Positions 1-64,000 of a DNA stretch of 64,000 nt are shown here, one piece after another. A model generated the notes under the pieces. It saw nothing but the letters and a program-made list of their open reading frames with translations. It was not told the DNA's origin and ran no database searches. Within the stretch, counting starts at the first letter, position 1. The number at the start of each line of letters is the position of its first letter. Source of the stretch: Nitrospira sp. (GTDB lineage: Bacteria; Nitrospirota; Nitrospiria; Nitrospirales; Nitrospiraceae); contig JACOEL010000022.1 of assembly GCA_024998625.1 (NCBI GenBank), positions 1 through 64,000 on the forward strand, read 5' to 3'. Both the position numbers and the translations under genes were made by a program.

Positions 1-1
1 C

Positions 2-88
2 AGCCCAGGAACAGAGGTCCGCGTGGAAACGGGAATTAATCAGACCTTCCCTAGCGTGGTTTTTCGGGATGGCAGAACTTTGACTTAA
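2..88 (+). CDS. possible C-terminal end of an upstream gene (partial)
   Basis: Frame 2 is open from the left edge to a TAA at 86-88 and would give the last 28 residues of a protein ending in RDGRTLT. Another frame is open to almost the same place, so this is only a guess that the window starts inside a gene. No domain can be recognised in so short a stretch. Confidence 0.2.
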   Translation, partial: SPGTEVRVETGINQTFPSVVFRDGRTLT

Positions 89-111
89 CGGCGATCGACT
101 CTTAAATCGCT

Positions 112-720
112 ATGACAACTGGTCAGCTCATCGTTCTCTGGTATTCCGCAATTACGATCATCGTTATTCTCTTCTACAAGTCTGCCGAGGGGGCACGCGA
201 CAATCCCTACCTGATCTATGCTGTCATAACGTTTGCGGCCGTCCTGATTTACACAATGAAGGAGCACTCGCGAGCGAATAAGAAGAGAGTCCTTATATCC
301 GTCTCTATGCCGTTCGTTGCAGGAGCATTCTTCATTTACGCTTACATAGCATGGTCGAACTATCAGGATCGTGATCGGCTGGTCAGCGTCCCCACATCAG
401 AACTGCAGATACAGAATTTTCAAATTTCGCACCCATCTGGCGAACTATTTCCTCCAAGAGTCACTGGAAGGATTTATAACCTCTCAAATTTCACTCTGAA
501 AATGGTTACGCTAAAATACCAATTTGCGAAAACAGGCAAGTACAGCCCAGAGTATTCTGTCTCAATCGAGACAGTTACAAAGCCTGGTAGCTCGTCTGAT
601 TTCAGCTCCCCACTAAACGATGCTATTATCGAGTACCTTAGCGACGAGAATTGGACAGGAACGGAGGTTGAGATTAAAGAGGCTTTTGGTACAAAGAGTG
701 GAGTAAGCCTGTTTCCATAA
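112..720 (+). CDS. hypothetical membrane protein, 202 aa
   Basis: I do not recognise this protein. Three hydrophobic segments are visible at about residues 5-22, 33-49 and 59-81, followed by a soluble C-terminal part of about 120 residues rich in Ser, Thr and Tyr that probably folds as beta strands. No clear Shine-Dalgarno precedes the ATG. The gene is visibly richer in A+T than everything downstream of about 1.2 kb, which together with the next gene suggests accessory or transferred DNA. It is followed by another unknown gene after 15 nt, so the two are probably co-transcribed. Confidence 0.6.
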   Translation: MTTGQLIVLWYSAITIIVILFYKSAEGARDNPYLIYAVITFAAVLIYTMKEHSRANKKRVLISVSMPFVAGAFFIYAYIAWSNYQDRDRLVSVPTSELQIQNFQISHPSGELFPPRVTGRIYNLSNFTLKMVTLKYQFAKTGKYSPEYSVSIETVTKPGSSSDFSSPLNDAIIEYLSDENWTGTEVEIKEAFGTKSGVSLFP

Positions 721-735
721 AGGACGATCGTTACT

Positions 736-1041
736 ATGGGTGCTGACACTACATATCAGGAGTGGTATCTGACCCCGAGAGGGTGGGTTAGTGGTTCTTG
801 CAGCGCCAACTCCCCACTAATCCAATCGACTAATCCACCGGCTGACCGGGTCGAAACGTGGATCGAGAAAAACGAATCTCACGACGTGTACCCGTCTAGA
901 ATCCGTCCTACATGGGAATTGGTGTGGGCATCGAGTGAGTACAGCGATGAGGAGAGGAAGAGGCTGAGAGAGGCAATGCGGAACAAGCCAGCTCCTGAAT
1001 CTGAGGATCCTCATCAGGGATTCTGGAACTTTCCCATCTAA
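736..1041 (+). CDS. hypothetical protein, 101 aa
   Basis: This is a soluble, Trp- and Pro-containing protein with no family I can name. It has a charged stretch (about residues 70-82, EERKRLREAMRNK) that may form a helix. It starts 15 nt after the preceding membrane protein gene, on the same strand and with the same low G+C, so the pair probably forms a small operon. There is no signal peptide or membrane segment. Confidence 0.5.
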   Translation: MGADTTYQEWYLTPRGWVSGSCSANSPLIQSTNPPADRVETWIEKNESHDVYPSRIRPTWELVWASSEYSDEERKRLREAMRNKPAPESEDPHQGFWNFPI

Positions 1042-1476
1042 ATTAAGTGCGAAAGATTAGATAGGCTACTTGGCGGGTTGTTGCCTGTTAATTCGAAGCA
1101 TCTCGGTTGTCTTGAGGTGCTGGATGTGAAAATGAATTATAGGCCTTTCCCGTAGTATGCTTACAATCTATTCTCTTCTAAGGACGCGTGACTGCCATCT
1201 CAACCCATCCTATTCCCGTCATCATCCCCTCCTATGTGGACGTGCTACTGGCAGGTAGGTGTGGCGACGCTCGGAACGCCCTCAAAGCAGCAGCAGGAAC
1301 TCGTTCGGCAGCGAGGTGAGCTGTCCTGCTTCTCGCAGGTGGCGCCTCTTGTTCGAAGCTCCGTTCGTGCGGTGCACGGGACGGAGCAAGTTGAGGCGAC
1401 AAAGCTCATCTCACTGACGAATCCTGCTGGTGCTTTGTTCCCGGCGCGCAGAGTGTCGCCATGCCTGCCCGCCCCC
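1042..1476. other. intergenic region, composition boundary
   Basis: I see no convincing gene here. The first 150 bases resemble the A+T-rich pair to the left. From about 1200 the sequence takes on the G+C-rich composition of the rest of the window. Open frames in the right half are antisense extensions of tenA. Confidence 0.5.
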
Positions 1477-2145
1477 TCACACCGGCCACTTCTCCTCGTT
1501 CCAGGCCATCTCCCAAAACATCCACTCGTATTTCGAGCTGATGAGAAATGCCTGCTCCATGCGTTTCTTTTCCTCATGTCCCGCCGTGCGCGCCCAGGTA
1601 TCCACCCGGGCCCGCATCCATTCCTGTACGGCCTCGAATTCCGGCGAGGCATAGAGCATCAGCCAGTCCCGATAGGGATGTTTGGCAGGCGGCGATCCGT
1701 TCTTGAGGAAATGTTTGCCGACCACGCAGTAGATCCAGGCACAGGGCAGCGCCACGACGGCGATCTCGGTGGCCGTACCGCCTTGAGCGACTGCCAGCAT
1801 GTGGCGGGTATAGGCATAATTGGTGGGGGCCATCGGTTCGTTCAGCATATCGTGAGGGGAGAGTTTCCAGCGTTTGCCGTAGTTCTCGTGGAGGCTGCGT
1901 TCCACAGTGATGGTTTCTTCCGCCAGCTTGGCGAAGCGCAGGGCCGATTCTGAGTCGGGTGCCCGTAAAGATCCGGCGGCAAATACGCGAGCCAGCTCCG
2001 CGAGAAAGCGGGCATCCTGGAGAATGTAGTAGCGGAACTTCCGCTCCGCCAGCGTGCCCTTCCCGAGGGCCACAACAAACGGATGTGTCAGCTGGGCATC
2101 CCAGACGGGTTGGGCCAATTTGCGAAGATGATTCGAAAACGACAT
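1477..2145 (-). CDS. tenA: TenA family protein (aminopyrimidine aminohydrolase / thiaminase II)
   Basis: TenA proteins salvage thiamin by hydrolysing aminopyrimidine breakdown products in the cytosol. The 222-residue length fits the family. The family cysteine is present in the LPCAWIY segment, the substrate tyrosine in LMLYASPEF, and the late glutamate in the FWEMAW segment. I start at the ATG at 2145 because AAAGGAGG lies 8 nt upstream. A longer reading frame reaches 2238 but adds 31 residues outside the family. No other thiamin gene is nearby. It lies 119 nt after sthA on the same strand. Confidence 0.85.
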   Translation of the reverse strand: MSFSNHLRKLAQPVWDAQLTHPFVVALGKGTLAERKFRYYILQDARFLAELARVFAAGSLRAPDSESALRFAKLAEETITVERSLHENYGKRWKLSPHDMLNEPMAPTNYAYTRHMLAVAQGGTATEIAVVALPCAWIYCVVGKHFLKNGSPPAKHPYRDWLMLYASPEFEAVQEWMRARVDTWARTAGHEEKKRMEQAFLISSKYEWMFWEMAWNEEKWPV

Positions 2146-2264
2146 CCGGTGTTCCTCCTTTATCGGGGTCATGCTTCTCTCGTCGCTCGTGAAGCGTATC
2201 TCGTGGATCATTCCCGATACAGACTCATGCCGGTTCATTCATTGCCCGCTTCACGAACGACGCG

Positions 2265-3668
2265 TCACACTCTCGGCGGCCACGGTCTGGGCAACTGATT
2301 GATGCCGTCGAGGGCGGCGACGCGGTAACACTCCGCGAGTGTCGGGTAGTTGAACACGGCTTCGATGAAATAATCGATCTGGCCCTGATAGGCCATGACG
2401 GTCTGGCCGATGTGGATGAGTTCCGTGGCGCCGTCGCCGATCGCATGCACGCCGAGCAGTTGTCGGGTTTTGTTGTGAAAGAGCAGTTTCAGCATGCCGA
2501 GTTCGTCGCCGATGATCTGCCCACGGGCGATCTCCCTGTAGCGGGCGATGCCGACGGCATAGGGAACGCCGTTCTTGGTCAAGTCATCCTCGTTGCGGCC
2601 GACCATGGAAATTTCAGGGATCGAATAAATGCCGTACGGCATCAGCTCGGACTGGGTTTGGCAGGGAATGCCAAAGGCATGGCAGGCGGCATGGCGTCCT
2701 TGCTGCATGGACGTCGAGGCGAGCGCGGGAAAGCCGATGATGTCGCCCGCCGCATAGATGTGCGGCACCGTCGTCTGGTAGTGTTCGTTGACCTTCAGTC
2801 GCCCACGGTCGTCCGCTGCGAGTCCGATCGTCTCCAGGTTAAGCGTGGCGCTGGCGCCGGTGCGGCCGACCGAATAGAGCACCGTGGTTGCGGCGATTTC
2901 TTTGCCGCTTTTTAGACGGACGATGACCTGCTCCTGGGGCTGTCGTTCGACGGACACGACTTCTTCGTTGAACCGGAGGGTCACGCCGATGCTGCGCATG
3001 TGGTACTGGAGGGCTTCGATCGTTTCCTGATCGACAAACTCCAGCAGGCGCGGGCGGCGTTCGATGAGGGTGACGTGAATGCCCATGGTCGCCAGGATCG
3101 AGGCATATTCCGCGCCGATCACCCCCCCGCCAATAATGGTGAGCGACTTGGGAAGTGTTTTCAGGGTCAGTAGGCCGTCGGTGTCGATGATGCTGTGATC
3201 GTCGAAGGGAATATGTGAGGGCCGGGCGGGAACAGTTCCGCAGGCGATGACCACAAAGTCGGCCGTATGCTCCACGAGGTCGTCGGAACGTTCGATGCGC
3301 AGGCGGTGCGGATCGACGAAACTGGCGGTGCCGAACCAGAGGTCGACATTGTTGCGCGTCATCTGGTTCTGGATGATCTCGATTTCCCGGTTGATGACGT
3401 GGTTGGCGCGGAAGGTGAGATCTTCCATCGTGATGTCTTGTTTGACGCGATAACTGGCGCCATACAGGCTGCGCTGCTGGAAACCCGACAGATAGAGTGC
3501 GGCCTCGCGGAGAGATTTGCTGGGGATGGTGCCGGTGTTGGTACAGACGCCGCCGACGACCCGTTTGCGTTCGACGATGCCGACTTTTTTCCCCAGCTTG
3601 GCCGCCTGGATGGCAGCTTTCTGCCCTGCCGGGCCGGTTCCGATGACCAGCAGATCGTAGTGCGCCAT
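2265..3668 (-). CDS. sthA: soluble Si-specific NAD(P)+ transhydrogenase
   Basis: This flavoprotein moves hydride between NADPH and NAD+ in the cytosol. The 467-residue protein opens with the FAD-binding GTGPAGQKAA loop. It carries CTNTGTIPSK where the redox-active dithiol of lipoamide dehydrogenases would be CXXXXC, and the single-Cys form is characteristic of SthA. A second nucleotide loop (IGGGVIGAEYAS) lies near residue 180 and the C-terminal dimerisation domain is complete. It is a stand-alone gene in a minus-strand run. A mercuric reductase or lipoamide dehydrogenase is unlikely because the second cysteine is missing. Confidence 0.88.
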   Translation of the reverse strand: MAHYDLLVIGTGPAGQKAAIQAAKLGKKVGIVERKRVVGGVCTNTGTIPSKSLREAALYLSGFQQRSLYGASYRVKQDITMEDLTFRANHVINREIEIIQNQMTRNNVDLWFGTASFVDPHRLRIERSDDLVEHTADFVVIACGTVPARPSHIPFDDHSIIDTDGLLTLKTLPKSLTIIGGGVIGAEYASILATMGIHVTLIERRPRLLEFVDQETIEALQYHMRSIGVTLRFNEEVVSVERQPQEQVIVRLKSGKEIAATTVLYSVGRTGASATLNLETIGLAADDRGRLKVNEHYQTTVPHIYAAGDIIGFPALASTSMQQGRHAACHAFGIPCQTQSELMPYGIYSIPEISMVGRNEDDLTKNGVPYAVGIARYREIARGQIIGDELGMLKLLFHNKTRQLLGVHAIGDGATELIHIGQTVMAYQGQIDYFIEAVFNYPTLAECYRVAALDGINQLPRPWPPRV

Positions 3669-3842
3669 GGTGTCTTGCTTATCGTTCGTACTTCGTGAAG
3701 CGTGAAGCGTCTTGTGCCGTGAAACGGAGCCACGCGCTCATAAAGAAGATCTCCAGCTCTTCCGCGTTCTCAGCCATGCGCCATACGCTCTTCTCGGCTT
3801 GTGCGAGATACGGGAGACGCGTCACGGGTCGACGTTCACGCA

Positions 3843-4529
3843 TCAGCTGGCCGTGACCAGTTTACGCGCGAATCGGAATGCCTCTTCAAGGTCCGGCAGC
3901 TGCGCGAGTTCGGGGGTGATTTGGAGATACCGAACCTTGTTGTCCTTGTCCACGACAAGCAGGGCGCGACTCAGCACATGGGGGTCTTTGAGTAGAAGTC
4001 CGTGGGCCTTACCGAAATCGGCGGCGCGGAAATCAGAGAGGAAGGTCACATTGGCGATCTTCGCTTCCTCGGCGAAACGTTTTTGCGCAAAAGGCGTATC
4101 GATGCTGATGGTGATGAGCTCGACCATTCGATCGAGGCCCATGTTCTTCTCGCTCAGGTAGTGGGTCTGTTGCTCGCAGACCTTGGTGTCGAGAGACGGC
4201 ACGATACTGATAATACGGACCTTGCCCTTCCCTTTCGTGTCGTTGATCGGCACCATCGATAAATCGGTCTGAGTGAGCTTCACGTCGCGCAACTTGTCGC
4301 CGACTTTGATGCCCATCCCCGAGAGCATCAACGGCTTGCCCTGAAACAGGACGTTGTTGCCTTCTCCGGCGAGGGCGCTGCCGTCGGCCACCGGCATATT
4401 TCTGTATGAAAAATCAGAGTGGCCCGAGCTGGGCAAGGTCCCGCAGCCGCTGAGGCCCAGGCACAGGAATGCCGCTAGAAAGTGAGATGTCGAAGCGCCG
4501 GGGATCATACGGGTATGGGTTGATGCCAT
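3843..4529 (-). CDS. tpx: thiol peroxidase-like lipoprotein
   Basis: The protein belongs to the Tpx branch of peroxiredoxins, which reduce hydroperoxides. The 228-residue chain begins with a lipoprotein signal (lipobox LSGC, Cys29), so it should be membrane-anchored outside the cytosol, unlike usual cytosolic Tpx. The peroxidatic cysteine is Cys118 in PSLDTKVCEQQT. At the resolving position, where FAQxRFC is usual, the sequence reads FAQKRFAEE, so Ala153 replaces the cysteine and a one-Cys mechanism is implied. GGAGA lies 6 nt before the ATG. The gene stands alone, 70 nt upstream of the hydrolase gene in the minus-strand run. Confidence 0.85.
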   Translation of the reverse strand: MASTHTRMIPGASTSHFLAAFLCLGLSGCGTLPSSGHSDFSYRNMPVADGSALAGEGNNVLFQGKPLMLSGMGIKVGDKLRDVKLTQTDLSMVPINDTKGKGKVRIISIVPSLDTKVCEQQTHYLSEKNMGLDRMVELITISIDTPFAQKRFAEEAKIANVTFLSDFRAADFGKAHGLLLKDPHVLSRALLVVDKDNKVRYLQITPELAQLPDLEEAFRFARKLVTAS

Positions 4530-4599
4530 AGACTATCTCCATCGAAGAGGAATGTAGGCTCAGTGTGCTCTGTCACTGTATGGCCGGTTCGTTGGGCTG

Positions 4600-5565
4600 T
4601 CAAGGTTGAAGGAATTCCGTAATGTGCCGGTTCACCACCTGCGGTTGTTCCCACTGCGGGATATGGCCGGCGCCGGGAATCATGATGAACCGGGCCTGCG
4701 GAATCGTGGCCTGGAGATCGCGGCCGACCTGCGGGGGAAAGAGGCGATCCTGTTCGCCCCACAGAATCAGGGTGGAATGGTGGATGTCCTTGAGCCTGGG
4801 CGCAAAGTGCTGTTCCCACAGGGGCAGGCTATCACGGAGCGACATGAGGGGAGTAATCATATCCTCGCGTTGACGGTTCCGGTTGGAGCGGTCCAGCACT
4901 GCCGGTGTTACCAACGTGTGGTCGTAAATGATTTCTTTTAGCACGGCCTCCATGGTGCGGTTGCCGACAAACAGGGCTCCGACGCGGGCCAGCCAGGCGG
5001 GGACGCTGGTGTTCAGGGCGCGTTGCATCAGCGGGCTGGCCAGTCGTTCACGCACATGATCAGGCAAACTGTCGATCAGCACCAGGCGCGACACCCGATC
5101 GGGATGGGTTAGGGCCATACCAATAGCCACGCCGCCGCCCATGGAGTTGCCGATCAAGGTGGCGGTCGGAAGCCCGAGCGCATCCATGAAGCCGCGTATC
5201 GATTCGATCAAATCCTCAGGCCGGTAGTCGAGAGGAGGTTTGTCCGAGAGGCCTGAGCCGATCAGGTCTGGCGTGATGACGCGGAATTGTCGGGCGAGAG
5301 GGATCTGTTGATATTCCCACTGCCACATCGAACCACCATACCCGTGGAGCAAGATGAGCGGCGAGCCCTGGCCTTCGTCGAGATAGGCGATGCGGTGGCC
5401 GTTGACCGAGGCGGTGCGGATGGGAAATCGTTGGAAGCCGTCGAACCAGCGGGGGATCTCTGGAGTCGCCGCACAACCGCTCATGAGGACCGCTGCGAGA
5501 CAGAAGGTTAGGACGTGTGACGACGCGACGGCGGTACACCGGACCTGCCACGCCGAGAGCCTCAC
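4600..5565 (-). CDS. alpha/beta hydrolase, predicted lipoprotein
   Basis: This 321-residue alpha/beta-hydrolase-fold protein has a lipoprotein signal ending in the lipobox LMSGC near residue 30, so it should be anchored outside the cytosol. The nucleophile elbow is GNSMGGG, the acid is probably the Asp of WGEQDRLFP, and the histidine is in GAGHIPQWEQP. The oxyanion HGYGGS segment is also present. The substrate cannot be read from sequence. The GTG start lies 2 nt after the pycB stop with GGAG just before it, which suggests translational coupling to the carboxylase genes. Confidence 0.8.
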   Translation of the reverse strand: MRLSAWQVRCTAVASSHVLTFCLAAVLMSGCAATPEIPRWFDGFQRFPIRTASVNGHRIAYLDEGQGSPLILLHGYGGSMWQWEYQQIPLARQFRVITPDLIGSGLSDKPPLDYRPEDLIESIRGFMDALGLPTATLIGNSMGGGVAIGMALTHPDRVSRLVLIDSLPDHVRERLASPLMQRALNTSVPAWLARVGALFVGNRTMEAVLKEIIYDHTLVTPAVLDRSNRNRQREDMITPLMSLRDSLPLWEQHFAPRLKDIHHSTLILWGEQDRLFPPQVGRDLQATIPQARFIMIPGAGHIPQWEQPQVVNRHITEFLQP

Positions 5566-5567
5566 GG

Positions 5568-7556
5568 CTACTCCAGTTGAATGACGGTTTCGTCGATTTT
5601 GACGTTGTCGCCTTCGACGACCAGAATCGCCGCGACTCGCCCGTCCATAGGCGCCGGGACCTGGCTTTCCATCTTCATGGCCTCAATGATCAGGAGCGGA
5701 TCGCCGGTCTTCACCTGGGCGCCGTCCGTCACCAGGACTTTCACGACACGACCCGGCATCGGCGGGGCGACATCGCCGGGCTTGGTCGGCCGGGGACGTT
5801 TCGGCTTGCTCGTGCTGCTGGCTCCGGGGGATTCGGGCACACCGGCCAGCACTTCCTGCAGCGGTTCTAGTGAGACTTCCTGCAACCGGTCGTTGACCCG
5901 GATATAGTAGGGCTTGCGGCCGTCGGTGGTGCGGCCTGAGCCGGAGACCACGACATGGTAATTCTCGCCATGCACGGTGATATTGAATTCAGCCGGGGCG
6001 AGGTGGAGATCGTGGGCCACGGCAGGACCCTTGGTTTCGGTCGGTTCAAGCGGCTCGGGTCGGAGTTCGCCTCGTTCGCGCGCCTCGAAGAAGTCCCTGG
6101 CAATTGCCGGAAAGAGGGCAAACGACAGTTGGTCCTCCAGCGTCGTGGCGGACTCAGGCATGTCCTTCTTGAGTTTTTCAAACTCGGACTCAAGCCGGTC
6201 GGCAGGCCGTCCCTTGACCGGCTCTTCATCCCCGATGGCCCTTGCCATGATTTCCTTATCAACCGGGCCGGGAGCCCGACCGTAGAGGCCGAGGAAATAA
6301 TTCTTGGTCTCCGTGGTGATGACTTTGTACCGCTCGCCCTGTTCACCCGTGAGTACGTTGAGGGTGGCCTGGGTGCCGACGATCTGGCTGGTCGGTGTGA
6401 CGAGGGGCGGATACCCCATGTCTTTGCGGACACGGGGGATTTCGTCCATCACTTCCTTCATTCGATCCAGCGCATTTTGTTCGGCCAATTGGGCGGCGAG
6501 ATTGGACAGCATGCCGCCGGGGATTTGTGACGTCAGAATCTCGGCATCCACGCCGGTGAAGTCGCTTTCAAATTGCCGGTACTTACGGCGCACGTTTCGG
6601 AAATGCTCCGCAATGGGTTGCAGGTCCTCCAGGTCCAATCCGCTGTCATAGGGCGTGCCCCGCAGCGCAGCCACCATGGATTCGGTGGGGGGATGAGAGG
6701 CGCCTCCGGCAAGCGGAGAAATGGAGGTGTCTAGGAGATCGAGTCCCGCCATGACCGCCATCAGGGCCGACATGGTTCCCATGCCCGACGTATAGTGGGA
6801 GTGCAGGTGGATGGGCACACGAACCGCCGCTTTGAGGCTCTTGACCAGACGGTAGGCGTCGACAGGTGCCAGCAGTCCGGCCATGTCCTTGATGCAAATC
6901 GTATCCGCGCCCAGGTCTTCCAACCGTTTGCCCATCGTGACAAACCCATCCAGCCGGTGGACCGGACTGGTGGTATAGGAGATGGCGGCTTCCACATGCT
7001 TTTCGCAGGCTTTGACTTCACGGATGGCCCGCTCCAGATTGCGGACGTCGTTGAGGGCGTCGAAGATGCGGAAGACATCGATGCCGTTAAATGCCGAGCG
7101 CTCGATAAACTTCTCCAGCACGTCGTCGGCGTAGTGGCGATACCCGACCAGGTTCTGGCCGCGCAACAACATTTGCAGCTTCGTCTTCGGCATCGCCGCG
7201 CGGAGGGCGCGCAGGCGTTCCCACGGATCTTCTTTGAGGAACCGGAGGCAGGTATCGAAGGTGGCGCCGCCCCAGACTTCCAACGACCAGAATCCCACGG
7301 CGTCCAGTTTTTGGGCGATGGGCAACATGTCCTCGGTGCGCATCCTGGTTGCGAGCAGGCATTGGTGTCCGTCGCGCAAGGCGACTTCGGTCATCAACAG
7401 CTTTTTCCCCGGGGCCGGGGTCACGCGGAACTCAGGGCTCGCCGACTGCGGAGCCTGGACGGCGCGTGAAGCTGCGGGCCGGCTGGGTTTTGCAGGCACC
7501 GTCTTCTTCGCGGGGCTTTTCTTCGGGGCGGTCTTCTTAGTCTTTTTCGTTGCCAT
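5568..7556 (-). CDS. pycB: biotin-dependent carboxylase, carboxyltransferase plus biotin-carrier subunit
   Basis: The protein transfers carboxyl from biotin to a 2-oxoacid. It matches the oxaloacetate decarboxylase alpha / pyruvate carboxylase B architecture: HMGL-like carboxyltransferase domain (about residues 55-320, beginning TEVALRDGHQ), a conserved middle domain, and a C-terminal biotinyl domain with EAMKM, biotinylated on about Lys628. A Lys/Ala/Pro-rich extension of about 45 residues precedes the catalytic domain. The frame stays open to 8366 but that part is antisense-frame shadow over pycA, so the ATG at 7556 is chosen. It could equally be the large subunit of 2-oxoglutarate carboxylase (CfiA type). 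Confidence 0.85.
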   Translation of the reverse strand: MATKKTKKTAPKKSPAKKTVPAKPSRPAASRAVQAPQSASPEFRVTPAPGKKLLMTEVALRDGHQCLLATRMRTEDMLPIAQKLDAVGFWSLEVWGGATFDTCLRFLKEDPWERLRALRAAMPKTKLQMLLRGQNLVGYRHYADDVLEKFIERSAFNGIDVFRIFDALNDVRNLERAIREVKACEKHVEAAISYTTSPVHRLDGFVTMGKRLEDLGADTICIKDMAGLLAPVDAYRLVKSLKAAVRVPIHLHSHYTSGMGTMSALMAVMAGLDLLDTSISPLAGGASHPPTESMVAALRGTPYDSGLDLEDLQPIAEHFRNVRRKYRQFESDFTGVDAEILTSQIPGGMLSNLAAQLAEQNALDRMKEVMDEIPRVRKDMGYPPLVTPTSQIVGTQATLNVLTGEQGERYKVITTETKNYFLGLYGRAPGPVDKEIMARAIGDEEPVKGRPADRLESEFEKLKKDMPESATTLEDQLSFALFPAIARDFFEARERGELRPEPLEPTETKGPAVAHDLHLAPAEFNITVHGENYHVVVSGSGRTTDGRKPYYIRVNDRLQEVSLEPLQEVLAGVPESPGASSTSKPKRPRPTKPGDVAPPMPGRVVKVLVTDGAQVKTGDPLLIIEAMKMESQVPAPMDGRVAAILVVEGDNVKIDETVIQLE

Positions 7557-7627
7557 ACTGGCGGCCTTCGGCGGCGAATCCGCTCGCGTAACAGGGTTGA
7601 GGTGTTGGTGCCGAGTGGCTGGGGAGG

Positions 7628-9046
7628 TCAGAGTCCTTCGTACGCGGCAATCGCTGCGGAGATCGCCAGCACCAGGTCCTCGGGCTCCTCGGATTCTTCG
7701 TATTGATACAGGTCCGGATGGGTTTCCAGGTAGGACGTATCGAATCGTCCGGCTTGAAAATCCTGTTCCATCATCACGTTCTTCATGAACGGAATGGTCG
7801 TTTTTACCCCCCGCAGCACATACTCTTCGAGTGAGCGCCGCATGCGGCTCACGGCCTCTTCCCATGTGCGCCCGCGGACGGTGAGTTTCGCCAGCAGCGC
7901 ATCGTAGTAGGGAGGAATTGTGTAATCGCGATAGACCGCGCCGTCGATGCGGACCCCGATCCCGCCGGGCGACAGATAGGCGGTGATGGTGCCCGTGCAG
8001 GGCATGAAGTTGTTGCGGGGGTCTTCGGCATTGATGCGGCACTGAATCGCATGGCCCTGTAGCGTCACATCTTTTTGCCGGATCTCCAGCGGCTTCCCCG
8101 CCGCAATGGAAATTTGATTCCGGACGATGTCGATGGCCGTAATCTGTTCCGTGACGGTATGTTCTACTTGGAGGCGGGGATTCATTTCCATGAAATAGAA
8201 ATGGCCCTCGTGGTCGAGGAGAAACTCGACGGTGCCGGCATTGTCGTAGTGCACCGCTTTTGCGATGGCAATGGCGGCCTCGCCCATTTGGGCGCGCAGT
8301 TTGGGCGTCAGGATCAAGGACGGGGCGATTTCGATCAGTTTCTGGTGCCGGCGCTGGATGGAACAATCCCGCTCGCCCAGGTGGATGATGTTGCCGTGTT
8401 TGTCGCCGAGGATTTGAAATTCGATATGGTGCGGCCGCTCGATGTATTTCTCGATGAAGATACTGCCGTCGCCGAACGCGGCCTGCGCTTCTCGCGACGC
8501 GACGTCAATGTTCTCCCGCAACTCCTGATCGGACCGCACCACACGCAGGCCTCGTCCCCCGCCGCCGGCGCTGGCCTTGATCATGACCGGGTAGTTGATC
8601 TGATGGGCGAAGGCCAAGGCTTCATCGACACTGGTGACTCCGCCTTCGGTGCCGGGCACGATCGGGACGCCTGCCTGTTGGGCGATCTGCCGCGCCTTCA
8701 CTTTGCTGCCCATGAGGTCGATCGTTTCGGGAGACGGACCAATGAAGGTAATGCCGGAGGTTTGGCAGAGCCGGGCGAATTTGGTGTTTTCCGAGAGGAA
8801 TCCGTATCCGGGATGAATCGCGTCGGCGCCGATGCGCTTGGCGATCTCCACGATCTGTTTCCCGTCCAGGAAGCCTTTGACAGGTCCCGGACCTACGAGG
8901 TAGGACTCGTCGGCCTTTTTGACGTAGATCCCGGAAGAGTCGGCTTCAGAATAGATCGCCGCCGTCGCGATATTAAGCTCACGACAGCCACGGATGATGC
9001 GCATGGCGATTTCGCCACGGTTGGCAATAAGGATCTTCCGAAACAT
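7628..9046 (-). CDS. pycA: biotin carboxylase subunit (PycA/CfiB/AccC-like)
   Basis: The 472-residue ATP-grasp enzyme carboxylates biotin using bicarbonate and ATP. It starts MFRKILIANRGEIAMRI as the family does. It has the glycine-rich ATP loop KASAGGGGRGLRVV, the EMNPRLQVEHTVTE catalytic segment and the usual C-terminal domain. It is followed 71 nt later by pycB on the same strand, so the two form one enzyme. An AccC role in fatty acid synthesis is possible, but the neighbour argues for a 2-oxoacid carboxylase feeding the TCA cycle. Confidence 0.88.
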   Translation of the reverse strand: MFRKILIANRGEIAMRIIRGCRELNIATAAIYSEADSSGIYVKKADESYLVGPGPVKGFLDGKQIVEIAKRIGADAIHPGYGFLSENTKFARLCQTSGITFIGPSPETIDLMGSKVKARQIAQQAGVPIVPGTEGGVTSVDEALAFAHQINYPVMIKASAGGGGRGLRVVRSDQELRENIDVASREAQAAFGDGSIFIEKYIERPHHIEFQILGDKHGNIIHLGERDCSIQRRHQKLIEIAPSLILTPKLRAQMGEAAIAIAKAVHYDNAGTVEFLLDHEGHFYFMEMNPRLQVEHTVTEQITAIDIVRNQISIAAGKPLEIRQKDVTLQGHAIQCRINAEDPRNNFMPCTGTITAYLSPGGIGVRIDGAVYRDYTIPPYYDALLAKLTVRGRTWEEAVSRMRRSLEEYVLRGVKTTIPFMKNVMMEQDFQAGRFDTSYLETHPDLYQYEESEEPEDLVLAISAAIAAYEGL

Positions 9047-9183
9047 GATGGGATTGCGAGAGGCTTGGAGCCGTAGCCCACCTCTGATCCGCCTCCAAAA
9101 AGATCGCGTAACCTAGCATAGGGTCAAGAGAGTTGTCGAGACGAACCAAGACGAAAGGGCAGACTGTGGGAGGGGCGGAAACG

Positions 9184-9208
9184 GGCAGGAGGTGAGGCAC
9201 CTCCTGCC
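9184..9208 (-). terminator. hairpin downstream of the TIG-domain gene
   Basis: A perfect 10-bp stem (GGCAGGAGGT / ACCTCCTGCC) with a 5-nt loop lies 11 nt after the stop of the minus-strand gene at 9220. The T-tract on that strand is weak (CGTTTCC), so termination efficiency is uncertain. Confidence 0.5.
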
Positions 9209-9219
9209 TGACGAGTCTT

Positions 9220-9675
9220 TTACTTGGGTTGAATGAGGAGCGGCTTCGACTGGGCGCTGCCTCCGCCGGCCACCACGATGATAAAGGACATGCCGGCTTT
9301 CGCCTCCGGCACCACGGCCTCGATCGTGGTCTCGTTCACGAAGCGGTAGTCGATCTTTTCTTTGGAGGCGGCGCTAAAGGTCACGCCATGGAAGCATTCC
9401 TTGCTGCCGAAATTTTCACCCTTGATGGTGATTTTTTCGCCTGGTTTCGCCTCGTCCGGTTCAACCTTCGCAATGGAAGGACGTTTGGAACGATCGCAGA
9501 CCGGGTCGCTCTCCAGTTTGGAAGTGTCCGATCCCTTGATCGACTCGGTATTGAACATCGTATACCCGGCGCCCTCGACCACCGCTCCTTCCTGGGCATG
9601 CCCAGGAAAAACGGCAACGAACGTGGTTCCGAGCACAAGGGTGTAGCCGAGCATGCAGGTGACAATAGTGCGCAT
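9220..9675 (-). CDS. exported IPT/TIG-domain protein, 151 aa
   Basis: An N-terminal signal peptide (cleavage probably after GHA near residue 27) indicates export. The C-terminal 85 residues read as one IPT/TIG immunoglobulin-like domain, with the typical motifs PSIAKVEPDEAKPGEKITIKG and GENFGS and a terminal beta-strand pattern. Two cysteines may form a disulfide. Function is unknown; such domains usually bind ligands or other surface proteins. It begins 12 nt after the PstS-like gene, so the two are probably one transcript. Confidence 0.75.
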   Translation of the reverse strand: MRTIVTCMLGYTLVLGTTFVAVFPGHAQEGAVVEGAGYTMFNTESIKGSDTSKLESDPVCDRSKRPSIAKVEPDEAKPGEKITIKGENFGSKECFHGVTFSAASKEKIDYRFVNETTIEAVVPEAKAGMSFIIVVAGGGSAQSKPLLIQPK

Positions 9676-9687
9676 AAAAGCCTCCTC

Positions 9688-10512
9688 TTATGGAGATGAT
9701 GTCTTCGGGAGCGGTGTATAAGCCTCGCTGATGATTTTTTGTCCGTCCTCCGACAGGGCAAATTGCTCGAAGGCGTCGACGAGCGGATCCGGCTCATTGT
9801 GCGACAGCAACAGGACCGGGCGGCGCAGGGTATACCGGCCATCCTTGACGGTAGGTGTTTCCGGTTCGATCTTATCGACCGGCAGCAGCTTCACGGGCAC
9901 ACCGGATGCCACTGCCTCCAGGGCCTGGCCGAGAGACACATAGGCGACGGCCGAGTGGGGCGGGAGAGTGCCGGCGATGGTCTTGATCACTTTTTCGTCT
10001 TTGGCGATGACCTTTGCGCCCTCGGGAATTTTGCCGGCGATGCCGAGCTGTTGCTCAAAGGCGTCGCGATTATTTTCATTGCGCGGCCGGTCGATCAGCA
10101 GGACCTTCGTATCCGGTCCGCCGAGATCGGTCCATACCTTGTACTTTCCGGAAAAGAGCTCGGCGACTTCCTGTTTGGTGACCTCTTTGGTGAAGTTCGA
10201 CCGGTGCACCATGATGGCGATGCCGTCCCACGCGATTTGGAACGAGCGAAAGCCGTCCTCCGCGGTTCCGGTCACCGCAATCTTGGCTTGTTTGGTCTTC
10301 ACCAGATCAAGCGGCTTCGATTTGTCGTCCCAGACGACGTCGATGTAGGCGCGGGGATTGGCTTTTTCAAACGCATGGGCCAGTGATTCGATGACCCGCT
10401 GTTCAGGCCCGTGGCCGGCGATGACCATTGATCCGGCCACCTCGGCTGAAGCCGGGAGTCCCAAGAGGCAGAGAAGAGCGGCACAGACAAATCCGCTGAT
10501 ACGGGTGCGCAT
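9688..10512 (-). CDS. PstS-like periplasmic substrate-binding protein
   Basis: The 274-residue protein has a signal peptide ending near PASA (residue 23) and then a phosphate-binding-protein-like fold: GSMVIAGHGPEQRVIESLAHAF at the start, the IAWDGIAIMVH segment in the middle, and a C-terminal SEDGQKIISEAYTPL motif common in PstS relatives. The typical phosphate-loop serines are not clearly conserved and no pstCAB genes lie nearby, so the ligand is uncertain. It is co-oriented with the TIG-domain gene. Confidence 0.72.
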   Translation of the reverse strand: MRTRISGFVCAALLCLLGLPASAEVAGSMVIAGHGPEQRVIESLAHAFEKANPRAYIDVVWDDKSKPLDLVKTKQAKIAVTGTAEDGFRSFQIAWDGIAIMVHRSNFTKEVTKQEVAELFSGKYKVWTDLGGPDTKVLLIDRPRNENNRDAFEQQLGIAGKIPEGAKVIAKDEKVIKTIAGTLPPHSAVAYVSLGQALEAVASGVPVKLLPVDKIEPETPTVKDGRYTLRRPVLLLSHNEPDPLVDAFEQFALSEDGQKIISEAYTPLPKTSSP

Positions 10513-10607
10513 GCTGAACGGGCCTCCTCTCAGTCTTGAGCCGCTGGACAGCTCTGTCTCACGGCGATGCCACAGGGCGGGAGTTCCGCCCGGCTTCAGG
10601 GCTTCGC

Positions 10608-10925
10608 TTATGCGTCGGTGCCTTCAGGAGGAGCCGTGGCTCCGGCACCGGACATCATGTCCGGCGTGACATCCACGCGCTTACCCATGGCGGGCGGGAG
10701 TTTGGAAAACCGATCCATACGCTCGTTCAACATGTTATAGGCTTTTATCTCTTCAAAGCCTGGCTTGTGGGAGCCTTTGACTTTCGAGGCAAAGGCCGAG
10801 AGCATTCTGGTGGCGCCGACTTTGTTGCACTGGGGACAGACGGTGTCTTCCGGTCGTGCATGGACGGACTGGGTTGCCTCGAACTGATGGGTGCATTGTT
10901 CGCAGCGATATTCGTAGACCGGCAT
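10608..10925 (-). CDS. FmdB-family zinc ribbon regulatory protein
   Basis: The first 40 residues form the FmdB-type zinc ribbon: MPVYEYRCEQCTHQFE, then CPQCNK, giving two CXXC knuckles. The tail (about residues 50-105) is polar and ends in an Ala/Gly/Pro-rich stretch. Members are small proteins of uncertain, possibly regulatory, role in the cytosol. A divergent promoter region separates it from the small gene at 11085. Confidence 0.8.
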   Translation of the reverse strand: MPVYEYRCEQCTHQFEATQSVHARPEDTVCPQCNKVGATRMLSAFASKVKGSHKPGFEEIKAYNMLNERMDRFSKLPPAMGKRVDVTPDMMSGAGATAPPEGTDA

Positions 10926-11005
10926 GACCGACTCCTTGGATGCCGCCTCCTGGCCTGGCCCCTGAGGGCTAAGGCTGGATAAAGCGATGCTCCTGTTGGA
11001 AACGC

Positions 11006-11035
11006 TTGACCCTGTGCGTAGCTTTGCACTATTGT
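11006..11035 (+). promoter_or_regulatory. predicted sigma-70 promoter for the 58-aa gene
   Basis: TTGACC (11006-11011) and TATTGT (11030-11035) are separated by 18 bp and lie about 50 bp before the ATG at 11085. The match is 5/6 and 4/6 to consensus. Confidence 0.4.
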
Positions 11036-11084
11036 ACCGAAACTTTGTGCCGAAACGCGAGACACAATTGGAGGATCGGTTGAA

Positions 11085-11261
11085 ATGCCCCTGTTAATTC
11101 GGAAGTACAAAGGCAGCGGTGGTGTGATGCAGGAAGAGCGTATCGACGATCCGGACCGAATTGAACGCTACATGCGTCTCTTCGAAGAGAAAGACGTGAA
11201 GAAGCTGGAGACCGGCGTCAAGACCGTGATCGAGAAGGACGAGTGGCAGCTCCTGCCCTAG
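11085..11261 (+). CDS. small hypothetical protein, 58 aa
   Basis: The ORF begins MPLLIRKYKGSGGVMQEE and is highly charged, with no cysteine and no membrane segment. GGAGG lies 10 nt upstream of the ATG and a promoter-like pair lies further up, which is why I accept it despite its size. Function is unknown. The pattern of acidic and basic residues suggests one or two helices. Confidence 0.6.
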   Translation: MPLLIRKYKGSGGVMQEERIDDPDRIERYMRLFEEKDVKKLETGVKTVIEKDEWQLLP

Positions 11262-11410
11262 CGCGACCTCCCGGTTTCATCCCATAATCGAATGTTCGTC
11301 GCCGTCTCGAGACTCGTCTCGGGTCGATGCTTGCTGCGCATTGCTCTCCTATCGGGGCACGTGGTAGGTTGAGCCGTGACGGTCATGACGCATTAATTGG
11401 ACGGGGTATT

Positions 11411-11614
11411 ATGGTGTATTGGCTTCATATTGCACGGGCGATCGATCGCGTGACGCTCCATCGGGACCGTTGCTCCGAAGTCCCTTCCGGCGTGTCGAGC
11501 AGCGACTACTGGCAAGGGGGATGGTTCGACTACCCCGACAAGGAGCGGGCGCTCGCCGCGATGGAACAGGCGGGCACCAGCGAAGAACGTAAATGCGCGT
11601 TGTGCAAACCATAA
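11411..11614 (+). CDS. small hypothetical protein with C-terminal CXXC, 67 aa
   Basis: The protein starts MVYWLHIARAIDRVTLH and ends with ERKCALCKP, a CXXC pair that could bind metal or form a disulfide. A longer reading frame begins at 11327, but its first 28 residues are unlike the rest, so I take the ATG at 11411. Function is unknown. It is 106 nt upstream of the EamA gene. Confidence 0.5.
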   Translation: MVYWLHIARAIDRVTLHRDRCSEVPSGVSSSDYWQGGWFDYPDKERALAAMEQAGTSEERKCALCKP

Positions 11615-11720
11615 CGTCAGGAATGATGAATCGTGAATGTTGAATGATGACGGCGGGATTTCAGGAGGCGGTTCCTCCGATCCTACGCACAGCATTCACC
11701 GTTCGTGATTTCTGTTTGCC

Positions 11721-12599
11721 ATGCCTCAATTCGCGCTGCTCCTCACGACCTTTGTGTGGGGGGCGACGTTTCCAGCCACGAAGGCCGCGCTCGAACAAAT
11801 CTCCCCGCTTTCCTTTCTTTTCCTGCGATTTCTCCTTGGCATGATCGTCGTCTTTGCGGTGTTGCGGTTCTTCCGCCGCCCTCTGCTTCGTGACACCGCC
11901 ATGGTGCGGGCCAGTTTGATTGCGACCGCCTGGCTGTTCATCGGCTATGTGTTGCAGACCGTGGGGCTTCGCTTCACGACGGCCTCGAACTCAGCCTTTA
12001 TCACGGTGCTGTATGTGGTGTTTGTGCCGTTGTATCTGCTCCGTTTGGGCCTCCATACCTGGGTCTCCAACGGGATTGCATTGGCCGGTCTCTGGCTGCT
12101 GGTCAGGCCGACGGCCTCCGCCAATCTTGGGGATCTGCTGACCCTGGGGAGCGCTGCGGCGTTTGCCGCCCATATGGTGTGCCTGGAACGATATACCCGC
12201 GTGGCGGATCCGGTCTCGTTGTTCGCATGGCAATTGTTGCTGATGACCGTGGCCATGTCGGGAGCTATGTGGTGGGAACAGCCGACGCTCGCGATGTTTG
12301 AGCCGAGTCGCGTCCTGGCCATCGGACTTGTGGTCACCGGTATTCTGGCAACCGGGGCGTTTGCGGTCCAGATGTGGGCGCAGCGGCTTCTGCCTGCGCA
12401 GCAAGTGGCATTGTTGTTTGCCGCGGAACCGGCCGTGGCGGCCTGGCTGGCGTGGTATTTCCTGGGCGAACACCTGGATGCGCAAGGGTGGTTCGGCAGT
12501 GCGATGATTCTTGGCGGCGTCCTGCTCGGGTCATGGGTGACCGGTGAGTCGTCCTCGACGCAGCAGGAGTCTGTGGCGGCGCGTTCAGAAGGAGGGTGA
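11721..12599 (+). CDS. EamA-family (DMT superfamily) transporter
   Basis: The 292-residue protein has about ten hydrophobic segments in two EamA repeats. The first opens with TTFVWGATFPATKAALEQ and the second ends with FLGEHLDAQGWFGSAMILGG, both hallmark segments. Proteins of this class export or exchange small metabolites across the inner membrane; the substrate cannot be deduced. No Shine-Dalgarno is obvious. The following gene starts one base after its stop codon. Confidence 0.85.
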   Translation: MPQFALLLTTFVWGATFPATKAALEQISPLSFLFLRFLLGMIVVFAVLRFFRRPLLRDTAMVRASLIATAWLFIGYVLQTVGLRFTTASNSAFITVLYVVFVPLYLLRLGLHTWVSNGIALAGLWLLVRPTASANLGDLLTLGSAAAFAAHMVCLERYTRVADPVSLFAWQLLLMTVAMSGAMWWEQPTLAMFEPSRVLAIGLVVTGILATGAFAVQMWAQRLLPAQQVALLFAAEPAVAAWLAWYFLGEHLDAQGWFGSAMILGGVLLGSWVTGESSSTQQESVAARSEGG

Positions 12600-12600
12600 G

Positions 12601-13071
12601 GTGGCTCAGAAATTCGGCAACAATCGTTGGGTGCACGAGGGCTTTCTCGACAACCGTCGGCCGGGTATCGTCGTCGGACGCATGACGTTTGCGGTGTTGG
12701 GTGCGGTCGATTTCTATCTGGTCGGCGATTGTCGGGGAGAAATCGCCGGGAAGGTCATCCGGTTCAAGAACAGCCGGTTCGTCGATGAGGATCTCGCGGG
12801 TCAGGTGCTGGGGGACGTGGAAATCCCGCAAATCGGCGATGCGAGTCTAATTTCCTTCGATCCGCATCCGCATTTGGTCCCGCACCCGTACATCGAGTGG
12901 TTTTCCATGCGGAAGAATCACTACCGTATCGAACTGGTGCCGGAGGATGCCTGGATTGCGACCGAAGAAGAGCTGGCGGCGATCGACCCTGTCAGCCTGG
13001 AGATTCGAGATCGCCTGGCGCCGCAGTACAGGCGTAAGACGGCATCGGCAGATGAATCGGAATGGGTGTAG
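12601..13071 (+). CDS. conserved hypothetical protein, 156 aa, GTG start
   Basis: I do not recognise the family. I take the GTG at 12601 because AAGGAGGGTGAG lies directly before it and it follows the EamA stop by one base, so the genes are translationally linked. The frame is open upstream to 12544 but that stretch lies inside EamA. The sequence is a mixed alpha/beta soluble protein with several aromatic and His residues (FDPHPHLVPHPYIEW near residue 85) that could bind metal. Confidence 0.65.
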   Translation: MAQKFGNNRWVHEGFLDNRRPGIVVGRMTFAVLGAVDFYLVGDCRGEIAGKVIRFKNSRFVDEDLAGQVLGDVEIPQIGDASLISFDPHPHLVPHPYIEWFSMRKNHYRIELVPEDAWIATEEELAAIDPVSLEIRDRLAPQYRRKTASADESEWV

Positions 13072-13082
13072 AGCGGAGTGAA

Positions 13083-13109
13083 GGGGGCGGGCCGTAAACG
13101 GCCGCCCCC
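13083..13109. terminator. G+C-rich hairpin between convergent genes
   Basis: GGGGGCGGGCCG and CGGCCGCCCCC flank a TAAA loop, forming a stem of about 11 bp with one bulge. It sits between the + gene ending at 13071 and the - gene ending at 13118, so it may serve both. There is no T-tract. Confidence 0.45.
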
Positions 13110-13117
13110 GGTCTCGG

Positions 13118-14134
13118 TCAGGCGAGTTTATTCTTACCCTCCCGCACGTGTGCGGGCACCTCTCGAATATCCCAGATCAGCCCCAGCGCTTGCAGGCCCC
13201 TCAGCATGTAGTACGTGATGTCGATTTCCCACCAATAGAATCCCTGGCGGGTCGAGGCGGCATAGTAGTGGTGGTTATTGTGCCAGCCTTCGCCGAGGGT
13301 AATCATGGCGAGGATGAAGTTGTTCTTGCTGTCGTCCCCCGTCTTGTAGCGCTGGGAACCATATACGTGGGACAGCGAATTGATTGTGCAGGTGCCGTGG
13401 AGCAGCGCGACGGTGGACACGAAGAAGCCCCAGATGAGCATTTGCGGGCCATTCGTGCCGAGGCTCGGGGCATAGGCTTCCAGGAACTTGCCCAGGCCGA
13501 ACATCCCGAAGCCGCAAATGGTCGGGACGAGTGTATCGAATCGATCCAGGAAGACCAGTTCCGGAAACTTGGCGAAATCGCCGATGCTCTTCAATCGCGG
13601 CGGGAAAAACTTCTTGGAACTGATCCAGCCGATGTGAGCCCAGAGGAATCCGCCCTGGCGAACCGAATGCGTGTCTTCCGGTTTGTCGGAGTAAATGTGG
13701 TGGTGTCGATGGTGACCGCCCCACCAGAGTGGCCCGCGTTGCGCACAGGACGATCCGAGCAGGGCGAAGGCAAATTGGCAGGCCCGGGAGGTCTTGAATG
13801 TGCGGTGCGAGAAATAACGATGGTACCATCCTGTGATGGCAAACATGCGTATAAAGTAGAATCCTGCTGCGACCCCTACGGCGACCCAGCTCCATCCGAC
13901 AATAAACACGCCCAGGCAGAGCAGGTGCACGATGATGAGCGGAATGGCCCGCAGCCAGTCGACCGTGGGTGGGGCGGTGTCAGTTTGCATTTTCTCAATG
14001 CCCGCCCAGGAGTCAAACCAGCGTAAGATGGTGATCCATGGTCCATCGCTCGCGGGTCGTTCGCCTGGCTGTGCATTGGTTTTGGAAAGCTCACCGTTTT
14101 CGGGTAAGGTGAGCGGATGCAGATCACTACTCAT
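13118..14134 (-). CDS. delta-9-type fatty acid (acyl-CoA/lipid) desaturase
   Basis: The 338-residue membrane di-iron enzyme has the three histidine boxes of stearoyl-type desaturases: HRYFSHR, HRHHHIYSD and GWHNNHH. Four membrane segments lie in two pairs around them. It introduces a cis double bond into acyl chains and so sets membrane fluidity. GGAGG stands 4 nt before the ATG. A promoter-like TATAAT on the same strand at 14314-14319 would give a 5' leader of about 170 nt, long enough for temperature-responsive control, but this is inference. Confidence 0.85.
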   Translation of the reverse strand: MSSDLHPLTLPENGELSKTNAQPGERPASDGPWITILRWFDSWAGIEKMQTDTAPPTVDWLRAIPLIIVHLLCLGVFIVGWSWVAVGVAAGFYFIRMFAITGWYHRYFSHRTFKTSRACQFAFALLGSSCAQRGPLWWGGHHRHHHIYSDKPEDTHSVRQGGFLWAHIGWISSKKFFPPRLKSIGDFAKFPELVFLDRFDTLVPTICGFGMFGLGKFLEAYAPSLGTNGPQMLIWGFFVSTVALLHGTCTINSLSHVYGSQRYKTGDDSKNNFILAMITLGEGWHNNHHYYAASTRQGFYWWEIDITYYMLRGLQALGLIWDIREVPAHVREGKNKLA

Positions 14135-14147
14135 GCCACCTCCACAG

Positions 14148-14315
14148 TTATGCCAATCTAGGATGCGTTACCGAGGGGTCGCGCCGCAGTTCCACTAGCG
14201 TGACTAAATCGTCGCGGCGCTTGCGAGTGATACGAATTGGCAGGCCGCTGAATGCTCTGATAATGGTGTCAATCAGTGAGTGAGGATACTCAGGCTCAAA
14301 GACACATGTTGCCAT
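14148..14315 (-). CDS. doubtful small ORF upstream of the desaturase, 55 aa
   Basis: From the ATG at 14315 the frame encodes a basic peptide with a protein-like middle (RITRKRRDDLVTLVEL). It has no Shine-Dalgarno, and its start codon overlaps a perfect TATAAT on the same strand. It is therefore either a leader ORF or simply the untranslated leader of the desaturase mRNA. Confidence 0.25.
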   Translation of the reverse strand: MATCVFEPEYPHSLIDTIIRAFSGLPIRITRKRRDDLVTLVELRRDPSVTHPRLA

Positions 14316-14343
14316 TATACACAGATTCATGGGGAAATGTCCT
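14314..14343 (-). promoter_or_regulatory. predicted promoter upstream of the desaturase
   Basis: On the minus strand AGGACA (14338-14343) and a perfect TATAAT (14314-14319) are 18 bp apart. Transcription would start near 14307, about 170 nt before the desaturase ATG. Confidence 0.4.
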
Positions 14344-14460
14344 GAGAATTTTTCCGCAGGACCGCTATGTTTTTTCGCCGGACGAGCGGCAGAACCGGCG
14401 TGGCCGTCCTTTCAGTTGCAGGAGTGATCTCATGTAACGAGCCGATCGGTGCAAGATTGT

Positions 14461-14490
14461 TTGACTCTGTTCGGACCGCCCCTCTAAAAT
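14461..14490 (+). promoter_or_regulatory. predicted promoter of hemE, leaderless arrangement
   Basis: TTGACT (14461-14466) and TAAAAT (14485-14490), 18 bp apart, each match consensus at 5 of 6 positions. The ATG chosen for hemE is only 10 nt after the -10 box, so the mRNA would have almost no 5' leader. Confidence 0.55.
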
Positions 14491-14500
14491 GCGCCCCATT

Positions 14501-15526
14501 ATGAATGATCGATTTTTGAAAGCGTGCCGGCGCGAACCGGTTGATTGCACGCCGGTCTGGTTCATGCGCCAGGCGGGCCGTTACATGGTTGAATATCGCC
14601 GGTTACGGGAAAAGCATTCCATTCTCGATCTGTGCAAGACGCCGGAATTGGCGGCCCAGGTCACGTTGCAGCCGATCGACCGGTTCGCGCTCGATGCCGC
14701 GATTATTTTTGCCGATATTCTGCTTCCGCTTGAGCCGATGGGGCTTAGGCTGGAGTTCGCGGAGGGTGAAGGGCCGATCATTCACAATCCCGTGCGGGAT
14801 CGGGCCGCAGTAGACCGGCTCAAAGTCATTGACGACACCGAACTTCAGTACGTGATGGACGCCATCAGTCTGACTCGCAAGATGCTGGCGGGCCGCGTGC
14901 CCCTGATCGGTTTTGCCGGGGCGCCCTTCACGCTGGCCAGTTATGCCATTGAGGGTGGAAGTTCCAGGAACTATATCCATACGAAACAGATGATGTATCG
15001 CGAGCCGGAAACCTGGCATCGCCTGATGGATAAATTCGCGCGGGTGATTACCGGCTATCTTCGTCGTCAGATCAAGGCCGGCGCTCAGGCTGTCCAGCTG
15101 TTCGATAGCTGGGTCGGGTGTCTGTCGGCCGGGGACTATGCCGAATATGTCATGCCGCATGTGCAGCTGATTTTTGAGGGACTCAAGCACGACGGTATCC
15201 CGCTGATCCATTTCGGCACGGGCACCACGGCCATTCTCAAGGCCATGCGTGAGGCAGGTGGTGACGTGATCGGCATCGATTGGCGCATCCCGATCGACGA
15301 GGCCTGGGCCATGGTGGGCTACGATCGTGCCGTACAGGGAAACCTCGATCCGGTGACGTTGTTCGGGCCGATCTCCGAGATCGAGCGGCGGGTGACAGAT
15401 ATTCTCCGCCGAGCCGCGGGGCGTCCGGGCCACATTTTCAATCTGGGCCATGGGATCCTTCCGAATACTCCCGTGGAGAATGTTGCCGCCACGATTGATC
15501 TGGTGCACAAACTGAGCACGCGGTGA
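14501..15526 (+). CDS. hemE: uroporphyrinogen decarboxylase
   Basis: HemE removes four carboxyl groups from uroporphyrinogen III to give coproporphyrinogen III. The sequence begins MNDRFLKACRREPVDCTPVWFMRQAGRYM, containing the signature PVWFMRQAGRY, and has the second signature GFAGAPFTLASY near residue 135. An upstream in-frame ATG at 14489 overlaps the -10 box, so I start at 14501, giving 341 residues as usual. No Shine-Dalgarno is present, which fits a leaderless mRNA. It overlaps hemH by 4 nt. Confidence 0.93.
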   Translation: MNDRFLKACRREPVDCTPVWFMRQAGRYMVEYRRLREKHSILDLCKTPELAAQVTLQPIDRFALDAAIIFADILLPLEPMGLRLEFAEGEGPIIHNPVRDRAAVDRLKVIDDTELQYVMDAISLTRKMLAGRVPLIGFAGAPFTLASYAIEGGSSRNYIHTKQMMYREPETWHRLMDKFARVITGYLRRQIKAGAQAVQLFDSWVGCLSAGDYAEYVMPHVQLIFEGLKHDGIPLIHFGTGTTAILKAMREAGGDVIGIDWRIPIDEAWAMVGYDRAVQGNLDPVTLFGPISEIERRVTDILRRAAGRPGHIFNLGHGILPNTPVENVAATIDLVHKLSTR

Positions 15527-16473
15527 GCATGTCTGTGACGCCACAACCGGTTGCCGTCCTGCTGATGGCTATGGGTGGCCCCGATTGTCTGGAGAATGTG
15601 GAGCCGTATCTTCAGGGCGTTCGAGGCGGACGGCCGACTTCTCCTGAACTGGTGGAGGAAATCCGCGAGCGCTATCGTGTGACCGGCGGGAAATCTCCGG
15701 TGCTCGATATCACGCGCGAGGTGGCGCGGGCATTGGAACAGCGGCTGAATCGGTCGGGCGACGCGCGGTACCGCTGTTATGTGGGGTTGCGGCACTGGCA
15801 TCCGTTCATCAAGGAAGCCTATGCGGACTTGCTCGACGCCTTTCCTGAACGCATCATCGGGTTGTGCATGGCCCCGCAGTATTCTTCGCTCAGCATCGGC
15901 GCCTACATGAAAAAGGTCGAGGAGGCGCGGGCTGAACTTGCCAGCGAGACTCCGATCAGCTTCGTGACGAGTTGGCATCGCCATCCACTGCTGATCGCCG
16001 CCATCGTCGGGAATATTCGTCGGACGTTGGAGCGATTCCCGGCCGAGGTGCGTGCACAGGTGCCGGTCTTGTTTACCGCCCACAGTTTGCCCGAGCGCGT
16101 GGTGGCCATGAAGGATCCGTATCCTGAGGAAGTACAGGGAACCGCCCAGGCGGTCTGCGCGCAACTCGGGACTCAACCCACGCGGTTTGCCTATCAAAGC
16201 CAGGGACGCTCCGGGGAGAAGTGGCTCGGTCCATCGGTTGAAGAGACGTTGGGTGAATTAGCGCAGGAAGGTCATCGTCATGTCCTGGTGGCGCCGATCG
16301 GCTTCATCTGCGACCATGTGGAAACTCTGTTCGATATTGATATTGAGCTCAAGCAGCTGGCTCTGACGAAGGGGCTCCAGCTGGAACGTATTCCCATGTT
16401 GAACGCCTCGGCTCCATTGATCGACATTCTGATGTCGGTAGTGGAGGCGCACGAGTCCTCGCTCGTTCATTAG
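15523..16473 (+). CDS. hemH: ferrochelatase
   Basis: The enzyme inserts Fe2+ into the porphyrin ring in the last haem steps. The 316-residue protein has the family opening AVLLMAMGGPD, the catalytic histidine in LFTAHSLPERV and the signature GFICDHVETLFDID. The GTG at 15523 overlaps the hemE stop (GTGA); an ATG two codons later at 15529 is an equally good start. Order hemE-hemH-hemG resembles the hemEHY operon of Bacillus, so protoporphyrin or coproporphyrin could be the substrate. Confidence 0.92.
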   Translation: MSMSVTPQPVAVLLMAMGGPDCLENVEPYLQGVRGGRPTSPELVEEIRERYRVTGGKSPVLDITREVARALEQRLNRSGDARYRCYVGLRHWHPFIKEAYADLLDAFPERIIGLCMAPQYSSLSIGAYMKKVEEARAELASETPISFVTSWHRHPLLIAAIVGNIRRTLERFPAEVRAQVPVLFTAHSLPERVVAMKDPYPEEVQGTAQAVCAQLGTQPTRFAYQSQGRSGEKWLGPSVEETLGELAQEGHRHVLVAPIGFICDHVETLFDIDIELKQLALTKGLQLERIPMLNASAPLIDILMSVVEAHESSLVH

Positions 16474-16484
16474 CGGCACCACCT

Positions 16485-17939
16485 GTGGCGCGCACTCCAC
16501 GGTCAGTTGTCATTATCGGCGGAGGCATCTCAGGCCTCTCCACGGCCTTCGCTCTCCAGGAACAGGCGGCCGCGGCTGATATGGCCCTCACCTGCACTAT
16601 CCTCGACGCGGCGCCGGTCTGGGGCGGAAAAATTCTCACGCATCGAGTCGGGCAGTTGGTCATGGAAGCGGGGCCCGACTCGTTCCTCTCGCAAAAGCCC
16701 TGGGGCATGGAGCTGTGTCGACGTCTTGGGCTAGCCGATCAACTGATCAACACCAACCCCGTTGAGAAGAAAGCGAGCGTCTTGAGAGGCGGGCAGTTGC
16801 ACGAGTTGCCGGAAGGGCTCGTGACATTCACGCCGACTCAGCTGGGGCCGTTTTTTCGCAGCGGGTTGTTATCCTGGGTCGATCTTGCCCGTATGGGCTG
16901 CGATGTGCTGATTCCGCCGCGTCGGTCCACCGATGACGAATCGCTGGCGTCGTTTTTTCGTCGCCGGTTCGGACGGCATGCCTGCGAACGGGTCATGGAG
17001 CCGCTGATGGCCGGCATTTATGCGGGCGATGCGGAGCAGATGAGTCTTCGGGCGACGTTTCCGCGTTTCTACGAGTTGGAGCAGGCGCACGGCAGTGTGA
17101 TTCGCGGCATGATGGCGGCCCGCCGTGCACGGGCGCAAAAAGCTCCCGACGGCCGCCCGCGACATACCATGTTTGTGACGCTGAAAAACGGCCTGATCGA
17201 TTTGGTGGCTGGGCTGACGGCGCAGATCCAGCAGGCCGGCGGAGTGCTGAAAGCCGGCGTTCAGGCGGAGGCGTTGCGGGTGCGCTCCCACCAGGCCGGG
17301 CGCTGGATGTACGATGTGATGTGCACCGACGGGACGGCGCTTTCGGCAGAAGCGCTGGTCCTGGCGACACCGGCCTATGTCAGCGCTGAACTCGTTCGGC
17401 CGTTAACGCCGATGGCGGCCGGCTTGATGGACATGATTCCCTATGCCTCGACAGCCACGATCTCGCTCATCTATCCTGCCGAAGCGGTGGGGAGCCGGCT
17501 GGAAGGATTCGGTTTCGTGGTTCCTCGAATCGAAGGCCGTGATCTGATTGCCGCGACCTGGACCTCCCTCAAGTGGCCCCATCGAGCACCGCCGGAGGAT
17601 GTGTCGGTGCGTTGTTATCTCGGCGGGGTTGGGCGAGAAGCCATTTTGCAGCGGGACGATGCGGCCCTGGTCCGGTGTGTGCGCGAGGAATTGGCCTCCA
17701 TCGTGGGCCTGCAGGCGACACCGCGTTATGTCGAGGTGAATCGCTGGAATCGGGCCATGCCTCAATATACCCTCGGGCATCTCGATCGGCTTGCGCAACT
17801 GGAGGCCGCACTCTCGCGATTCGGTGGCCTGGCCGTCACCGGCGCAGGTTATCGCGGTGTGGGCCTTCCCGATTGTATTCGGGACGGCGCTGACACGGCG
17901 GCCAAGATGCTGCAGTATTTACGAACCGCGCCGATATGA
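16485..17939 (+). CDS. hemG: protoporphyrinogen oxidase (HemY-type)
   Basis: This FAD enzyme of the HemY/PPOX type oxidises the porphyrinogen to the porphyrin. The dinucleotide loop VIIGGGISGLSTAFAL lies at the N-terminus, AGPDSFLSQKPWG lies near residue 65, and the FAD C-terminal motif AVTGAGYRGVGLPDCIRDG is complete. It starts with GTG, 11 nt after hemH, and is 484 residues long, normal for the family. It uses oxygen in most known members. It closes the hem operon unless the next unknown gene is included. Confidence 0.9.
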   Translation: MARTPRSVVIIGGGISGLSTAFALQEQAAAADMALTCTILDAAPVWGGKILTHRVGQLVMEAGPDSFLSQKPWGMELCRRLGLADQLINTNPVEKKASVLRGGQLHELPEGLVTFTPTQLGPFFRSGLLSWVDLARMGCDVLIPPRRSTDDESLASFFRRRFGRHACERVMEPLMAGIYAGDAEQMSLRATFPRFYELEQAHGSVIRGMMAARRARAQKAPDGRPRHTMFVTLKNGLIDLVAGLTAQIQQAGGVLKAGVQAEALRVRSHQAGRWMYDVMCTDGTALSAEALVLATPAYVSAELVRPLTPMAAGLMDMIPYASTATISLIYPAEAVGSRLEGFGFVVPRIEGRDLIAATWTSLKWPHRAPPEDVSVRCYLGGVGREAILQRDDAALVRCVREELASIVGLQATPRYVEVNRWNRAMPQYTLGHLDRLAQLEAALSRFGGLAVTGAGYRGVGLPDCIRDGADTAAKMLQYLRTAPI

Positions 17940-17981
17940 GGTTTCAATGACGATGAGAACGGGAAGAGAAGGAATACCCAC

Positions 17982-18413
17982 ATGCTGAACGACCAATTGG
18001 TGATCTCGGATGTGACCGGCCCCTTTCGCGAGCCGCGCGAGCCGGTGCTGTCCTACGACTACTCGATCCAGCGGGCGACCTGGGCGGCAACCCATGCCGT
18101 TCGGGTGAAGATTGCCCAGGCCGAAGAGTTGGACTATGTGAAGGAGAAGTTGTTGGGCACGGTCACCGGGAGCCCCGGGCAACAGCTGATGCTGAATAAA
18201 TTTCTGTCCCGCAAGATCGGCGACCAGAAGGTTCGGATCGCCGATGCCGAAGGGTGGTTGAAAGAACGCGGTGACGTGTTGGTCCCCCCCTTCACCGGTT
18301 CGCTCGCCCATTACTTCCCGCAACTGGAAGCCTGGGTCCAAGCGGAGCAGGATACCCTGCGGGCAGAAATCAAGAGCCTGGTCGGCCTGGTGGCCAATCC
18401 TCCGGCCGTCTGA
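17982..18413 (+). CDS. conserved hypothetical protein, 143 aa
   Basis: A soluble protein with no recognised domain and no signal peptide. Helical segments rich in Glu, Lys and Leu dominate. GAAGGAA lies about 8 nt before the ATG at 17982. It starts 42 nt after hemG on the same strand and may be co-transcribed with the haem genes; a haem-related role is only a guess from position. Confidence 0.6.
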   Translation: MLNDQLVISDVTGPFREPREPVLSYDYSIQRATWAATHAVRVKIAQAEELDYVKEKLLGTVTGSPGQQLMLNKFLSRKIGDQKVRIADAEGWLKERGDVLVPPFTGSLAHYFPQLEAWVQAEQDTLRAEIKSLVGLVANPPAV

Positions 18414-18794
18414 CGATTGCGCCCTATGTGACCTTCAGTCCACTGCTCGTCCAGATTGCATCCGTTACTCCGAAACCAGCCTCTTGTGACATGCCCCGAG
18501 CCATTCTTGCGCTCGGCTGATGTACGTCTTGGCACTCGCTAGTAGACCATGCTGTCGCCTTTTCCCCAACGCACAGAATCTGTGGATAAACGTGTGAATA
18601 TCCGCCGCCTCCTCGCCCAAGCCCCTCAGTAGATCGGCCCTTCAGCGGCCTGCACAAGTTTTAGGCATTGGGGTGGTCTCTATCCGGACCACTAGATGCT
18701 GTATGAGATGAAAACACTTAGGAAGATTATGCTTGCTGAATGCGGCCCTGGGGATAGTGCAGGCAGTCCAGGCGTGGAGTTTCGCGGCAGCGGC
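18414..18794. other. intergenic region between convergent genes
   Basis: No gene is convincing here. One exact DnaA-box match on the reverse strand (TGTGGATAA, 18581-18589) occurs alone. Short open frames lack ribosome sites and protein-like composition. Confidence 0.4.
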
Positions 18795-19409
18795 TCAAAA
18801 AATGCGCCGATACTGTTTACTGTGTACTCCGGAATCGTCGGCAAATCCCAGCGATCCGGTGTCGGGATTGCTGGTGTCGTTCAGGTCGATGCGATAATGC
18901 CCAAGGACGTGTTCCATCGCTTCTTCGAAGGGGATGGCTTGTGGGTAGAGGTTGCCTGGAGCGTGGGCGCCGCGGGCCAGGGTGCCGACCGCCTCCGGAG
19001 TTGCATATTTGGGGTCTGAAAAAATGTACAGATCGGCCACGGCCTGGTCCCCGAGTTTGTGTCCGGGGCTGGTGGCCGGCAACATGGAGGGGAGAGTCTG
19101 AGCCAGCCGGGCCTGCCTGAACTGTTTGAGGAGGCCCACCACCTGACTGGTCGTCGCCTGCGTCGGCACCACGATGCTGACGGCATTAAACTCCGTCAAC
19201 GTTGACTGGACTTTATACATGACCGGTGCGGCATCCGGCTCTTCAGTAGTCACCTGCGAAATTTCCGGCCCGGCGGCCTGCTTTTGTTTGCCGCTGGGAA
19301 CGGCCAGGTTGATCAGCAGCCACATCACCAGAATGGCTCCGAATAGGACGATGAGCGGATGAAGTCCGGCTCGCTTGCCTTCTTCGTATGGATCCTGTTC
19401 TGTGCTCAT
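18795..19409 (-). CDS. single-pass membrane protein of unknown function, 204 aa
   Basis: The ATG at 19409 overlaps the mazG stop (ATGA), so the gene is translationally coupled to mazG. Residues about 15-38 form one hydrophobic segment (HPLIVLFGAILVMWLLINLAV) preceded by a charged N-terminus, so the remaining 160 residues face the periplasm. That part looks like a compact alpha/beta domain with no motif I can name. The frame extends upstream to 19499 but that lies inside mazG. Confidence 0.65.
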   Translation of the reverse strand: MSTEQDPYEEGKRAGLHPLIVLFGAILVMWLLINLAVPSGKQKQAAGPEISQVTTEEPDAAPVMYKVQSTLTEFNAVSIVVPTQATTSQVVGLLKQFRQARLAQTLPSMLPATSPGHKLGDQAVADLYIFSDPKYATPEAVGTLARGAHAPGNLYPQAIPFEEAMEHVLGHYRIDLNDTSNPDTGSLGFADDSGVHSKQYRRIF

Positions 19410-20311
19410 GGATGGGTCCTGGTCGGCTCCGTCGAGGGAACGAGGGGTGAGACGGCTTCTGCGGTTGCTGTCGATTCCACCACCTTTGCGGCTTCCCAAT
19501 AGTGGTCCATTTCCACCGTTGAGAGGTCGTTGACGCTCCGTCCACTTCGAGCCGCCTCGCGCTCGATGAATTGGAATCGTGCGGTGAATCGGTTCGTGGC
19601 GAGACGGAGCGACTCCTCCGGATTCACCTTGATGTGCCGGGCGACGTTGACCAGGGAAAACAGCAGGTCGCCCAACTCTGCGGCCATTTCCGGGGTGGGC
19701 TCCGGTTTGGGTTCGGCAGCGGAACGACGTATAGCCGCGTCGGTGATCGCGTGCTTGAGTTCCCCGATTTCTTCCTCGACTTTGGCCAGCACGGCCGCCA
19801 GGCCCTGCGGGCTGTCCGGCCAGTCGAACCCAACCCGCGCCGCGCGGACCTGTGTCTGATAGGCGCGGAGCAGAGCTGGAAGGGCCTGGGGAATGTCATG
19901 CAGAACCGAATCCGGTTTGCCGGCGTTCTTGCGTTCGGCCCGTTTGATATCTTCCCACCGATGGACGACCTGGTCGGAATTGAGAGAGGACTGGCCGTTC
20001 GCCCCTTCACCGAATACGTGAGGATGGCGGCGTACGAGTTTGTCGCCCAACTGCTCCAAGACGTCGTCGATGGTGAAGGTGCCTGCTTCAGCGCCGATCT
20101 GACTGTGAAACAATACCTGCAACAGTACGTCGCCCAGTTCTTCCTTTAGCTTGGCGAAATCCTGCCGGTCGATCGTATCGAGGGCTTCATAGGTTTCTTC
20201 GATCAAGTAGGGCTTGAGGGATTCGTGGGTCTGCTTGCGATCCCAAGGGCATCCCCCCGGTGCCCGAAGCCTGGCCATGATGGCCACGACGTTATCGAAA
20301 CGTGCCGACAT
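19406..20311 (-). CDS. mazG: nucleoside triphosphate pyrophosphohydrolase
   Basis: MazG hydrolyses (d)NTPs to monophosphate and pyrophosphate, cleaning nucleotide pools and affecting ppGpp stress responses. The N-terminal domain has LRAPGGCPWDRKQTHESL, the EETYEALD metal-binding helix and the EELGDVLLQVLFHSQ motif (EXXE type). A second MazG repeat follows with AAELGDLLFSLVNVARH. At 301 residues it is somewhat longer than E. coli MazG because of a C-terminal tail. GGAGGGG precedes the ATG. Confidence 0.9.
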   Translation of the reverse strand: MSARFDNVVAIMARLRAPGGCPWDRKQTHESLKPYLIEETYEALDTIDRQDFAKLKEELGDVLLQVLFHSQIGAEAGTFTIDDVLEQLGDKLVRRHPHVFGEGANGQSSLNSDQVVHRWEDIKRAERKNAGKPDSVLHDIPQALPALLRAYQTQVRAARVGFDWPDSPQGLAAVLAKVEEEIGELKHAITDAAIRRSAAEPKPEPTPEMAAELGDLLFSLVNVARHIKVNPEESLRLATNRFTARFQFIEREAARSGRSVNDLSTVEMDHYWEAAKVVESTATAEAVSPLVPSTEPTRTHP

Positions 20312-20331
20312 GCGAACCCCTCCGTCGCGCC

Positions 20332-20360
20332 ACTCTAACTGAGTTCTTCAGCACCTTCAA
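20332..20360 (-). promoter_or_regulatory. possible promoter of mazG
   Basis: On the minus strand TTGAAG (20355-20360) and TAGAGT (20332-20337) are 17 bp apart, 20 nt before the mazG ATG. Both boxes are 4/6 matches, so the call is tentative. Confidence 0.3.
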
Positions 20361-20443
20361 CGGGGCCTCTCGTCTTGCGCCTCTTCAGGCCCTGTGATAG
20401 GGTACGGCCTTGCATTTTCCATTGGTTGATCGGAGGACTTCCT

Positions 20444-20872
20444 ATGGGTGATGACAAGGAGCAAGGATTCGTCATCCGCGATCGTCGAGGACGGGGTGAA
20501 GATGCCCCCTCACCGGCTCAGGCGGCCACGCCTCCCGCAGCAGAGCCGTCTACCGCCGCGCCTCGTCATGGCCATGACACCGATTCTCATTCGCACGCAG
20601 GGCGTTTGCCGGTCAACTTTTCCTCCTTCGTGATCTCCATGGGGAGCTCGGCTCTGATGCTGATGGGGGAGCAGCTCGATCCTCAGCAGCCGTCCATGCC
20701 GCTGAACCTGCCCCAGGCGAAAGAAATCATCGATCTTCTCTCTATGCTGGAAGAAAAAACGAAGGGCAATCTCACTTCAGACGAACAGGTCGTCATGAAA
20801 GACATGCTCTACGCCTTGAGGATGAAATTCGTCAGTTTAACCTCCGGGAAATCGACGCTTCATACCCCGTAG
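20444..20872 (+). CDS. DUF1844-domain protein, 142 aa
   Basis: The C-terminal 80 residues match the DUF1844 pattern: NFSSFVISMGSSALMLMGE, a conserved proline segment, then the helical QAKEIIDLLSMLEEKTKGN. The N-terminal half is disordered, Pro/Ala-rich and contains a His cluster (RHGHDTDSHSHAG). The ATG at 20444 has GGAGG 7 nt upstream; the frame is open earlier but lacks support. The family is widespread and uncharacterised. Confidence 0.75.
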   Translation: MGDDKEQGFVIRDRRGRGEDAPSPAQAATPPAAEPSTAAPRHGHDTDSHSHAGRLPVNFSSFVISMGSSALMLMGEQLDPQQPSMPLNLPQAKEIIDLLSMLEEKTKGNLTSDEQVVMKDMLYALRMKFVSLTSGKSTLHTP

Positions 20873-21073
20873 CCTCGTGAGTTGTTCCAGTACGCCGTCC
20901 CGATCTGCGGTCTCGTTTCTTCCCTGGTCGAGCTTATCCTACCAGCCGATCTTCTCATTGATTGCCTCGGGAGCAAAACGGGTGAAGATTCTCGGTAGAT
21001 TCCCCTCAAACTCTTTTCACTTCCGGGCATTCTCAGAGGCGTCGAGCTGTCAGGTAGCGAGGACGGTGATGCA

Positions 21074-21193
21074 GAATGCTCAAACAGTTCATTCAGCAAG
21101 GCCGCAGTAAGTGAAGGGCCGAGGCGTACTCTTTGGGTACGTTGAGGGTCTGAACGAAACGAGAACGCCGCTGACGGACTTTTTCAACATCCT
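21074..21193 (-). repeat. about 120-bp dispersed repeat, copy 1 (inverted relative to copy 2)
   Basis: The segment resembles the reverse complement of 25012-25131 along its whole length, sharing blocks such as CTCAAACAG, CAAGGCCGCAG, GGGTACGTTGA and GAGAACG. Its ends are imperfect inverted repeats. It lies in the otherwise empty 400-bp region before ntrY (20873-21275), in which I see no gene. Confidence 0.7.
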
Positions 21194-21203
21194 GGTAGAT
21201 CTT

Positions 21204-21232
21204 TTGAGACTCCACCTGGAATTGGTTATAGT
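21204..21232 (+). promoter_or_regulatory. predicted promoter of ntrY-ntrX
   Basis: TTGAGA (21204-21209) and TATAGT (21227-21232) are 17 bp apart, each 5/6 to consensus, giving a leader of about 37 nt before the ntrY ATG. Confidence 0.6.
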
Positions 21233-21275
21233 GAGGCAGGATCGAATGGACCGGACGTGAGTCGGAGTATCGAGA

Positions 21276-23573
21276 ATGCCTGAATCGACGGATATGACCA
21301 AGCTCATCCCTCCGGGGGTGTTGCGCGAAAAAGAACCGTCGACGCCTGCTTCCATCGAGAGTGAGCGGCGGAAGCGTCATGTTCGACCTGTGTGGATCGT
21401 GTTGATCCTGCTCCTGCCCTGTCTCGCCCTCACCTTTTACTACGCTCAAATGGCGGTGCCGGTCGGGGAGGAGTCGGATTCCTTTCTCCCCAGCACCGGG
21501 TATGCCTTCGTGTTGTTGCTGGTCAATCTCGATTTGATCGGCTTCGTCGTCCTGACGCTGCTCCTCTCGCGCAATCTCATCAAAGCCTATTTCGAGCGGC
21601 GACATCGGCTCGTGGGTTCGGGGTTTCGCGCAAAACTGGTTGCCGCTTTCATTGGGTTTTCGCTGATCCCCACGGTCCTCCTGGCCCTGGTGGCCAGCGG
21701 TCTGGTCAACAAGGCGGTCGATGTCTGGTTCAACGACCAAATCGAACATGTGATGAAGGATTCGTACGAAGTCGCGCGCATGCACCATGCCGGTCATGTG
21801 TCGCTGGCCATCAACAGTGCGCGCGCCATCAGCCACGAGATTTTTCGCGAGGAGTTGCTATTGCCCGAGCAGCGGGATCTGCTGGTTGCGGCGATCGCCC
21901 GGAAGCGCGCGGAGTATGCCACGGCCGGGATCGAGATTTTCTCCTCGAAAATGGAAACGTTGACCAAATCGTTGGATCCAGAGGTGCCGGTGGCGGTGCT
22001 CGATCTGCCGATCGGCCAACTGGTGCTGCAGGTGATCAACGGCAAGCAGGAACTTACGTCCGTCCAGGAGGCGCAGACGGGACGACTGGTAAGGGCCGGT
22101 GTCCCGATTGCCTCCAGCATCCGTCGTGGAGAAATCGACGGGGTGGTGGTGGTCGATGCCTATGTGCCGGAATCGTTGCTCGGCAAGATGGAAAGCATCG
22201 GGCGTCAATATACCGAATACAAACAGATGAAGGCGATGAAGAACCCCATCAAGGCGGGCGCGTATCTGCTGGTGGCGGTCATTACGGTCATGATTCTGTT
22301 CAGTGCGACCTGGTTCGGGTTTTATGTGGCGCGCGGCATTACCGTGCCGATTCAACGGTTGGCCGAGGCGACGGAGGCGATCGCTCAAGGGGATCTGTCC
22401 GTGCGAATCGAAGCCAAGGCGACGGACGAGATCGGCACCCTGGTCGAATCCTTCAATCGCATGACCGCCGATCTGCAGAGTAGCAAAACGAAGGTGGAGG
22501 AAGCCAACGTCTCGCTTCGGCAATCCAACCTCGAGCTGGATCGTCGGCGGGCCTACATTGAAACGGTGGTGGATACGATCGCCGCGGGACTGCTTTCCAT
22601 CGACCGGCAAGGGATCATTACCACCTTCAATCCCTCTGCGGAGCGGATGCTGGGGTTGTGGGCCGATCGGTTTCGGGGTCGGTCCGCCAACGAGGTGTTC
22701 AAGGAATACAAGCTGGATCTGTTTCAGTCTGTCTACGATCGGATGCTGGTCGATCAGCGAGACAATATGGCGCTCGAAGGACAGCTGGATTTGCAGGGGC
22801 GGTTTCTGACCATCGGTGTGCATTGCTCCCGCATGAAGGATGAATCGAACAAGGACCTCGGGTTCGTGTTGATCTTCGAAGACCTCTCGGAACTGATCAA
22901 GGCGCAGAAGGCGGCGGCCTGGCGGGAAGTCGCGCAGCGGATCGCCCATGAAATCAAGAACCCGCTGACACCGATTCAGTTGTCGGCGCAGCGGCTGCGA
23001 AAAAAGTTTCAGGATAAGGCGCCGGATTTCGACCGGATCTGCGACGAGTCCACGCAAGTGATCATTAATGAGGTCGGCAGCCTCAAACAGATGCTGGACG
23101 AGTTTTCCAAGTTTGCGCGGATGCCAGCCCCGCACATGACGATGAACTCGCTGGATGATGTGGTGAAAGAAGTGGTGGCGCTGTATGACAGCGCGCATCG
23201 CGAAGTGGAATGCCTGGTGACGCTCGATCCGGATCTGCCGCTCTTCAATTTCGATCGGGAACAGATCAAGCGCGTCCTGGTCAATCTGTGCGATAACGGG
23301 ATCCACGCGATGAACCACAAGGGACATCTGTGGATCACGACCCGGTACGACACGAAACAGCGTCGCGCGGTCGTCACGGTGGCGGATGAAGGGACGGGTA
23401 TTGCGCCGGAGGATCAAGAGAAATTGTTCGTGCCCTATTTTTCCCGGAAGAAAACAGGTACCGGGCTGGGGCTGGCGATCGTGCGGCGGATTGTGACCGA
23501 TCACGACGGCCAGATTCACGCCGGAAACCATCAGCCCAAAGGGGCCTTGTTCACGTTCGAGTTGCCAGTGTGA
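21276..23573 (+). CDS. NtrY-like sensor histidine kinase
   Basis: The 765-residue kinase has three N-terminal membrane segments (about residues 32-54, 65-92, 105-128), an extracytoplasmic region, a fourth segment near 330-352, a HAMP linker, a PAS domain (about 425-535), and HisKA plus HATPase domains. The phosphoacceptor is His558 in HEIKNPLTPIQ; the N-box (NGIHAMN) and the GTGLGLAIV G-box are intact. It pairs with the sigma-54 response regulator starting 33 nt later. The order and architecture match NtrYX, which senses nitrogen or redox state, but the signal here is unknown. Confidence 0.88.
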   Translation: MPESTDMTKLIPPGVLREKEPSTPASIESERRKRHVRPVWIVLILLLPCLALTFYYAQMAVPVGEESDSFLPSTGYAFVLLLVNLDLIGFVVLTLLLSRNLIKAYFERRHRLVGSGFRAKLVAAFIGFSLIPTVLLALVASGLVNKAVDVWFNDQIEHVMKDSYEVARMHHAGHVSLAINSARAISHEIFREELLLPEQRDLLVAAIARKRAEYATAGIEIFSSKMETLTKSLDPEVPVAVLDLPIGQLVLQVINGKQELTSVQEAQTGRLVRAGVPIASSIRRGEIDGVVVVDAYVPESLLGKMESIGRQYTEYKQMKAMKNPIKAGAYLLVAVITVMILFSATWFGFYVARGITVPIQRLAEATEAIAQGDLSVRIEAKATDEIGTLVESFNRMTADLQSSKTKVEEANVSLRQSNLELDRRRAYIETVVDTIAAGLLSIDRQGIITTFNPSAERMLGLWADRFRGRSANEVFKEYKLDLFQSVYDRMLVDQRDNMALEGQLDLQGRFLTIGVHCSRMKDESNKDLGFVLIFEDLSELIKAQKAAAWREVAQRIAHEIKNPLTPIQLSAQRLRKKFQDKAPDFDRICDESTQVIINEVGSLKQMLDEFSKFARMPAPHMTMNSLDDVVKEVVALYDSAHREVECLVTLDPDLPLFNFDREQIKRVLVNLCDNGIHAMNHKGHLWITTRYDTKQRRAVVTVADEGTGIAPEDQEKLFVPYFSRKKTGTGLGLAIVRRIVTDHDGQIHAGNHQPKGALFTFELPV

Positions 23574-23606
23574 ACGGCTCCTGCCGACGCGTGGTCTGGA
23601 GAAGAC

Positions 23607-25007
23607 ATGTCTGCTTCGATTCTGATCGTCGATGATGAAGTCTCCATCCTGAACTCCTTGAGCAGCATCTTGGAGGATGAGGGATATGAGGTCAGCGTGG
23701 CCAAGAGCGGCATCGAGGCGCTCAAATTATGTGCCGTGAACCCTCCCGAACTGATGATGCTGGATATCTGGATGCCCGACATGGATGGGTTGGAGACGCT
23801 CCGGCGCTTGCGTGAGCTGGTGCCTCAGACGCAGGTCATGATGATGTCCGGCCATGGGTCGATCGAGACGGCGGTGAAGGCCATCAAGCTCGGGGCCTAC
23901 GATTACATTGAGAAACCGCTCTCGCTCGAAAACGTGACGCTGCGGGTCAAACATGCCTTGGATCAGCATCGGCTTGAGCAGGAGAATCGGACGCTGCGCA
24001 CGAAGGTGGAGCGGAGGTTCGAGTTGATCGGGCAGTCGCCGGCGATGCGGCAGCTCAAGCAGATCATTGAAACGGCGGGACCTACGAACAGTCGGGTCTT
24101 GATCGGTGGCGAGAACGGCACCGGCAAAGAACTCGTCGCCAGGGCCATTCACCAACATAGCGCCAGGGCGAACCGCCCGTTTGTGGCAGTGAACTGCGCC
24201 GCCATCCCTGAAACCTTGATCGAGAGCGAACTGTTCGGGCACGAGCGCGGGGCCTTCAGCGGCGCTACCACGATGAAGCGGGGCCAGTTCGAACAGGCCG
24301 ACGGCGGGACCCTGTTCCTGGATGAAATTGCGGACATGAGTCTGAGCACCCAGGCCAAGGTCTTGCGCGCGCTTCAAGAGCAGCAATTTACGCGGGTCGG
24401 CGGGACCAAACTCATCAAGGTCGATGTGCGGGTCCTGGCGGCATCGAACAAGGATCTGTTGAAGGAAATCGAGAAGGGGACGTTCCGGGAGGACCTGTTT
24501 TACCGGCTCAACGTGGTGCCGATTGTGGTGCCGACCTTACGGGACCGCCGCGAGGACATTCCATTGCTGGTGAAACATTTTCTCCATGTGCATGCCGAGG
24601 AGCAAGGCTTGAAGATCAAACAAGTCTCGCCGGAAGCCATGGAGGTATTCATCCAGTATGAATGGCCGGGCAACATTCGAGAATTACGTAACCTGATCGA
24701 GCGGCTCATGATCATGGTGCCAGGGCCTGTGATTGAAGCCTCGCACGCGTCGGTGGCGTTGCAGGTGCGTCCTCAGCTGTCCGCTACGCAACAGGCGGCC
24801 GGGGCGCAGGCGCCGAATTCCCTCTTGACGAGGCACTACGACTCGCTTCGCGATGCCCGCAATGCGTTTGAAAAGGAATTTATTGCCCGCAAGTTGCGTG
24901 AACATCATTGGAACATTTCCCGTACGGCCGAGGACCTGCAGATCGAGCGCAGCCACTTGCATCGCAAGATTAAGTTACTCGATGTTGAGATGCGCCCCGA
25001 GATGTAG
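23607..25007 (+). CDS. NtrX-like sigma-54-dependent response regulator
   Basis: The 466 residues hold a receiver domain (phospho-Asp in MMLDIWMPDMDG near residue 52), a sigma-54 AAA+ domain with Walker A GENGTGKELVAR and Walker B GTLFLDEIAD, and a Fis-type helix-turn-helix (ISRTAEDLQIERSHLHRKI). The sigma-54 contact loop reads GAFSGA instead of GAFTGA. The C-terminus is complete. It should activate sigma-54 promoters on phosphorylation by the kinase encoded just upstream. Confidence 0.88.
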   Translation: MSASILIVDDEVSILNSLSSILEDEGYEVSVAKSGIEALKLCAVNPPELMMLDIWMPDMDGLETLRRLRELVPQTQVMMMSGHGSIETAVKAIKLGAYDYIEKPLSLENVTLRVKHALDQHRLEQENRTLRTKVERRFELIGQSPAMRQLKQIIETAGPTNSRVLIGGENGTGKELVARAIHQHSARANRPFVAVNCAAIPETLIESELFGHERGAFSGATTMKRGQFEQADGGTLFLDEIADMSLSTQAKVLRALQEQQFTRVGGTKLIKVDVRVLAASNKDLLKEIEKGTFREDLFYRLNVVPIVVPTLRDRREDIPLLVKHFLHVHAEEQGLKIKQVSPEAMEVFIQYEWPGNIRELRNLIERLMIMVPGPVIEASHASVALQVRPQLSATQQAAGAQAPNSLLTRHYDSLRDARNAFEKEFIARKLREHHWNISRTAEDLQIERSHLHRKIKLLDVEMRPEM

Positions 25008-25011
25008 CCGG

Positions 25012-25131
25012 GCTGCTGAAACAGGTCCCCAACATCGTTCTCGGCTCGAATCGATCTTCAACGTACCCCAGAGGGTACGCCTCCGGTTCTTTCTCGCCTG
25101 CGGCCTTGTTGGATGACCTGTTTGAGCAGCC
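25012..25131 (+). repeat. 120-bp dispersed repeat with terminal inverted repeats, copy 2
   Basis: The ends GGCTGCTGAAACAGGTC and GACCTGTTTGAGCAGCC are inverted repeats of each other with one mismatch, and the centre holds the palindrome GTACCC-CAG-AGGGTAC. It begins 4 nt after the ntrX stop. The second copy lies before ntrY in opposite orientation. Its size and structure resemble a MITE or REP-type element without coding capacity. Confidence 0.75.
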
Positions 25132-25187
25132 CCTCTAGTTTGACCGTTGAGAGTCACACGAAGGGTGTGAACGCGTGAGACTAATTG

Positions 25188-25217
25188 TTGACCCACTATC
25201 AGTCAGCTCGTTAAGAT
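25188..25217 (+). promoter_or_regulatory. predicted promoter of purM, leaderless arrangement
   Basis: TTGACC (25188-25193) and TAAGAT (25212-25217) are 18 bp apart. The purM ATG follows 9 nt after the -10 box and has no Shine-Dalgarno. Confidence 0.45.
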
Positions 25218-25226
25218 GCGGCCCCA

Positions 25227-26264
25227 ATGACTACCTATCGTGATGCCGGAGTCGATATCGATGCCGGCGATGAATTCGTCGAGCGGATCAAGCCGCATGT
25301 GCGGGCGACCTTTCGCCCGGAAGTGATGACGGATCTGGGCGGATTCGGAGGCCTGTTCCGATTCCAGGCGAATCGCTATCAAGATCCGGTGCTTGTGTCG
25401 GGAACCGACGGTGTCGGGACCAAACTCAAGATCGCCTTCCTCATGGACAAACACGACACGGTCGGGATCGACCTGGTGGCGATGTGCGTCAACGATATTG
25501 CCGTCAGCGGCGCGGAGCCGCTCTTCTTCCTCGACTACTTTGCGGCCGGGAAATTGTCGTTGAAGACGGCCGAGGCCGTGGTCCGCGGGATTTCCGACGG
25601 GTGTCGTCAGGCCGGTTGCGCCCTCATCGGCGGAGAAACCGCCGAGATGCCTTCGTTCTATGCGGAAGGCGAGTACGACCTGGCCGGTTTTGCCGTGGGC
25701 GTGGTCGATCGCCCGAAGATGATCGACGGCCGGCAGATTGTTCCCGGGGATGCCGTGATCGGGTTGGCCTCAACCGGTGTCCACAGCAATGGCTTTTCGC
25801 TGGTGCGCAAGGTGTTGCTTGAGAAAAGCCGACTGACGGTCGAGAGTGTGATGCCGGAACTCGGCGGTGTGCTGGGGGAGACCCTGCTGACTCCAACGCG
25901 GATTTACGCCAAACAGGTTCTTGCGTTGGCCGAGGCTTGCCCGATCAAGGGGATCGCGCACATCACCGGCGGTGGAATTACCGAAAATCTGCCGCGGGTC
26001 TTTCCGGCCCGCTGCGGCGCGCGCATTCGACGAGGCTCCTGGCCGGTGCTGCCGATTTTCCAGACGATTCAGGAACGCGGGGGTGTGGAGTTGAGCGAGA
26101 TGTATCGCGTGTTCAATATGGGCATCGGGTTGATTCTGGTCGTGGCGCCGGAATACGTCGATCGTGTGATGGCCAAAGCAGTAGAAGCGGGCGACCAGGC
26201 CTATCACATCGGCGAAATGGCGGCGCAGACGACGGACGAAGGCGTAGTCGAATATGTCGGGTAA
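25227..26264 (+). CDS. purM: phosphoribosylformylglycinamidine cyclo-ligase (AIR synthetase)
   Basis: PurM closes the imidazole ring in purine synthesis with ATP. The 345-residue protein shows the family blocks [53 protein letters not shown] and [18 protein letters not shown]. The gene overlaps purN by 11 nt, so both steps come from one transcript. No Shine-Dalgarno is present. Confidence 0.93.
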
Positions 26265-26928
26265 ATCACCTCGATTAGTGCGCCTCGGTGTGCTGGTCTC
26301 CGGCCGAGGTTCGAATCTTCAAGCGATCATCGACGCGATCGAGGCGGGGACGTTGTCGGCGGAGATCGCGGTCGTACTCAGCAATAAGCAGGATGCCGGC
26401 GGGCTGGAACGGGCGCGGAAGCATGGCGCGCCGGCTGTGTGGCTGGATCCGAAACCGTTTGCCGGCCGTCCCGACAGTCGGGAGGCCTACGATAAGGCGG
26501 TCCTTGAGGTGCTGCAGAAGCACGAGGTGGATCTCGTGCTCCTGGCCGGGTACATGAAGATCGTCACCACCGTGCTGATCTCGGCCTACGAGAACCGGAT
26601 GATGAACATTCATCCGTCCCTACTTCCGTCGTTCCCCGGCTTGGAAGTGCAGAAAAAAGCCATCGACCACGGGTGCAAAATCGCCGGTTGTACCGTGCAC
26701 TTCGTGACCGAAGGGGTCGACGAGGGTCCGATCATCATCCAGGCGGCCGTGCCGATCCTCGAAGGAGATACGCCGGATACTCTGGCAGCTCGCATCCTGG
26801 AACAGGAACACCGGATCTATCCTCGCGCGATTCAACTCTATGCCGAAGGCAGACTGCGTGTGGAGGGCCGGCGGGTATCAGTGGCGGACGCTGCGCAGGC
26901 GGCGTCAGGGTTTCAGAATCCCGGATAA
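26254..26928 (+). CDS. purN: phosphoribosylglycinamide formyltransferase
   Basis: PurN formylates GAR using 10-formyltetrahydrofolate. The N-terminus [19 protein letters not shown] is the phosphate-binding signature, and the catalytic region [12 protein letters not shown] (Asn-His) and [14 protein letters not shown] (Asp) are intact. The ORF is 224 residues; the ATG at 26254 lies inside purM, consistent with coupling. It ends 70 nt before tRNA-Ala. Confidence 0.93.
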
Positions 26929-26953
26929 AGTCTTCACAGCCGATAAGTTCGTA

Positions 26954-26982
26954 TGGAGACCCGGACCCCGGTTGTGTATAAT
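26954..26982 (+). promoter_or_regulatory. promoter of tRNA-Ala
   Basis: TGGAGA (26954-26959) and a perfect TATAAT (26977-26982) with a 17-bp spacer put the transcription start about 10 nt before the tRNA. Confidence 0.65.
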
Positions 26983-26998
26983 GCCGTGTGAGAGTTGT

Positions 26999-27074
26999 GG
27001 GGGGCTAGCTCAGTTGGGAGAGCACTACGTTCGCAACGTAGGGGTCGGGGGTTCAACTCCCCTGCCCTCCACCA
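26999..27074 (+). tRNA. tRNA-Ala (anticodon CGC)
   Basis: The full cloverleaf can be drawn: acceptor stem GGGGGGC with GCCCTCC, D arm GCTC...GAGC, anticodon stem CTACG/CGTAG with loop TTCGCAA (anticodon CGC, reading GCG), T loop TTCAACT, discriminator A and an encoded CCA. The 200 bp after it (27075-27280) hold no gene I can support. Confidence 0.95.
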
Positions 27075-27280
27075 AACCTCATCTGTGCGATCCGAATCCA
27101 ATCGAATAGCTCCTTCCGTGATCTTCCGCAGCCGGAATTCCTCGCGACTGCTCCTGCTGTGCCTGCATTGTTGCGGGGTACGCTTGGGGTTGTGCCGTCT
27201 ACAATTTAGCGGGTAGAGCAGTCTGGAAGAGAGCAAGTCGCACGAATGAAGGGAGCAGAGCTAAGGGACGGGCACTGAAG

Positions 27281-27610
27281 TCAGTGGATGTACACAATCT
27301 CGACGCGTGCGAGGAAATCCTTCAAGCCTTTGAGCTGATCGTGTAGCGCCGAGAGATTGTGTGCCATAGCCGCCTGCTCCAGCCGGTCGCCGATCACGCT
27401 GATCTGATCGAAGCCGTACCCGCCGCCGTCGCCCTTCATGCGATGGCCCAGCAGGCGAATCGTTTGGAGGTCGCCCTGCTTCAGGCAGGATTCGATCGTG
27501 ATGAGATCCCGCTGCCGGTTGGCAAGGAATCCGGGGACGATCGCTTCAAGGCTGGAATCGATCTGGACGGGAATTTTGTCGCGACCACGTTCGGGTTGAT
27601 GGTGCATCAT
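27281..27610 (-). CDS. HPt-domain phosphotransfer protein, 109 aa
   Basis: The protein is a small helical HPt module with the signature [15 protein letters not shown], phosphorylated on His56. It would shuttle phosphate between the receiver of the adjacent hybrid kinase and another receiver. The ATG at 27610 overlaps the kinase stop (ATGATG/ATGA), so translation is coupled; the longer upstream frame is antisense to nothing useful and lies within the kinase gene. Confidence 0.82.
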
Positions 27611-29376
27611 TGCGCCCGTGTCTTTTCGTAGGCTTGCAAGAGTTCCATCAGCGTTGTTCGTTTTAGCGGCTTCGTCATGTGGGCGTTGCAGCCCGCTTCG
27701 AAGATCCTTGCCGATTCCTCTTTGAGCGCCAGGGCGGTCAGCGCAATAATTTGAACGGCAGGAAGCCCCTGCTCCTGCTCCCAACGTCGAATGGTCCGTG
27801 TCGCGGTGATGCCGTCCATGACCGGCATCTGCATGTCCATGAGGATGAGGTCATAGTGCCCGTTTTGAAATTTTGCGACGCCGATCTGTCCGTTATCGGC
27901 CAGGTCCAATCGATGATTAGAGCTCTTCAAATAGGACTGGATCAGCACCTGATTGTCCGGCGAATCTTCCACCAGCAAGATCCGCAACGATCGCCCCTGG
28001 GGAATGGTCGGGACTGGTGCACCCGGCGGCGACGGGGAGAAGCCGACTTTTCCTCGCCCCAGCGCGATGCTGATGGTTTGCTGGAGATCGGACCGTCGAA
28101 TCGGTTTGACCAGGTAGCCGCCCAGGCCGAGATCGTAGGTTTTTGCGATGTCATCCGCCCATCGATCGGACGCGAGCATGATGATCGTGAGGCCGCTCAG
28201 CTCGGGATCGGCATGAATCCGTTCGATAACCTCAAATCCATCCATTCCGGGCATCCGGCAATCCAACAATAGCAAGGCAAACGGGCTATCGGATTTTTTC
28301 GCCGCTTCGAGTTCCTCCATGGCCTGCTCGCCGCTGTCGGCTTCCACGACAGATGCGCCCCATCCAAAGAGCGTTTCTTTCAGGATGAGCCGATTAGTCG
28401 GATAATCGTCCACGACCAGACAGCGGAGTCCGGTCAGGTTCATGGTCCCAGAAACTTTCGACGGCGGCGGGGTGGTTTGCAGGCCAAGCCGGACGACGCA
28501 GTGGAACGTGCTGCCCTCCCCGAGTCTGCTTTCGACCCAGATCCGCCCACCCATCAGCGTGGCGAGCTGCTGTGAGATGGACAGGCCCAGTCCGGTGCCG
28601 CCGTACTGGCGTGCAATCGTGCTGTGGGCTTGGGTAAACGTTTCGAAGATGGCTTTGATCTTGTCGTGCGGGATGCCGATGCCCGTATCGCTGATCGAGA
28701 ATCGAATCGCACCCGGTGTCCGAAGCTCGGGATCGTTGGTGATACTCATGACCACCGAGCCCTTCTCCGTGAATTTGATCGCGTTGCCCAGCAGATTGAG
28801 CAGGATCTGGTAGAGGCGGTTGGGGTCGCCGATGAGATGGCAGGGGACGTCGTTGGCGAGGTGGCAGACGAGTTCGAGGCCTTTCTCGTTGGCACGCAAG
28901 GCCAGCATTTCACTGGTTTTGTCGATCAGCTCGGACAGGTCGAAATCGATGGAGTCCAGGTCCAGGCGGCCTGATTCGACTTTCGATAGATCGAGGATGT
29001 CATTGATCAAGCTCAGCAAACTGGCTCCGGCGCGGCGAAAGATGCGCAGATATTTCCGCTGTTCCGGAGTGAGGGTGGTTTCCCATAGGAGGTCGGCCAT
29101 GCCGATGATGGCATTCATCGGGGTGCGGATCTCGTGGCTCATGCTGGCCAGGAACTCGCTCTTGGCGCGGTTGGCGACATCGGCGGCGTCTTTGGCCCGT
29201 TGCAGTTCTTCGACGCGGCGTTGCAATTCTTTGGACACGCGCTGGAGCGCCCGCTCGGCACGCAGACGTGCGGCTTGCTCGCGTTGCAGCGTGGTGGACG
29301 GTCGGGAAGCGGTGCGGGGAAGGCGTACGGCAGAGGTTGAGGCGGCTCGTCTGGTCTGCGTGATGCGTTTCGCCAT
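27607..29376 (-). CDS. hybrid histidine kinase with two receiver domains
   Basis: The 589-residue protein lacks membrane segments, so it acts in the cytosol. A basic N-terminus and coiled coil (about residues 28-70) lead into HisKA ([14 protein letters not shown]), HATPase ([25 protein letters not shown]), receiver 1 ([13 protein letters not shown]) and receiver 2 ([13 protein letters not shown]). It resembles BarA-type kinases without the sensor part, so its input may come through the coiled coil or partner proteins. It is flanked by an HPt gene and two receiver-protein genes on the same strand. Confidence 0.88.
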
Positions 29377-29458
29377 GTCGTGGTCCGGTCGTCTCAGTCC
29401 AGCATGACCGCTCCGTCTCGCGAGTGGGTGACACGGTGGTCGCGACGGCGTGAGGTCA

Positions 29459-30463
29459 TCAATCTTTATGCGTGTGGTGCACGAGCGTCAGGACTCCGGC
29501 TTGCTTGGCCCGATTACGCCCTTCCTGCTTAGCCTGGTACAGGGCCTGGTCGGCGGCCCTGATGAGATCGGTCGGCGCGGCGACGCGGCTTGGCACGGTG
29601 CAGGCGAAGCCGAGGCTGATGGTGACGGGATCGCCGTTCGGGTGTTTCATCTCCGCCTCACAGACTTTGCGCCGGAGCGTATCGGCCACTTGCGCCGCGC
29701 CATCCACCGTGGTACCGGGCAGCACGATGACGAACTCGTCACCTCCGTACCGGGCCACCAAGTCGCCTGGGCGATTGACGTGACTGGAGATGAGCTGGGC
29801 CACCTGGCGAAGACATTCATCTCCGGCCTGGTGCCCATGACTGTCGTTGTACGTCTTGAAGTAGTCGATATCGAGCATGATGAGCGACAGGGGAGTCGAT
29901 TCGCGCGCGGCCCGGCGCCATTCCTGGTCGAGAAAGTCATCGAACTGGCGTCGATTGGTGATGCCGGTCAGGCCGTCGAGGCAGGACAGCCGCAACAACA
30001 TCTGGTTGGCTTCCTGCAGCTGGCGCATCACCTCTAAGAGTTCCTGTTCGCGGGCGCGGCGCCGTTCGATTTCATGGACCAGGCGGAGCACGCACCGGAC
30101 GCGGGTGAGGAGCTCGATTTTACTGATGGGCTTGGCGACATAGTCGATCGCGCCGGCCGCGAAGGCCAACTGCAGATCCACCGGATCGGTTTTCACGGTG
30201 ACCATAATGATCGGGATGTCGCGATAGCGCTCGACGGCTTTGATCTGCCGGCAGGCTTCAATTCCGTTGGTGGCCGGCATGACGATATCCATCAGGATCA
30301 AATCAACCCGGCCCGTCATTTGCCGTGGGCCGTCGAGCCCCAGCAACCGGAACGCCGCGGCGGCGGACTCCGCCACAAAGGTTTCTTCGTACCCGGCGTT
30401 GGCAAGGATGGATTGGATCAACAGACGATCGTCCGTCGAATCATCGACGATCAGGATACCCAT
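29459..30463 (-). CDS. REC-GGDEF response regulator (diguanylate cyclase)
   Basis: An N-terminal receiver ([15 protein letters not shown]; phospho-Asp in LILMDIVMP) is joined by a coiled coil to a GGDEF domain with an intact GGDEF active site and the inhibitory RxxD site (RPGD) five residues earlier. It should make cyclic di-GMP from two GTP when phosphorylated, with product feedback. Its 334 residues are complete. It sits between the hybrid kinase and another receiver gene whose N-terminus is a clear paralogue. Confidence 0.9.
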
Positions 30464-30507
30464 GGTCAGTGTCTCCCTGAAAGTGTGTCGTAGGAGGATG
30501 CTACCAG

Positions 30508-31155
30508 CTAGTCTGGGTAAACACCAGGGTAATGCTTTTTGATGCAGGGGGTGCAGAGGCCATGACTGAATTCGGCCTCCGAATGTTGCTGGATATACTC
30601 CTCCAATTGTTGCCAGAACCCTTGATCGTTCCGGATTTTCTTGCAGGAGGCACAGATCGGCACCAGGCCTTTCAATACTTTCACTTCGCGCAACGCCTGT
30701 TGGAGTTCGGCATTACTGCGGCGAAGTTCCATTTCACGGGTTTTGCGACAATCCATTTCTTTTTTGAGCATCAGCGCGGAATTCACCCGGGCGAGCAGTT
30801 CCACACTGTTGACCGGTTTCGTGATGAAGTCCATTGCGCCGGCTGCGAAGGCCGCCTGAAGGTCCCCCAGGGCGGTCTTCGCTGTGACGACGATCACAGG
30901 GATATCTCTCAGGTTTTCCAGGCTCTTGATACGCTGTGTGGCAGCCACCCCGTCGATGCCCGGCATCAGAAAGTCCATCAGGATCAAATCAATGGCGGGT
31001 GCCTGTCCGTTTGTTTGAGCCTGATTGATGCCAAGGTGGTCGTAGGCTGAGGAGGCCGAGTCCGCGATAAGCAGGTCCTGATGACCGGCTTTGTTCAACA
31101 CGGTTTTTAGCAGCAGCTGTTGGTCGGGAGAGTCGTCAACGATCAGGATGCCCAT
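30508..31155 (-). CDS. response regulator with C-terminal cysteine-pair domain
   Basis: A receiver domain ([15 protein letters not shown]; phospho-Asp in LILMDFLMP) is followed by a short coiled coil and a tail with [10 protein letters not shown] and [13 protein letters not shown], two CXXC pairs about 38 residues apart that could bind zinc. The tail occurs at the end of various receiver and PAS proteins from memory, but its role is unknown to me. The receiver is paralogous to that of the next gene, suggesting duplication. It is first in the four-gene minus-strand signalling run. Confidence 0.8.
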
Positions 31156-31323
31156 GTGCAGCCTCGTCCGCTAGGTGGCATGTGAGCAGGCGCGATGCCT
31201 GCCGATCGGGCATGTGCGATGCGAGACATACCCAGGGTGGCATCGGTGTGATGCCATCCGTCAGGAGCCGTATCGGCAGAATCGAGGAAGAGATTAAGAG
31301 TGCTGGCGCCGGAGTCGGCACAT

Positions 31324-31773
31324 TTAACGTTGAAGAGCGGCTTTGACCAGATCGCTGATGACTTTGCCGTCTACGGATTGGCCGGCCAGGCGGGCCATGA
31401 CGGCTTTCATCACCTGGCCCATGTCTTTGAGGGACGCAGCGCCGGACTCTTTGACCACGGCGTCGACGATCCGGGCCAGTTCATCGGAGGAGAGCGCGGC
31501 AGGGAGATAACTCTCGATGATGCTGATCTCCTGCCGTTCTTTCGTCGCCAGGTCCTGCCGGTTGCCCTTTTCGAATTGCTCGGCGGCTTCCTTGCGCTGC
31601 TTGATGAGCGTGGTCATGATCCGGCTCATCGCGGCATCGTCCAGGTCTTGTTTCAGCTCGACTTCCTTATATTGCACGGCGGCTTTAATCATGCGGATGA
31701 CGTCCATGCGCAGCTGGTCTCTCGACTTCATCGCCGATTTGAGATCTTCGGTCAAACGGTCATGTAGCGACAT
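31324..31773 (-). CDS. GatB/YqeY-domain protein
   Basis: The 149-residue protein matches YqeY: SLHDRLTEDLKSAMKSRDQLRMDVIRM at the N-terminus and the conserved MGQVMKAVMARLAGQSVDGKVIS at the C-terminus. It resembles the tRNA-binding tail of GatB and may act in tRNA-dependent amidation. AAAGGAG stands 4 nt before the ATG. It lies divergently from a small lipoprotein gene. Confidence 0.85.
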   Translation of the reverse strand: MSLHDRLTEDLKSAMKSRDQLRMDVIRMIKAAVQYKEVELKQDLDDAAMSRIMTTLIKQRKEAAEQFEKGNRQDLATKERQEISIIESYLPAALSSDELARIVDAVVKESGAASLKDMGQVMKAVMARLAGQSVDGKVISDLVKAALQR

Positions 31774-31809
31774 CGGGCTCCTTTCAGGAGGCGTCGGTTC
31801 TTGTCGCGG

Positions 31810-31838
31810 AGGATAACGTCTTTGCCCGAGGCAGTCAA
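31810..31838 (-). promoter_or_regulatory. predicted promoter of the yqeY-like gene
   Basis: On the minus strand TTGACT (31833-31838) and TATCCT (31810-31815) are 17 bp apart, about 37 nt before the ATG. Confidence 0.45.
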
Positions 31839-31865
31839 CGTGTGTGGGCTGGACGCGTTTTCATG

Positions 31866-31894
31866 TTGAGCGCGGCGCAGCACTATCCCATAAT
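31866..31894 (+). promoter_or_regulatory. predicted promoter of the small lipoprotein gene
   Basis: TTGAGC (31866-31871) and CATAAT (31889-31894) are 17 bp apart and start transcription about 47 nt before the ATG at 31948. Confidence 0.45.
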
Positions 31895-31947
31895 GCCTGG
31901 TCGGGTCTGTGCGTAAGCGGATGGATTCATCGAAAGGGGGGCGCGGC

Positions 31948-32160
31948 ATGGAGTACAGGAGCGGCAGAGTCAGTGCGGGGATGCGCGTGATCGGCCTGTT
32001 GGGAGGATTGGTGGCGGCAGGGGCCCTCGTGACCGGCTGTGCGAGTGAAAAGCCAAAGCCGATGGCCCAACCGTCGTTGGAGCAGGTGAAGGGCAGTGCG
32101 GATCGGGGGTTCGACAAGCTCAAGCAGGAGGAGCGGGAACATAAGCCGGCCGGCATGTAG
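31948..32160 (+). CDS. small lipoprotein, 70 aa
   Basis: A signal peptide with the lipobox LVTGC (near residue 31) is followed by only about 39 residues of polar, charged sequence ending EREHKPAGM. The ATG at 31948 has AAAGGGGGG 7 nt upstream; an ATG at 31921 is possible. Function is unknown. It is convergent with the MFS gene. Confidence 0.6.
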   Translation: MEYRSGRVSAGMRVIGLLGGLVAAGALVTGCASEKPKPMAQPSLEQVKGSADRGFDKLKQEEREHKPAGM

Positions 32161-32187
32161 TCGAGCTCGGCCTCGGGATGCGGCTGC

Positions 32188-33618
32188 TTATGGCGCGACG
32201 CGAGAGTTTCTCCATGGGAGCAGCGCCACCAGCGGTTTCACCAGCGGCAGCTCCCACATGAGATGCCGTTGTGGCGGCGTTCCGATCTCCCGTGGCTCGC
32301 CGAGGGTTCTGAGTAGGCTGAGGGCAATCAGCAAGCGCAGCGCCCCGGAGAAGCAGAATAGAAACGGCAGGTTAGACGCCGGGGTCAGTGCCCAGGAGCC
32401 GAGCGAGACTTGGGCCGGGAGGAGGGTGGCCAGCCAGCTGCCGGTCAAAGCCCCGATACCCCAGCCGATCGCGTTCGTGGCATTGGCCAAGGCTACGCCT
32501 CTGGTGCGCTCGTGTGGACGGAGCGAGTCAAACACATAGTTTTGGAGTCCGAGCGACAGTCCCGCCCAAATCACCCCGCCGAAAAAATTCAGGCTTAGCA
32601 GAAACAGATAGTGTTCGCTCAACAGGTAGCCCATCGGTAGGAGCGGCACCGCCAGGCCTGTGACCAGGAGCAGGGTCTTGTTCCCGTACCGATCGCCGAT
32701 CTGCCCCCATGGCGCGAGGGTGAGGAATTGCGCCGAGATACTGCTGGCCATCCAGCCTGCATATTGCAGGTAAGACCAGTGCAGATCTCGCAACAGGTAG
32801 ACGACAAAGAACGGGCCTGAGATCAATACCGAGAAGTGGATGAGTCCTGAGAACAGCAGGAAGCGTCGGAAATCCGGCGTGGCGCTCTGAGCAAGAAAAT
32901 GCCTGAATCCATGCGGAGCGTCGATATGATGCACCGACACCAGTTCGGAGACCCTGGTTTGGCAGCGGGTCGCTCCCACTCGCGCGGCGGCTGCGCCGAG
33001 AAAGATGATGAGGAACCCGATCCAACTGAGGTCCCATTTCTGCCCCACCGTCAGGACCATCCCGGCAATGCCCAAGACCACAAAACTTGTCAATGCCGTA
33101 ACGCGCGCGCGTTGGGCAAAGTAGGCGCCCCGGCTGCTTGTTTCGACGACATCGACCAACAGGCTATTCCACACCGGAGCCGTGGCATGTCCGAAGGCAA
33201 AATACAGCATGGCGCAGCCGATCAGCAGCCAGGGACCATGCTCGGGCATGAGCAGGGGAAGCGAGAGGATCGGCAGCCAACAGAAGGCCTGTGCCCAGCC
33301 GCCGCCGATCAGGAGTTGCGCAGGCATGCGGCGATATTGGAGCAGTTTCACGGAGAGGAGTTGTGCCATCATGCCGACCAATTGAGGCAGGGCGGACAGA
33401 ATGCCGATGTGGAATGGAGAGGCATGCAGAAACAGGGCAAAGACCGAGAAATAGTGTTCCCCGCCGCCCTGCGCGGCCGCTTGAAAGGCCGCATCGCGGA
33501 CACCGTACCGGCGGCTTTCAGCCTTGGCATTTCGATCGGACGACTGCCTATGATCGCCTGAAGGGTCAAGGTGATGGAGGGGGAGAGATGGTTGCTGCTG
33601 GGGGACTGGTTGATTCAT
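32188..33618 (-). CDS. major facilitator superfamily transporter
   Basis: About twelve hydrophobic segments follow a polar N-terminus of some 40 residues. The loop between segments 2 and 3 is atypical, but the later motif GQIGDRYGNKTLLL is the MFS loop signature. The chosen ATG at 33618 gives 476 residues; an ATG at 33699 would lie upstream of the predicted promoter. Substrate is unknown. Confidence 0.75.
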   Translation of the reverse strand: MNQPVPQQQPSLPLHHLDPSGDHRQSSDRNAKAESRRYGVRDAAFQAAAQGGGEHYFSVFALFLHASPFHIGILSALPQLVGMMAQLLSVKLLQYRRMPAQLLIGGGWAQAFCWLPILSLPLLMPEHGPWLLIGCAMLYFAFGHATAPVWNSLLVDVVETSSRGAYFAQRARVTALTSFVVLGIAGMVLTVGQKWDLSWIGFLIIFLGAAAARVGATRCQTRVSELVSVHHIDAPHGFRHFLAQSATPDFRRFLLFSGLIHFSVLISGPFFVVYLLRDLHWSYLQYAGWMASSISAQFLTLAPWGQIGDRYGNKTLLLVTGLAVPLLPMGYLLSEHYLFLLSLNFFGGVIWAGLSLGLQNYVFDSLRPHERTRGVALANATNAIGWGIGALTGSWLATLLPAQVSLGSWALTPASNLPFLFCFSGALRLLIALSLLRTLGEPREIGTPPQRHLMWELPLVKPLVALLPWRNSRVAP

Positions 33619-33676
33619 GAGGCCGTGGATGGCAACGGAAGTATGATGAGCACTATGATACGTGATGACTTTCCGG

Positions 33677-33685
33677 ATTATATCA
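33677..33685 (-). promoter_or_regulatory. extended -10 promoter element before the MFS gene
   Basis: The minus strand reads TGATATAAT, a perfect -10 with a TGN extension, about 60 nt before the MFS start codon. No good -35 box is seen, as expected for extended -10 promoters. Confidence 0.4.
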
Positions 33686-33732
33686 GAGCAAGTCGACATG
33701 GCCGGGCTTGAGAGTAAATTCCTGCAGGCCGG

Positions 33733-33761
33733 TTGACCCCCTTCTCCGCAGTGAGTACGAT
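33733..33761 (+). promoter_or_regulatory. predicted promoter abutting the exported protein gene
   Basis: TTGACC (33733-33738) and TACGAT (33756-33761) are 17 bp apart. The ATG at 33768 lies 6 nt after the -10 box, so the start point would coincide with the start codon. Confidence 0.4.
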
Positions 33762-33767
33762 AATCTC

Positions 33768-34454
33768 ATGGATCTCCTGATGTCAGAACGAGGTGCGGAT
33801 CAAGTCGTCAGCAGGGGCGGAAGGTGGTTATTCCACGTCCTGGTTGCGGGGCTGCTGATGACGGCCAACCTGGGATTCTCTATTGCTGTCGCCGAAGGCC
33901 GCGACTTGATGGTCCCGAAGGAGCAGGTCACGACAGAGTTTGAACCCACTGAAACGCCTTCGTTGGATGTACAGCAGAAAGGCGTTCCCCAATCGCTGTT
34001 CACATGGATCAAGATGGCGCGCGGTTACGAGGTGGAGTGGGACACGTTTGGGAGAAAGGGATGGTACACGCAGGATCCCCGCTTGAAGCCCATCGCTCCA
34101 GGAACCACGCTGTTCTCTCCGGACACTCCAGCCGTCTACATCGTCTTTGAAGTGGCTCCGCTTGAGGACCCGGCGCAGTTTGCCGCCCAGGTGTTTCCCG
34201 TGGGCGCAGACGGGAAGACCGGCGATCGTGCCATTGTGACCGATAGTCTTGAGGTGCCGGGTCACGAACGGTATGGTTTTCTGGAGTTGAAGAAGCCATC
34301 TGAACAATGGCCGCAAGGAAAGTATCTGGTCAAGATTTACATTACATCGTTGGGGCAGCAGCCTTTTCATGCCGTGAATCAGGTCGGGACCATGCGTTTT
34401 GCCGTGACCGACCAGCCGCCCGCGCCCGCCTCGTCCGATTCCCCGGCCCGTTGA
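33768..34454 (+). CDS. exported hypothetical protein, 228 aa
   Basis: A signal peptide runs to about residue 43 (FHVLVAGLLMTANLGFSIAVAEG). The mature protein has no motif I know and is predicted to be beta-rich, with a proline-rich C-terminus. Two further in-frame starts exist (an upstream one at 33708, excluded by the promoter, and an ATG at 33780). It may be periplasmic. The next gene, 79 nt later, is unrelated in sequence. Confidence 0.6.
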   Translation: MDLLMSERGADQVVSRGGRWLFHVLVAGLLMTANLGFSIAVAEGRDLMVPKEQVTTEFEPTETPSLDVQQKGVPQSLFTWIKMARGYEVEWDTFGRKGWYTQDPRLKPIAPGTTLFSPDTPAVYIVFEVAPLEDPAQFAAQVFPVGADGKTGDRAIVTDSLEVPGHERYGFLELKKPSEQWPQGKYLVKIYITSLGQQPFHAVNQVGTMRFAVTDQPPAPASSDSPAR

Positions 34455-34533
34455 ATATTCCCCGTCGCTTGGTCTACCTTCACTCACCGCCTCTTGAGGG
34501 CGCGGAGAGACCCTCTTACCCGGGAGCAGGTGC

Positions 34534-34809
34534 ATGAAAGAAACCGATGCGGAAAAACTGGCGCTCTTGTACGAGCGTTTCTGCGATGTGTGTCTGGTCG
34601 AGAAGGAAGTGTGGACGGAAATCTATATGCCGCGGACGTTCAAGGACGGGACCGCAGTTCGAACCAATCTGCAAGACAAGTATGACGTAATCATCGACGA
34701 TCAGGCGGTGGAAGATGCCTTGGAGGCGAATATTCCTCTTGGAAAGGCCGCGCTCAGTGCGGCCATCCAAGAGTATCGAGCCCATGTCAGTTTTGTGAAG
34801 AAGAGCTGA
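34534..34809 (+). CDS. hypothetical protein, 91 aa
   Basis: A small acidic, soluble protein with two cysteines in ERFCDVCLVEKEVW (CXXC) and no signal peptide. The helical first half and short C-terminal helix (AALSAAIQEYRAHV) do not match a family I know. GGGAGCAGGT lies just before the ATG. It is convergent with the GPx gene, 6 nt apart. Confidence 0.6.
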   Translation: MKETDAEKLALLYERFCDVCLVEKEVWTEIYMPRTFKDGTAVRTNLQDKYDVIIDDQAVEDALEANIPLGKAALSAAIQEYRAHVSFVKKS

Positions 34810-34815
34810 CCGGTC

Positions 34816-35439
34816 TTACTGCTTCGCGAGAAAGCGTTCCACGTCTTTCACTACTTCGTCGGCCACCGGTTTCGTGCGATGGTGATACCGGGCGACGACG
34901 TTGCCCGAGCGATCGATGAGATATTTCTGAAAATTCCACTCCACTTCACCGGGGAACGGGCTCTGTTCGGTGAGGTAACGGTAGAGAGGATGTTTGTCAT
35001 TGCCCTTCACACTGATCTTGCTGAAGAGCGGGAAACCGACACTGTACTTGGTCAGGCAGAATCCCTTGATCTCCTCGTTCGTCCCCGGTTCCTGCTGGCC
35101 GAAATTATTCGCCGGGAAGGCCAGAATTTCAAAGCCCTTGTCCTTGTACGTCTCGTACATTTTTTCAAGGTCCGAATACTGCGGCGTGTTGCCGCAGAAG
35201 CTGGCGGTATTGACCAGCATGATGACCTTCCCTTTGTACTGGCTCAATGAGACGGCTTTCCCATCGATATCGTTCAACGTGAAATCATAGACTGTAGACG
35301 CTTTTGCCGCCATGCGTGTCGCTCCTTGTTCCGCCGCATCGACCGAACCGAGGCCCGTTGTAAGGGCGCCAAACCCGAGACCCACTACGAGTCCGAGGAC
35401 CAGTACCTTCGATGAACAAGTCGGCCGGGAGATCGGCAT
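34816..35439 (-). CDS. glutathione peroxidase-family protein, exported
   Basis: A signal peptide of about 35 residues (ending near GSVDAAE) leads to a GPx domain. The peroxidatic Cys82 is in NTASFCGNTPQYSDLE, the catalytic glutamine in FPANNFGQQEPGTNEE and the tryptophan in VEWNFQKYLID. A second cysteine in GFCLTKY could resolve the sulfenic acid with thioredoxin-like donors. It should detoxify hydroperoxides in the periplasm, alongside the lipoprotein Tpx at 3843. Confidence 0.85.
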   Translation of the reverse strand: MPISRPTCSSKVLVLGLVVGLGFGALTTGLGSVDAAEQGATRMAAKASTVYDFTLNDIDGKAVSLSQYKGKVIMLVNTASFCGNTPQYSDLEKMYETYKDKGFEILAFPANNFGQQEPGTNEEIKGFCLTKYSVGFPLFSKISVKGNDKHPLYRYLTEQSPFPGEVEWNFQKYLIDRSGNVVARYHHRTKPVADEVVKDVERFLAKQ

Positions 35440-35454
35440 ATAAAGGCTCCTTGG

Positions 35455-36372
35455 TTAGAGACGTTCCAGTGCCGCGACGCGCTCCTCAATCGGAGGGTGC
35501 GTCGCCAACAAGTGCATAAACCCGGTAGTGTTGCCGGAGATCTTCATCGTGGCCAAGGCATCTTGCGTCGAGTATTCGAACTGGGCCCGATTGACCCAGC
35601 GGTCGATCGCCTGCAACGCCTTGATCATGGACTCTTTCCCGTACACCTTTGCCGAGAAGGCATCGGCGGCGTATTCCCTGCGCCGAGAGTGCCAGCTGAC
35701 GACCAGCATGGCCAGCACGGACAAGACTACCTGCAGGAAGATATAGACCACGAAACCCAGAATCGGGCTGCCGCTCTGGCCTTCTTCCCGGTCACCGCTC
35801 TGCGGCTGGGCCACCATTTGATACACGAAGTTACTGATGTAGTGGACGAAGGTGTTCATCAAGCCGGCGAGCACCGTCGTGGAAAACATGTCGCCATTAA
35901 AGACATGCCCCATCTCGTGGGCGAGCACAGCCTTGACTTCGTCCTCCCTCAGGTTAGCCAGCAACCCGGTCGACACCGCAACCATGGCGTTATTTTTGCT
36001 CGGTCCCGTGGCAAACGCATTGGGGTCAGGCGATTCGTAGACCCAGACTTCGGGCATCGTGATATGGAGCCGTTCGGCAATCTCTCGCACGGACCCGTAA
36101 ATCACCTGTTCCGCGTTCGTGCGGGGGTGGGTAATTTGAACACAATCCAGCATGGCGCGGGCCATCTGCTTCGAGAAGAGCAAGCTGATAAACGCGCCGC
36201 CGAAACCGATCACCAACGACCAGATCAGCAGTTCCTGGCTGAAGGCTCCCCGGACATCGATGCCGAAAGCCGGTAGGACGACGTTGACCAGCACCCGGAC
36301 GGTAATCGACAGGGTGAGATAAATGAGAATGTTCGAAATGAGAAGCAACCCGATACCCTTCAACGACTTCAT
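35455..36372 (-). CDS. htpX: HtpX-type M48 membrane metalloprotease
   Basis: HtpX degrades misfolded inner-membrane proteins. The 305-residue protein has two N-terminal membrane segments (about residues 6-27 and 38-57), the zinc site AHEMGH, a further pair of hydrophobic segments near 165-205, and the downstream glutamate in SRRREYAADAFS. The ATG at 36372 is chosen because AAGGAGG lies 7 nt upstream; the frame continues 210 nt further without support. A TATAAT on the minus strand lies near 36442. Confidence 0.9.
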   Translation of the reverse strand: MKSLKGIGLLLISNILIYLTLSITVRVLVNVVLPAFGIDVRGAFSQELLIWSLVIGFGGAFISLLFSKQMARAMLDCVQITHPRTNAEQVIYGSVREIAERLHITMPEVWVYESPDPNAFATGPSKNNAMVAVSTGLLANLREDEVKAVLAHEMGHVFNGDMFSTTVLAGLMNTFVHYISNFVYQMVAQPQSGDREEGQSGSPILGFVVYIFLQVVLSVLAMLVVSWHSRRREYAADAFSAKVYGKESMIKALQAIDRWVNRAQFEYSTQDALATMKISGNTTGFMHLLATHPPIEERVAALERL

Positions 36373-36441
36373 ATCTTTCCTCCTTGGAGGCCCGTTCTCC
36401 TTGCTTCCTTGTTCTAGGGAAAGGAACGAACCTTGGATGTT

Positions 36442-36447
36442 ATTATA
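36442..36447 (-). promoter_or_regulatory. candidate -10 element of htpX
   Basis: A perfect TATAAT on the minus strand lies 70 nt before the htpX ATG, but no convincing -35 box is present. Confidence 0.3.
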
Positions 36448-36549
36448 CCGGATCCTGAGCTGATTATTGGCCCCTGGGCAAGGGGATTTCTCGCATCTCG
36501 AAGTGAAGAGATAATACCAGGTTCCCGGTCCGTCAAGTCGCCGGCTCGG

Positions 36550-36579
36550 TTGACCGACTCCGCGGCCTTCTGCTAGAAC
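36550..36579 (+). promoter_or_regulatory. predicted promoter of the cupredoxin gene, leaderless arrangement
   Basis: TTGACC (36550-36555) and TAGAAC (36574-36579) are 18 bp apart. The ATG follows 8 nt after the -10 box with no Shine-Dalgarno. Confidence 0.4.
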
Positions 36580-36587
36580 CATTGCGT

Positions 36588-37034
36588 ATGAGCAGGGCCG
36601 CTGGTTTTCTGCAGCTCGGGTTTATCTGTGCGCTGATGTGCGGCACGGGCATTCTCCCTGCGCTTGTGCATGCTGCCGAGCAAGCACCTCAGGTTCCGCC
36701 GCTTCAGGTGCCGGTTGATCAACTCGACGGCATTCAGCGGGCCACCCTCATCCTCGACAGTTACTCCTATACGCCCGGTCATTTGATCGTCCAGGCTGGA
36801 AAGCCGGTTGAATTACTCCTGACCAGCATCACCACGATCACCCCGCATAACTTTATCCTCACCAACGAGGCTGCGGGGTTATCGATCGAACGGGATGTGT
36901 CCTCGGGCCGTACGGTCACCGTGCAGTTTACCGTGAAGAAGCCCGGTCGGTATCCCTTCTATTGCGACAAGAAGCTCCTGTTCTTTCCGAGTCATCGGGA
37001 GAAGGGCATGGAAGGTGTGTTGGAAGTTAGATAA
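36588..37034 (+). CDS. exported cupredoxin-like protein, 148 aa
   Basis: A signal peptide (ending near VHAAE, residue 31) precedes a cupredoxin domain. Candidate copper ligands are His in ITPHNF, Cys in YPFYCDKK, His in FPSHREKG and Met in KGMEG, the order of plastocyanin or cytochrome oxidase-type sites. It may carry electrons or bind copper in the periplasm. It is 12 nt and the same frame away from the squalene synthase coding region. Confidence 0.75.
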   Translation: MSRAAGFLQLGFICALMCGTGILPALVHAAEQAPQVPPLQVPVDQLDGIQRATLILDSYSYTPGHLIVQAGKPVELLLTSITTITPHNFILTNEAAGLSIERDVSSGRTVTVQFTVKKPGRYPFYCDKKLLFFPSHREKGMEGVLEVR

Positions 37035-37046
37035 GAAGGTTGCCCC

Positions 37047-38087
37047 ACGGCTATCGATTCCGCAAGACACGAACTGCTCCACGGTATCCTCAAGCAGGTT
37101 TCCCGGTCGTTTTATCTGACCCTCAATGTGCTGCCGTCGGCGGTACGCGACCAGATGGGGCTGGCCTATCTGTTTGCGCGTGCCGCCGACACGATTGCCG
37201 ATACCGATCTGATCGGCCGCGAGCAGCGACTCAGCTATCTCAAGCAGTTTCGGGTGCAGTTCACAACCGGCCCTGTCGCCAGGAAAGATGTGGAAGCGAT
37301 CCAAGCCGCTCTAATTCCCCATCAAGCCGACTCCGCAGAACGAGTGTTGCTCCAACGGCTGGAAGACTGTTTGTCGCTGTACGATCAATTCGATCCAGCC
37401 GACCAAGAACGGATTCGGTGGTTGATGGGGGTCTTGCCGGACGGGATGGCGATGGATCTTACGCATTTTCAGGGCGATTCGGCTCAGGACTTGACGGCGT
37501 TTCAGACCCTGGACGAATTGGATCAGTACACGTACTACGTCGCCGGTTGTGTCGGCGAATTCTGGACCCGAATGGTCTGCGCGCACTGCCCGTCGATGTC
37601 AGCCTGGGATGTGAAGAAAATGTCGGTCATCGGGGTGCGATTCGGCAAGGGGTTGCAGCTCACCAACATCGTGAAGGATATCGCCCGCGATCTCCACCGC
37701 GGCCGCTGTTATGTGCCGGAACCGCTTCTCCGTGAGGTGGGCCTGATGCCGGTTGATTTGCTGAATCGAGCGAACCTGCCGAAGTTCAGGCCGGTGTTGA
37801 TGCGGTTGATCAAAATGGCCGTGGAACACTTGGATCAGGGCTGGATGTACACGATGGCCCTGCCACGCCTCGAAATTCGCCAGCGATTGGCATGTATGTG
37901 GCCGATTCTATTGGCGGGTGAAACGCTTAAACGTGTGGCCGCTTCGCCGGATCTGCTCGACCCGGCGGTCAACGTCAAAGCGCCGCGCTCGGTCGTCTAT
38001 CGCGTCATGGCGTTGACCACCTTCACGGGCGGTTGCGGATACGTAGGGACGGCCTACTGGGGGCGCTTGCGGAAGCAGATCGTCTGA
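37047..38087 (+). CDS. squalene/phytoene synthase family protein, no canonical start codon
   Basis: The enzyme condenses two prenyl diphosphates head-to-head. The first Asp motif is RAADTIAD, the second is KDIARDLHRGRCYVP, and the N-terminal family motif SRSFYLTLNVLP is present. The first usual start codon (GTG 37128) would cut this motif, so translation must begin earlier. The frame is open only from 37035 and contains no ATG, GTG or TTG. ACG at 37047 has AAGAAGG 7 nt upstream and is my best guess. Hopanoid or carotenoid precursors are the likely product. Confidence 0.75.
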   Translation, partial: TAIDSARHELLHGILKQVSRSFYLTLNVLPSAVRDQMGLAYLFARAADTIADTDLIGREQRLSYLKQFRVQFTTGPVARKDVEAIQAALIPHQADSAERVLLQRLEDCLSLYDQFDPADQERIRWLMGVLPDGMAMDLTHFQGDSAQDLTAFQTLDELDQYTYYVAGCVGEFWTRMVCAHCPSMSAWDVKKMSVIGVRFGKGLQLTNIVKDIARDLHRGRCYVPEPLLREVGLMPVDLLNRANLPKFRPVLMRLIKMAVEHLDQGWMYTMALPRLEIRQRLACMWPILLAGETLKRVAASPDLLDPAVNVKAPRSVVYRVMALTTFTGGCGYVGTAYWGRLRKQIV

Positions 38088-38133
38088 TCCGGGAATCGTC
38101 TATTTACCGACATTCTGGAGGGCAGCCGTTGTT

Positions 38134-38346
38134 GTGAAATTTGGTGCGGAGACCTGGATGATCCGACGACTCGGTGCGATCTACGGAGTGGTTGCCACAT
38201 GGTTTGCTCCGGCCATGGTTCTGGCGGTCCTTGCGCCGCTCGGCCTTCTGTTGAATCCTCGCGTGATCGGACTCAGGCATCGGCCCGTTGAGGTCGCCAC
38301 CGCGTCGTTCCAATTCGGATGCGCTGCGTTTGCGTCTGTGGGGTGA
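38134..38346 (+). CDS. doubtful small membrane ORF, 70 aa
   Basis: A GTG at 38134 opens a frame with one hydrophobic segment (about residues 14-40) preceded by GGAGGG 10-12 nt upstream; an ATG at 38158 is an alternative. It has no recognised family. It lies between the synthase and the IS cluster and may be a leftover of a gene broken there. Confidence 0.3.
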   Translation: MKFGAETWMIRRLGAIYGVVATWFAPAMVLAVLAPLGLLLNPRVIGLRHRPVEVATASFQFGCAAFASVG

Positions 38347-38428
38347 TGGCATCTACGGAGCTGGGACCGGGGGTGGCTTGCGCCGACAATCTGGTTTGGG
38401 CAGGAGTGCTTAGCAGGCACCGCCCTAG

Positions 38429-39742
38429 CAGGCTGCGGAAAAACTCTTGAGTTCTCCTGCTCTATTGGGTAGGTAGGCATAACTAGCTAGTTCCATAATC
38501 AGGAGGTTCACGATGCGCGGTCAGGATACCCAGCAAGCCGGGCTGTTCAGCTATCTCTCGCCGGAGGAACGGGTCCCGGCGTCCCACCCGCTGCGGCCCA
38601 TCCGGCAATCTGTGGACACGGCCCTGACTGCGTTGTCACCCCAATTGGCGAAGTTGTATGCCCACACGGGCCGGCCCTCGATTGCTCCAGAGAAGCTCCT
38701 GCGCGCCCTGTTGCTGCAGGTGCTCTACAGCCTGCGCAGTGAGCGGCTCTTGATGGAGTCGCTGGAGTACAACCTGCTGTTCCGCTGGTTTGTGGGGCTC
38801 GATCTGGATGCGCCGGTGTGGGATGTGACCGTCTTCACGAAGAATCGGGAGCGCTTGTTGGCAGGCGACGTAGCCAGCGCGTTTTTCAAGCAGGTCCTGG
38901 CGCAAGCCCAGGCTCAGCGCCTCTTATCCGATGAGCACTTCACGGTCGATGGCACGCTGATCGAGGCCTGGGCGGGCCAGAAGAGCTTCAAGCCCAAGAC
39001 TGACGGCATATCCGTGCCCCCACCAGACGATCCGGGCAATCCCAGCGTGGACTTCCGGGGTGAGCGGCGGACGAATGCCACGCATACCTCAACCACCGAT
39101 CCAGAAGCCCGGCTGTACAAGAAGGCGGCGGGCCAGGAGGCCAAGCTGTGTTTCTTGGGCCATGTGCTGATGGAGAATCGGCATGGCTTGGTCGTGAACA
39201 CGCGCCTCACGCCGGCCACCGGCACCGCCGAACGGGAGGCTGCCATTGCCTTGCTGGATGGCCGGCTCCCCACCCGACGGATCACGCTGGGGGGCGACAA
39301 GAACTACGATACACAGGCGTTCATCCAGGCGCTGCGAGCGGTGCAGGTCACGCCCCATGTGGCCCAGCATACGACGAACCGGGCCAGTGCGATTGATGGC
39401 CGAACCACGCGGCACCCCGGCTACGCCGTCAGTCAACAGCAGCGCAAACGGGTCGAAGAGATTTTTGGCTGGTTAAAGACGGTGGGATTGCTGCGCAAGG
39501 TCAAGCTCCGGGGCGTGCAGCGAGTCGGCTGGCTGTCACCTTCGCCGCGGCGGTGTACAACCTGGTGCGGATGCGCAACCTCATGGCGGTGGCGACCTGA
39601 GCGTCATGGGCCTCGGGCGCTCGCTTCGGTGCCCCAGGGCTCCTCTGGGGAACACGGACTCCAGCAGAGCACGGCATCGAGGAAGAAAAATCCTGTAGAT
39701 TGGGGGAAAGTGAGCCGTGTCAGCCTGTTTTTCCGCAGCCTG
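38429..39742 (+). mobile_element. IS5-family insertion sequence, about 1314 bp
   Basis: The ends match as inverted repeats: CAGGCTGCGGAAAAAC at 38429 and its reverse complement at 39727-39742, 16 bp perfect. CTAG at 38425-38428 and 39743-39746 is the 4-bp target duplication, typical of IS5-type elements. It carries one transposase gene with a frameshift. Confidence 0.85.
38513..39600 (+). pseudogene. IS5-family transposase, frameshifted near its end
   Basis: The DDE residues lie in DGTLIEAWAGQKSF, LGGDKNYDTQAF and EEIFGWLK. A single base (a T) is missing at about 39536, after GVQRVGWL. In the next frame the sequence continues TFAAAVYNLVRMRNLMAVAT and stops at 39600, exactly the expected family ending. 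In the original frame translation runs on to the right and out of the element. AGGAGG precedes the ATG at 38513. Confidence 0.85.
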
Positions 39743-39746
39743 CTAG

Positions 39747-39843
39747 AGAGCGGAGGAAGCCTTTCTTTTCAGGACACGATGCCGCTCGCGTTGGTGCTGC
39801 TGGCCGTACTCCTGCTGCTGTCGGCGGTGAGAAGTGTCACATT
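39747..39843 (+). other. 97-bp island between two insertion sequences
   Basis: This stretch is what separates the two elements. It contains a 22-residue ORF (39778-39846) coding for a very hydrophobic peptide (MPLALVLLAVLLLLSAVRS) that stops in the CTAG duplication. I cannot tell if it is real. Confidence 0.35.
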
Positions 39844-39847
39844 CTAG

Positions 39848-41213
39848 GAGCCTGTCCGAGTAATGCGCCACTTTTGACTAGACAGCCAATGCGCAATGTG
39901 GTTTCTAAGCCGCATGGCGAAAACATTCAGATCCTGGGACGTCGATCAGATGGTGCTGCTGCCTCCGTCGGTTTATGAGCTGGTCCCCGCAGGGCATCTG
40001 GCTCACTTCGTGCGGGACACGGTCCGGGACTCGCTGGATCTTTCCGTGATCCTGGACACCTACACGGCGGAGCGCGGCTTCCCGCCGTACCACCCCGTCA
40101 TGATGACGGCGCTGGGCGGGTTGTTCACGCAGGTACTCAAGCTGTGCCACGCCGCAGGGTTGGTGCAGTTGGGGCATGTGGCCCTCGACGGCACCAAGCT
40201 CAAAGCCAACGCCTCGAAGCATAAGGCGATGAGTTATGGCCACATGCAGAAGACCGAAGCCGACCTCGCTGCGACGGTGCAGGGGTGGCTGGAGAAGGCG
40301 GCGGCTCTCGACGCTCGAGAAGATGCGGAGTGGGGTCGAGATCGTCGTGGGGATGAGCTGCCGGCGTGGGTCGCAAACAAGCAGGCGCGGCTGGAGAAGA
40401 TTCGGCACGCCAAGGCTGCCTTGGAAGCCGAGGCCCGGGCGAGCGCGGCGGCCGCGCCCCAGGACGGCCCCCCAGCTACCCGTCCACCAGGTGTCCCTCA
40501 CGACAAGACCCAGCGCAATTTTACGGATCCCGAGAGCCGGATCATGAAGACGGCGGAGGGTTTCGTGCAGGGCTACAACGCCCAGGCTGCCGTCGATGCG
40601 GCCAGTCAGATCATCGTGGCCCAGCACGTGACCCATGCGCCCAATGACCAACAGCAACTCGCTCCCCTGATGGCACAGATCAAGGCGAACACTGGCCGGC
40701 AGGCGCGGGAGATATCGGCGGATGCCGGCTACTGCTCGGAAGCCAACTTCCGGGAACTGAATCGTCGGCATATCCGCGGCTACGTCGCCACGGGCCGGCA
40801 ACACCACGGGCAGGCCTCGGCTGGTGGAAGCCGTCAGGCGAAGGTTGGGACTCGCACCCGAACCATGCAGGTGAAGCTCCGACGGGGTGGCCATCGCAGT
40901 CGATATCGGTTGCGTAAACAGACGGTGGAGCCCGTCTTCGGCCAGATCAAACAGGCCCGAGGGTTTCGGCAAGTGCTGCTGCGCGGGATCAACAAGGTGA
41001 CCCAGGAGTGGAGCCTGGTGTGCCTCGCCCATAACCTCTTGAAGTTGGCAAAGGCCATCACTGGGTAAGGGCACGGGCACGACTCGATTCCGCCTTGAAG
41101 CCTCAACGGGTTCGCGCTCCATTGGCTAGCACGAAGTTCCCGGGCGAGACCATCGGAACAGCTTCTAAGAAAGCGGTTTTAATCGCTCGTCGGATGGTTA
41201 CTCGGACAGGCTC
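39848..41213 (+). mobile_element. IS1182-family insertion sequence, about 1366 bp
   Basis: The ends GAGCCTGTCCGAGTAA (39848) and its reverse complement (ending 41213) are perfect inverted repeats. CTAG at 39844-39847 and 41214-41217 is the target duplication. It encodes one transposase with an apparent internal deletion. Confidence 0.85.
39914..41068 (+). CDS. IS1182-family transposase, apparently internally deleted
   Basis: The DDE residues are visible in ALDGTKLKANAS, ISADAGYCSEANF and TVEPVFGQIKQ. Near residue 65 the text jumps from PPYHPVMMTAL to GGLFTQVLKL. Family members have about 50 more residues there, covering the conserved arm that normally follows a LLYGYSRG-type motif. An ATG six codons earlier (39896) is possible. 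The copy is therefore probably inactive in spite of perfect ends. Confidence 0.8.
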   Translation: MAKTFRSWDVDQMVLLPPSVYELVPAGHLAHFVRDTVRDSLDLSVILDTYTAERGFPPYHPVMMTALGGLFTQVLKLCHAAGLVQLGHVALDGTKLKANASKHKAMSYGHMQKTEADLAATVQGWLEKAAALDAREDAEWGRDRRGDELPAWVANKQARLEKIRHAKAALEAEARASAAAAPQDGPPATRPPGVPHDKTQRNFTDPESRIMKTAEGFVQGYNAQAAVDAASQIIVAQHVTHAPNDQQQLAPLMAQIKANTGRQAREISADAGYCSEANFRELNRRHIRGYVATGRQHHGQASAGGSRQAKVGTRTRTMQVKLRRGGHRSRYRLRKQTVEPVFGQIKQARGFRQVLLRGINKVTQEWSLVCLAHNLLKLAKAITG

Positions 41214-41349
41214 CTAGGGGGCCGAGACAGGGCTGAATCGTACGGACCCTCGGCACAAGCAATTGATCATGCCGTTGCGGTTCCGCCTCTTCAGGATCGG
41301 ATCTCATTACGTCCAGTGTGTGGTACGCCGTCCGTCATATAGACTCCCG

Positions 41350-41577
41350 CTATTTCTTCTGCGGCTCCAGCAATTTCTCGCCTTTCTTGAACACCGCATA
41401 GATCGCTTGCGACGGGCAGGCGTCGAGGCACAATCGGCAGCTTTCCAGGCAACGGGAGGGATCGAACTTATAGGGCGGCGTGGAGAGCCAGGCGCTGGTC
41501 GGACAGATGGGGACGCAAATAGCTTGATGGGTGCAACGGTCGGGATGGCGGACCAGGTGATCGCGAATAACCAGCAT
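41350..41577 (-). CDS. small ferredoxin with 4Fe-4S motif, 75 aa
   Basis: Cys43, Cys47, Cys50 and Cys54-Pro form a cluster motif (CLESCRLCLDACP). A second motif (Cys15, Cys21, Cys25-Pro) has only three cysteines, so there are seven in all. I start at the ATG at 41577 because GAAGGAG lies 8 nt upstream; a longer frame to 41652 overlaps the previous gene. It could be an electron carrier of the small redox gene set up to 42849. Confidence 0.75.
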   Translation of the reverse strand: MLVIRDHLVRHPDRCTHQAICVPICPTSAWLSTPPYKFDPSRCLESCRLCLDACPSQAIYAVFKKGEKLLEPQKK

Positions 41578-41642
41578 GGGTTTTACTCCTTCGAAGAGAC
41601 CTTGGGAGAAGATCTCGAACATGTTTCTCTGTGGGAGACTGC

Positions 41643-42056
41643 TCACTTCCACTCCTTGACCAGGTCTTTGAGCCGGTCTTTCAATTCTGGAATCTGTTCC
41701 ATATTGTTGCGAATCGCCCCGAGAATATTTTCCAGGCGGGCGGTGCGTTGTGCATCCTTGTCTTTCTTCAGCAGCTGATCGTATCCGATATAGGCTTCGG
41801 GGTGTTTGGGTTCGAGGTAGCTGCGGCCTGCCTGCAGGGCTTCACCCAACTCGTAGGGCTCCGTCGTCAGCGGCGGAAGCACCACAAACGATCCATCGGT
41901 GCAGATCAACGCGGCCGCGCCGGCCTTGCTCTTGAGCGGTGTGACCGCTTCGACCGTTTTTCCGGCGAGTGCTTCCCAGTGACGGAGCAGCCCGGGGAAG
42001 GCGTTCATAAAGGCCACCTTTTCCATGTTGGCCTTCCATTTATCGTCGGCTGGCAT
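41643..42056 (-). CDS. hypothetical protein of the redox gene set, 137 aa
   Basis: A soluble protein with no family I can name. A beta-rich middle (AALICTDGSFVVLPPL) is followed by a long, charged helical tail ending in DRLKDLVKEWK. It lacks a signal peptide. It lies between a 4Fe-4S and a 2Fe-2S protein gene, with short gaps, so it may work with them. Confidence 0.6.
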   Translation of the reverse strand: MPADDKWKANMEKVAFMNAFPGLLRHWEALAGKTVEAVTPLKSKAGAAALICTDGSFVVLPPLTTEPYELGEALQAGRSYLEPKHPEAYIGYDQLLKKDKDAQRTARLENILGAIRNNMEQIPELKDRLKDLVKEWK

Positions 42057-42091
42057 AGAGATCTCGCGAGAGTCAGCAGGGGGTGATCGCT

Positions 42092-42442
42092 TCAGGCTTT
42101 CAATGGAGAAAGACGCGGGAGCGGAAACTGATCGGCCATCAAGAGTCGTTCGACCACCTCTCCCTTAACGACATGCCGCTCCATGATTTCCTTCACGTCA
42201 ACCTCGGACGTCACGCGATACCAGATTCCCTCTGGATAGACCACCACGGTCGGACCTTGCGCGCAATAATCGAGACAGCCGGCTTTGTTGGCGCGGACGA
42301 CGCCTTTCAGGTTGAGTCGTTTTGCCTCCTGCTTGAAGCAGGCGTGGAGCGCATCGGAGCCGAGCTTGGAGCAGCTGCCGCGCGGGTCATCCGGTTCGCG
42401 CTTGTTGGTGCAGACAAAAATGTGTCGCTGATAGCCGGTCAT
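42092..42442 (-). CDS. thioredoxin-like [2Fe-2S] ferredoxin, 116 aa
   Basis: The cysteine pattern C11-x12-C24 and C56-x3-C60 (GCLDYCAQGP) matches Shethna-type, thioredoxin-fold ferredoxins. The opening YQRHIFVCTNKR is typical. It would carry one electron in the cytosol. It is flanked by other small cysteine-rich protein genes on the same strand. Confidence 0.85.
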   Translation of the reverse strand: MTGYQRHIFVCTNKREPDDPRGSCSKLGSDALHACFKQEAKRLNLKGVVRANKAGCLDYCAQGPTVVVYPEGIWYRVTSEVDVKEIMERHVVKGEVVERLLMADQFPLPRLSPLKA

Positions 42443-42480
42443 GTCAGCAGGTCCGAGGTTCCAGGGTGCGATGTGAGGAA

Positions 42481-42849
42481 TTAGGCGCGGGCATGAAATT
42501 GCTCGATCAACTGCTTCACGTCCGTCGAGCTGAGGAGCGATGAGCCGGCGGCCTGGGTGCCTGCGATGGCGGCAATTTCATTGAGGCGCAACTGCGCCCG
42601 TTGTTTGGCCTCAGGTTCCGACAGGGCGGAGGCTTGCCCCTTGGCGAGCTTGTCGAATTCAGCGCGGATGTCGCGGAAGTCTCGCTGCAGATTCTTCATC
42701 ATGGAGCAGGGTTCACAATACCATTTCGGGCTTTGATCCGAAGCGGGCGACAGCCGGTCATAGGTCCGTCCGAAGAAATCTTTTCCCAACGAAAATTTCA
42801 TCAATGGCGCGCCTGCGGCGCTGCAGGCATTACAGGATCCGGCGTCCAT
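42481..42849 (-). CDS. cysteine-motif hypothetical protein, 122 aa
   Basis: Two cysteine pairs lie in the N-terminal third (CNACSAAG and WYCEPCSMM), about 37 residues apart, resembling a zinc ribbon. The rest is helical, with QRDFRDIRAEFDKLAKGQA. I start at 42849 because AGAGGAG lies about 10 nt upstream; the frame runs to 43104 across the ald promoter. First gene of the minus-strand redox set. Confidence 0.65.
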   Translation of the reverse strand: MDAGSCNACSAAGAPLMKFSLGKDFFGRTYDRLSPASDQSPKWYCEPCSMMKNLQRDFRDIRAEFDKLAKGQASALSEPEAKQRAQLRLNEIAAIAGTQAAGSSLLSSTDVKQLIEQFHARA

Positions 42850-42936
42850 TCGTGAGGTGCTCCTCTTAAGCGGAGATGGTCGATGGTCTGCGAATCTTAC
42901 CGCACTGAACTTTCGCGTAGCAAGGTGCGCAGGATC

Positions 42937-42967
42937 CTGACGGGGATCACGCTCGGCCATGTATAAT
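42937..42967 (+). promoter_or_regulatory. predicted promoter of ald
   Basis: CTGACG (42937-42942) and a perfect TATAAT (42962-42967) with a 19-bp spacer lie about 45 nt before the ald ATG. Confidence 0.5.
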
Positions 42968-43011
42968 GCGGGGTATCGGGGCGAAATGGTGTGGGGCGCA
43001 AGGAGGCGGCT

Positions 43012-44115
43012 ATGATTATCGGGGTTCCCAAGGAAATTAAGGACTACGAGTATCGTGTCAGCCTGACGCCTGACGGCGCGCGTGTGTTGCTGCAGGCGGG
43101 GCATCGGGTTGTGGTCGAGCCGTCGGCGGGGCAGGGGAGCGGATTTTCAGACGACGCGTATCGGCAGGCCGGCGCTCAGGTGGCCGGTTCCAAAGCCGAG
43201 GTGTTTCAGCAGGCGGAACTCATCGTGAAGGTCAAGGAGCCACAGCTGTCCGAGTGCGCGCTCTTTCGGCCTGGGCAGGTGCTGTTTACCTATTTGCATC
43301 TGGCCTCGTTGCCGGATTTGACCAAGGCGTTGGTCGCGGCCGATATCACGGCCATTGCCTACGAGACCGTCGAGGCCAGAGATCACAGCCTGCCGATGTT
43401 GCGGCCGATGAGTGAGATTGCCGGGCGTCTGGCCGTGCAGGTCGGGGCCCATTATCTCGGGACGGTACAGGGAGGGCGCGGTCTCTTGCTGGCCGGCGTA
43501 CCCGGAGTACCGCCGGCTCATGTCGTGGTACTGGGAGCCGGCGTGGTGGGAACGTCGGCCGTCAGAATCGCCGTGGGCATGGGAGCGCGGGTGACGGTCA
43601 TCAATCTGGATCTTGATCGGTTACGGTTCCTCGACGATTTGTACGGCGGACGAATCGCGACATGCACGGCGACAGAGTCGGCTATCGAACGCGTCGTCGT
43701 CGACGCCGATCTGGTTATTGGAGCGGTGTTGATACCCGGGGCGCGCGCGCCGAAGGTCATTTCGCGAGGACTCGTGAAGAAAATGAAGCCGGGTACCGTG
43801 ATTGTAGATGTGGCGGTCGATCAGGGGGGCTGTTGTGAAACCACCAGGCCGACCACGCACTCGGATCCGGTCTATGTGGCGGATGGCGTCTTGCATTACT
43901 GCGTCACGAACATGCCCGGCATCGTGCCCCATACCTCAACTCTAGCCTTGACCAACACGACGCTCCCTTATATAGTCCGGCTCGCATCGGAGGGCGTCGA
44001 GAAAGCGATTCGATCAGACCCCGGTCTTGCCAAGGGTGTGAACGTGATGAACGGCAGAATTACCTGCCAAGGTGTGGCCGATGCACACGGCTTGCGTTTT
44101 ACCCCCGTGATGTAA
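43012..44115 (+). CDS. ald: alanine dehydrogenase
   Basis: The enzyme interconverts L-alanine and pyruvate plus ammonia with NAD. The 367-residue protein opens [22 protein letters not shown], has the catalytic-histidine segment [10 protein letters not shown], the nucleotide loop [16 protein letters not shown] and the C-terminal signature [25 protein letters not shown] stands 5 nt before the ATG. Two alternative in-frame starts upstream lack support. Confidence 0.93.
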
Positions 44116-44150
44116 GACAATCCGGCTTTCCGTTTTCGGTTCTGCCCGGT

Positions 44151-44229
<79 letters not shown>

Positions 44230-44243
44230 CGGTATTTCGTGCG

Positions 44244-44270
44244 ATCCCGCACCTCGAATATATGCGGGAT
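44244..44270 (+). terminator. hairpin after tRNA-Pro
   Basis: ATCCCGCA and TGCGGGAT form an 8-bp stem around an 11-nt loop, 17 nt after the tRNA. No T-tract follows. Confidence 0.3.
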
Positions 44271-44600
44271 ACCTGCCCTCCCAACACAATCCAGGCCCAG
44301 CCTGCTTGATTCGGAGCTGGTCCTTCCTTCCTGGCAAGGGTGAGCATCCTGCGTCAAAGCTGGTCTCGCAGTGTCGTTCTTCACCGTGACTTTGCTGCTC
44401 CAGCCACGTATCGGATTGGCCTCCTGCGCCCGCGCTCATGCTTCGCCAGGTACCTGCCGATAAGGTAGGCGTATGAGTCTGGTGATGCCGCGTAAACTTG
44501 CAAATCGCGTGACGCTCTCTGGGAGCTGTGAGAGTATCCAATGCCAGGCGCGGCACTCGCTCTGCGAGTGCTGTTCGACCAGTGGGAGGGCTGCGAGGCG
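44271..44600. other. intergenic region
   Basis: I see no gene in these 330 bases. Short frames have no ribosome sites. The G+C is slightly lower than in the flanking genes. Confidence 0.4.
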
Positions 44601-44891
44601 ATGACCGACACCGGCGAATCAGTGCGCGCGAGAATTCTTGTCAGCGGGCGTGTACAGGGGGTCGGTTACCGGGCTTTTACCTGTCGGATGGCGGCTTCCC
44701 GTGGAGTGACGGGTCACGTCGAGAATCTCGATAGCGGGCAGGTGGCGGTGGATGCTGAGGGGAACCGGGGCGCCCTTGAGGAATTCCTGTCGGATCTCAA
44801 GAAGGGCCCCGTCGGGTCGCGTGTGACGCAGGTGCAGGTGGAGTGGAGTCGCGCTACCGGCCGATCTCAGGACTTTACGATTAAGCAGTAG
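44601..44891 (+). CDS. acyP: acylphosphatase
   Basis: The 96-residue enzyme hydrolyses acyl phosphates such as carbamoyl phosphate. The active-site pattern [17 protein letters not shown] contains the substrate-binding Arg, and the Asn of [11 protein letters not shown] completes it. I take the ATG at 44601; the frame extends to 44541 but adds no family sequence. It is followed by a sigma factor gene after 11 nt. Confidence 0.9.
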
Positions 44892-44902
44892 GTAACGGAA
44901 TT

Positions 44903-45901
44903 ATGGCTCGACGTGCAGCAGTGCGACAGGACAGCGCGGTGAATTCACCCGTCTCAGCTCGCCGCCCGCGCGTGGCGCGCGGGGACGAGGACGAGGATGC
45001 GGAATCGGGGAGCCACGCCGAGGCCGAAGAGTCCGGAGCGGACAATCGTCCGGCTGAATCTGGGCGGGCCGAGGGCCTCGACACGATCAAGAGTTATCTT
45101 CGCGAGGTGCGCAAGTCGACCCTCCTGAATTTTAAACAGGAACAGGCTTTGGGTAAGCGGGTCATGGAGGGAGACGAAGCGGCGCGCCAGGAGATGATCG
45201 AAGCAAATCTCCGCCTGGTGATCAGTATCGGCAAGCGGTATATGAACCGAGGGTTTCCCTTTGCGGATATCGTCGAAGAGGGCAATCTCGGCCTGATCAA
45301 AGCGGTAGAGAAGTTCAATTACAAGCGGGGGTTTCGCTTCAGTACCTACGCTTCGTGGTGGATTCGTCAGTTTATCGAACGGGCCATCATCAATCAGGGG
45401 AAGCTCGTCAGATTGCCGGTCCATGTCGTCGAACGGTTGAATCGGTATCTGGGCAAGGTGGAACAGCTGGTCCATGAGCTGGGACGAGAACCAAGGGCCG
45501 ACGAAGTCGCCGCCAAGCTGAAAACAAGCGTTGCGGAAGTCGATGACCTGAAGCAGCTGGTCCGCACGACCTGCTCACTCGACAGCCCGATCAGCGACCG
45601 ACAGGATACGTTTCTGCGCGATGTGATCGAAGATCCGCTCTGCCTGACGCCGGCGGAGACGACCGAAGGGGTCATGCGGCGGGCGGAGCTCATGGCCTGG
45701 GTGAAAGAGCTGCCTGAAAAGGAACGCACGGTGATCTTGGCGCGGTTTGGACTTGACGGGGCCGAGTCGCGGACGTTAGAAGAGATCGGCCAGGAGATGG
45801 GGTTGACCCGTGAGCGGGTCCGCCAGATTGAAACGGCTGCACTGGCCAGGCTCCGTGGGATTATTGAACGGAAAACCATGAAGCGGGCCGATCTCTTATG
45901 A
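44903..45901 (+). CDS. sigma-70 family RNA polymerase sigma factor (RpoS/RpoD-like)
   Basis: The 332-residue factor has an acidic N-terminus, region 1.2 ([16 protein letters not shown]), region 2 ([48 protein letters not shown]), region 3 and region 4 with a C-terminal helix-turn-helix ([19 protein letters not shown]). The missing long region 1.1 makes it more like RpoS or group 2 factors than the housekeeping RpoD. Its regulon cannot be read here. It may be co-transcribed with the acylphosphatase and apt. Confidence 0.88.
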
Positions 45902-45925
45902 GAACGTCCCGATTCGTTTGCACGT

Positions 45926-46441
45926 ATGCATTACAAAGCCCTCATTCGAGAAGTCCCAGACTTTCCTAAGCCCGGTATCCTCTTCTACGACATTACGACC
46001 CTTCTCAAGAATGCGCAGGCCTTTCGCTCCATCGCGGACGAGCTCGCCGCTCGTTACGAAGGGCAGCGTATCGCAAAGATCATCGGGATCGAGTCGCGCG
46101 GCTTCATTATGGGCGGGACGTTGGCTGCCCGCCTCGGCGCCGGTTTCGTTCCGGTGCGCAAGCCGGGGAAGCTGCCCGCCGATATTTATGAGGTCGAATA
46201 CAACCTGGAGTATGGGTCCAGCGTGTTGGCGATTCATCGGGACGCCGTGTCACCCGGGGAGCGAGTGCTGATTGTGGATGACCTGCTGGCCACAGGCGGC
46301 ACGGCAGCGGCCACGATCGACCTGGTGCGGCAACTCGGCGGGGAGATTGCGGGGTTGGATTTCCTGATCGAACTGAAAGGCCTCAACGGACGTGATCGGC
46401 TGGCGGGTTACGACGTGCATTCGATGATCATCTATCCGTAA
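45926..46441 (+). CDS. apt: adenine phosphoribosyltransferase
   Basis: Apt salvages adenine to AMP with PRPP. The PRPP-binding motif [16 protein letters not shown] is intact and the N-terminal block [20 protein letters not shown] is family-typical. The 171-residue length is normal. It starts 24 nt after the sigma factor gene on the same strand. Confidence 0.92.
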
Positions 46442-46469
46442 ATCCCTAAGATCTTGGGGAGCCAGGTAC

Positions 46470-46498
46470 TTGTCAAACGATCTGTCGCGTGATATACC
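46470..46498 (+). promoter_or_regulatory. predicted promoter of the DksA-like gene
   Basis: TTGTCA (46470-46475) and TATACC (46493-46498) are 17 bp apart, about 48 nt before the ATG at 46547. Confidence 0.5.
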
Positions 46499-46546
46499 TG
46501 CCAAACTTTTTCGCCTTGCACTCATCACGAAAGGGCATGAGACTCT

Positions 46547-47122
46547 ATGGCGACGAAAGTCCACGCGAAGAAAAAAACACCAACGACGAAAGCAAAAGCC
46601 CCCGCTCCTGAGAAGCCTGTGAAAAAAGAGCGGCCGGCTCCGGTTACTGCTATGACTGAAAAAGACGAAGACAGTGTTGCCGCGCGTGTTGTGGCAGCGC
46701 TTACACTGAAAGAAACACCCAAGGAACGAGAAGAGCGTCAGCGCCGGCGTGAAGTCCTGCACCGAATGCTCCTGAGCAAACGCCAGGAAATCATGCGAGA
46801 GATCGAGGGGAACCTCGGCCAATCGTTGACCGAAGATCAGCAGCGTCGCTTGGAATCGGCCAGGGACGTGGGGGATCAGGCCCTCATGGACTTGGATCGC
46901 GAACTCGGCATTTCACTGATGGAGATGCGGAACCGGAAGCGGCAGGCCATCGATGAGGCGTTGACCAGACTCAGCGAGGGCACATACGGGATTTGCGCGG
47001 AATGCGGCATCGAGGTCAGCGAAAAGCGGTTGGAGGCAGTGCCGTTTGCCAAGCTCTGTGTCCAATGCCAGTCTCGACAGGAATTGCTCGAGAAAATCGA
47101 GAAGGAAGAGGATCGCGACTAG
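46547..47122 (+). CDS. TraR/DksA-family zinc-finger protein with basic N-terminus
   Basis: About 70 N-terminal residues are Lys/Ala/Pro-rich. The C-terminal 120 residues hold a helical coiled coil and the TraR/DksA zinc finger GICAECGIEVSEKRLEA...CVQCQ. The family enters the secondary channel of RNA polymerase or acts in stress control. It has its own predicted promoter. Confidence 0.85.
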   Translation: MATKVHAKKKTPTTKAKAPAPEKPVKKERPAPVTAMTEKDEDSVAARVVAALTLKETPKEREERQRRREVLHRMLLSKRQEIMREIEGNLGQSLTEDQQRRLESARDVGDQALMDLDRELGISLMEMRNRKRQAIDEALTRLSEGTYGICAECGIEVSEKRLEAVPFAKLCVQCQSRQELLEKIEKEEDRD

Positions 47123-47245
47123 CTCACAGGAGCTAGCCGCGTCTATTTCTCTTTCCCCCATTCAGCTTGCTGGCGAGTTTCATGCCGGTGCCCTTCTTTC
47201 CGGTACCCTGTTCTCTGTATTCTACCTGGTCCTTTCCTGTCTCCT

Positions 47246-47944
47246 ATGACTCACGTCGATCCGAAGGCGGTGATCCTGCTCAGTGGTGGGTTGGATTCTA
47301 CCGTTACGGCTGCCATTGCCAAGCAAGATGGTTGCCGGCTCTATTGCCTGACTGTCTCTTACGGCCAGCGCCATCATGTCGAAGTTGAGCGGGCGAGGGC
47401 CGTTGCCAGGGCCCTGAGTGCCGCCGCTCATGTGGTGGTGGACGTCGATCTACGGGCGTTCGGAGGGTCCGCTCTCACGGACGATGTGAGTGTGCCAAAG
47501 GACCGCACCCAAGAGGACCGGGCGGGCGGAATTCCCGTCACCTACGTGCCGGCTCGCAACACCATTTTTTTGTCTTTGGCTCTGGCGTACGCCGAAACGC
47601 TTGAGGCACAGAGAATATACTTCGGAGCCAATGTGTTGGACTATTCCGGTTATCCGGACTGCCGACCGGATTTTATCCACGCGTTTGAAGCGGTCGCCAG
47701 GGTTGGAACCAAGATGGGGATTGAGGGGCGGTCTATCGAAGTGCGTGCGCCTCTGCTGATGCTGTCAAAGGCCGAAATCGTGCAACGCGGGCAGGAGCTT
47801 CGGGCTCCCTTGGAACTCACGCATAGTTGCTATGACCCCGGCGCTGATGGCATGGCCTGCGGCCGATGCGACAGCTGCCGGATTCGGCGTGAAGGCTTCC
47901 GCCTGGCGGGAGTTGTGGATCCGGTCCCCTATGCGATACTCTAA
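47246..47944 (+). CDS. queC: 7-cyano-7-deazaguanine synthase
   Basis: QueC makes preQ0 for queuosine tRNA modification. The PP-loop AVILLSGGLDSTVTAAIAK and the zinc-binding C-terminus (HSCYDPGADGMACGRCDSCRIR) are intact. The 232-residue length is normal. No other que gene is in the window. Confidence 0.93.
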   Translation: MTHVDPKAVILLSGGLDSTVTAAIAKQDGCRLYCLTVSYGQRHHVEVERARAVARALSAAAHVVVDVDLRAFGGSALTDDVSVPKDRTQEDRAGGIPVTYVPARNTIFLSLALAYAETLEAQRIYFGANVLDYSGYPDCRPDFIHAFEAVARVGTKMGIEGRSIEVRAPLLMLSKAEIVQRGQELRAPLELTHSCYDPGADGMACGRCDSCRIRREGFRLAGVVDPVPYAIL

Positions 47945-48039
47945 CGGCCATCGAGGCGACTGAGATGATGGTCGCGCGGTGCCGTGAGTCCGGTTCGTAC
48001 TTCCCCTGCGATCACACAACAGTCCGGAGAGTTGTGCCT

Positions 48040-48216
48040 ATGACGCCTGAAGAATTCTTTATGTACTTAATCATCGCCCTCGTGATCATTGCGCCGATCG
48101 GGGCACGGCTCTACCGTCGGTTAACCTTGAATCGCACGACGCAAATGCTTCGGGATCAGTTGAAGCAATCGCAGGGACCTCAGACGACAACCCCGCCTTC
48201 TGAGCCACCGCGGTGA
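48040..48216 (+). CDS. small single-pass membrane protein, 58 aa
   Basis: MTPEEFFMYLIIALVIIAP starts the protein and contains its one membrane segment, followed by a basic, then polar proline-rich tail. The ATG at 48040 has GGAGA upstream. It may be a small component of the following cytochrome gene, 25 nt downstream. Confidence 0.55.
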   Translation: MTPEEFFMYLIIALVIIAPIGARLYRRLTLNRTTQMLRDQLKQSQGPQTTTPPSEPPR

Positions 48217-48241
48217 AGCGAATCAGAGTTAGGAGATTCAG

Positions 48242-48634
48242 ATGAAGGTCTGGGTGATGGGAGTCGGGCTCGCGGTGATGGTCGCAGCCCTGGCGGCTTG
48301 TGAATCCAATGCGACCAACCAAGACGCGGCAAAGCCGGCTGGAGGCGCGACACCGGCAGAGATGCAGGTCGGCGAGGCGAAATTCACTGCCAATTGTGCC
48401 GCCTGTCATGGTGTGCGCGGTGTCGGGACCAAGCAAGGTCCGCCGCTGGTGCATAAGATTTATGAACCGAATCATCACGCCGACATGGCGTTCCAGCGGG
48501 CCGCGGAGAACGGCGTCCGCGCTCACCACTGGGAGTTCGGCAATATGCCGAAGATCGACGGCATGACATCCGGAGACGTGGAGCATATCATTCAATATGT
48601 ACGATGGTTGCAGCGGGAAGCCGGGATTTATTAA
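48242..48634 (+). CDS. lipoprotein class I cytochrome c
   Basis: A lipoprotein signal (lipobox LAAC, Cys20) precedes a single-haem cytochrome c domain. The haem-binding motif is CAACH and the distal ligand is probably the Met of FGNMPKIDGM. It is a membrane-anchored electron carrier on the outer face of the inner membrane or the outer membrane. It may transfer electrons to a terminal oxidase or other redox partner. Confidence 0.85.
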   Translation: MKVWVMGVGLAVMVAALAACESNATNQDAAKPAGGATPAEMQVGEAKFTANCAACHGVRGVGTKQGPPLVHKIYEPNHHADMAFQRAAENGVRAHHWEFGNMPKIDGMTSGDVEHIIQYVRWLQREAGIY

Positions 48635-48707
48635 CGTCACGGCCGGTTCGTGTCCCCTGTCAGGTTGTATGGTCACCGTCGACCACTTGCCCTCAATACC
48701 CCTTCGT

Positions 48708-48737
48708 TTGACAATGTCCGCGTGCGGTTCGTAAGGT
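48708..48737 (+). promoter_or_regulatory. predicted promoter of the SPFH lipoprotein gene
   Basis: A perfect TTGACA (48708-48713) is followed after 18 bp by TAAGGT (48732-48737), about 87 nt before the ATG. Confidence 0.4.
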
Positions 48738-48823
48738 ATTTACATGCCATCACGCGGCCGTCGATGCCCGCAGTAAGTCGCCAGACGGGCCTCGTTGGTC
48801 AGACCTTTTCACAGGAGGAACCT

Positions 48824-49651
48824 ATGAGACACGGAGCCTGGTCCATGCTGGGGGCTGTGGGGGTATTGCTGCTGACGTCGGGTTGCGTGGCCATCGAGGC
48901 CGGCCATGAGGGGGTGATGGTCGAACAACCATTCTTCTTCGGCCACGGAGGCGTTGATCCGGCTCCCTCCAAGACCGGCCGGGTCTGGGTTGCGCCGACG
49001 ACGAAGGTCATCGAGGTGGATGTCCGGCCATTACAGTATTCGGAACATTTCGATATTATTTCGGCTGAAAACGCTCCGGTGTCCTTCGATGCGTTTATGA
49101 TTGCCAATGTGGTCGAAGGGCGCTCGCCGGAGATCGTCGGTCGCTACGGCACCAACTGGTACCAAAACAACGTGAAGGAAGCCTTTCGCACGTTCGTTCG
49201 GGAGGAAGTGCAAAAGTATCCCCTATTTCAGTTGACGACCGATCCGACGACCAGGACGAAACTGCAGGATGCCATTGCGCGTGAGGTGCAGACCAAACTC
49301 ATCGATAAGCAAAATATGCCGATCCGGCTTAATCGAGTCGTCGTCGGCAGCATTCTGCCGCCGAAGGGGGTCGTCGAGCAGACGACTCAAACCATCGTTC
49401 AGGAGCAGCGGAAGATCACGATGGTCGAGTTCCAAAAAGCGGAAGAGGCGCGTGAAAAAGCCGAAAAGCAGCGCGGGATCGCCGATCGCGCCTATCGGGA
49501 ATCGTTGGGACTGACAGCGCCGGAGTTCGTCGATCTGCGCCGTATCGAAGTGCAGAAGGAAATCGTGCAGCACTCCCCTTCGGCCTTGACGGTCATCATG
49601 GGATTGGAACGTGTCGGCATCAACATGCCGCCTCTGGCGAGTGATCGGTAA
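48824..49651 (+). CDS. SPFH/band 7 domain lipoprotein, 275 aa
   Basis: A lipoprotein signal ends at LTSGC (Cys20). The following 150 residues look like an SPFH (prohibitin/stomatin) domain, and residues about 195-245 are a charged coiled coil (VEFQKAEEAREKAEKQRG). AGGAGG lies 5 nt before the ATG; the frame extends back to 48650 without support. It may form scaffolds on the membrane outside the cytosol. Confidence 0.75.
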   Translation: MRHGAWSMLGAVGVLLLTSGCVAIEAGHEGVMVEQPFFFGHGGVDPAPSKTGRVWVAPTTKVIEVDVRPLQYSEHFDIISAENAPVSFDAFMIANVVEGRSPEIVGRYGTNWYQNNVKEAFRTFVREEVQKYPLFQLTTDPTTRTKLQDAIAREVQTKLIDKQNMPIRLNRVVVGSILPPKGVVEQTTQTIVQEQRKITMVEFQKAEEAREKAEKQRGIADRAYRESLGLTAPEFVDLRRIEVQKEIVQHSPSALTVIMGLERVGINMPPLASDR

Positions 49652-49689
49652 GACTCACGGATGGAAGAAACGGGTGGGCGTTTCGAGAT

Positions 49690-49722
49690 GGGACAGGAGC
49701 GGAAGCCATCCGGTCCTGTCCC
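49690..49722. terminator. hairpin between convergent genes
   Basis: GGGACAGGA and TCCTGTCCC form a 9-bp stem with a 15-nt loop, between the + gene ending at 49651 and the - gene ending at 49738. Confidence 0.45.
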
Positions 49723-49737
49723 CGGAGCCTCGGCGGA

Positions 49738-50469
49738 CTACTTCACCACCCACACGCGGTAGGTTTTCGCATTGAGGGGTTTTGCAATTCTCAGCGTGCC
49801 CACCTCGCCTGGGCTCATGACGTCGTCACCGGTCGCAGTTTTTCTGGCCGGATGTCGGCTGCTCCGTACGAGGACGCCCTGATCGTCATAGAAGTCAACC
49901 ATCACATCCGCTGATTCGCGCAAGCTGCCTTGGTAGGCGGTTCCCAGCCAATCGAGCCGCTTGAGCGCCTGGTACACGATAACGAGAGTGCCGTCGGCCT
50001 CCTCGCGGGCGCTGACGATCTTCAGCGCCCGATTCTGATCCAAGCCGGGTTCTGTTCCAGCCGTTGTCTGTGCGATCAGCACCCGTTCCACTTCATCCGC
50101 GTGGAACACCGCCTTCACCTTACAGTACACCGTGCGTCCCTTTGCGCTCTGCTGAACGATCTGCTGATCGGTTACATGCTTCGAGGCGAGGGCATGCACA
50201 AGATTGCGGAATAATTTGGAATCGACAATCGAAGCGGTCTGCTCTCGCACCGCCGCTGAGCTGCTGACTGCCTGATAGAGCGCCTCGGTGCAGGCATGTT
50301 GCTTGGCTTCTTCCGGAGTTTCCGGCTCGTGATAGGCGTACCGATAATCCCCGGTGACATCGACCCGCGATTGTTCTGGTAGGGCCTGAGCCGGAACGGC
50401 AAACACGAGGCATTGAGCGGCGATTGCAAGCCATGCACCGCTTCCTGAGTGCGACAGCTGCGGGGTCAT
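49738..50469 (-). CDS. exported hypothetical protein, 243 aa
   Basis: The ATG at 50469 has AAAGGGAGG 8 nt upstream. A signal peptide ends near PAQALPEQ, residue 30. The mature part, with a helical region (TPEEAKQHACTEALYQAV) and beta segments, is similar in build to LPP20/FlgT-like periplasmic proteins, but I cannot name its family. It is the only gene between two convergent and divergent blocks. Confidence 0.65.
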   Translation of the reverse strand: MTPQLSHSGSGAWLAIAAQCLVFAVPAQALPEQSRVDVTGDYRYAYHEPETPEEAKQHACTEALYQAVSSSAAVREQTASIVDSKLFRNLVHALASKHVTDQQIVQQSAKGRTVYCKVKAVFHADEVERVLIAQTTAGTEPGLDQNRALKIVSAREEADGTLVIVYQALKRLDWLGTAYQGSLRESADVMVDFYDDQGVLVRSSRHPARKTATGDDVMSPGEVGTLRIAKPLNAKTYRVWVVK

Positions 50470-50754
50470 ACGAGCCACCTCCCTTTCCGTGCCCGATTCC
50501 ACAGAGACAGTCGGCGCATGCCGACCCTTAGTTATGCTACCACGCGTAAGGGAGCGCAGCAATGCGACGCCACTCCACTCTTGCGCGTGATGCAAGCGCG
50601 ATCAATCGGTCATGGGCTTTGTGGCTTTGGGCGCGGTGCATCGGTTCGACGGTCGCGCGCGTGCTCGATTGGCGTGAGCCATGTCGCAACTCAGCGGAAA
50701 ACATAGGATACCTTGACTTGATGGAGGTCTTCACTCACACTCGTGCAGGACATT

Positions 50755-53016
50755 ATGTATGACGGCACCGAGCAAGACCTGCTACGTCTCCTCGCCTCAC
50801 GGGCCGGTATTTCACCCGAGTATCACGACATCGCCGGTACTCTCCACGTGACCAGTGACGAGACGCGTCAAGCCATTCTGTCCGCCATGGGTTTTCAGGT
50901 CGGGTCGGGTGCGGTACTGTCTCAGGAACTGACCGCCTTGGACGAGGCGCCCTGGCAACAACCCTGTGATCCGATTCTCATTCTCCAGCAAGGGTATGGC
51001 CCCACGCAGTGGACGTTTCGCCCGGCGCTGGAAGAAGGGGAGGAGCAACACGCCGCGGTAGCCTGGAATCTCACAGATGAAAAAGGGATCATGGTTCATC
51101 GCGACGAAACCGGCCCCGGCCTGAATCCATGCGAGGTTCGTGCGCTGGGCGGGCGCCGCATGGTGCGCGTTGAGCTCCCGTTGGTTCAGAGCCTGGCGCT
51201 CGGCTATTACGACTTGGCGGTCGGCACCATGGGCAGCAAGGTGGTGACCAGGGGTACGCTCCGCGTGGTCGTGGCCCCGCCGCATTGTTTTGTGCCGGAG
51301 GAGCTGACCCGGGGTGGAAAAGTGTGGGGCTTGGCGGTGCAGCTCTATTCGTTACGGTCGCAGACCAATTGGGGCGTGGGCGATTTTACGGATTTGTCCC
51401 GGTTGGTCGAATGGGCAGGCAAAGAGCTGGGCGCCGGCATCCTCGGGCTGAATCCGTTGCATGCGCTCAAAAATTCGCGTCCCCACCACCTCAGCCCCTA
51501 TTCCCCGACCAGCCGACTATTTTTGAACGAGCTCTATATCGACCTCGATCGGCTTCCGGAGTATCACGCGTCGCCGGATGCGCAACGGCTGCGGAACAGT
51601 GCCGAGTTTCAAAAGGAACTGGAGCAGGCGCGCGCCGCCGACCTGGTGGATTCAGAATCCGTGATCAAGGCAAAGCGCACGATGCTGGATTTCGCCTACC
51701 GTCAGTTTCTGAAGGATAACTATACGGGAACCGAACCGTCGCTGGAGCCGACCACTGCGCGGGGGTGGCTGTTGCACCGGTTTATTCGGGACGAAGGAGA
51801 ATCGCTGGAGCGGTTTGCGATATTTCAGGCGCTGGAGGAGGAACGACGCCTGATCGAGCAGTCGCCCAAGCTTTGGCCCGAGTGGCCAGCACAGTACCGG
51901 ACTCCCGGTTCCCCGGCGCTGCGTGAATTTTCCAGACGGCATCGCAAGCGGGTCCGGTTTTTTCAGTATATGCAGTGGGTGGCGGCGGATCAGTTGCGAG
52001 CGGCTAAAGCCCGGGCGGCTCAGGTACACATGACGGTCGGGTTGTATCCCGATCTCGCACTGGGGAGCGATCGCAATGGGGCGGAGGCGTGGATGCTGCA
52101 GGACGTGCTGGCGCTCGGTGCGGACTGCGGTGCGCCCCCGGACGCGTTTGCGCCGCAAGGGCAGAATTGGGGGTTCGCTCCGTTTCATCCGTTGCGTCTC
52201 AAGTCCACGGGCTATCGCTCGTTCATCGAGTTGCTCAGGAAAACGCTCCGGCAAGGCGGGGCGATCCGTATCGACCATGTCATGACGCTGTTCCGGCTGT
52301 TCTGGGTGCCGCGCGGGATGAGTGCAGAGGCGGGGGCCTATGTCCAGTATCCGGCCGAGGACCTGCTGCGGATTCTCGCGCTGGAAAGCCTGCGCGCGCA
52401 GACTCTGGTGATCGGAGAAGATCTGGGGACGGTTCCGGACTATGTGCGGGAACAGCTGGCGCGTTATAAGATTCTTTCCTATCAAGTGTTTTATTTTGAA
52501 CGGAATTGGGATGGGTCTTGCAAGTCTCCGTCGGCCTATCCCGAGCAATCGCTCGCAGTCGTCACGACACACGACCTTCCGACGCTGACCGGTTATTGGG
52601 CAGGGGAAGATATCCGATTGCGCGCAAGGCTTGGCATGTACGCGAACGAACAGGCCGTGCAACAAGCATTCGAGGAGCGCACACGTGACAGGGGGCATAT
52701 CCTTCGGGCCTTGAACGGGACGGGGTTGCTGCCCTCCGGGGTGAGCGATCAGCCTGACTCGGTTCCGGTGATGACGCCCGCTCTGTGTCGCGCGATTCAT
52801 GTTTACCTTGCGGCGTCGCCGGCCTGGGTCGTTATGGCCAACCTTGACGATGTGATCGGTGAAGTGACACAAATGAATCTCCCGGGCACCGTGGACGCCT
52901 ATCCGAACTGGTCGCGCAAACTGTCGCTGTCTCTGGAGGAGCTCCAACGGGATGAACGCGTACAAGCACTCGCCGCAGCCGTATATACTCTCCGCCCTCC
53001 GGCTGCAACTGCCTAA
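50755..53016 (+). CDS. malQ: 4-alpha-glucanotransferase
   Basis: MalQ (amylomaltase, GH77) disproportionates maltodextrins in glycogen or maltose metabolism. Characteristic pieces are SLRSQTNWGVGDFTDLSRLV, the nucleophile region ALGSDRNGAEAWML, the acid in VIGEDLGTVPDYV and THDLPTLTGYWAGEDI. The N-terminal 180 residues are a separate beta-rich domain, as in longer bacterial MalQs. An alternative GTG start lies at 50743; the ATG at 50755 has AGGA 4 nt upstream. Confidence 0.9.
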   Translation: MYDGTEQDLLRLLASRAGISPEYHDIAGTLHVTSDETRQAILSAMGFQVGSGAVLSQELTALDEAPWQQPCDPILILQQGYGPTQWTFRPALEEGEEQHAAVAWNLTDEKGIMVHRDETGPGLNPCEVRALGGRRMVRVELPLVQSLALGYYDLAVGTMGSKVVTRGTLRVVVAPPHCFVPEELTRGGKVWGLAVQLYSLRSQTNWGVGDFTDLSRLVEWAGKELGAGILGLNPLHALKNSRPHHLSPYSPTSRLFLNELYIDLDRLPEYHASPDAQRLRNSAEFQKELEQARAADLVDSESVIKAKRTMLDFAYRQFLKDNYTGTEPSLEPTTARGWLLHRFIRDEGESLERFAIFQALEEERRLIEQSPKLWPEWPAQYRTPGSPALREFSRRHRKRVRFFQYMQWVAADQLRAAKARAAQVHMTVGLYPDLALGSDRNGAEAWMLQDVLALGADCGAPPDAFAPQGQNWGFAPFHPLRLKSTGYRSFIELLRKTLRQGGAIRIDHVMTLFRLFWVPRGMSAEAGAYVQYPAEDLLRILALESLRAQTLVIGEDLGTVPDYVREQLARYKILSYQVFYFERNWDGSCKSPSAYPEQSLAVVTTHDLPTLTGYWAGEDIRLRARLGMYANEQAVQQAFEERTRDRGHILRALNGTGLLPSGVSDQPDSVPVMTPALCRAIHVYLAASPAWVVMANLDDVIGEVTQMNLPGTVDAYPNWSRKLSLSLEELQRDERVQALAAAVYTLRPPAATA

Positions 53017-53046
53017 ACTGTCCTTCCTGCGCGGCACGATATCGTG

Positions 53047-54198
53047 ATGCAGAGCCGGAATCAGGTGGTCCTGGTTATCGCTGCGATCCTCTTCCTCATC
53101 GTTATGGTGATGGAATGGATGTTCCCGCTGAATGTGGTCGGCGCATTTGGTTTTGTGCTCCCGATCTTGCTGGTGGCCACCGTCAGAAACCGGCGACTCA
53201 TGATCTTGACGCTGGCGCTGTGCATCCTGGTGACATTTATCGGACTCTTCCAGCCCGGCAAGAAACGGGAACGGTTCACCGCCGTCGTGTTCAATCGCAT
53301 TATGGTGGCCTGTGTGTTGACCGGCGTGGCCTATATCGGCGTGACATGGGAGGAGCGAAAAGCCCGCGAAGAAGCCGTCAAGGCCGCGCTGGCGACGCAA
53401 ACCGAACACCTGTTGCTGGCGAATACGCAGTTGGTCGAGATTAAAGATAAGTTGGCGCGATCGGAACGGCTGGCGGCCGTGGGGCAGTTGGTGGCGTCGG
53501 TGGCGCATGAAGTCGGCACACCGTTACATTCGATTGCCTGGCATGTGGAAGCGCTGGCGGAGGAGCCTGGTGTCACCCCTGCGATGCAGAAGCGAATCGG
53601 TATTATCGATGAGCAGTTGAATCGCGTGGTGCGGATCATTCAAGATCTCCTATCGTCTACCAGGCAACGCAAGCCTGAGCCGACATGGTATCCGGCGGAA
53701 CGCCTGATCGAGCCGGTCGTAGCGCTGATGGAGCCGGGATACCATGCCAAGGGTGTGACGCTTCACACAGAGGTGGCGCCGGCTCTGCTGGTGTGGGCTG
53801 ATGCCGAAAAGATCCACCAGGTGTTGGTCAATCTCCTGAGCAATGCGCTTGCGGCCACCGGGGCCGGGGGCTGTGTCACGGTCGCCGTGGTCATTCGTCA
53901 GGCTTCAGCGGAGGAGATGGAGAGCGCGTCCTGCACGGGTCGGTCCGATCTCGGTACGGTGGTCACGCTGGTGGTGAGTGACTCAGGCTGTGGGATGCCT
54001 CGGGAGGATGTCGAGCGAGCCTTCCAACCGTTCTTCACCACAAAGGCGGTGGGCAAGGGAACCGGGTTGGGTTTGTTTCTGAGCCGGGAGGCTGTGTCTG
54101 CTCACGGCGGCCGATTGACACTAGACAGTGAGGTCGGCAAGGGCACGACGGTGACGGTAGTGCTGCCTGGTTTGCCGTCCGACTCGGCTGCGGTATAG
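53047..54198 (+). CDS. sensor histidine kinase (NtrB-like)
   Basis: Three to four hydrophobic segments in the first 105 residues anchor it in the inner membrane. HisKA has its phosphoacceptor near residue 154 (AHEVGTPLHSIAW), followed by the N box (SNALAATGAGG) and the GTGLGLFLSRE motif. No PAS or HAMP is evident. The following regulator gene starts 22 nt later, so the two form a two-component system. Confidence 0.85.
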   Translation: MQSRNQVVLVIAAILFLIVMVMEWMFPLNVVGAFGFVLPILLVATVRNRRLMILTLALCILVTFIGLFQPGKKRERFTAVVFNRIMVACVLTGVAYIGVTWEERKAREEAVKAALATQTEHLLLANTQLVEIKDKLARSERLAAVGQLVASVAHEVGTPLHSIAWHVEALAEEPGVTPAMQKRIGIIDEQLNRVVRIIQDLLSSTRQRKPEPTWYPAERLIEPVVALMEPGYHAKGVTLHTEVAPALLVWADAEKIHQVLVNLLSNALAATGAGGCVTVAVVIRQASAEEMESASCTGRSDLGTVVTLVVSDSGCGMPREDVERAFQPFFTTKAVGKGTGLGLFLSREAVSAHGGRLTLDSEVGKGTTVTVVLPGLPSDSAAV

Positions 54199-54219
54199 CG
54201 GCATAGGAGAGGGAGAGTC

Positions 54220-55614
54220 ATGAGTCAGGCCAAGTTATTCGTAGTGGATGACGACGAGGCCGCCAGGACTTTGTTGGCGGAAGCGCTGGAGAAGGAGGGC
54301 TATGAGGTGGAGGCCTTTTCCAGCGGCCAGGCTGCGGTGGAACGCGGCAAACAATCGCGGGCCGATGTCGTCCTGACCGATATCCGGATGGAGCAGGGCG
54401 ACGGATTTCTCGTGTTGAAGGAGTTCAAGAAGTTCAGCCCGGACACCTCGATCGTATTACTGACCGCGTTCGGATCTCTGGAGGGCGCGATCGAAGCAAT
54501 CAAGCAAGGGGCCTACGACTACCTGGCAAAGCCGTTCAAGAGGGACGAGATCCGTCTCGTCGTCCAGCGCAGCCTGGAGCATTGTCGCCTGGTGCGGGAA
54601 AACGCCCGCTTTCGCGAAGATGCGCGCGCACGCGAACCCTGGTCACAGTTGGTCGGCAGCAGCCCGGCAATGCTGGAGGTGTATAAGCTGGTGGCCCGTG
54701 TTTCCGAGGGGCGCAGCACGGTGCTCATTGAGGGAGAAAGTGGAACAGGGAAAGAACTGATTGCGCGGGCTGTCCATTCGAATAGTCCGCGTCGCGACAA
54801 ACCGTTCATTCCGGTCAATTGCGGTGCCTTGCCCGACCATCTTCTGGAGTCGGAAATGTTCGGATATGAGAAGGGCGCGTTTACGGGCGCCGTCGGGGCC
54901 AAAGCCGGGCTGTTCGAGGCCGCCGATGGCGGCACGCTGTTTCTCGATGAGATCGGCGACCTTGGTCAGGCGCTTCAGGTCAAGCTCCTGCGGGTGATGC
55001 AAGAGCACGAGGTGCGGCGTGTCGGCAGTACGGCATCGGTGAAAGTCGATGTGCGCATCATTGCCGCGACCAATCGGGATCTGGCCACACTCGTGAAGGA
55101 AGGCAAGTTTCGCGACGATTTATACTATCGTCTCAATGTGGTGCGGATTGTCCTGCCGTCGCTGGCGGAGCGGCGTGAGGACATCACGATGCTCGCGCAT
55201 CACTTTCTGCAAAAATACGCCAAGCAGTCGTTGCATGTGAGAGGATTCTTGCCGGAAACGATGGCGTTGTTGAAGCGCTATCACTGGCCGGGGAATGTGC
55301 GTGAATTGGAGAATGCGGTGGAACGAGCGGTCTCGCTCAGTCATGGTCCGCTGCTGTTACCCGAAGATCTTCCCGAGTCGATCAGGGTTGAGCCGGATTC
55401 AGGTGAGCTGCTTAAGGGGCAACCCGCCGAGGGAGGTCAGGACGCCCTGTTGACCTTAGATGAGGTCGAGAAACGGCACTTGGCGCGGGTGCTCAAGGAG
55501 ACGCGAGGAAACAAGGTCAAGGCGGCGAAGATTCTCGGGATCGATCGGCGGACGTTATATCGAATGGCGGAGCGATTCGGATTGGATTTCGGCGATGAGG
55601 CCGAGGAGAAATAG
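54220..55614 (+). CDS. NtrC-like sigma-54-dependent response regulator
   Basis: The 464-residue protein has a receiver domain (phospho-Asp in VVLTDIRMEQGDG near residue 53), the sigma-54 AAA+ domain with Walker A GESGTGKELIAR, an intact GAFTGA loop, Walker B GTLFLDEIGD, and a C-terminal Fis-type helix-turn-helix (KVKAAKILGIDRRTLYRMAE). It should activate sigma-54 promoters when phosphorylated by the preceding kinase. Its targets are unknown. Confidence 0.88.
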   Translation: MSQAKLFVVDDDEAARTLLAEALEKEGYEVEAFSSGQAAVERGKQSRADVVLTDIRMEQGDGFLVLKEFKKFSPDTSIVLLTAFGSLEGAIEAIKQGAYDYLAKPFKRDEIRLVVQRSLEHCRLVRENARFREDARAREPWSQLVGSSPAMLEVYKLVARVSEGRSTVLIEGESGTGKELIARAVHSNSPRRDKPFIPVNCGALPDHLLESEMFGYEKGAFTGAVGAKAGLFEAADGGTLFLDEIGDLGQALQVKLLRVMQEHEVRRVGSTASVKVDVRIIAATNRDLATLVKEGKFRDDLYYRLNVVRIVLPSLAERREDITMLAHHFLQKYAKQSLHVRGFLPETMALLKRYHWPGNVRELENAVERAVSLSHGPLLLPEDLPESIRVEPDSGELLKGQPAEGGQDALLTLDEVEKRHLARVLKETRGNKVKAAKILGIDRRTLYRMAERFGLDFGDEAEEK

Positions 55615-55621
55615 GACGATC

Positions 55622-56068
55622 CTATAATAGTCGAAGCGCATTCTTGAGTAGGCGAATTTCGTTCGCGGCACTTTGCGGCAGCGGGGTTTCTGCATCCTCC
55701 CACGAATCGAAAATCCCGTCTTTCCCGCGATGAAACACTTGCAGCCGTAATCGTGTGGTGCTGTCGTCTTGCGGGACGATCCGTGCCTCGACCCGAGTCT
55801 TCCCTACGCCGAATCTCCAGTGCAACAGTCCGTTCCAGGGGCTTCTGATCTCCTGTCGCATGCCGGTCGTGAGGTGGCCGGTCTCATCTTGGTCGACCGT
55901 ATAGCCCCCTTGAGTCAGGACATCGGACAGTGCCGTTTTCACCTGCTCGGCAGGAACCGGCAGTGTCACCTCCATCACATCGGGCTCCGGGGCGGGTGGG
56001 CCCCCCGCACATCCGGCGAGCGCTGCGACGAGAACGAACGCCCTGAGGCCAGTGACACAGGTACTCAT
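55622..56068 (-). CDS. small lipoprotein, 148 aa
   Basis: Lipobox LAGC (near residue 20) follows a signal peptide. The mature protein is an alpha/beta fold with repeated strands (TTRLRLQVFHRGKDG), vaguely resembling BamC-type or DUF3576-like lipoproteins; I do not assign it. The ATG overlaps the stop of the RAM-domain gene by 4 nt (ATGA), so the two are one transcript. Confidence 0.65.
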   Translation of the reverse strand: MSTCVTGLRAFVLVAALAGCAGGPPAPEPDVMEVTLPVPAEQVKTALSDVLTQGGYTVDQDETGHLTTGMRQEIRSPWNGLLHWRFGVGKTRVEARIVPQDDSTTRLRLQVFHRGKDGIFDSWEDAETPLPQSAANEIRLLKNALRLL

Positions 56069-56319
56069 TTCGGCTTGCCCTCCTGAAGGCGATAGACCAT
56101 GTGCGTATCCGTCTGATCGACACCGGGGATGGCGTGAATTTTTGCGAGCACGAGTTGGGTCAATGCGTCCTGGTGGGGAATTTCAACGATGGTGAAGATG
56201 TCCGGCTTTCCCCAACAGGGGTCGATTTGTTTGATTTCCTTAATATCTCCGAGGGATTTGACGACATCAGCGGTTTGGCCGGGATGAACATTGATCAATA
56301 CGTAGGCTCGGTCCGGCAT
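56065..56319 (-). CDS. stand-alone Lrp/AsnC ligand-binding (RAM) domain protein, 84 aa
   Basis: The sequence MPDRAYVLINVHPGQTADVV through IVEIPHQDALTQLVLAKIHAIPGVDQTDT matches the ferredoxin-like RAM domain of Lrp/AsnC regulators, without their helix-turn-helix. Such single domains may bind amino acids or other small molecules. It is coupled to the lipoprotein gene by a 4-nt overlap. Confidence 0.8.
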   Translation of the reverse strand: MPDRAYVLINVHPGQTADVVKSLGDIKEIKQIDPCWGKPDIFTIVEIPHQDALTQLVLAKIHAIPGVDQTDTHMVYRLQEGKPK

Positions 56320-56443
56320 GTAGTGAGTCTCCCGTGAGGTGGTGTGGCGTCAACGCTCGCACGAATCGAAACCTAGCGGATTGCTCCGGATGAAGTCAAC
56401 AGAACACACCTAGCTCGGGCAGGATGGCCGGCGTCACGCGGTA

Positions 56444-58114
56444 TTACTTGGGAGCCACGATGACTTCTACTCTGTAGGTGTCGCCGACTGTCGAAAGATC
56501 TGCTTCCAACCCTCGGGGGTTGCCCACTCGCCCGTCAGGATCGTAGATGAAGCACAACAACGTGGCTCCGTTCGGACGTCTGGAGTAATGGGCTTTGTCT
56601 GTTGCGATCTGCTCGGCGAGGTCTCTGTTCGTCAATCCTGAGCGGGTCTGTTTAACTACCACCACCGTTTTTCCCCAGTCGAGGAGATAGGTCGTCCGGC
56701 GAGCGCCGTTGGCATAGGGAGGGGTCGATTCTTCCGTGCCCACCTCATCGAATTGCAACCGGAGAAGCGCGTTAAACAGGTCCTGCAGATCATACTCGTC
56801 CATGATTTCCAGTGTAGGCCGGTATTCTTTTCGTAGCCGTAGTTGTCGAGCGACCAGGTGGAAGCGCGCACACATTCGACGGAGTGTATCGAGTGTTACG
56901 GCCTCCGATTGATGGCTGTTCATATTCGTATCCAGCGGCGTGGTGAGCGCCGTTGGTGTCTCCGGTGGTTTGGCGGGAGATACCACAGGCGGTTCCGGTT
57001 TGGACTCTGGGGCTGATGCGAGGGCGGGCATTGCTCGTGTGAGCGAACCCTCGGTTTGAACTTCGGGAACGAGCGGCTGAGCGTCGCGCGCTTGTTTTTC
57101 TGCTGCTATCTCGGTTGTGGCTTGGCTTGCCGGAATCGCCGCAACGGGGGCTGCAGCCGGTTTGGGGGCCAGGCTGTCTGTTGGCTTGGAGGCCTGCGGC
57201 GGTGTCGGAGAGGGCTCGATAGGAGCAGTCGGCATAGGTGTTGAGGAGGGATTTATTCGTGGAATGGGTGGAATGGTTCCCGATGGAATCGTGGATCGCG
57301 TGGGCGTCATTGCCGGCAGTGGTGTCGGGCCGGCCTCCCCGCGCACTGTCTGCTCCGAGGGCATTCGGCTATTCGTTGATGGTGCGGCGAAAACAGGTTC
57401 TGGGGGCAGTGATGGCGGAGCGGGCGGGGGGGCCGCCGCAACTTTCTCAGCCGGGATTCCGGAGGCTTCAGATGTTGCGGAGTGCAGCGGGGACAGGCGT
57501 TGTATCGATGTATCGCGAATCGGTTGGGAGGCGGAAATGGACGTGACGGGTGTTGCCATAACGATCGGAGCGATGGGCTGATCGGGTCGGCTGACGCTCG
57601 TCGTCCTTGCTATTGAGGCAGTTGTCGGAGCGCTGGTCATACTGACGGTTGCGAGGGGGGCGGTGTTCGGAGACTGGGGTGGCGCGATTGGAACAGCGGG
57701 TTGACTTGAAGGAACTGCCGTCAGCATGGGGCGTTCAGAGGTTGCTGGCGGAGATGGCGCGGTTTCGGGCGGTGTGAGGCCTAAAAGCTCTGCCTTCTGA
57801 TGCTCCAGTGCGACGATCAATTCTTTGAGCAAAGTGGTGCTCTGTGCGGACTCCGTGCGGTTGCCGATTCGGAGCTTGTGATTCTTGTGTGCCTGGTATT
57901 CCGGCGACTTTTCGCCGAACAGTCGCCGGATCGATTCCCGGAAAGAAAGTTCGGTTCTGGCGCGGACTGCGTCACGATACGGGAATCCATCTCTGCTCAG
58001 GTCATCGATCTGTGTGCTCAGTTCACGCAACGTGGTGATGCCGCGATTGAGTTCTTCGATGGCGTTCTGTTTCGATCGGGCGCGTTGCGGTTCGCTTGCT
58101 CTCGCTCGTGCCAT
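56444..58114 (-). CDS. proline-rich protein with C-terminal degenerate PD-(D/E)XK-type domain, 556 aa
   Basis: Three parts can be seen: a helical N-terminus (about 1-115; SFRESIRRLFGEKSPEYQ), a disordered, Pro/Thr/Ser/Ala-rich linker (about 120-395), and a C-terminal alpha/beta domain (about 400-556). The last resembles, from memory, DpnII/MboI-like PD-(D/E)XK domains found in many bacterial proteins: SRVDFLL-type strand, VIEVKKTR strand, then CFVYDPEGxIxNPxGLExDL. Here those read RRTTYLL and VVVVKQTR, so the Asp and the first Glu are lost, while Lys (about 488) and CFIYDPDGRVGNPRGLEADL are kept. It is probably not a nuclease. Role unknown. Confidence 0.6.
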   Translation of the reverse strand: MARARASEPQRARSKQNAIEELNRGITTLRELSTQIDDLSRDGFPYRDAVRARTELSFRESIRRLFGEKSPEYQAHKNHKLRIGNRTESAQSTTLLKELIVALEHQKAELLGLTPPETAPSPPATSERPMLTAVPSSQPAVPIAPPQSPNTAPLATVSMTSAPTTASIARTTSVSRPDQPIAPIVMATPVTSISASQPIRDTSIQRLSPLHSATSEASGIPAEKVAAAPPPAPPSLPPEPVFAAPSTNSRMPSEQTVRGEAGPTPLPAMTPTRSTIPSGTIPPIPRINPSSTPMPTAPIEPSPTPPQASKPTDSLAPKPAAAPVAAIPASQATTEIAAEKQARDAQPLVPEVQTEGSLTRAMPALASAPESKPEPPVVSPAKPPETPTALTTPLDTNMNSHQSEAVTLDTLRRMCARFHLVARQLRLRKEYRPTLEIMDEYDLQDLFNALLRLQFDEVGTEESTPPYANGARRTTYLLDWGKTVVVVKQTRSGLTNRDLAEQIATDKAHYSRRPNGATLLCFIYDPDGRVGNPRGLEADLSTVGDTYRVEVIVAPK

Positions 58115-58220
58115 GTGTCATATCCTTCTGTTGAGAAAGTCTATCCAAGCGGGTGATGTCTGGCAAGAAATCCCTGCTTCTATCCGTGAGTCGAGAGGCA
58201 GGGACGGGTGGCGCAGGCGG

Positions 58221-58721
58221 TTAGTCAACCCACTCGACATCGCCGTTGCCGGGCTGCGTTGCGCTTTTCTGATCGGGAGTGGCGGGAGGGCCGGCTAAGA
58301 CCTCTCGCACCAGTGACAGCAGCATTTCGCTGGTAAAGGGTTTCTTGAGAAAGGGTAATCCCGCTCGCACGAGGCCGCGATTCTGTAACTCAGAACCCGG
58401 GCTGCCGGACATGAATAGGACGCGGATCTCGCGCTTGTCTTGCAGGAGCCGCTCAACCATGTCGCGACCGTTCAAGCGGGGATAGGGGTTCTTGTCGACG
58501 GAAAGTTGGAAGTCCGGTGGGGGCAAAAAGACATCGGCAATCACGAGGTGGATCGGGCCGGGGTGTTCCGCATAGAGTCTGAGCGCTTCGGCACTGCCCG
58601 GTGCCTGGAGCACCGTGTAGCCGGCATTCCGCAATGGTTTGGTACTGACAAGAAGGGCGCCGGGGTCGTCGTCGACTATCAAGATCGTCGAAAGCTGTTT
58701 TTCGTCGGGGGCCATGGCCAA
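58221..58721 (-). CDS. single-domain response regulator with an insertion, 166 aa
   Basis: A receiver domain with the acidic pair (DDDPGALL), phospho-Asp in VIADVFLPP and the Lys of LKKPFTSEM. After the phospho-Asp loop there are about 15 extra residues (DFQLSVDKNPYPR) before the usual NGRDMVERLL. No output domain is present; it must act by protein contact or in a phosphorelay. It stands alone among exported-protein genes. Confidence 0.8.
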   Translation of the reverse strand: MAMAPDEKQLSTILIVDDDPGALLVSTKPLRNAGYTVLQAPGSAEALRLYAEHPGPIHLVIADVFLPPPDFQLSVDKNPYPRLNGRDMVERLLQDKREIRVLFMSGSPGSELQNRGLVRAGLPFLKKPFTSEMLLSLVREVLAGPPATPDQKSATQPGNGDVEWVD

Positions 58722-58752
58722 CTCCTCTGTTCGGTGTCCGTATCACGAGGCC

Positions 58753-59595
58753 TCAAAACGGAGGGTGTTGCTCCTTCAATCGTTCGTATTCGCGTTGCTC
58801 GCAACTGCCATGTCTGGGGCGAAGGGATTCAGGGACCTCCGCGAAACGGATGGTGCAATAGCGCTTGGCCTGGCGCCGCCGATCGAGGTCTTGTTGTTCT
58901 TCGAGTTGCTGAAGTCGAACGGTGAGGTTGATGGTTGGAAGGTCTTTGCCCGCCGGATTGTCTTGGCGTGATGTCATCGGTTCGTCTTCACTGGATTTGG
59001 GGTGGGGGCCGTTCAATCGCCAGCGGGTCAACACATCGTCCTGATTGAACACAATGATCAGTCCGAACTGGGAGTAGTCCCAGATCAGTTCCCCCTGCTC
59101 CGGGCGTGCCCAGATGGAGCGAGGCAGACCGTATCGATTCCAGATCTCGTCACGCAGCATGCCCACCCGTGGTGTGAGGTTCCGGATCGCCGTGATCTGC
59201 GCCTGTATCGGAGAAATGTCTTTCTGTTTCCCGGGACTGCTGTGTCTTGAGAGTGATTCCAGCGCGGTGCGCGGCACGCGCAGCAATCGCCACACCGTGA
59301 TAAGCCCCTGCGCGCAGTCAGCCGGATACAGATCTTCGAAAATCATCTGCGTATCGATGGGAAAGCCGCCGACTTCCTGGGTACGTGTGAAATTTTTGAC
59401 CTCTTGGACGGCGGCGACGTATGCGCGTTGGCGCCCGTCTTCCACATTAGGGGCACATGAAGCTCGCCCTGTGAAGAATACGTCATCCCCGAAGTGAAAG
59501 AGCGCTTGTTCGGTCCAAAACGGACGATTCTCCACAGCCTGTGCCGCAGAGGTCACCGCAAGACTCAATAATGTGAGGAGAAGGTAGTGAGCCAT
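58753..59595 (-). CDS. exported hypothetical protein, 280 aa
   Basis: I start at the ATG at 59595 where a signal peptide (ending SAAQAVEN near residue 20) begins. The mature protein has no domain I know. Two cysteines near the middle (NVEDG, DCAQG) and two at the end may form disulfides. The C-terminal third is charged and helical. Function unknown. Confidence 0.6.
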   Translation of the reverse strand: MAHYLLLTLLSLAVTSAAQAVENRPFWTEQALFHFGDDVFFTGRASCAPNVEDGRQRAYVAAVQEVKNFTRTQEVGGFPIDTQMIFEDLYPADCAQGLITVWRLLRVPRTALESLSRHSSPGKQKDISPIQAQITAIRNLTPRVGMLRDEIWNRYGLPRSIWARPEQGELIWDYSQFGLIIVFNQDDVLTRWRLNGPHPKSSEDEPMTSRQDNPAGKDLPTINLTVRLQQLEEQQDLDRRRQAKRYCTIRFAEVPESLRPRHGSCEQREYERLKEQHPPF

Positions 59596-59758
59596 ATGCG
59601 CGGTCGGAGCAAGGACATTGCGGAACGGCACTCTTGCAGTATATCGCGTGAGGCAAAAAATACGACAAAAGAGCGATTTTGCACGTCGGGGGATTGTCAG
59701 GCAGAGATCGTGAGTCGTGTCCGTGGCTGGACTGTAGAGTCAGGGCGGTGAGCGATAG

Positions 59759-60448
59759 CTAGTAGTTCATGGAGGGGGGCAAATTCTCTCTGCCTGACGA
59801 GGCAGGGGCGGCGTGGGCCTTCGGCCTGCTGACTTCAGTGCTCATCAGGCCGGAACCCGGTGGGCAGACATTGTCCGGCGCGACGGCACCAGGATTGCGC
59901 AGACCCCAGGCCGTTGCGAGGGCGTGACAGGTGAGGACGCTGACCCCTTCCTCGATATTGCTGAAGCGTTCGGTCGATTGAGCCTTGCCGCTCCATTCGA
60001 TTTCGCCGGTATTCACATCCACGGCTCTGAGGGCAACGGTGGCTGAATAGACCCGTTGGCTGTGAGGAAAGCCGCTACTCCAATCCAGTGCTTCCCAGGA
60101 CCCCACCTCGGCATTGCTGAACACTACCAGCCGAGCGCCGACGAGTTTGGCCATCCGCAGCACATCCGTTTCCAGATATTGGTAGCCCGTGAGGCTCACC
60201 TTCTGGTCGGCCGCCGCCTGCAACACCTTCGTCTGGTCCACGACGAGAACGCCCTTTTTGAGTAACCATGTGCTCGCACTCTGAACCGTGTCCGGACGTC
60301 CGCCCCAGACGACCGCCCTCGTGTAAGGGGACGGGAGTTTGGAGTGGAAGCCATCCGTCGTCGGGGTTTCGATGAACGCGTACCCGTGGCAACCTGTTGT
60401 GGTCAAGAAGAGGAGCGATAGGCAGATGAACAGATTCGCCGGTTTCAT
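59759..60448 (-). CDS. lipoprotein of unknown function, 229 aa
   Basis: Lipobox TTGC (near residue 20) follows a signal peptide from the ATG at 60448. The mature part has an alpha/beta core with a Rossmann-like repeated pattern (VLRMAKLVGARLVVFS, YSATVALRAVDVNTGEIEWSG), like the CsgG/FlgT-type periplasmic fold; I do not assign a family. An ATG at 60481 is an alternative. Confidence 0.6.
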   Translation of the reverse strand: MKPANLFICLSLLFLTTTGCHGYAFIETPTTDGFHSKLPSPYTRAVVWGGRPDTVQSASTWLLKKGVLVVDQTKVLQAAADQKVSLTGYQYLETDVLRMAKLVGARLVVFSNAEVGSWEALDWSSGFPHSQRVYSATVALRAVDVNTGEIEWSGKAQSTERFSNIEEGVSVLTCHALATAWGLRNPGAVAPDNVCPPGSGLMSTEVSRPKAHAAPASSGRENLPPSMNY

Positions 60449-60720
60449 GGGTTTCTTCGGGAGAGCATGTGCTGCGAGCACGTCTGGAGCCCAGGATTGT
60501 AATCAAGAGACCGTTCGGACGACGATAGTATACATGAACAATTCTACCTACGTCTGCTCTATTCGTTGAGCGAACTCCGCTCTCGAAGCAGGGCAGGGTC
60601 TTCTACCCTCACCTACTTATGCGAATTGCCGAGGGATCGTTCGGCGAACCGTTCGAGGAGCTAGCGCGGTTGGAACGAGTGCCGAGGCAGGCGGCAGGGA
60701 TGCGGAAAGGGCCTGGAAAG

Positions 60721-60755
60721 GCGGCGGTTCTGCTCATGGCTGACAGAACCGCCGC
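60721..60755 (-). terminator. 12-bp hairpin after the small membrane peptide gene
   Basis: GCGGCGGTTCTG (60721-60732) and CAGAACCGCCGC (60744-60755) pair perfectly around an 11-nt loop, 4 nt after the stop of the minus-strand ORF at 60760. No clear T-tract follows, so it may be a terminator or an RNA-stabilising stem. Confidence 0.5.
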
Positions 60756-60759
60756 AATC

Positions 60760-60891
60760 TCACAGGATCTCGACCTGCGGAAAGGCGTTTTGCTCGCCTG
60801 TCTTCTGGGGCCGGTCAGCCATGATCATGAGTTGGATAGCAATCAGCGGGAGAAGCGCATAACCGATCAGGATCAACGGGAACTCAATCAT
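60760..60891 (-). CDS. small membrane protein, 43 aa
   Basis: The peptide starts MIEFPLILIGYALLPLIAI and is one hydrophobic helix followed by a polar tail (RPQKTGEQNAFPQVEIL). AAAGGAG lies 8 nt before the ATG, the strongest ribosome site in this empty region, and a hairpin follows the stop codon. This organisation suggests a real gene. Function is unknown; it could be a small subunit or regulator of a membrane complex. Confidence 0.5.
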   Translation of the reverse strand: MIEFPLILIGYALLPLIAIQLMIMADRPQKTGEQNAFPQVEIL

Positions 60892-61320
60892 GATGGAAAC
60901 TCCTTTGTTATACGGAGCCTCCAGTGCAATCTCGGTACCGTGTTCTGATCTGACCCTAACATGTTGATTCCTATAGCCTCAGAAGCGCCTCCCCACGAAA
61001 CTAGGCTGATGCAGAACCGGAATCGATGTAGAGAACTGTGCAATGAGAACATTTTGCGCTGAGCCGGAAGGCCTAAGGGTAGTCGTACAAAAGGGAGACG
61101 CCGGTCTGCCAAGCGCTCCTAATTCGGATAGAAATCAACGTGCAGGGTCCATAACGGAAAGGGGGCGAAAGCGGGCCTTGACGGAAGTCCCTGCGCGCTA
61201 GGCGTGAGGTACAGGTAGAACAGGAGGGCGATAGCTGCATGACTTGAAGCGAGAGCGAAAGAATAAGCGACCGCGTGGGCGAGCGGGTGACCGAGCAGTG
61301 CAAGTTGAAGTGAGATGGAA
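60892..61320. other. intergenic region before tRNA-Arg
   Basis: These 429 bases contain only short frames without ribosome sites on either strand. The region upstream of the small peptide gene would hold its promoter, which I cannot define. Confidence 0.4.
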
Positions 61321-61397
61321 TGGTGCCCCCGACACGAATTGAACGTGCGACCCGCGGTTTAGGAAACCGCTGCTCTATCCAACTGAGCTACGGGGGC
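61321..61397 (-). tRNA. tRNA-Arg (anticodon CCT)
   Basis: On the minus strand the acceptor stem GCCCCCG/CGGGGGC, D arm, anticodon stem GCGGT/ACCGC with loop TTCCTAA (anticodon CCT, reading AGG) and T arm form a cloverleaf with encoded CCA. Confidence 0.95.
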
Positions 61398-61405
61398 GTG
61401 GGGAT

Positions 61406-61434
61406 ACGATACTGAAAGCGAGGAAGATTGTCTA
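61406..61434 (-). promoter_or_regulatory. possible promoter of tRNA-Arg
   Basis: On the minus strand TAGACA (61429-61434) and TATCGT (61406-61411) are 17 bp apart. The start would lie only about 2 nt before the tRNA, which is unusually close. Confidence 0.35.
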
Positions 61435-61507
61435 CCTTAGTGACGCGCCTCCGAAGGGGCTGTGGCCACCTTCGGAGGTGAGTCGATCTCGAGTAAGAGA
61501 GAGGGGA

Positions 61508-61918
61508 CTAGCGTCGATTGGCTTGGTCGCGCTGGCAGCTCTCTTCGGCCAACATCCGTTGCCCGACTGAGCCGTCCTTGGGAATGCGTGCCAGGCAGGC
61601 GTCAAGGCTATCACCTGCAGCACCGGCCGCCGCCCGGTTTCCACTTTTCGCGGTGGCGTTCCCGGCGATCGATTGACGAAGCGCCTCATCCCTCTGACAG
61701 CCTTCTTCCGCGAGCTGGCGCGTGCCCGCCGTGCCGCCGGATTGGATGCGTGCCAGGCAGGATTGCAATGAGTCATAGACCTGCGCGGAGGCTTTCATGG
61801 CAGCGTTGGATGATGACGTCGATCCGCCGCCGGTCATGGTCTCTTCCGTGGCACAGGCACTGAGTAACAACAGAGATAAGGACAGGACTACAGCACCGTG
61901 AGAACGCGAGTACGTCAT
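61508..61918 (-). CDS. lipoprotein with a duplicated cysteine-containing repeat, 136 aa
   Basis: Lipobox LLSAC (Cys22) follows the signal peptide. Two 30-residue copies of one motif follow: SLQSCLARIQSGGTAG-type at about 50-79 and SLDACLARIPKDGSVG-type at about 104-133. Each ends in a CQRDE/CQRDQ segment and each has two cysteines 20 residues apart. The pairs probably form disulfides. AAGGAGG lies 8 nt before the ATG at 61918. Function unknown. Confidence 0.75.
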   Translation of the reverse strand: MTYSRSHGAVVLSLSLLLLSACATEETMTGGGSTSSSNAAMKASAQVYDSLQSCLARIQSGGTAGTRQLAEEGCQRDEALRQSIAGNATAKSGNRAAAGAAGDSLDACLARIPKDGSVGQRMLAEESCQRDQANRR

Positions 61919-61971
61919 TGATGGATCCTCCTTGATCAAGAGCGATGGGCGCACAGTAGCATAAACCCTCT

Positions 61972-63369
61972 CTATCTGGAAACACCTCCGGAAGGTCGTT
62001 CAGGGGATGACCCCGGATCCTGGCCCAGGAGTGCGAGGCGGGAGGGAATTTGTTTCAGCAGGTCGGGGCGTACCTGGAATATCCCTGGAATTCGATGGCC
62101 GATGGCATAGACGAGTCCGCCCACTTGATTGCCCATTGCGAGGCGTCCGGCGACGCGCCCGTCTTTTCCGGTCGCGATGAATTCAGCCACGGGGGCGACA
62201 AGACCATAGGGGGCGAGCTGGCCGGCCTGCTTCAGAACTCGTTCTTCCGCCGGCAGATTGACGATACGGCTCACAACCAGGTCTGCGACGTCCTGGCGCA
62301 GTTTTTCAGTCGGCTGATCCTCGAGCACCCATTCGTTCCGATCATGAATGAGCACGTATTGCTCCTCGCGCGTTTTGATCGAGAGCATGGCGATGTCCCC
62401 GATATCGACGCCGAGCAGTCGTTTATCCTGAAGGGCGAAGAGGTCTTTGGTCAGATCTTTGATCGCCGAGGGGCTGATTTTGTAAATCGGTCCTTCTGCG
62501 CTGGTTTGGGCGTAGGCTTCCCCGCTGGTTGGCTCCGGCTGAAAGAGACGTACCACGTGCTCGATGCCGCCAGCTTGCAGCGTGATCTTCACTTTGGGCT
62601 TGGTGAGTGACGGCGCGAGCTTTTCGCGTTCAGGTCCCTGGTCCACGATGGCCAACGCTTTGAGGTCTTCCAGCCTGAAGAGCAGCGCCTGCACCTCGAT
62701 CCGGTCCCCTTCTGCCTCGATCGGATAGCGAAGTTTCCATTTCTTTTTTGGTTTCTCATCGACTGCGTAGAGCACGATCTCCGTGGAGGGATACGTCAGG
62801 CGCAGCCGCTCCGCCTCCTGCTGGTTGAACTGCAGGAGTTCCTTGCGGCGGAAGGAGAGCAGGCTCTTGTTAAGCAAGTCTTTCGGCGCCAGATCCGTCA
62901 AGAGTACGGCCTCGTCGGATGCCCTCAGCACGTAGAGTGTGGAAGAAAGGGGGCCTGCGTCTCCAATAGAGAGCGTCTCCTGTTTGTCTCCAGCGGTCAG
63001 CGTGATGATCGTGGATGGGTGGTCGAGGCCGAACGGAGTCAATGAGACAGGATGGGTTTCCACCAGCCGCGAGACCTTGCCCATGACTAGCGCGCGGATC
63101 AAGGCTTGCACCTGTCGTTGATCGGCGTCGGTTTGGATGGGTGCGGTGATGGTCCAGGGTTGGCCGAGAGTTTGGCTGAGCACCACCTCGCCGGATTGGC
63201 TACGAACCGTCAGCGAGGTGATCTGCGCCTCGGTGAACGGCAGAATTTGTTTGGCTCGGCTGGCGGTTGCGACGTCGGTGCGCTGGCCGGGGAGTTCGAC
63301 GAGGTAGAGGTACAGTCCAAGTCCTGCGAACACGCCTGCCAGTATGAGCGTCGGCCAGTAGCGCGCCAT
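61972..63369 (-). CDS. DUF4340-domain protein, 465 aa
   Basis: A single membrane segment (WPTLILAGVFAGLGLYLYLV) near the N-terminus is followed by an extracytoplasmic part with repeated alpha/beta units typical of DUF4340: ITSLTVRSQSGEVVLSQT, PWTITAPIQTDADQRQVQAL and DLTKDLFALQDKRLLG. These proteins usually accompany GldG-type proteins and ABC transporter permeases, as here. ATG at 63369 is chosen because the upstream extension is non-membrane and lies in the gene behind. Confidence 0.78.
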   Translation of the reverse strand: MARYWPTLILAGVFAGLGLYLYLVELPGQRTDVATASRAKQILPFTEAQITSLTVRSQSGEVVLSQTLGQPWTITAPIQTDADQRQVQALIRALVMGKVSRLVETHPVSLTPFGLDHPSTIITLTAGDKQETLSIGDAGPLSSTLYVLRASDEAVLLTDLAPKDLLNKSLLSFRRKELLQFNQQEAERLRLTYPSTEIVLYAVDEKPKKKWKLRYPIEAEGDRIEVQALLFRLEDLKALAIVDQGPEREKLAPSLTKPKVKITLQAGGIEHVVRLFQPEPTSGEAYAQTSAEGPIYKISPSAIKDLTKDLFALQDKRLLGVDIGDIAMLSIKTREEQYVLIHDRNEWVLEDQPTEKLRQDVADLVVSRIVNLPAEERVLKQAGQLAPYGLVAPVAEFIATGKDGRVAGRLAMGNQVGGLVYAIGHRIPGIFQVRPDLLKQIPSRLALLGQDPGSSPERPSGGVSR

Positions 63370-63373
63370 GGCC

Positions 63374-64000
63374 TTACAAACGACGCCGCTTCCGCCACAC
63401 CAGGAGGCCACACAGCACGGTCATCGCGGGGAGCAGAATCACCTGGACATACAGCAGAATGCGTTCCTGGAGCGGGTTGGGGGTAAAGGGGCGCACGGCA
63501 GGGTCTTTGGGGGTGAGGGAAATGAGCTCGCGTTCTTCCGAGAGCCAACCCACGGTGCGCTGAAAGAAGTCGCTGTTGCCGACGAAGTTGATAAAGCCGT
63601 TACTGGCGAATGCGGAGTTGCCCACCACTACCACTGCCGGGCGTGGCTTACCCTCCTCGGGGGCCTGTTTCGGGGTCAATGCGACGGCCAGGGCAAGAGG
63701 GCCTTGCACGTCTTCCTTTTCGGTGTAGCTGACGACGCGCCCTTTCATATCGGTTTCGGCCCAACTGCGCGGTGAGGTGCGCGCGAGAGGAACATAGTCC
63801 CAGTCTTTGCCCTGCTCCTCCTGGAACGTGAGATGGCGAGCCAGGGGAAACAACACGGCCGCTGTCAATTCATGAGTAATTTCATGGTCGGTGAAGGTGC
63901 GAACCAGGAGGGCGGTCAGGTCGCCCTGCGCAAGGCGGTCTTGCAGGTCCACAAGGACGCCCTGGCCCAGCTCAATGCCCCAGCCTTTCAGCAGGTCGTC
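63374..64000 (-). CDS. GldG-family protein, partial (runs off the right edge)
   Basis: The frame is open to the window edge, so only the C-terminal 208 residues are visible. It begins DDLLKGWGIELGQGVLVDL and contains the GldG pattern with VVVVGNSAFASNGFINFVGN, and it ends in a membrane segment (ILLYVQVILLPAMTVLCGLLVW) before RKRRRL. GldG proteins are auxiliary subunits of uncharacterised ABC transporters. The stop is 4 nt before the DUF4340 start, so the genes are one operon. Confidence 0.8.
   Translation of the reverse strand, partial: DDLLKGWGIELGQGVLVDLQDRLAQGDLTALLVRTFTDHEITHELTAAVLFPLARHLTFQEEQGKDWDYVPLARTSPRSWAETDMKGRVVSYTEKEDVQGPLALAVALTPKQAPEEGKPRPAVVVVGNSAFASNGFINFVGNSDFFQRTVGWLSEERELISLTPKDPAVRPFTPNPLQERILLYVQVILLPAMTVLCGLLVWRKRRRL

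Follow-up and report, generated by a model that had tools for sequence, protein, structure and literature searches.

A core Nitrospiraceae protein with an apparently inactivated DpnII-MboI-type nuclease domain on a long disordered tether

The open reading frame at positions 56,444–58,114 (minus strand; P0001) of the window, the 64,000-nucleotide stretch of Nitrospira sp. DNA analysed here, is intact (556 aa plus stop) and encodes a restriction-type nuclease domain that appears to have lost its catalytic acids. The product consists of a basic N-terminal tail (residues 1–18, MARARASEPQRARSKQNA; 58,061–58,114), recognised from charge counts in orthologs, a four-helix N-terminal domain (residues 10–111; 57,782–58,087), a Pro/Ala/Thr/Ser linker predicted to be disordered (residues 112–396; 56,927–57,781) and an apparently dead PD-(D/E)XK domain (residues 397–556, with PF18742 at 410–556; 56,447–56,926), all encoded on the minus strand. 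In a full-length AlphaFold2 model, built on a 58-sequence alignment, confidence is high for residues 10–111 (pLDDT mostly 87–96) and for the C-terminal domain, and low from residue 112 to about 396 (mostly 42–56); residues 1–10 have a mean pLDDT of 46. Besides these values, composition (62% Pro+Ala+Thr+Ser over 285 aa) and dN/dS mark out the linker. The first-pass annotation had described it as unusually long, at about 275 residues; the linker is indeed long, but its length is 285. Searches with the full protein gave no match in NCBIfam, and none was found for the pseudonuclease in phage records.

Fold and active site of the C-terminal domain

Residues 410–556 match Pfam PF18742 (REase_DpnII-MboI; E = 1.9e-49, 167.5 bits against a cut-off of 27) from position 2 to position 150 of the 150-position profile, in keeping with the first-pass annotation, which had likened the C-terminal ~150 residues to DpnII/MboI-type nucleases. 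PF04556, to which we take classical DpnII to belong, gave no match in the Pfam search. AlphaFold2 predicts an alpha-beta-beta-beta-alpha-beta order for the domain (helices 440–454 and 496–510; strands 458–463, 473–478, 483–489 and 518–524), with pLDDT of about 95 across most of it; folded alone, it has a mean pLDDT of 88.7 and a pTM of 0.85. The top solved structure found with VIA-align 2 is BstYI (Z 7.8, rmsd 4.1, 126 aligned), with BglII also matched (Z 7.7, rmsd 4.8, 132 aligned), Z values that are moderate and not far above those of the remaining structural matches. BamHI (Z 6.7, rmsd 4.7, 139 aligned) and McrC (Z 6.5, rmsd 4.5, 117 aligned) are matched as well; all four are restriction-type PD-(D/E)XK nucleases, and the top of the list is made up mostly of PD-(D/E)XK proteins, with RPB5-like subunits there too. 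Foldseek returned nothing at E ≤ 0.001, nor did a sequence search of solved structures at E ≤ 1. Given the moderate Z values and the Foldseek result, the fold assignment rests jointly on the Z values, the match to PF18742 and the order of the strands, which point to a PD-(D/E)XK fold. BstYI, BglII and BamHI recognise sites with a GATC core; the window protein resembles them in predicted fold, at those moderate Z values, and differs in sharing 6–10% identity with them and in lacking the catalytic acids.

By alignment, the Asp of the ‘RMDFLL’ motif of intact family members, which binds metal, corresponds to Thr475 (R473-T474-T475-Y476; codon 56,690–56,692, minus strand) and the Glu of ‘VELKK’ (E-x-K motif) to Val486 (codon 56,657–56,659, minus strand), while the basic residue is retained as Lys488 (codon 56,651–56,653, minus strand). 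The same replacements, and the kept Lys, are seen on the PD-(D/E)XK fold predicted by AlphaFold2, so that the earlier proposal of a domain that had lost its metal-binding Asp and Glu and kept its basic residue stands. D, E and K are present in 14/14 other family members, comprising nine near relatives (seven from plasmids, two from Nitrospira) and five distant ones from Nitrospirota genomes (L077, L084–L087). Among 83 Nitrospiraceae orthologs, Asp475 is kept in ten, Glu486 in two and both in none, with Lys488 kept in 76. Thirteen columns are acidic in 9/9 intact near relatives: 11 of them are still acidic in 76–100% of orthologs, and only two have collapsed (12% and 2%), these being the catalytic pair, which random loss of two among thirteen would strike 1 time in 78. 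Presence of both acids in 0/83 orthologs and 14/14 other members, with dN/dS of about 0.04–0.19 in both domains, argues for a loss beyond chance. Residues invariant in intact and dead proteins alike number 14 (R428, R432, D439, D442, D445, L451, P465, T490, D506, Y524, D525, P526, G528 and P533). Judged by its sequence, the window protein lacks the strand-2 Asp and strand-3 Glu-x-Lys expected of an active PF18742 nuclease and would be classed as a pseudonuclease, with its catalytic residues gone and the protein apparently under purifying selection; we infer that it no longer cuts.

Conserved acids elsewhere in the fold, which might have spoken against this reading, do exist (D439, D442, D445, D506 and D525), but these are equally conserved in the intact nucleases and so are not substitutes. 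Acids newly conserved in the dead clade, and mostly not in intact nucleases, are E430, D498 and E550; position 430 looks as though an adjacent acid had moved by one residue, 550 belongs to the last strand and 498 is at the start of the helix following E-x-K. Some restriction enzymes (Cfr10I type) have a shifted acid at the corresponding place in that helix, and position 498 is acidic in 78/83 orthologs versus 3/9 intact nucleases, including six orthologs that keep D475 and lack E486. Catalysis might thus be retained, mainly in D475-keeping branches, if the Glu of E-x-K had moved to 498, but we regard this as very unlikely: acidity at 498 does not follow Glu loss, since the position is acidic in both orthologs that keep Glu486 and non-acidic in four that keep Asp475, and D475 is gone in 73/83 orthologs, as in the window protein, with no evident replacement acid.

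The N-terminal domain and probable ancestry

The N-terminal domain matches the N-terminus of a HEPN/Ymh protein with 98.7% probability (hhalign), and this in turn matches the N-termini of intact DpnII-MboI nucleases with 92% probability, whereas direct comparison of the pseudonuclease with intact nucleases in this region is weak (44% probability, E = 2.4e-4). The idea that its helical segment is common to such nucleases therefore gains transitive profile evidence, by way of HEPN/Ymh. The domain has no match in Pfam at E ≤ 10 and none in plasmids, and helical-bundle structural matches (best Z 10.9) were discounted because bundles of this kind are common. It is confined to these same ORFs except for one weak match and one HEPN/Ymh fusion. 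The fusion, from genome G086 of genus g3 (L129:6077–7063, minus strand), joins the same N-terminal domain to Hypoth_Ymh (PF09509, E = 2e-34); it is like the pseudonuclease in the N-terminal domain and unlike it in that a C-terminal HEPN domain replaces the nuclease domain.

Candidatus N. defluvii encodes an intact DpnII-MboI-type nuclease (L003:1156–1947, plus strand; 264 aa, with D, E and K present) composed of the N-terminal domain and an active-type PF18742 domain, and also carries the dead protein. An intact 264-aa DpnII-MboI-type nuclease with D, E and K is found in one more Nitrospira genome (L002:1156–1947, plus strand), so that across these genomes the intact enzyme accompanies or replaces the dead protein. 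Compared with PF18742 nucleases such as that of N. defluvii and one from a Klebsiella plasmid (L103), the pseudonuclease is alike over the whole C-terminal domain, including the invariants except the acids, and has a related N-terminal helical domain. It differs in the loss of both catalytic acids, in the insertion of the ~285-residue disordered linker and in its basic N-terminal tail, which averages about 4.8 K/R versus 1.3 D/E in orthologs and is absent from the intact nucleases of L002 and L003; it is also a core chromosomal gene, whereas theirs is a mobile one. Enterobacterial DpnII-MboI-type nucleases at two plasmid loci (L106, L107) are labelled ‘malate dehydrogenase’, apparently in error.

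A 2013 survey (PMC3710099) described exchangeable helical N-terminal domains across REase, HEPN and Abi conflict-system proteins; among them is the DpnII/MboI-NTD, a helical domain of ~100 aa with which DpnII, MboI and defence proteins begin, and Ymh is listed as a HEPN family. Taken with the N-terminal domain links described above, this makes it likely that the ancestor was a mobile defence-type nuclease.

Distribution, loss of the acids and gene neighbourhood

PF18742 is matched in 28/29 genomes of the genus (G024 by its intact relative only) and in 146/175 Nitrospiraceae genomes (101/114 good ones; 18/22 genera), and hardly occurs elsewhere in the phylum. The Candidatus Nitrospira defluvii ortholog is 92% identical over the C-terminal domain. 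The pseudonuclease gene is a core gene of Nitrospiraceae. Pairwise dN/dS within the genus is 0.05–0.19 for the N-terminal domain, 0.04–0.19 for the C-terminal domain and 0.35–0.74 for the linker; values that are low in both domains and higher between them indicate that the protein is functional and its tether under loose constraint. Co-occurrence of the dead protein with an intact 264-aa relative in N. defluvii (L003) would fit a role in inhibition or immunity, with mixed dimers formed with incoming active DpnII-MboI nucleases, or shielding of sites, protecting the host. Such a role is nonetheless highly improbable, as an intact relative is seen in only 2/29 genomes of the genus whereas the dead gene is core and, unlike a mobile gene, has a constant copy number and locus.

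In a FastTree tree built without the three catalytic columns, the 83 Nitrospiraceae proteins group in a single long-stemmed clade (support 0.81). Deep branches, for which support is modest, differ in the acid retained: Asp is kept and Glu lost in g136, g138, g141, g143, g12, g6 and the second g142 copy, and Glu is kept and Asp lost in g10 and g140. Both acids are lost in the remaining large clade. As different acids are missing in different deep branches, they were probably lost repeatedly from an active ancestor; a single early loss of Glu followed by two single-step reversions could also yield this pattern, V to E and Q to E being possible as single-base changes. The estimated linker has a median of 94 residues in one-acid branches (range 39–189, n = 10) and of 219 residues where both acids are lost (range 104–304, n = 69). 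Genomes of genus g142 have two copies each (L116/L117, L118/L119), one of which is linked to a RAM gene (see below) and lacks both acids, while the other keeps Asp475 and lacks Glu486.

The gene order is family-wide, with malQ, a histidine kinase (53,044–54,198, plus strand) and an NtrC-type sigma-54 activator (54,220–55,614, plus strand) on one strand and, on the opposite strand and convergent to the NtrC side, a lipoprotein-like gene (55,622–56,068, minus strand; 148 aa), a RAM gene that it overlaps (56,065–56,319, minus strand) and the pseudonuclease. The RAM gene, downstream of the pseudonuclease, encodes a stand-alone Lrp/AsnC ligand-binding protein of 84 aa (PF01037, E = 6e-10). A receiver-domain protein (58,221–58,721, minus strand; 166 aa, PF00072) lies just upstream of the pseudonuclease, mainly in genus g1. 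RAM and pseudonuclease genes adjoin in 24/25 syntenic loci read. RAM orthologs without the pseudonuclease are found in g3, g144, g145 and some g4 genomes, and g10 has the pseudonuclease without an adjacent RAM gene; throughout the family the RAM protein is conserved at this locus, including in genomes that lack the pseudonuclease. An obligate RAM–pseudonuclease pair (a split Lrp/AsnC-type regulator) was rejected, as RAM occurs without the pseudonuclease and the two are not always adjacent, and because the pairing is not obligatory, co-regulation of the pseudonuclease with neighbouring genes is offered only as a suggestion. In g3 and g145 (L132, L133, L135, L138), the slot upstream of RAM holds not a diverged pseudonuclease copy but an unrelated membrane protein, which looks DUF4124-like by eye.

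A likely promoter for the pseudonuclease (TTGCCA, 17 nt, TAGACT, then a 23-nt leader; 58,138–58,166, minus strand) starts 52 bases upstream of the ATG. It is the sole sigma-70-like site in 55,500–58,800, yet one is expected there by chance; the arrangement TTTCTTGcCAG...TAGACTT recurs 5′ of orthologs in g1, g2, g4, g5, g7, g9 and g139.

The adjacent GATC DNA methyltransferase expected of a classical DpnII/MboI restriction-modification system was not found, no methyltransferase being present among ten Pfam-scanned neighbouring proteins (50.7–63.4 kb); one weak MethyltransfD12 match lies elsewhere in the genome. GATC sites in the window are not depleted (504 observed versus 501 expected), and neither this count nor the methyltransferase scan supports GATC avoidance or marking.

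An anti-phage sensor, whose dead domain would recognise foreign or modified DNA and whose N-terminal domain would trigger a response, could be expected from the place of HEPN/Ymh and such helical N-terminal domains in conflict-system repertoires (PMC3710099) and from PADLOC matches to ‘Aga_Helical-REase’ models. Defence genes are usually patchy, however, whereas the pseudonuclease gene is core, syntenic and vertically inherited; its neighbours are of a housekeeping kind (malQ, two-component system), no recognisable effector adjoins it, and we consider the sensor quite improbable.

Proposed history and function

In the explanation that we favour, the ancestor would have been a restriction-type nuclease with a helical N-terminal domain and a DpnII-MboI-type PD-(D/E)XK domain, which entered the chromosome of a Nitrospiraceae ancestor and was then inherited as a core gene. 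The catalytic acids would have been lost afterwards, in an order differing between branches, with the fold, the retained Lys and other family-invariant residues held by purifying selection while the two domains became separated by a growing disordered tether. Less certainly, the C-terminal domain may still bind its ancestral ligand, for which DNA is the most likely candidate, and recruitment or sensing of a partner may fall to the N-terminal domain across the tether. As a whole, this explanation, of a domesticated restriction-type nuclease that would now serve as a non-cutting, DNA-bound adaptor or regulator, seems to us about evenly poised between right and wrong. Tentatively, a mobile defence-type nuclease may have been domesticated once, in the ancestor of the nitrite-oxidising Nitrospiraceae, and have lost its activity in several independent events; the outcome would be a DNA-binding regulator, or a tether organising the chromosome, that derives from a restriction enzyme and is core to the whole family. 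The binding or sensing role put forward in the first-pass annotation is plausible, and the protein most likely binds or senses something, probably DNA, rather than cutting.

Retention of nucleic-acid binding is suggested by the keeping of Lys488 and of all other family-invariant residues. With a mean net charge of −1.4 (−3.1 in intact nucleases), the C-terminal domain lacks a basic character from which DNA binding might be deduced; near-neutrality speaks neither for nor strongly against nucleic-acid binding. The dead domain could instead be a protein-protein module without nucleic-acid binding, in a pure scaffold whose linker brings two partners together. The near-zero net charge would suit a scaffold, as would E550, which reverses a basic residue of the intact nucleases, and pseudoenzymes are often regulatory and non-catalytic (PMC5106787). 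We hold this to be rather unlikely, because the 14 shared invariants and Lys488 (76/83) have been kept, which suggests that the old ligand surface is still used.

Binding of nucleic acids by a dead nuclease domain, as in the explanation favoured here, has precedents. Inactivated PD-(D/E)XK domains were presumed to bind nucleic acids in a 2005 study (PMC1189080), of which the archaeal COG1395 C-terminal domain is an example: the nuclease fold is kept and the active site lost, in a different family and architecture, and the available portion mentions no long disordered tether. Fungal Ssd1/Dis3L2 (PMC8097288) offers a likeness in that a nuclease with a conserved second function became a conserved non-cutting protein, now RNA-binding, with the active site lost several times independently; it is unlike the pseudonuclease in its unrelated RNase II fold, its RNA binding and its eukaryotic hosts. 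Dead PD-(D/E)XK domains are thus already known, and what is new here is that the protein is core across a whole family, that its domains are joined by a long disordered tether and that intermediate states survive. We know of no report of a Nitrospiraceae pseudonuclease family. A literature search of incomplete coverage returned no paper naming DpnII-MboI or TIGR02391 and no useful one tying Nitrospira to such a protein.

Eukaryotes offer known cases of inactive nucleases with new roles, and bacteria and archaea have stray domains of this kind. Direct tests of the predictions (that the protein does not cut, that it still binds and that the linker can or cannot be dispensed with) are feasible, and the gene is of small size. 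The main nitrite oxidisers are among its hosts, as are comammox bacteria, and many core genes of these organisms have no known function. If the explanation proposed here is true, a restriction-type nuclease would have become a vertically inherited core protein of a whole bacterial family, and the intermediates in living genera would form a rare stepwise record of the taming of a defence enzyme.
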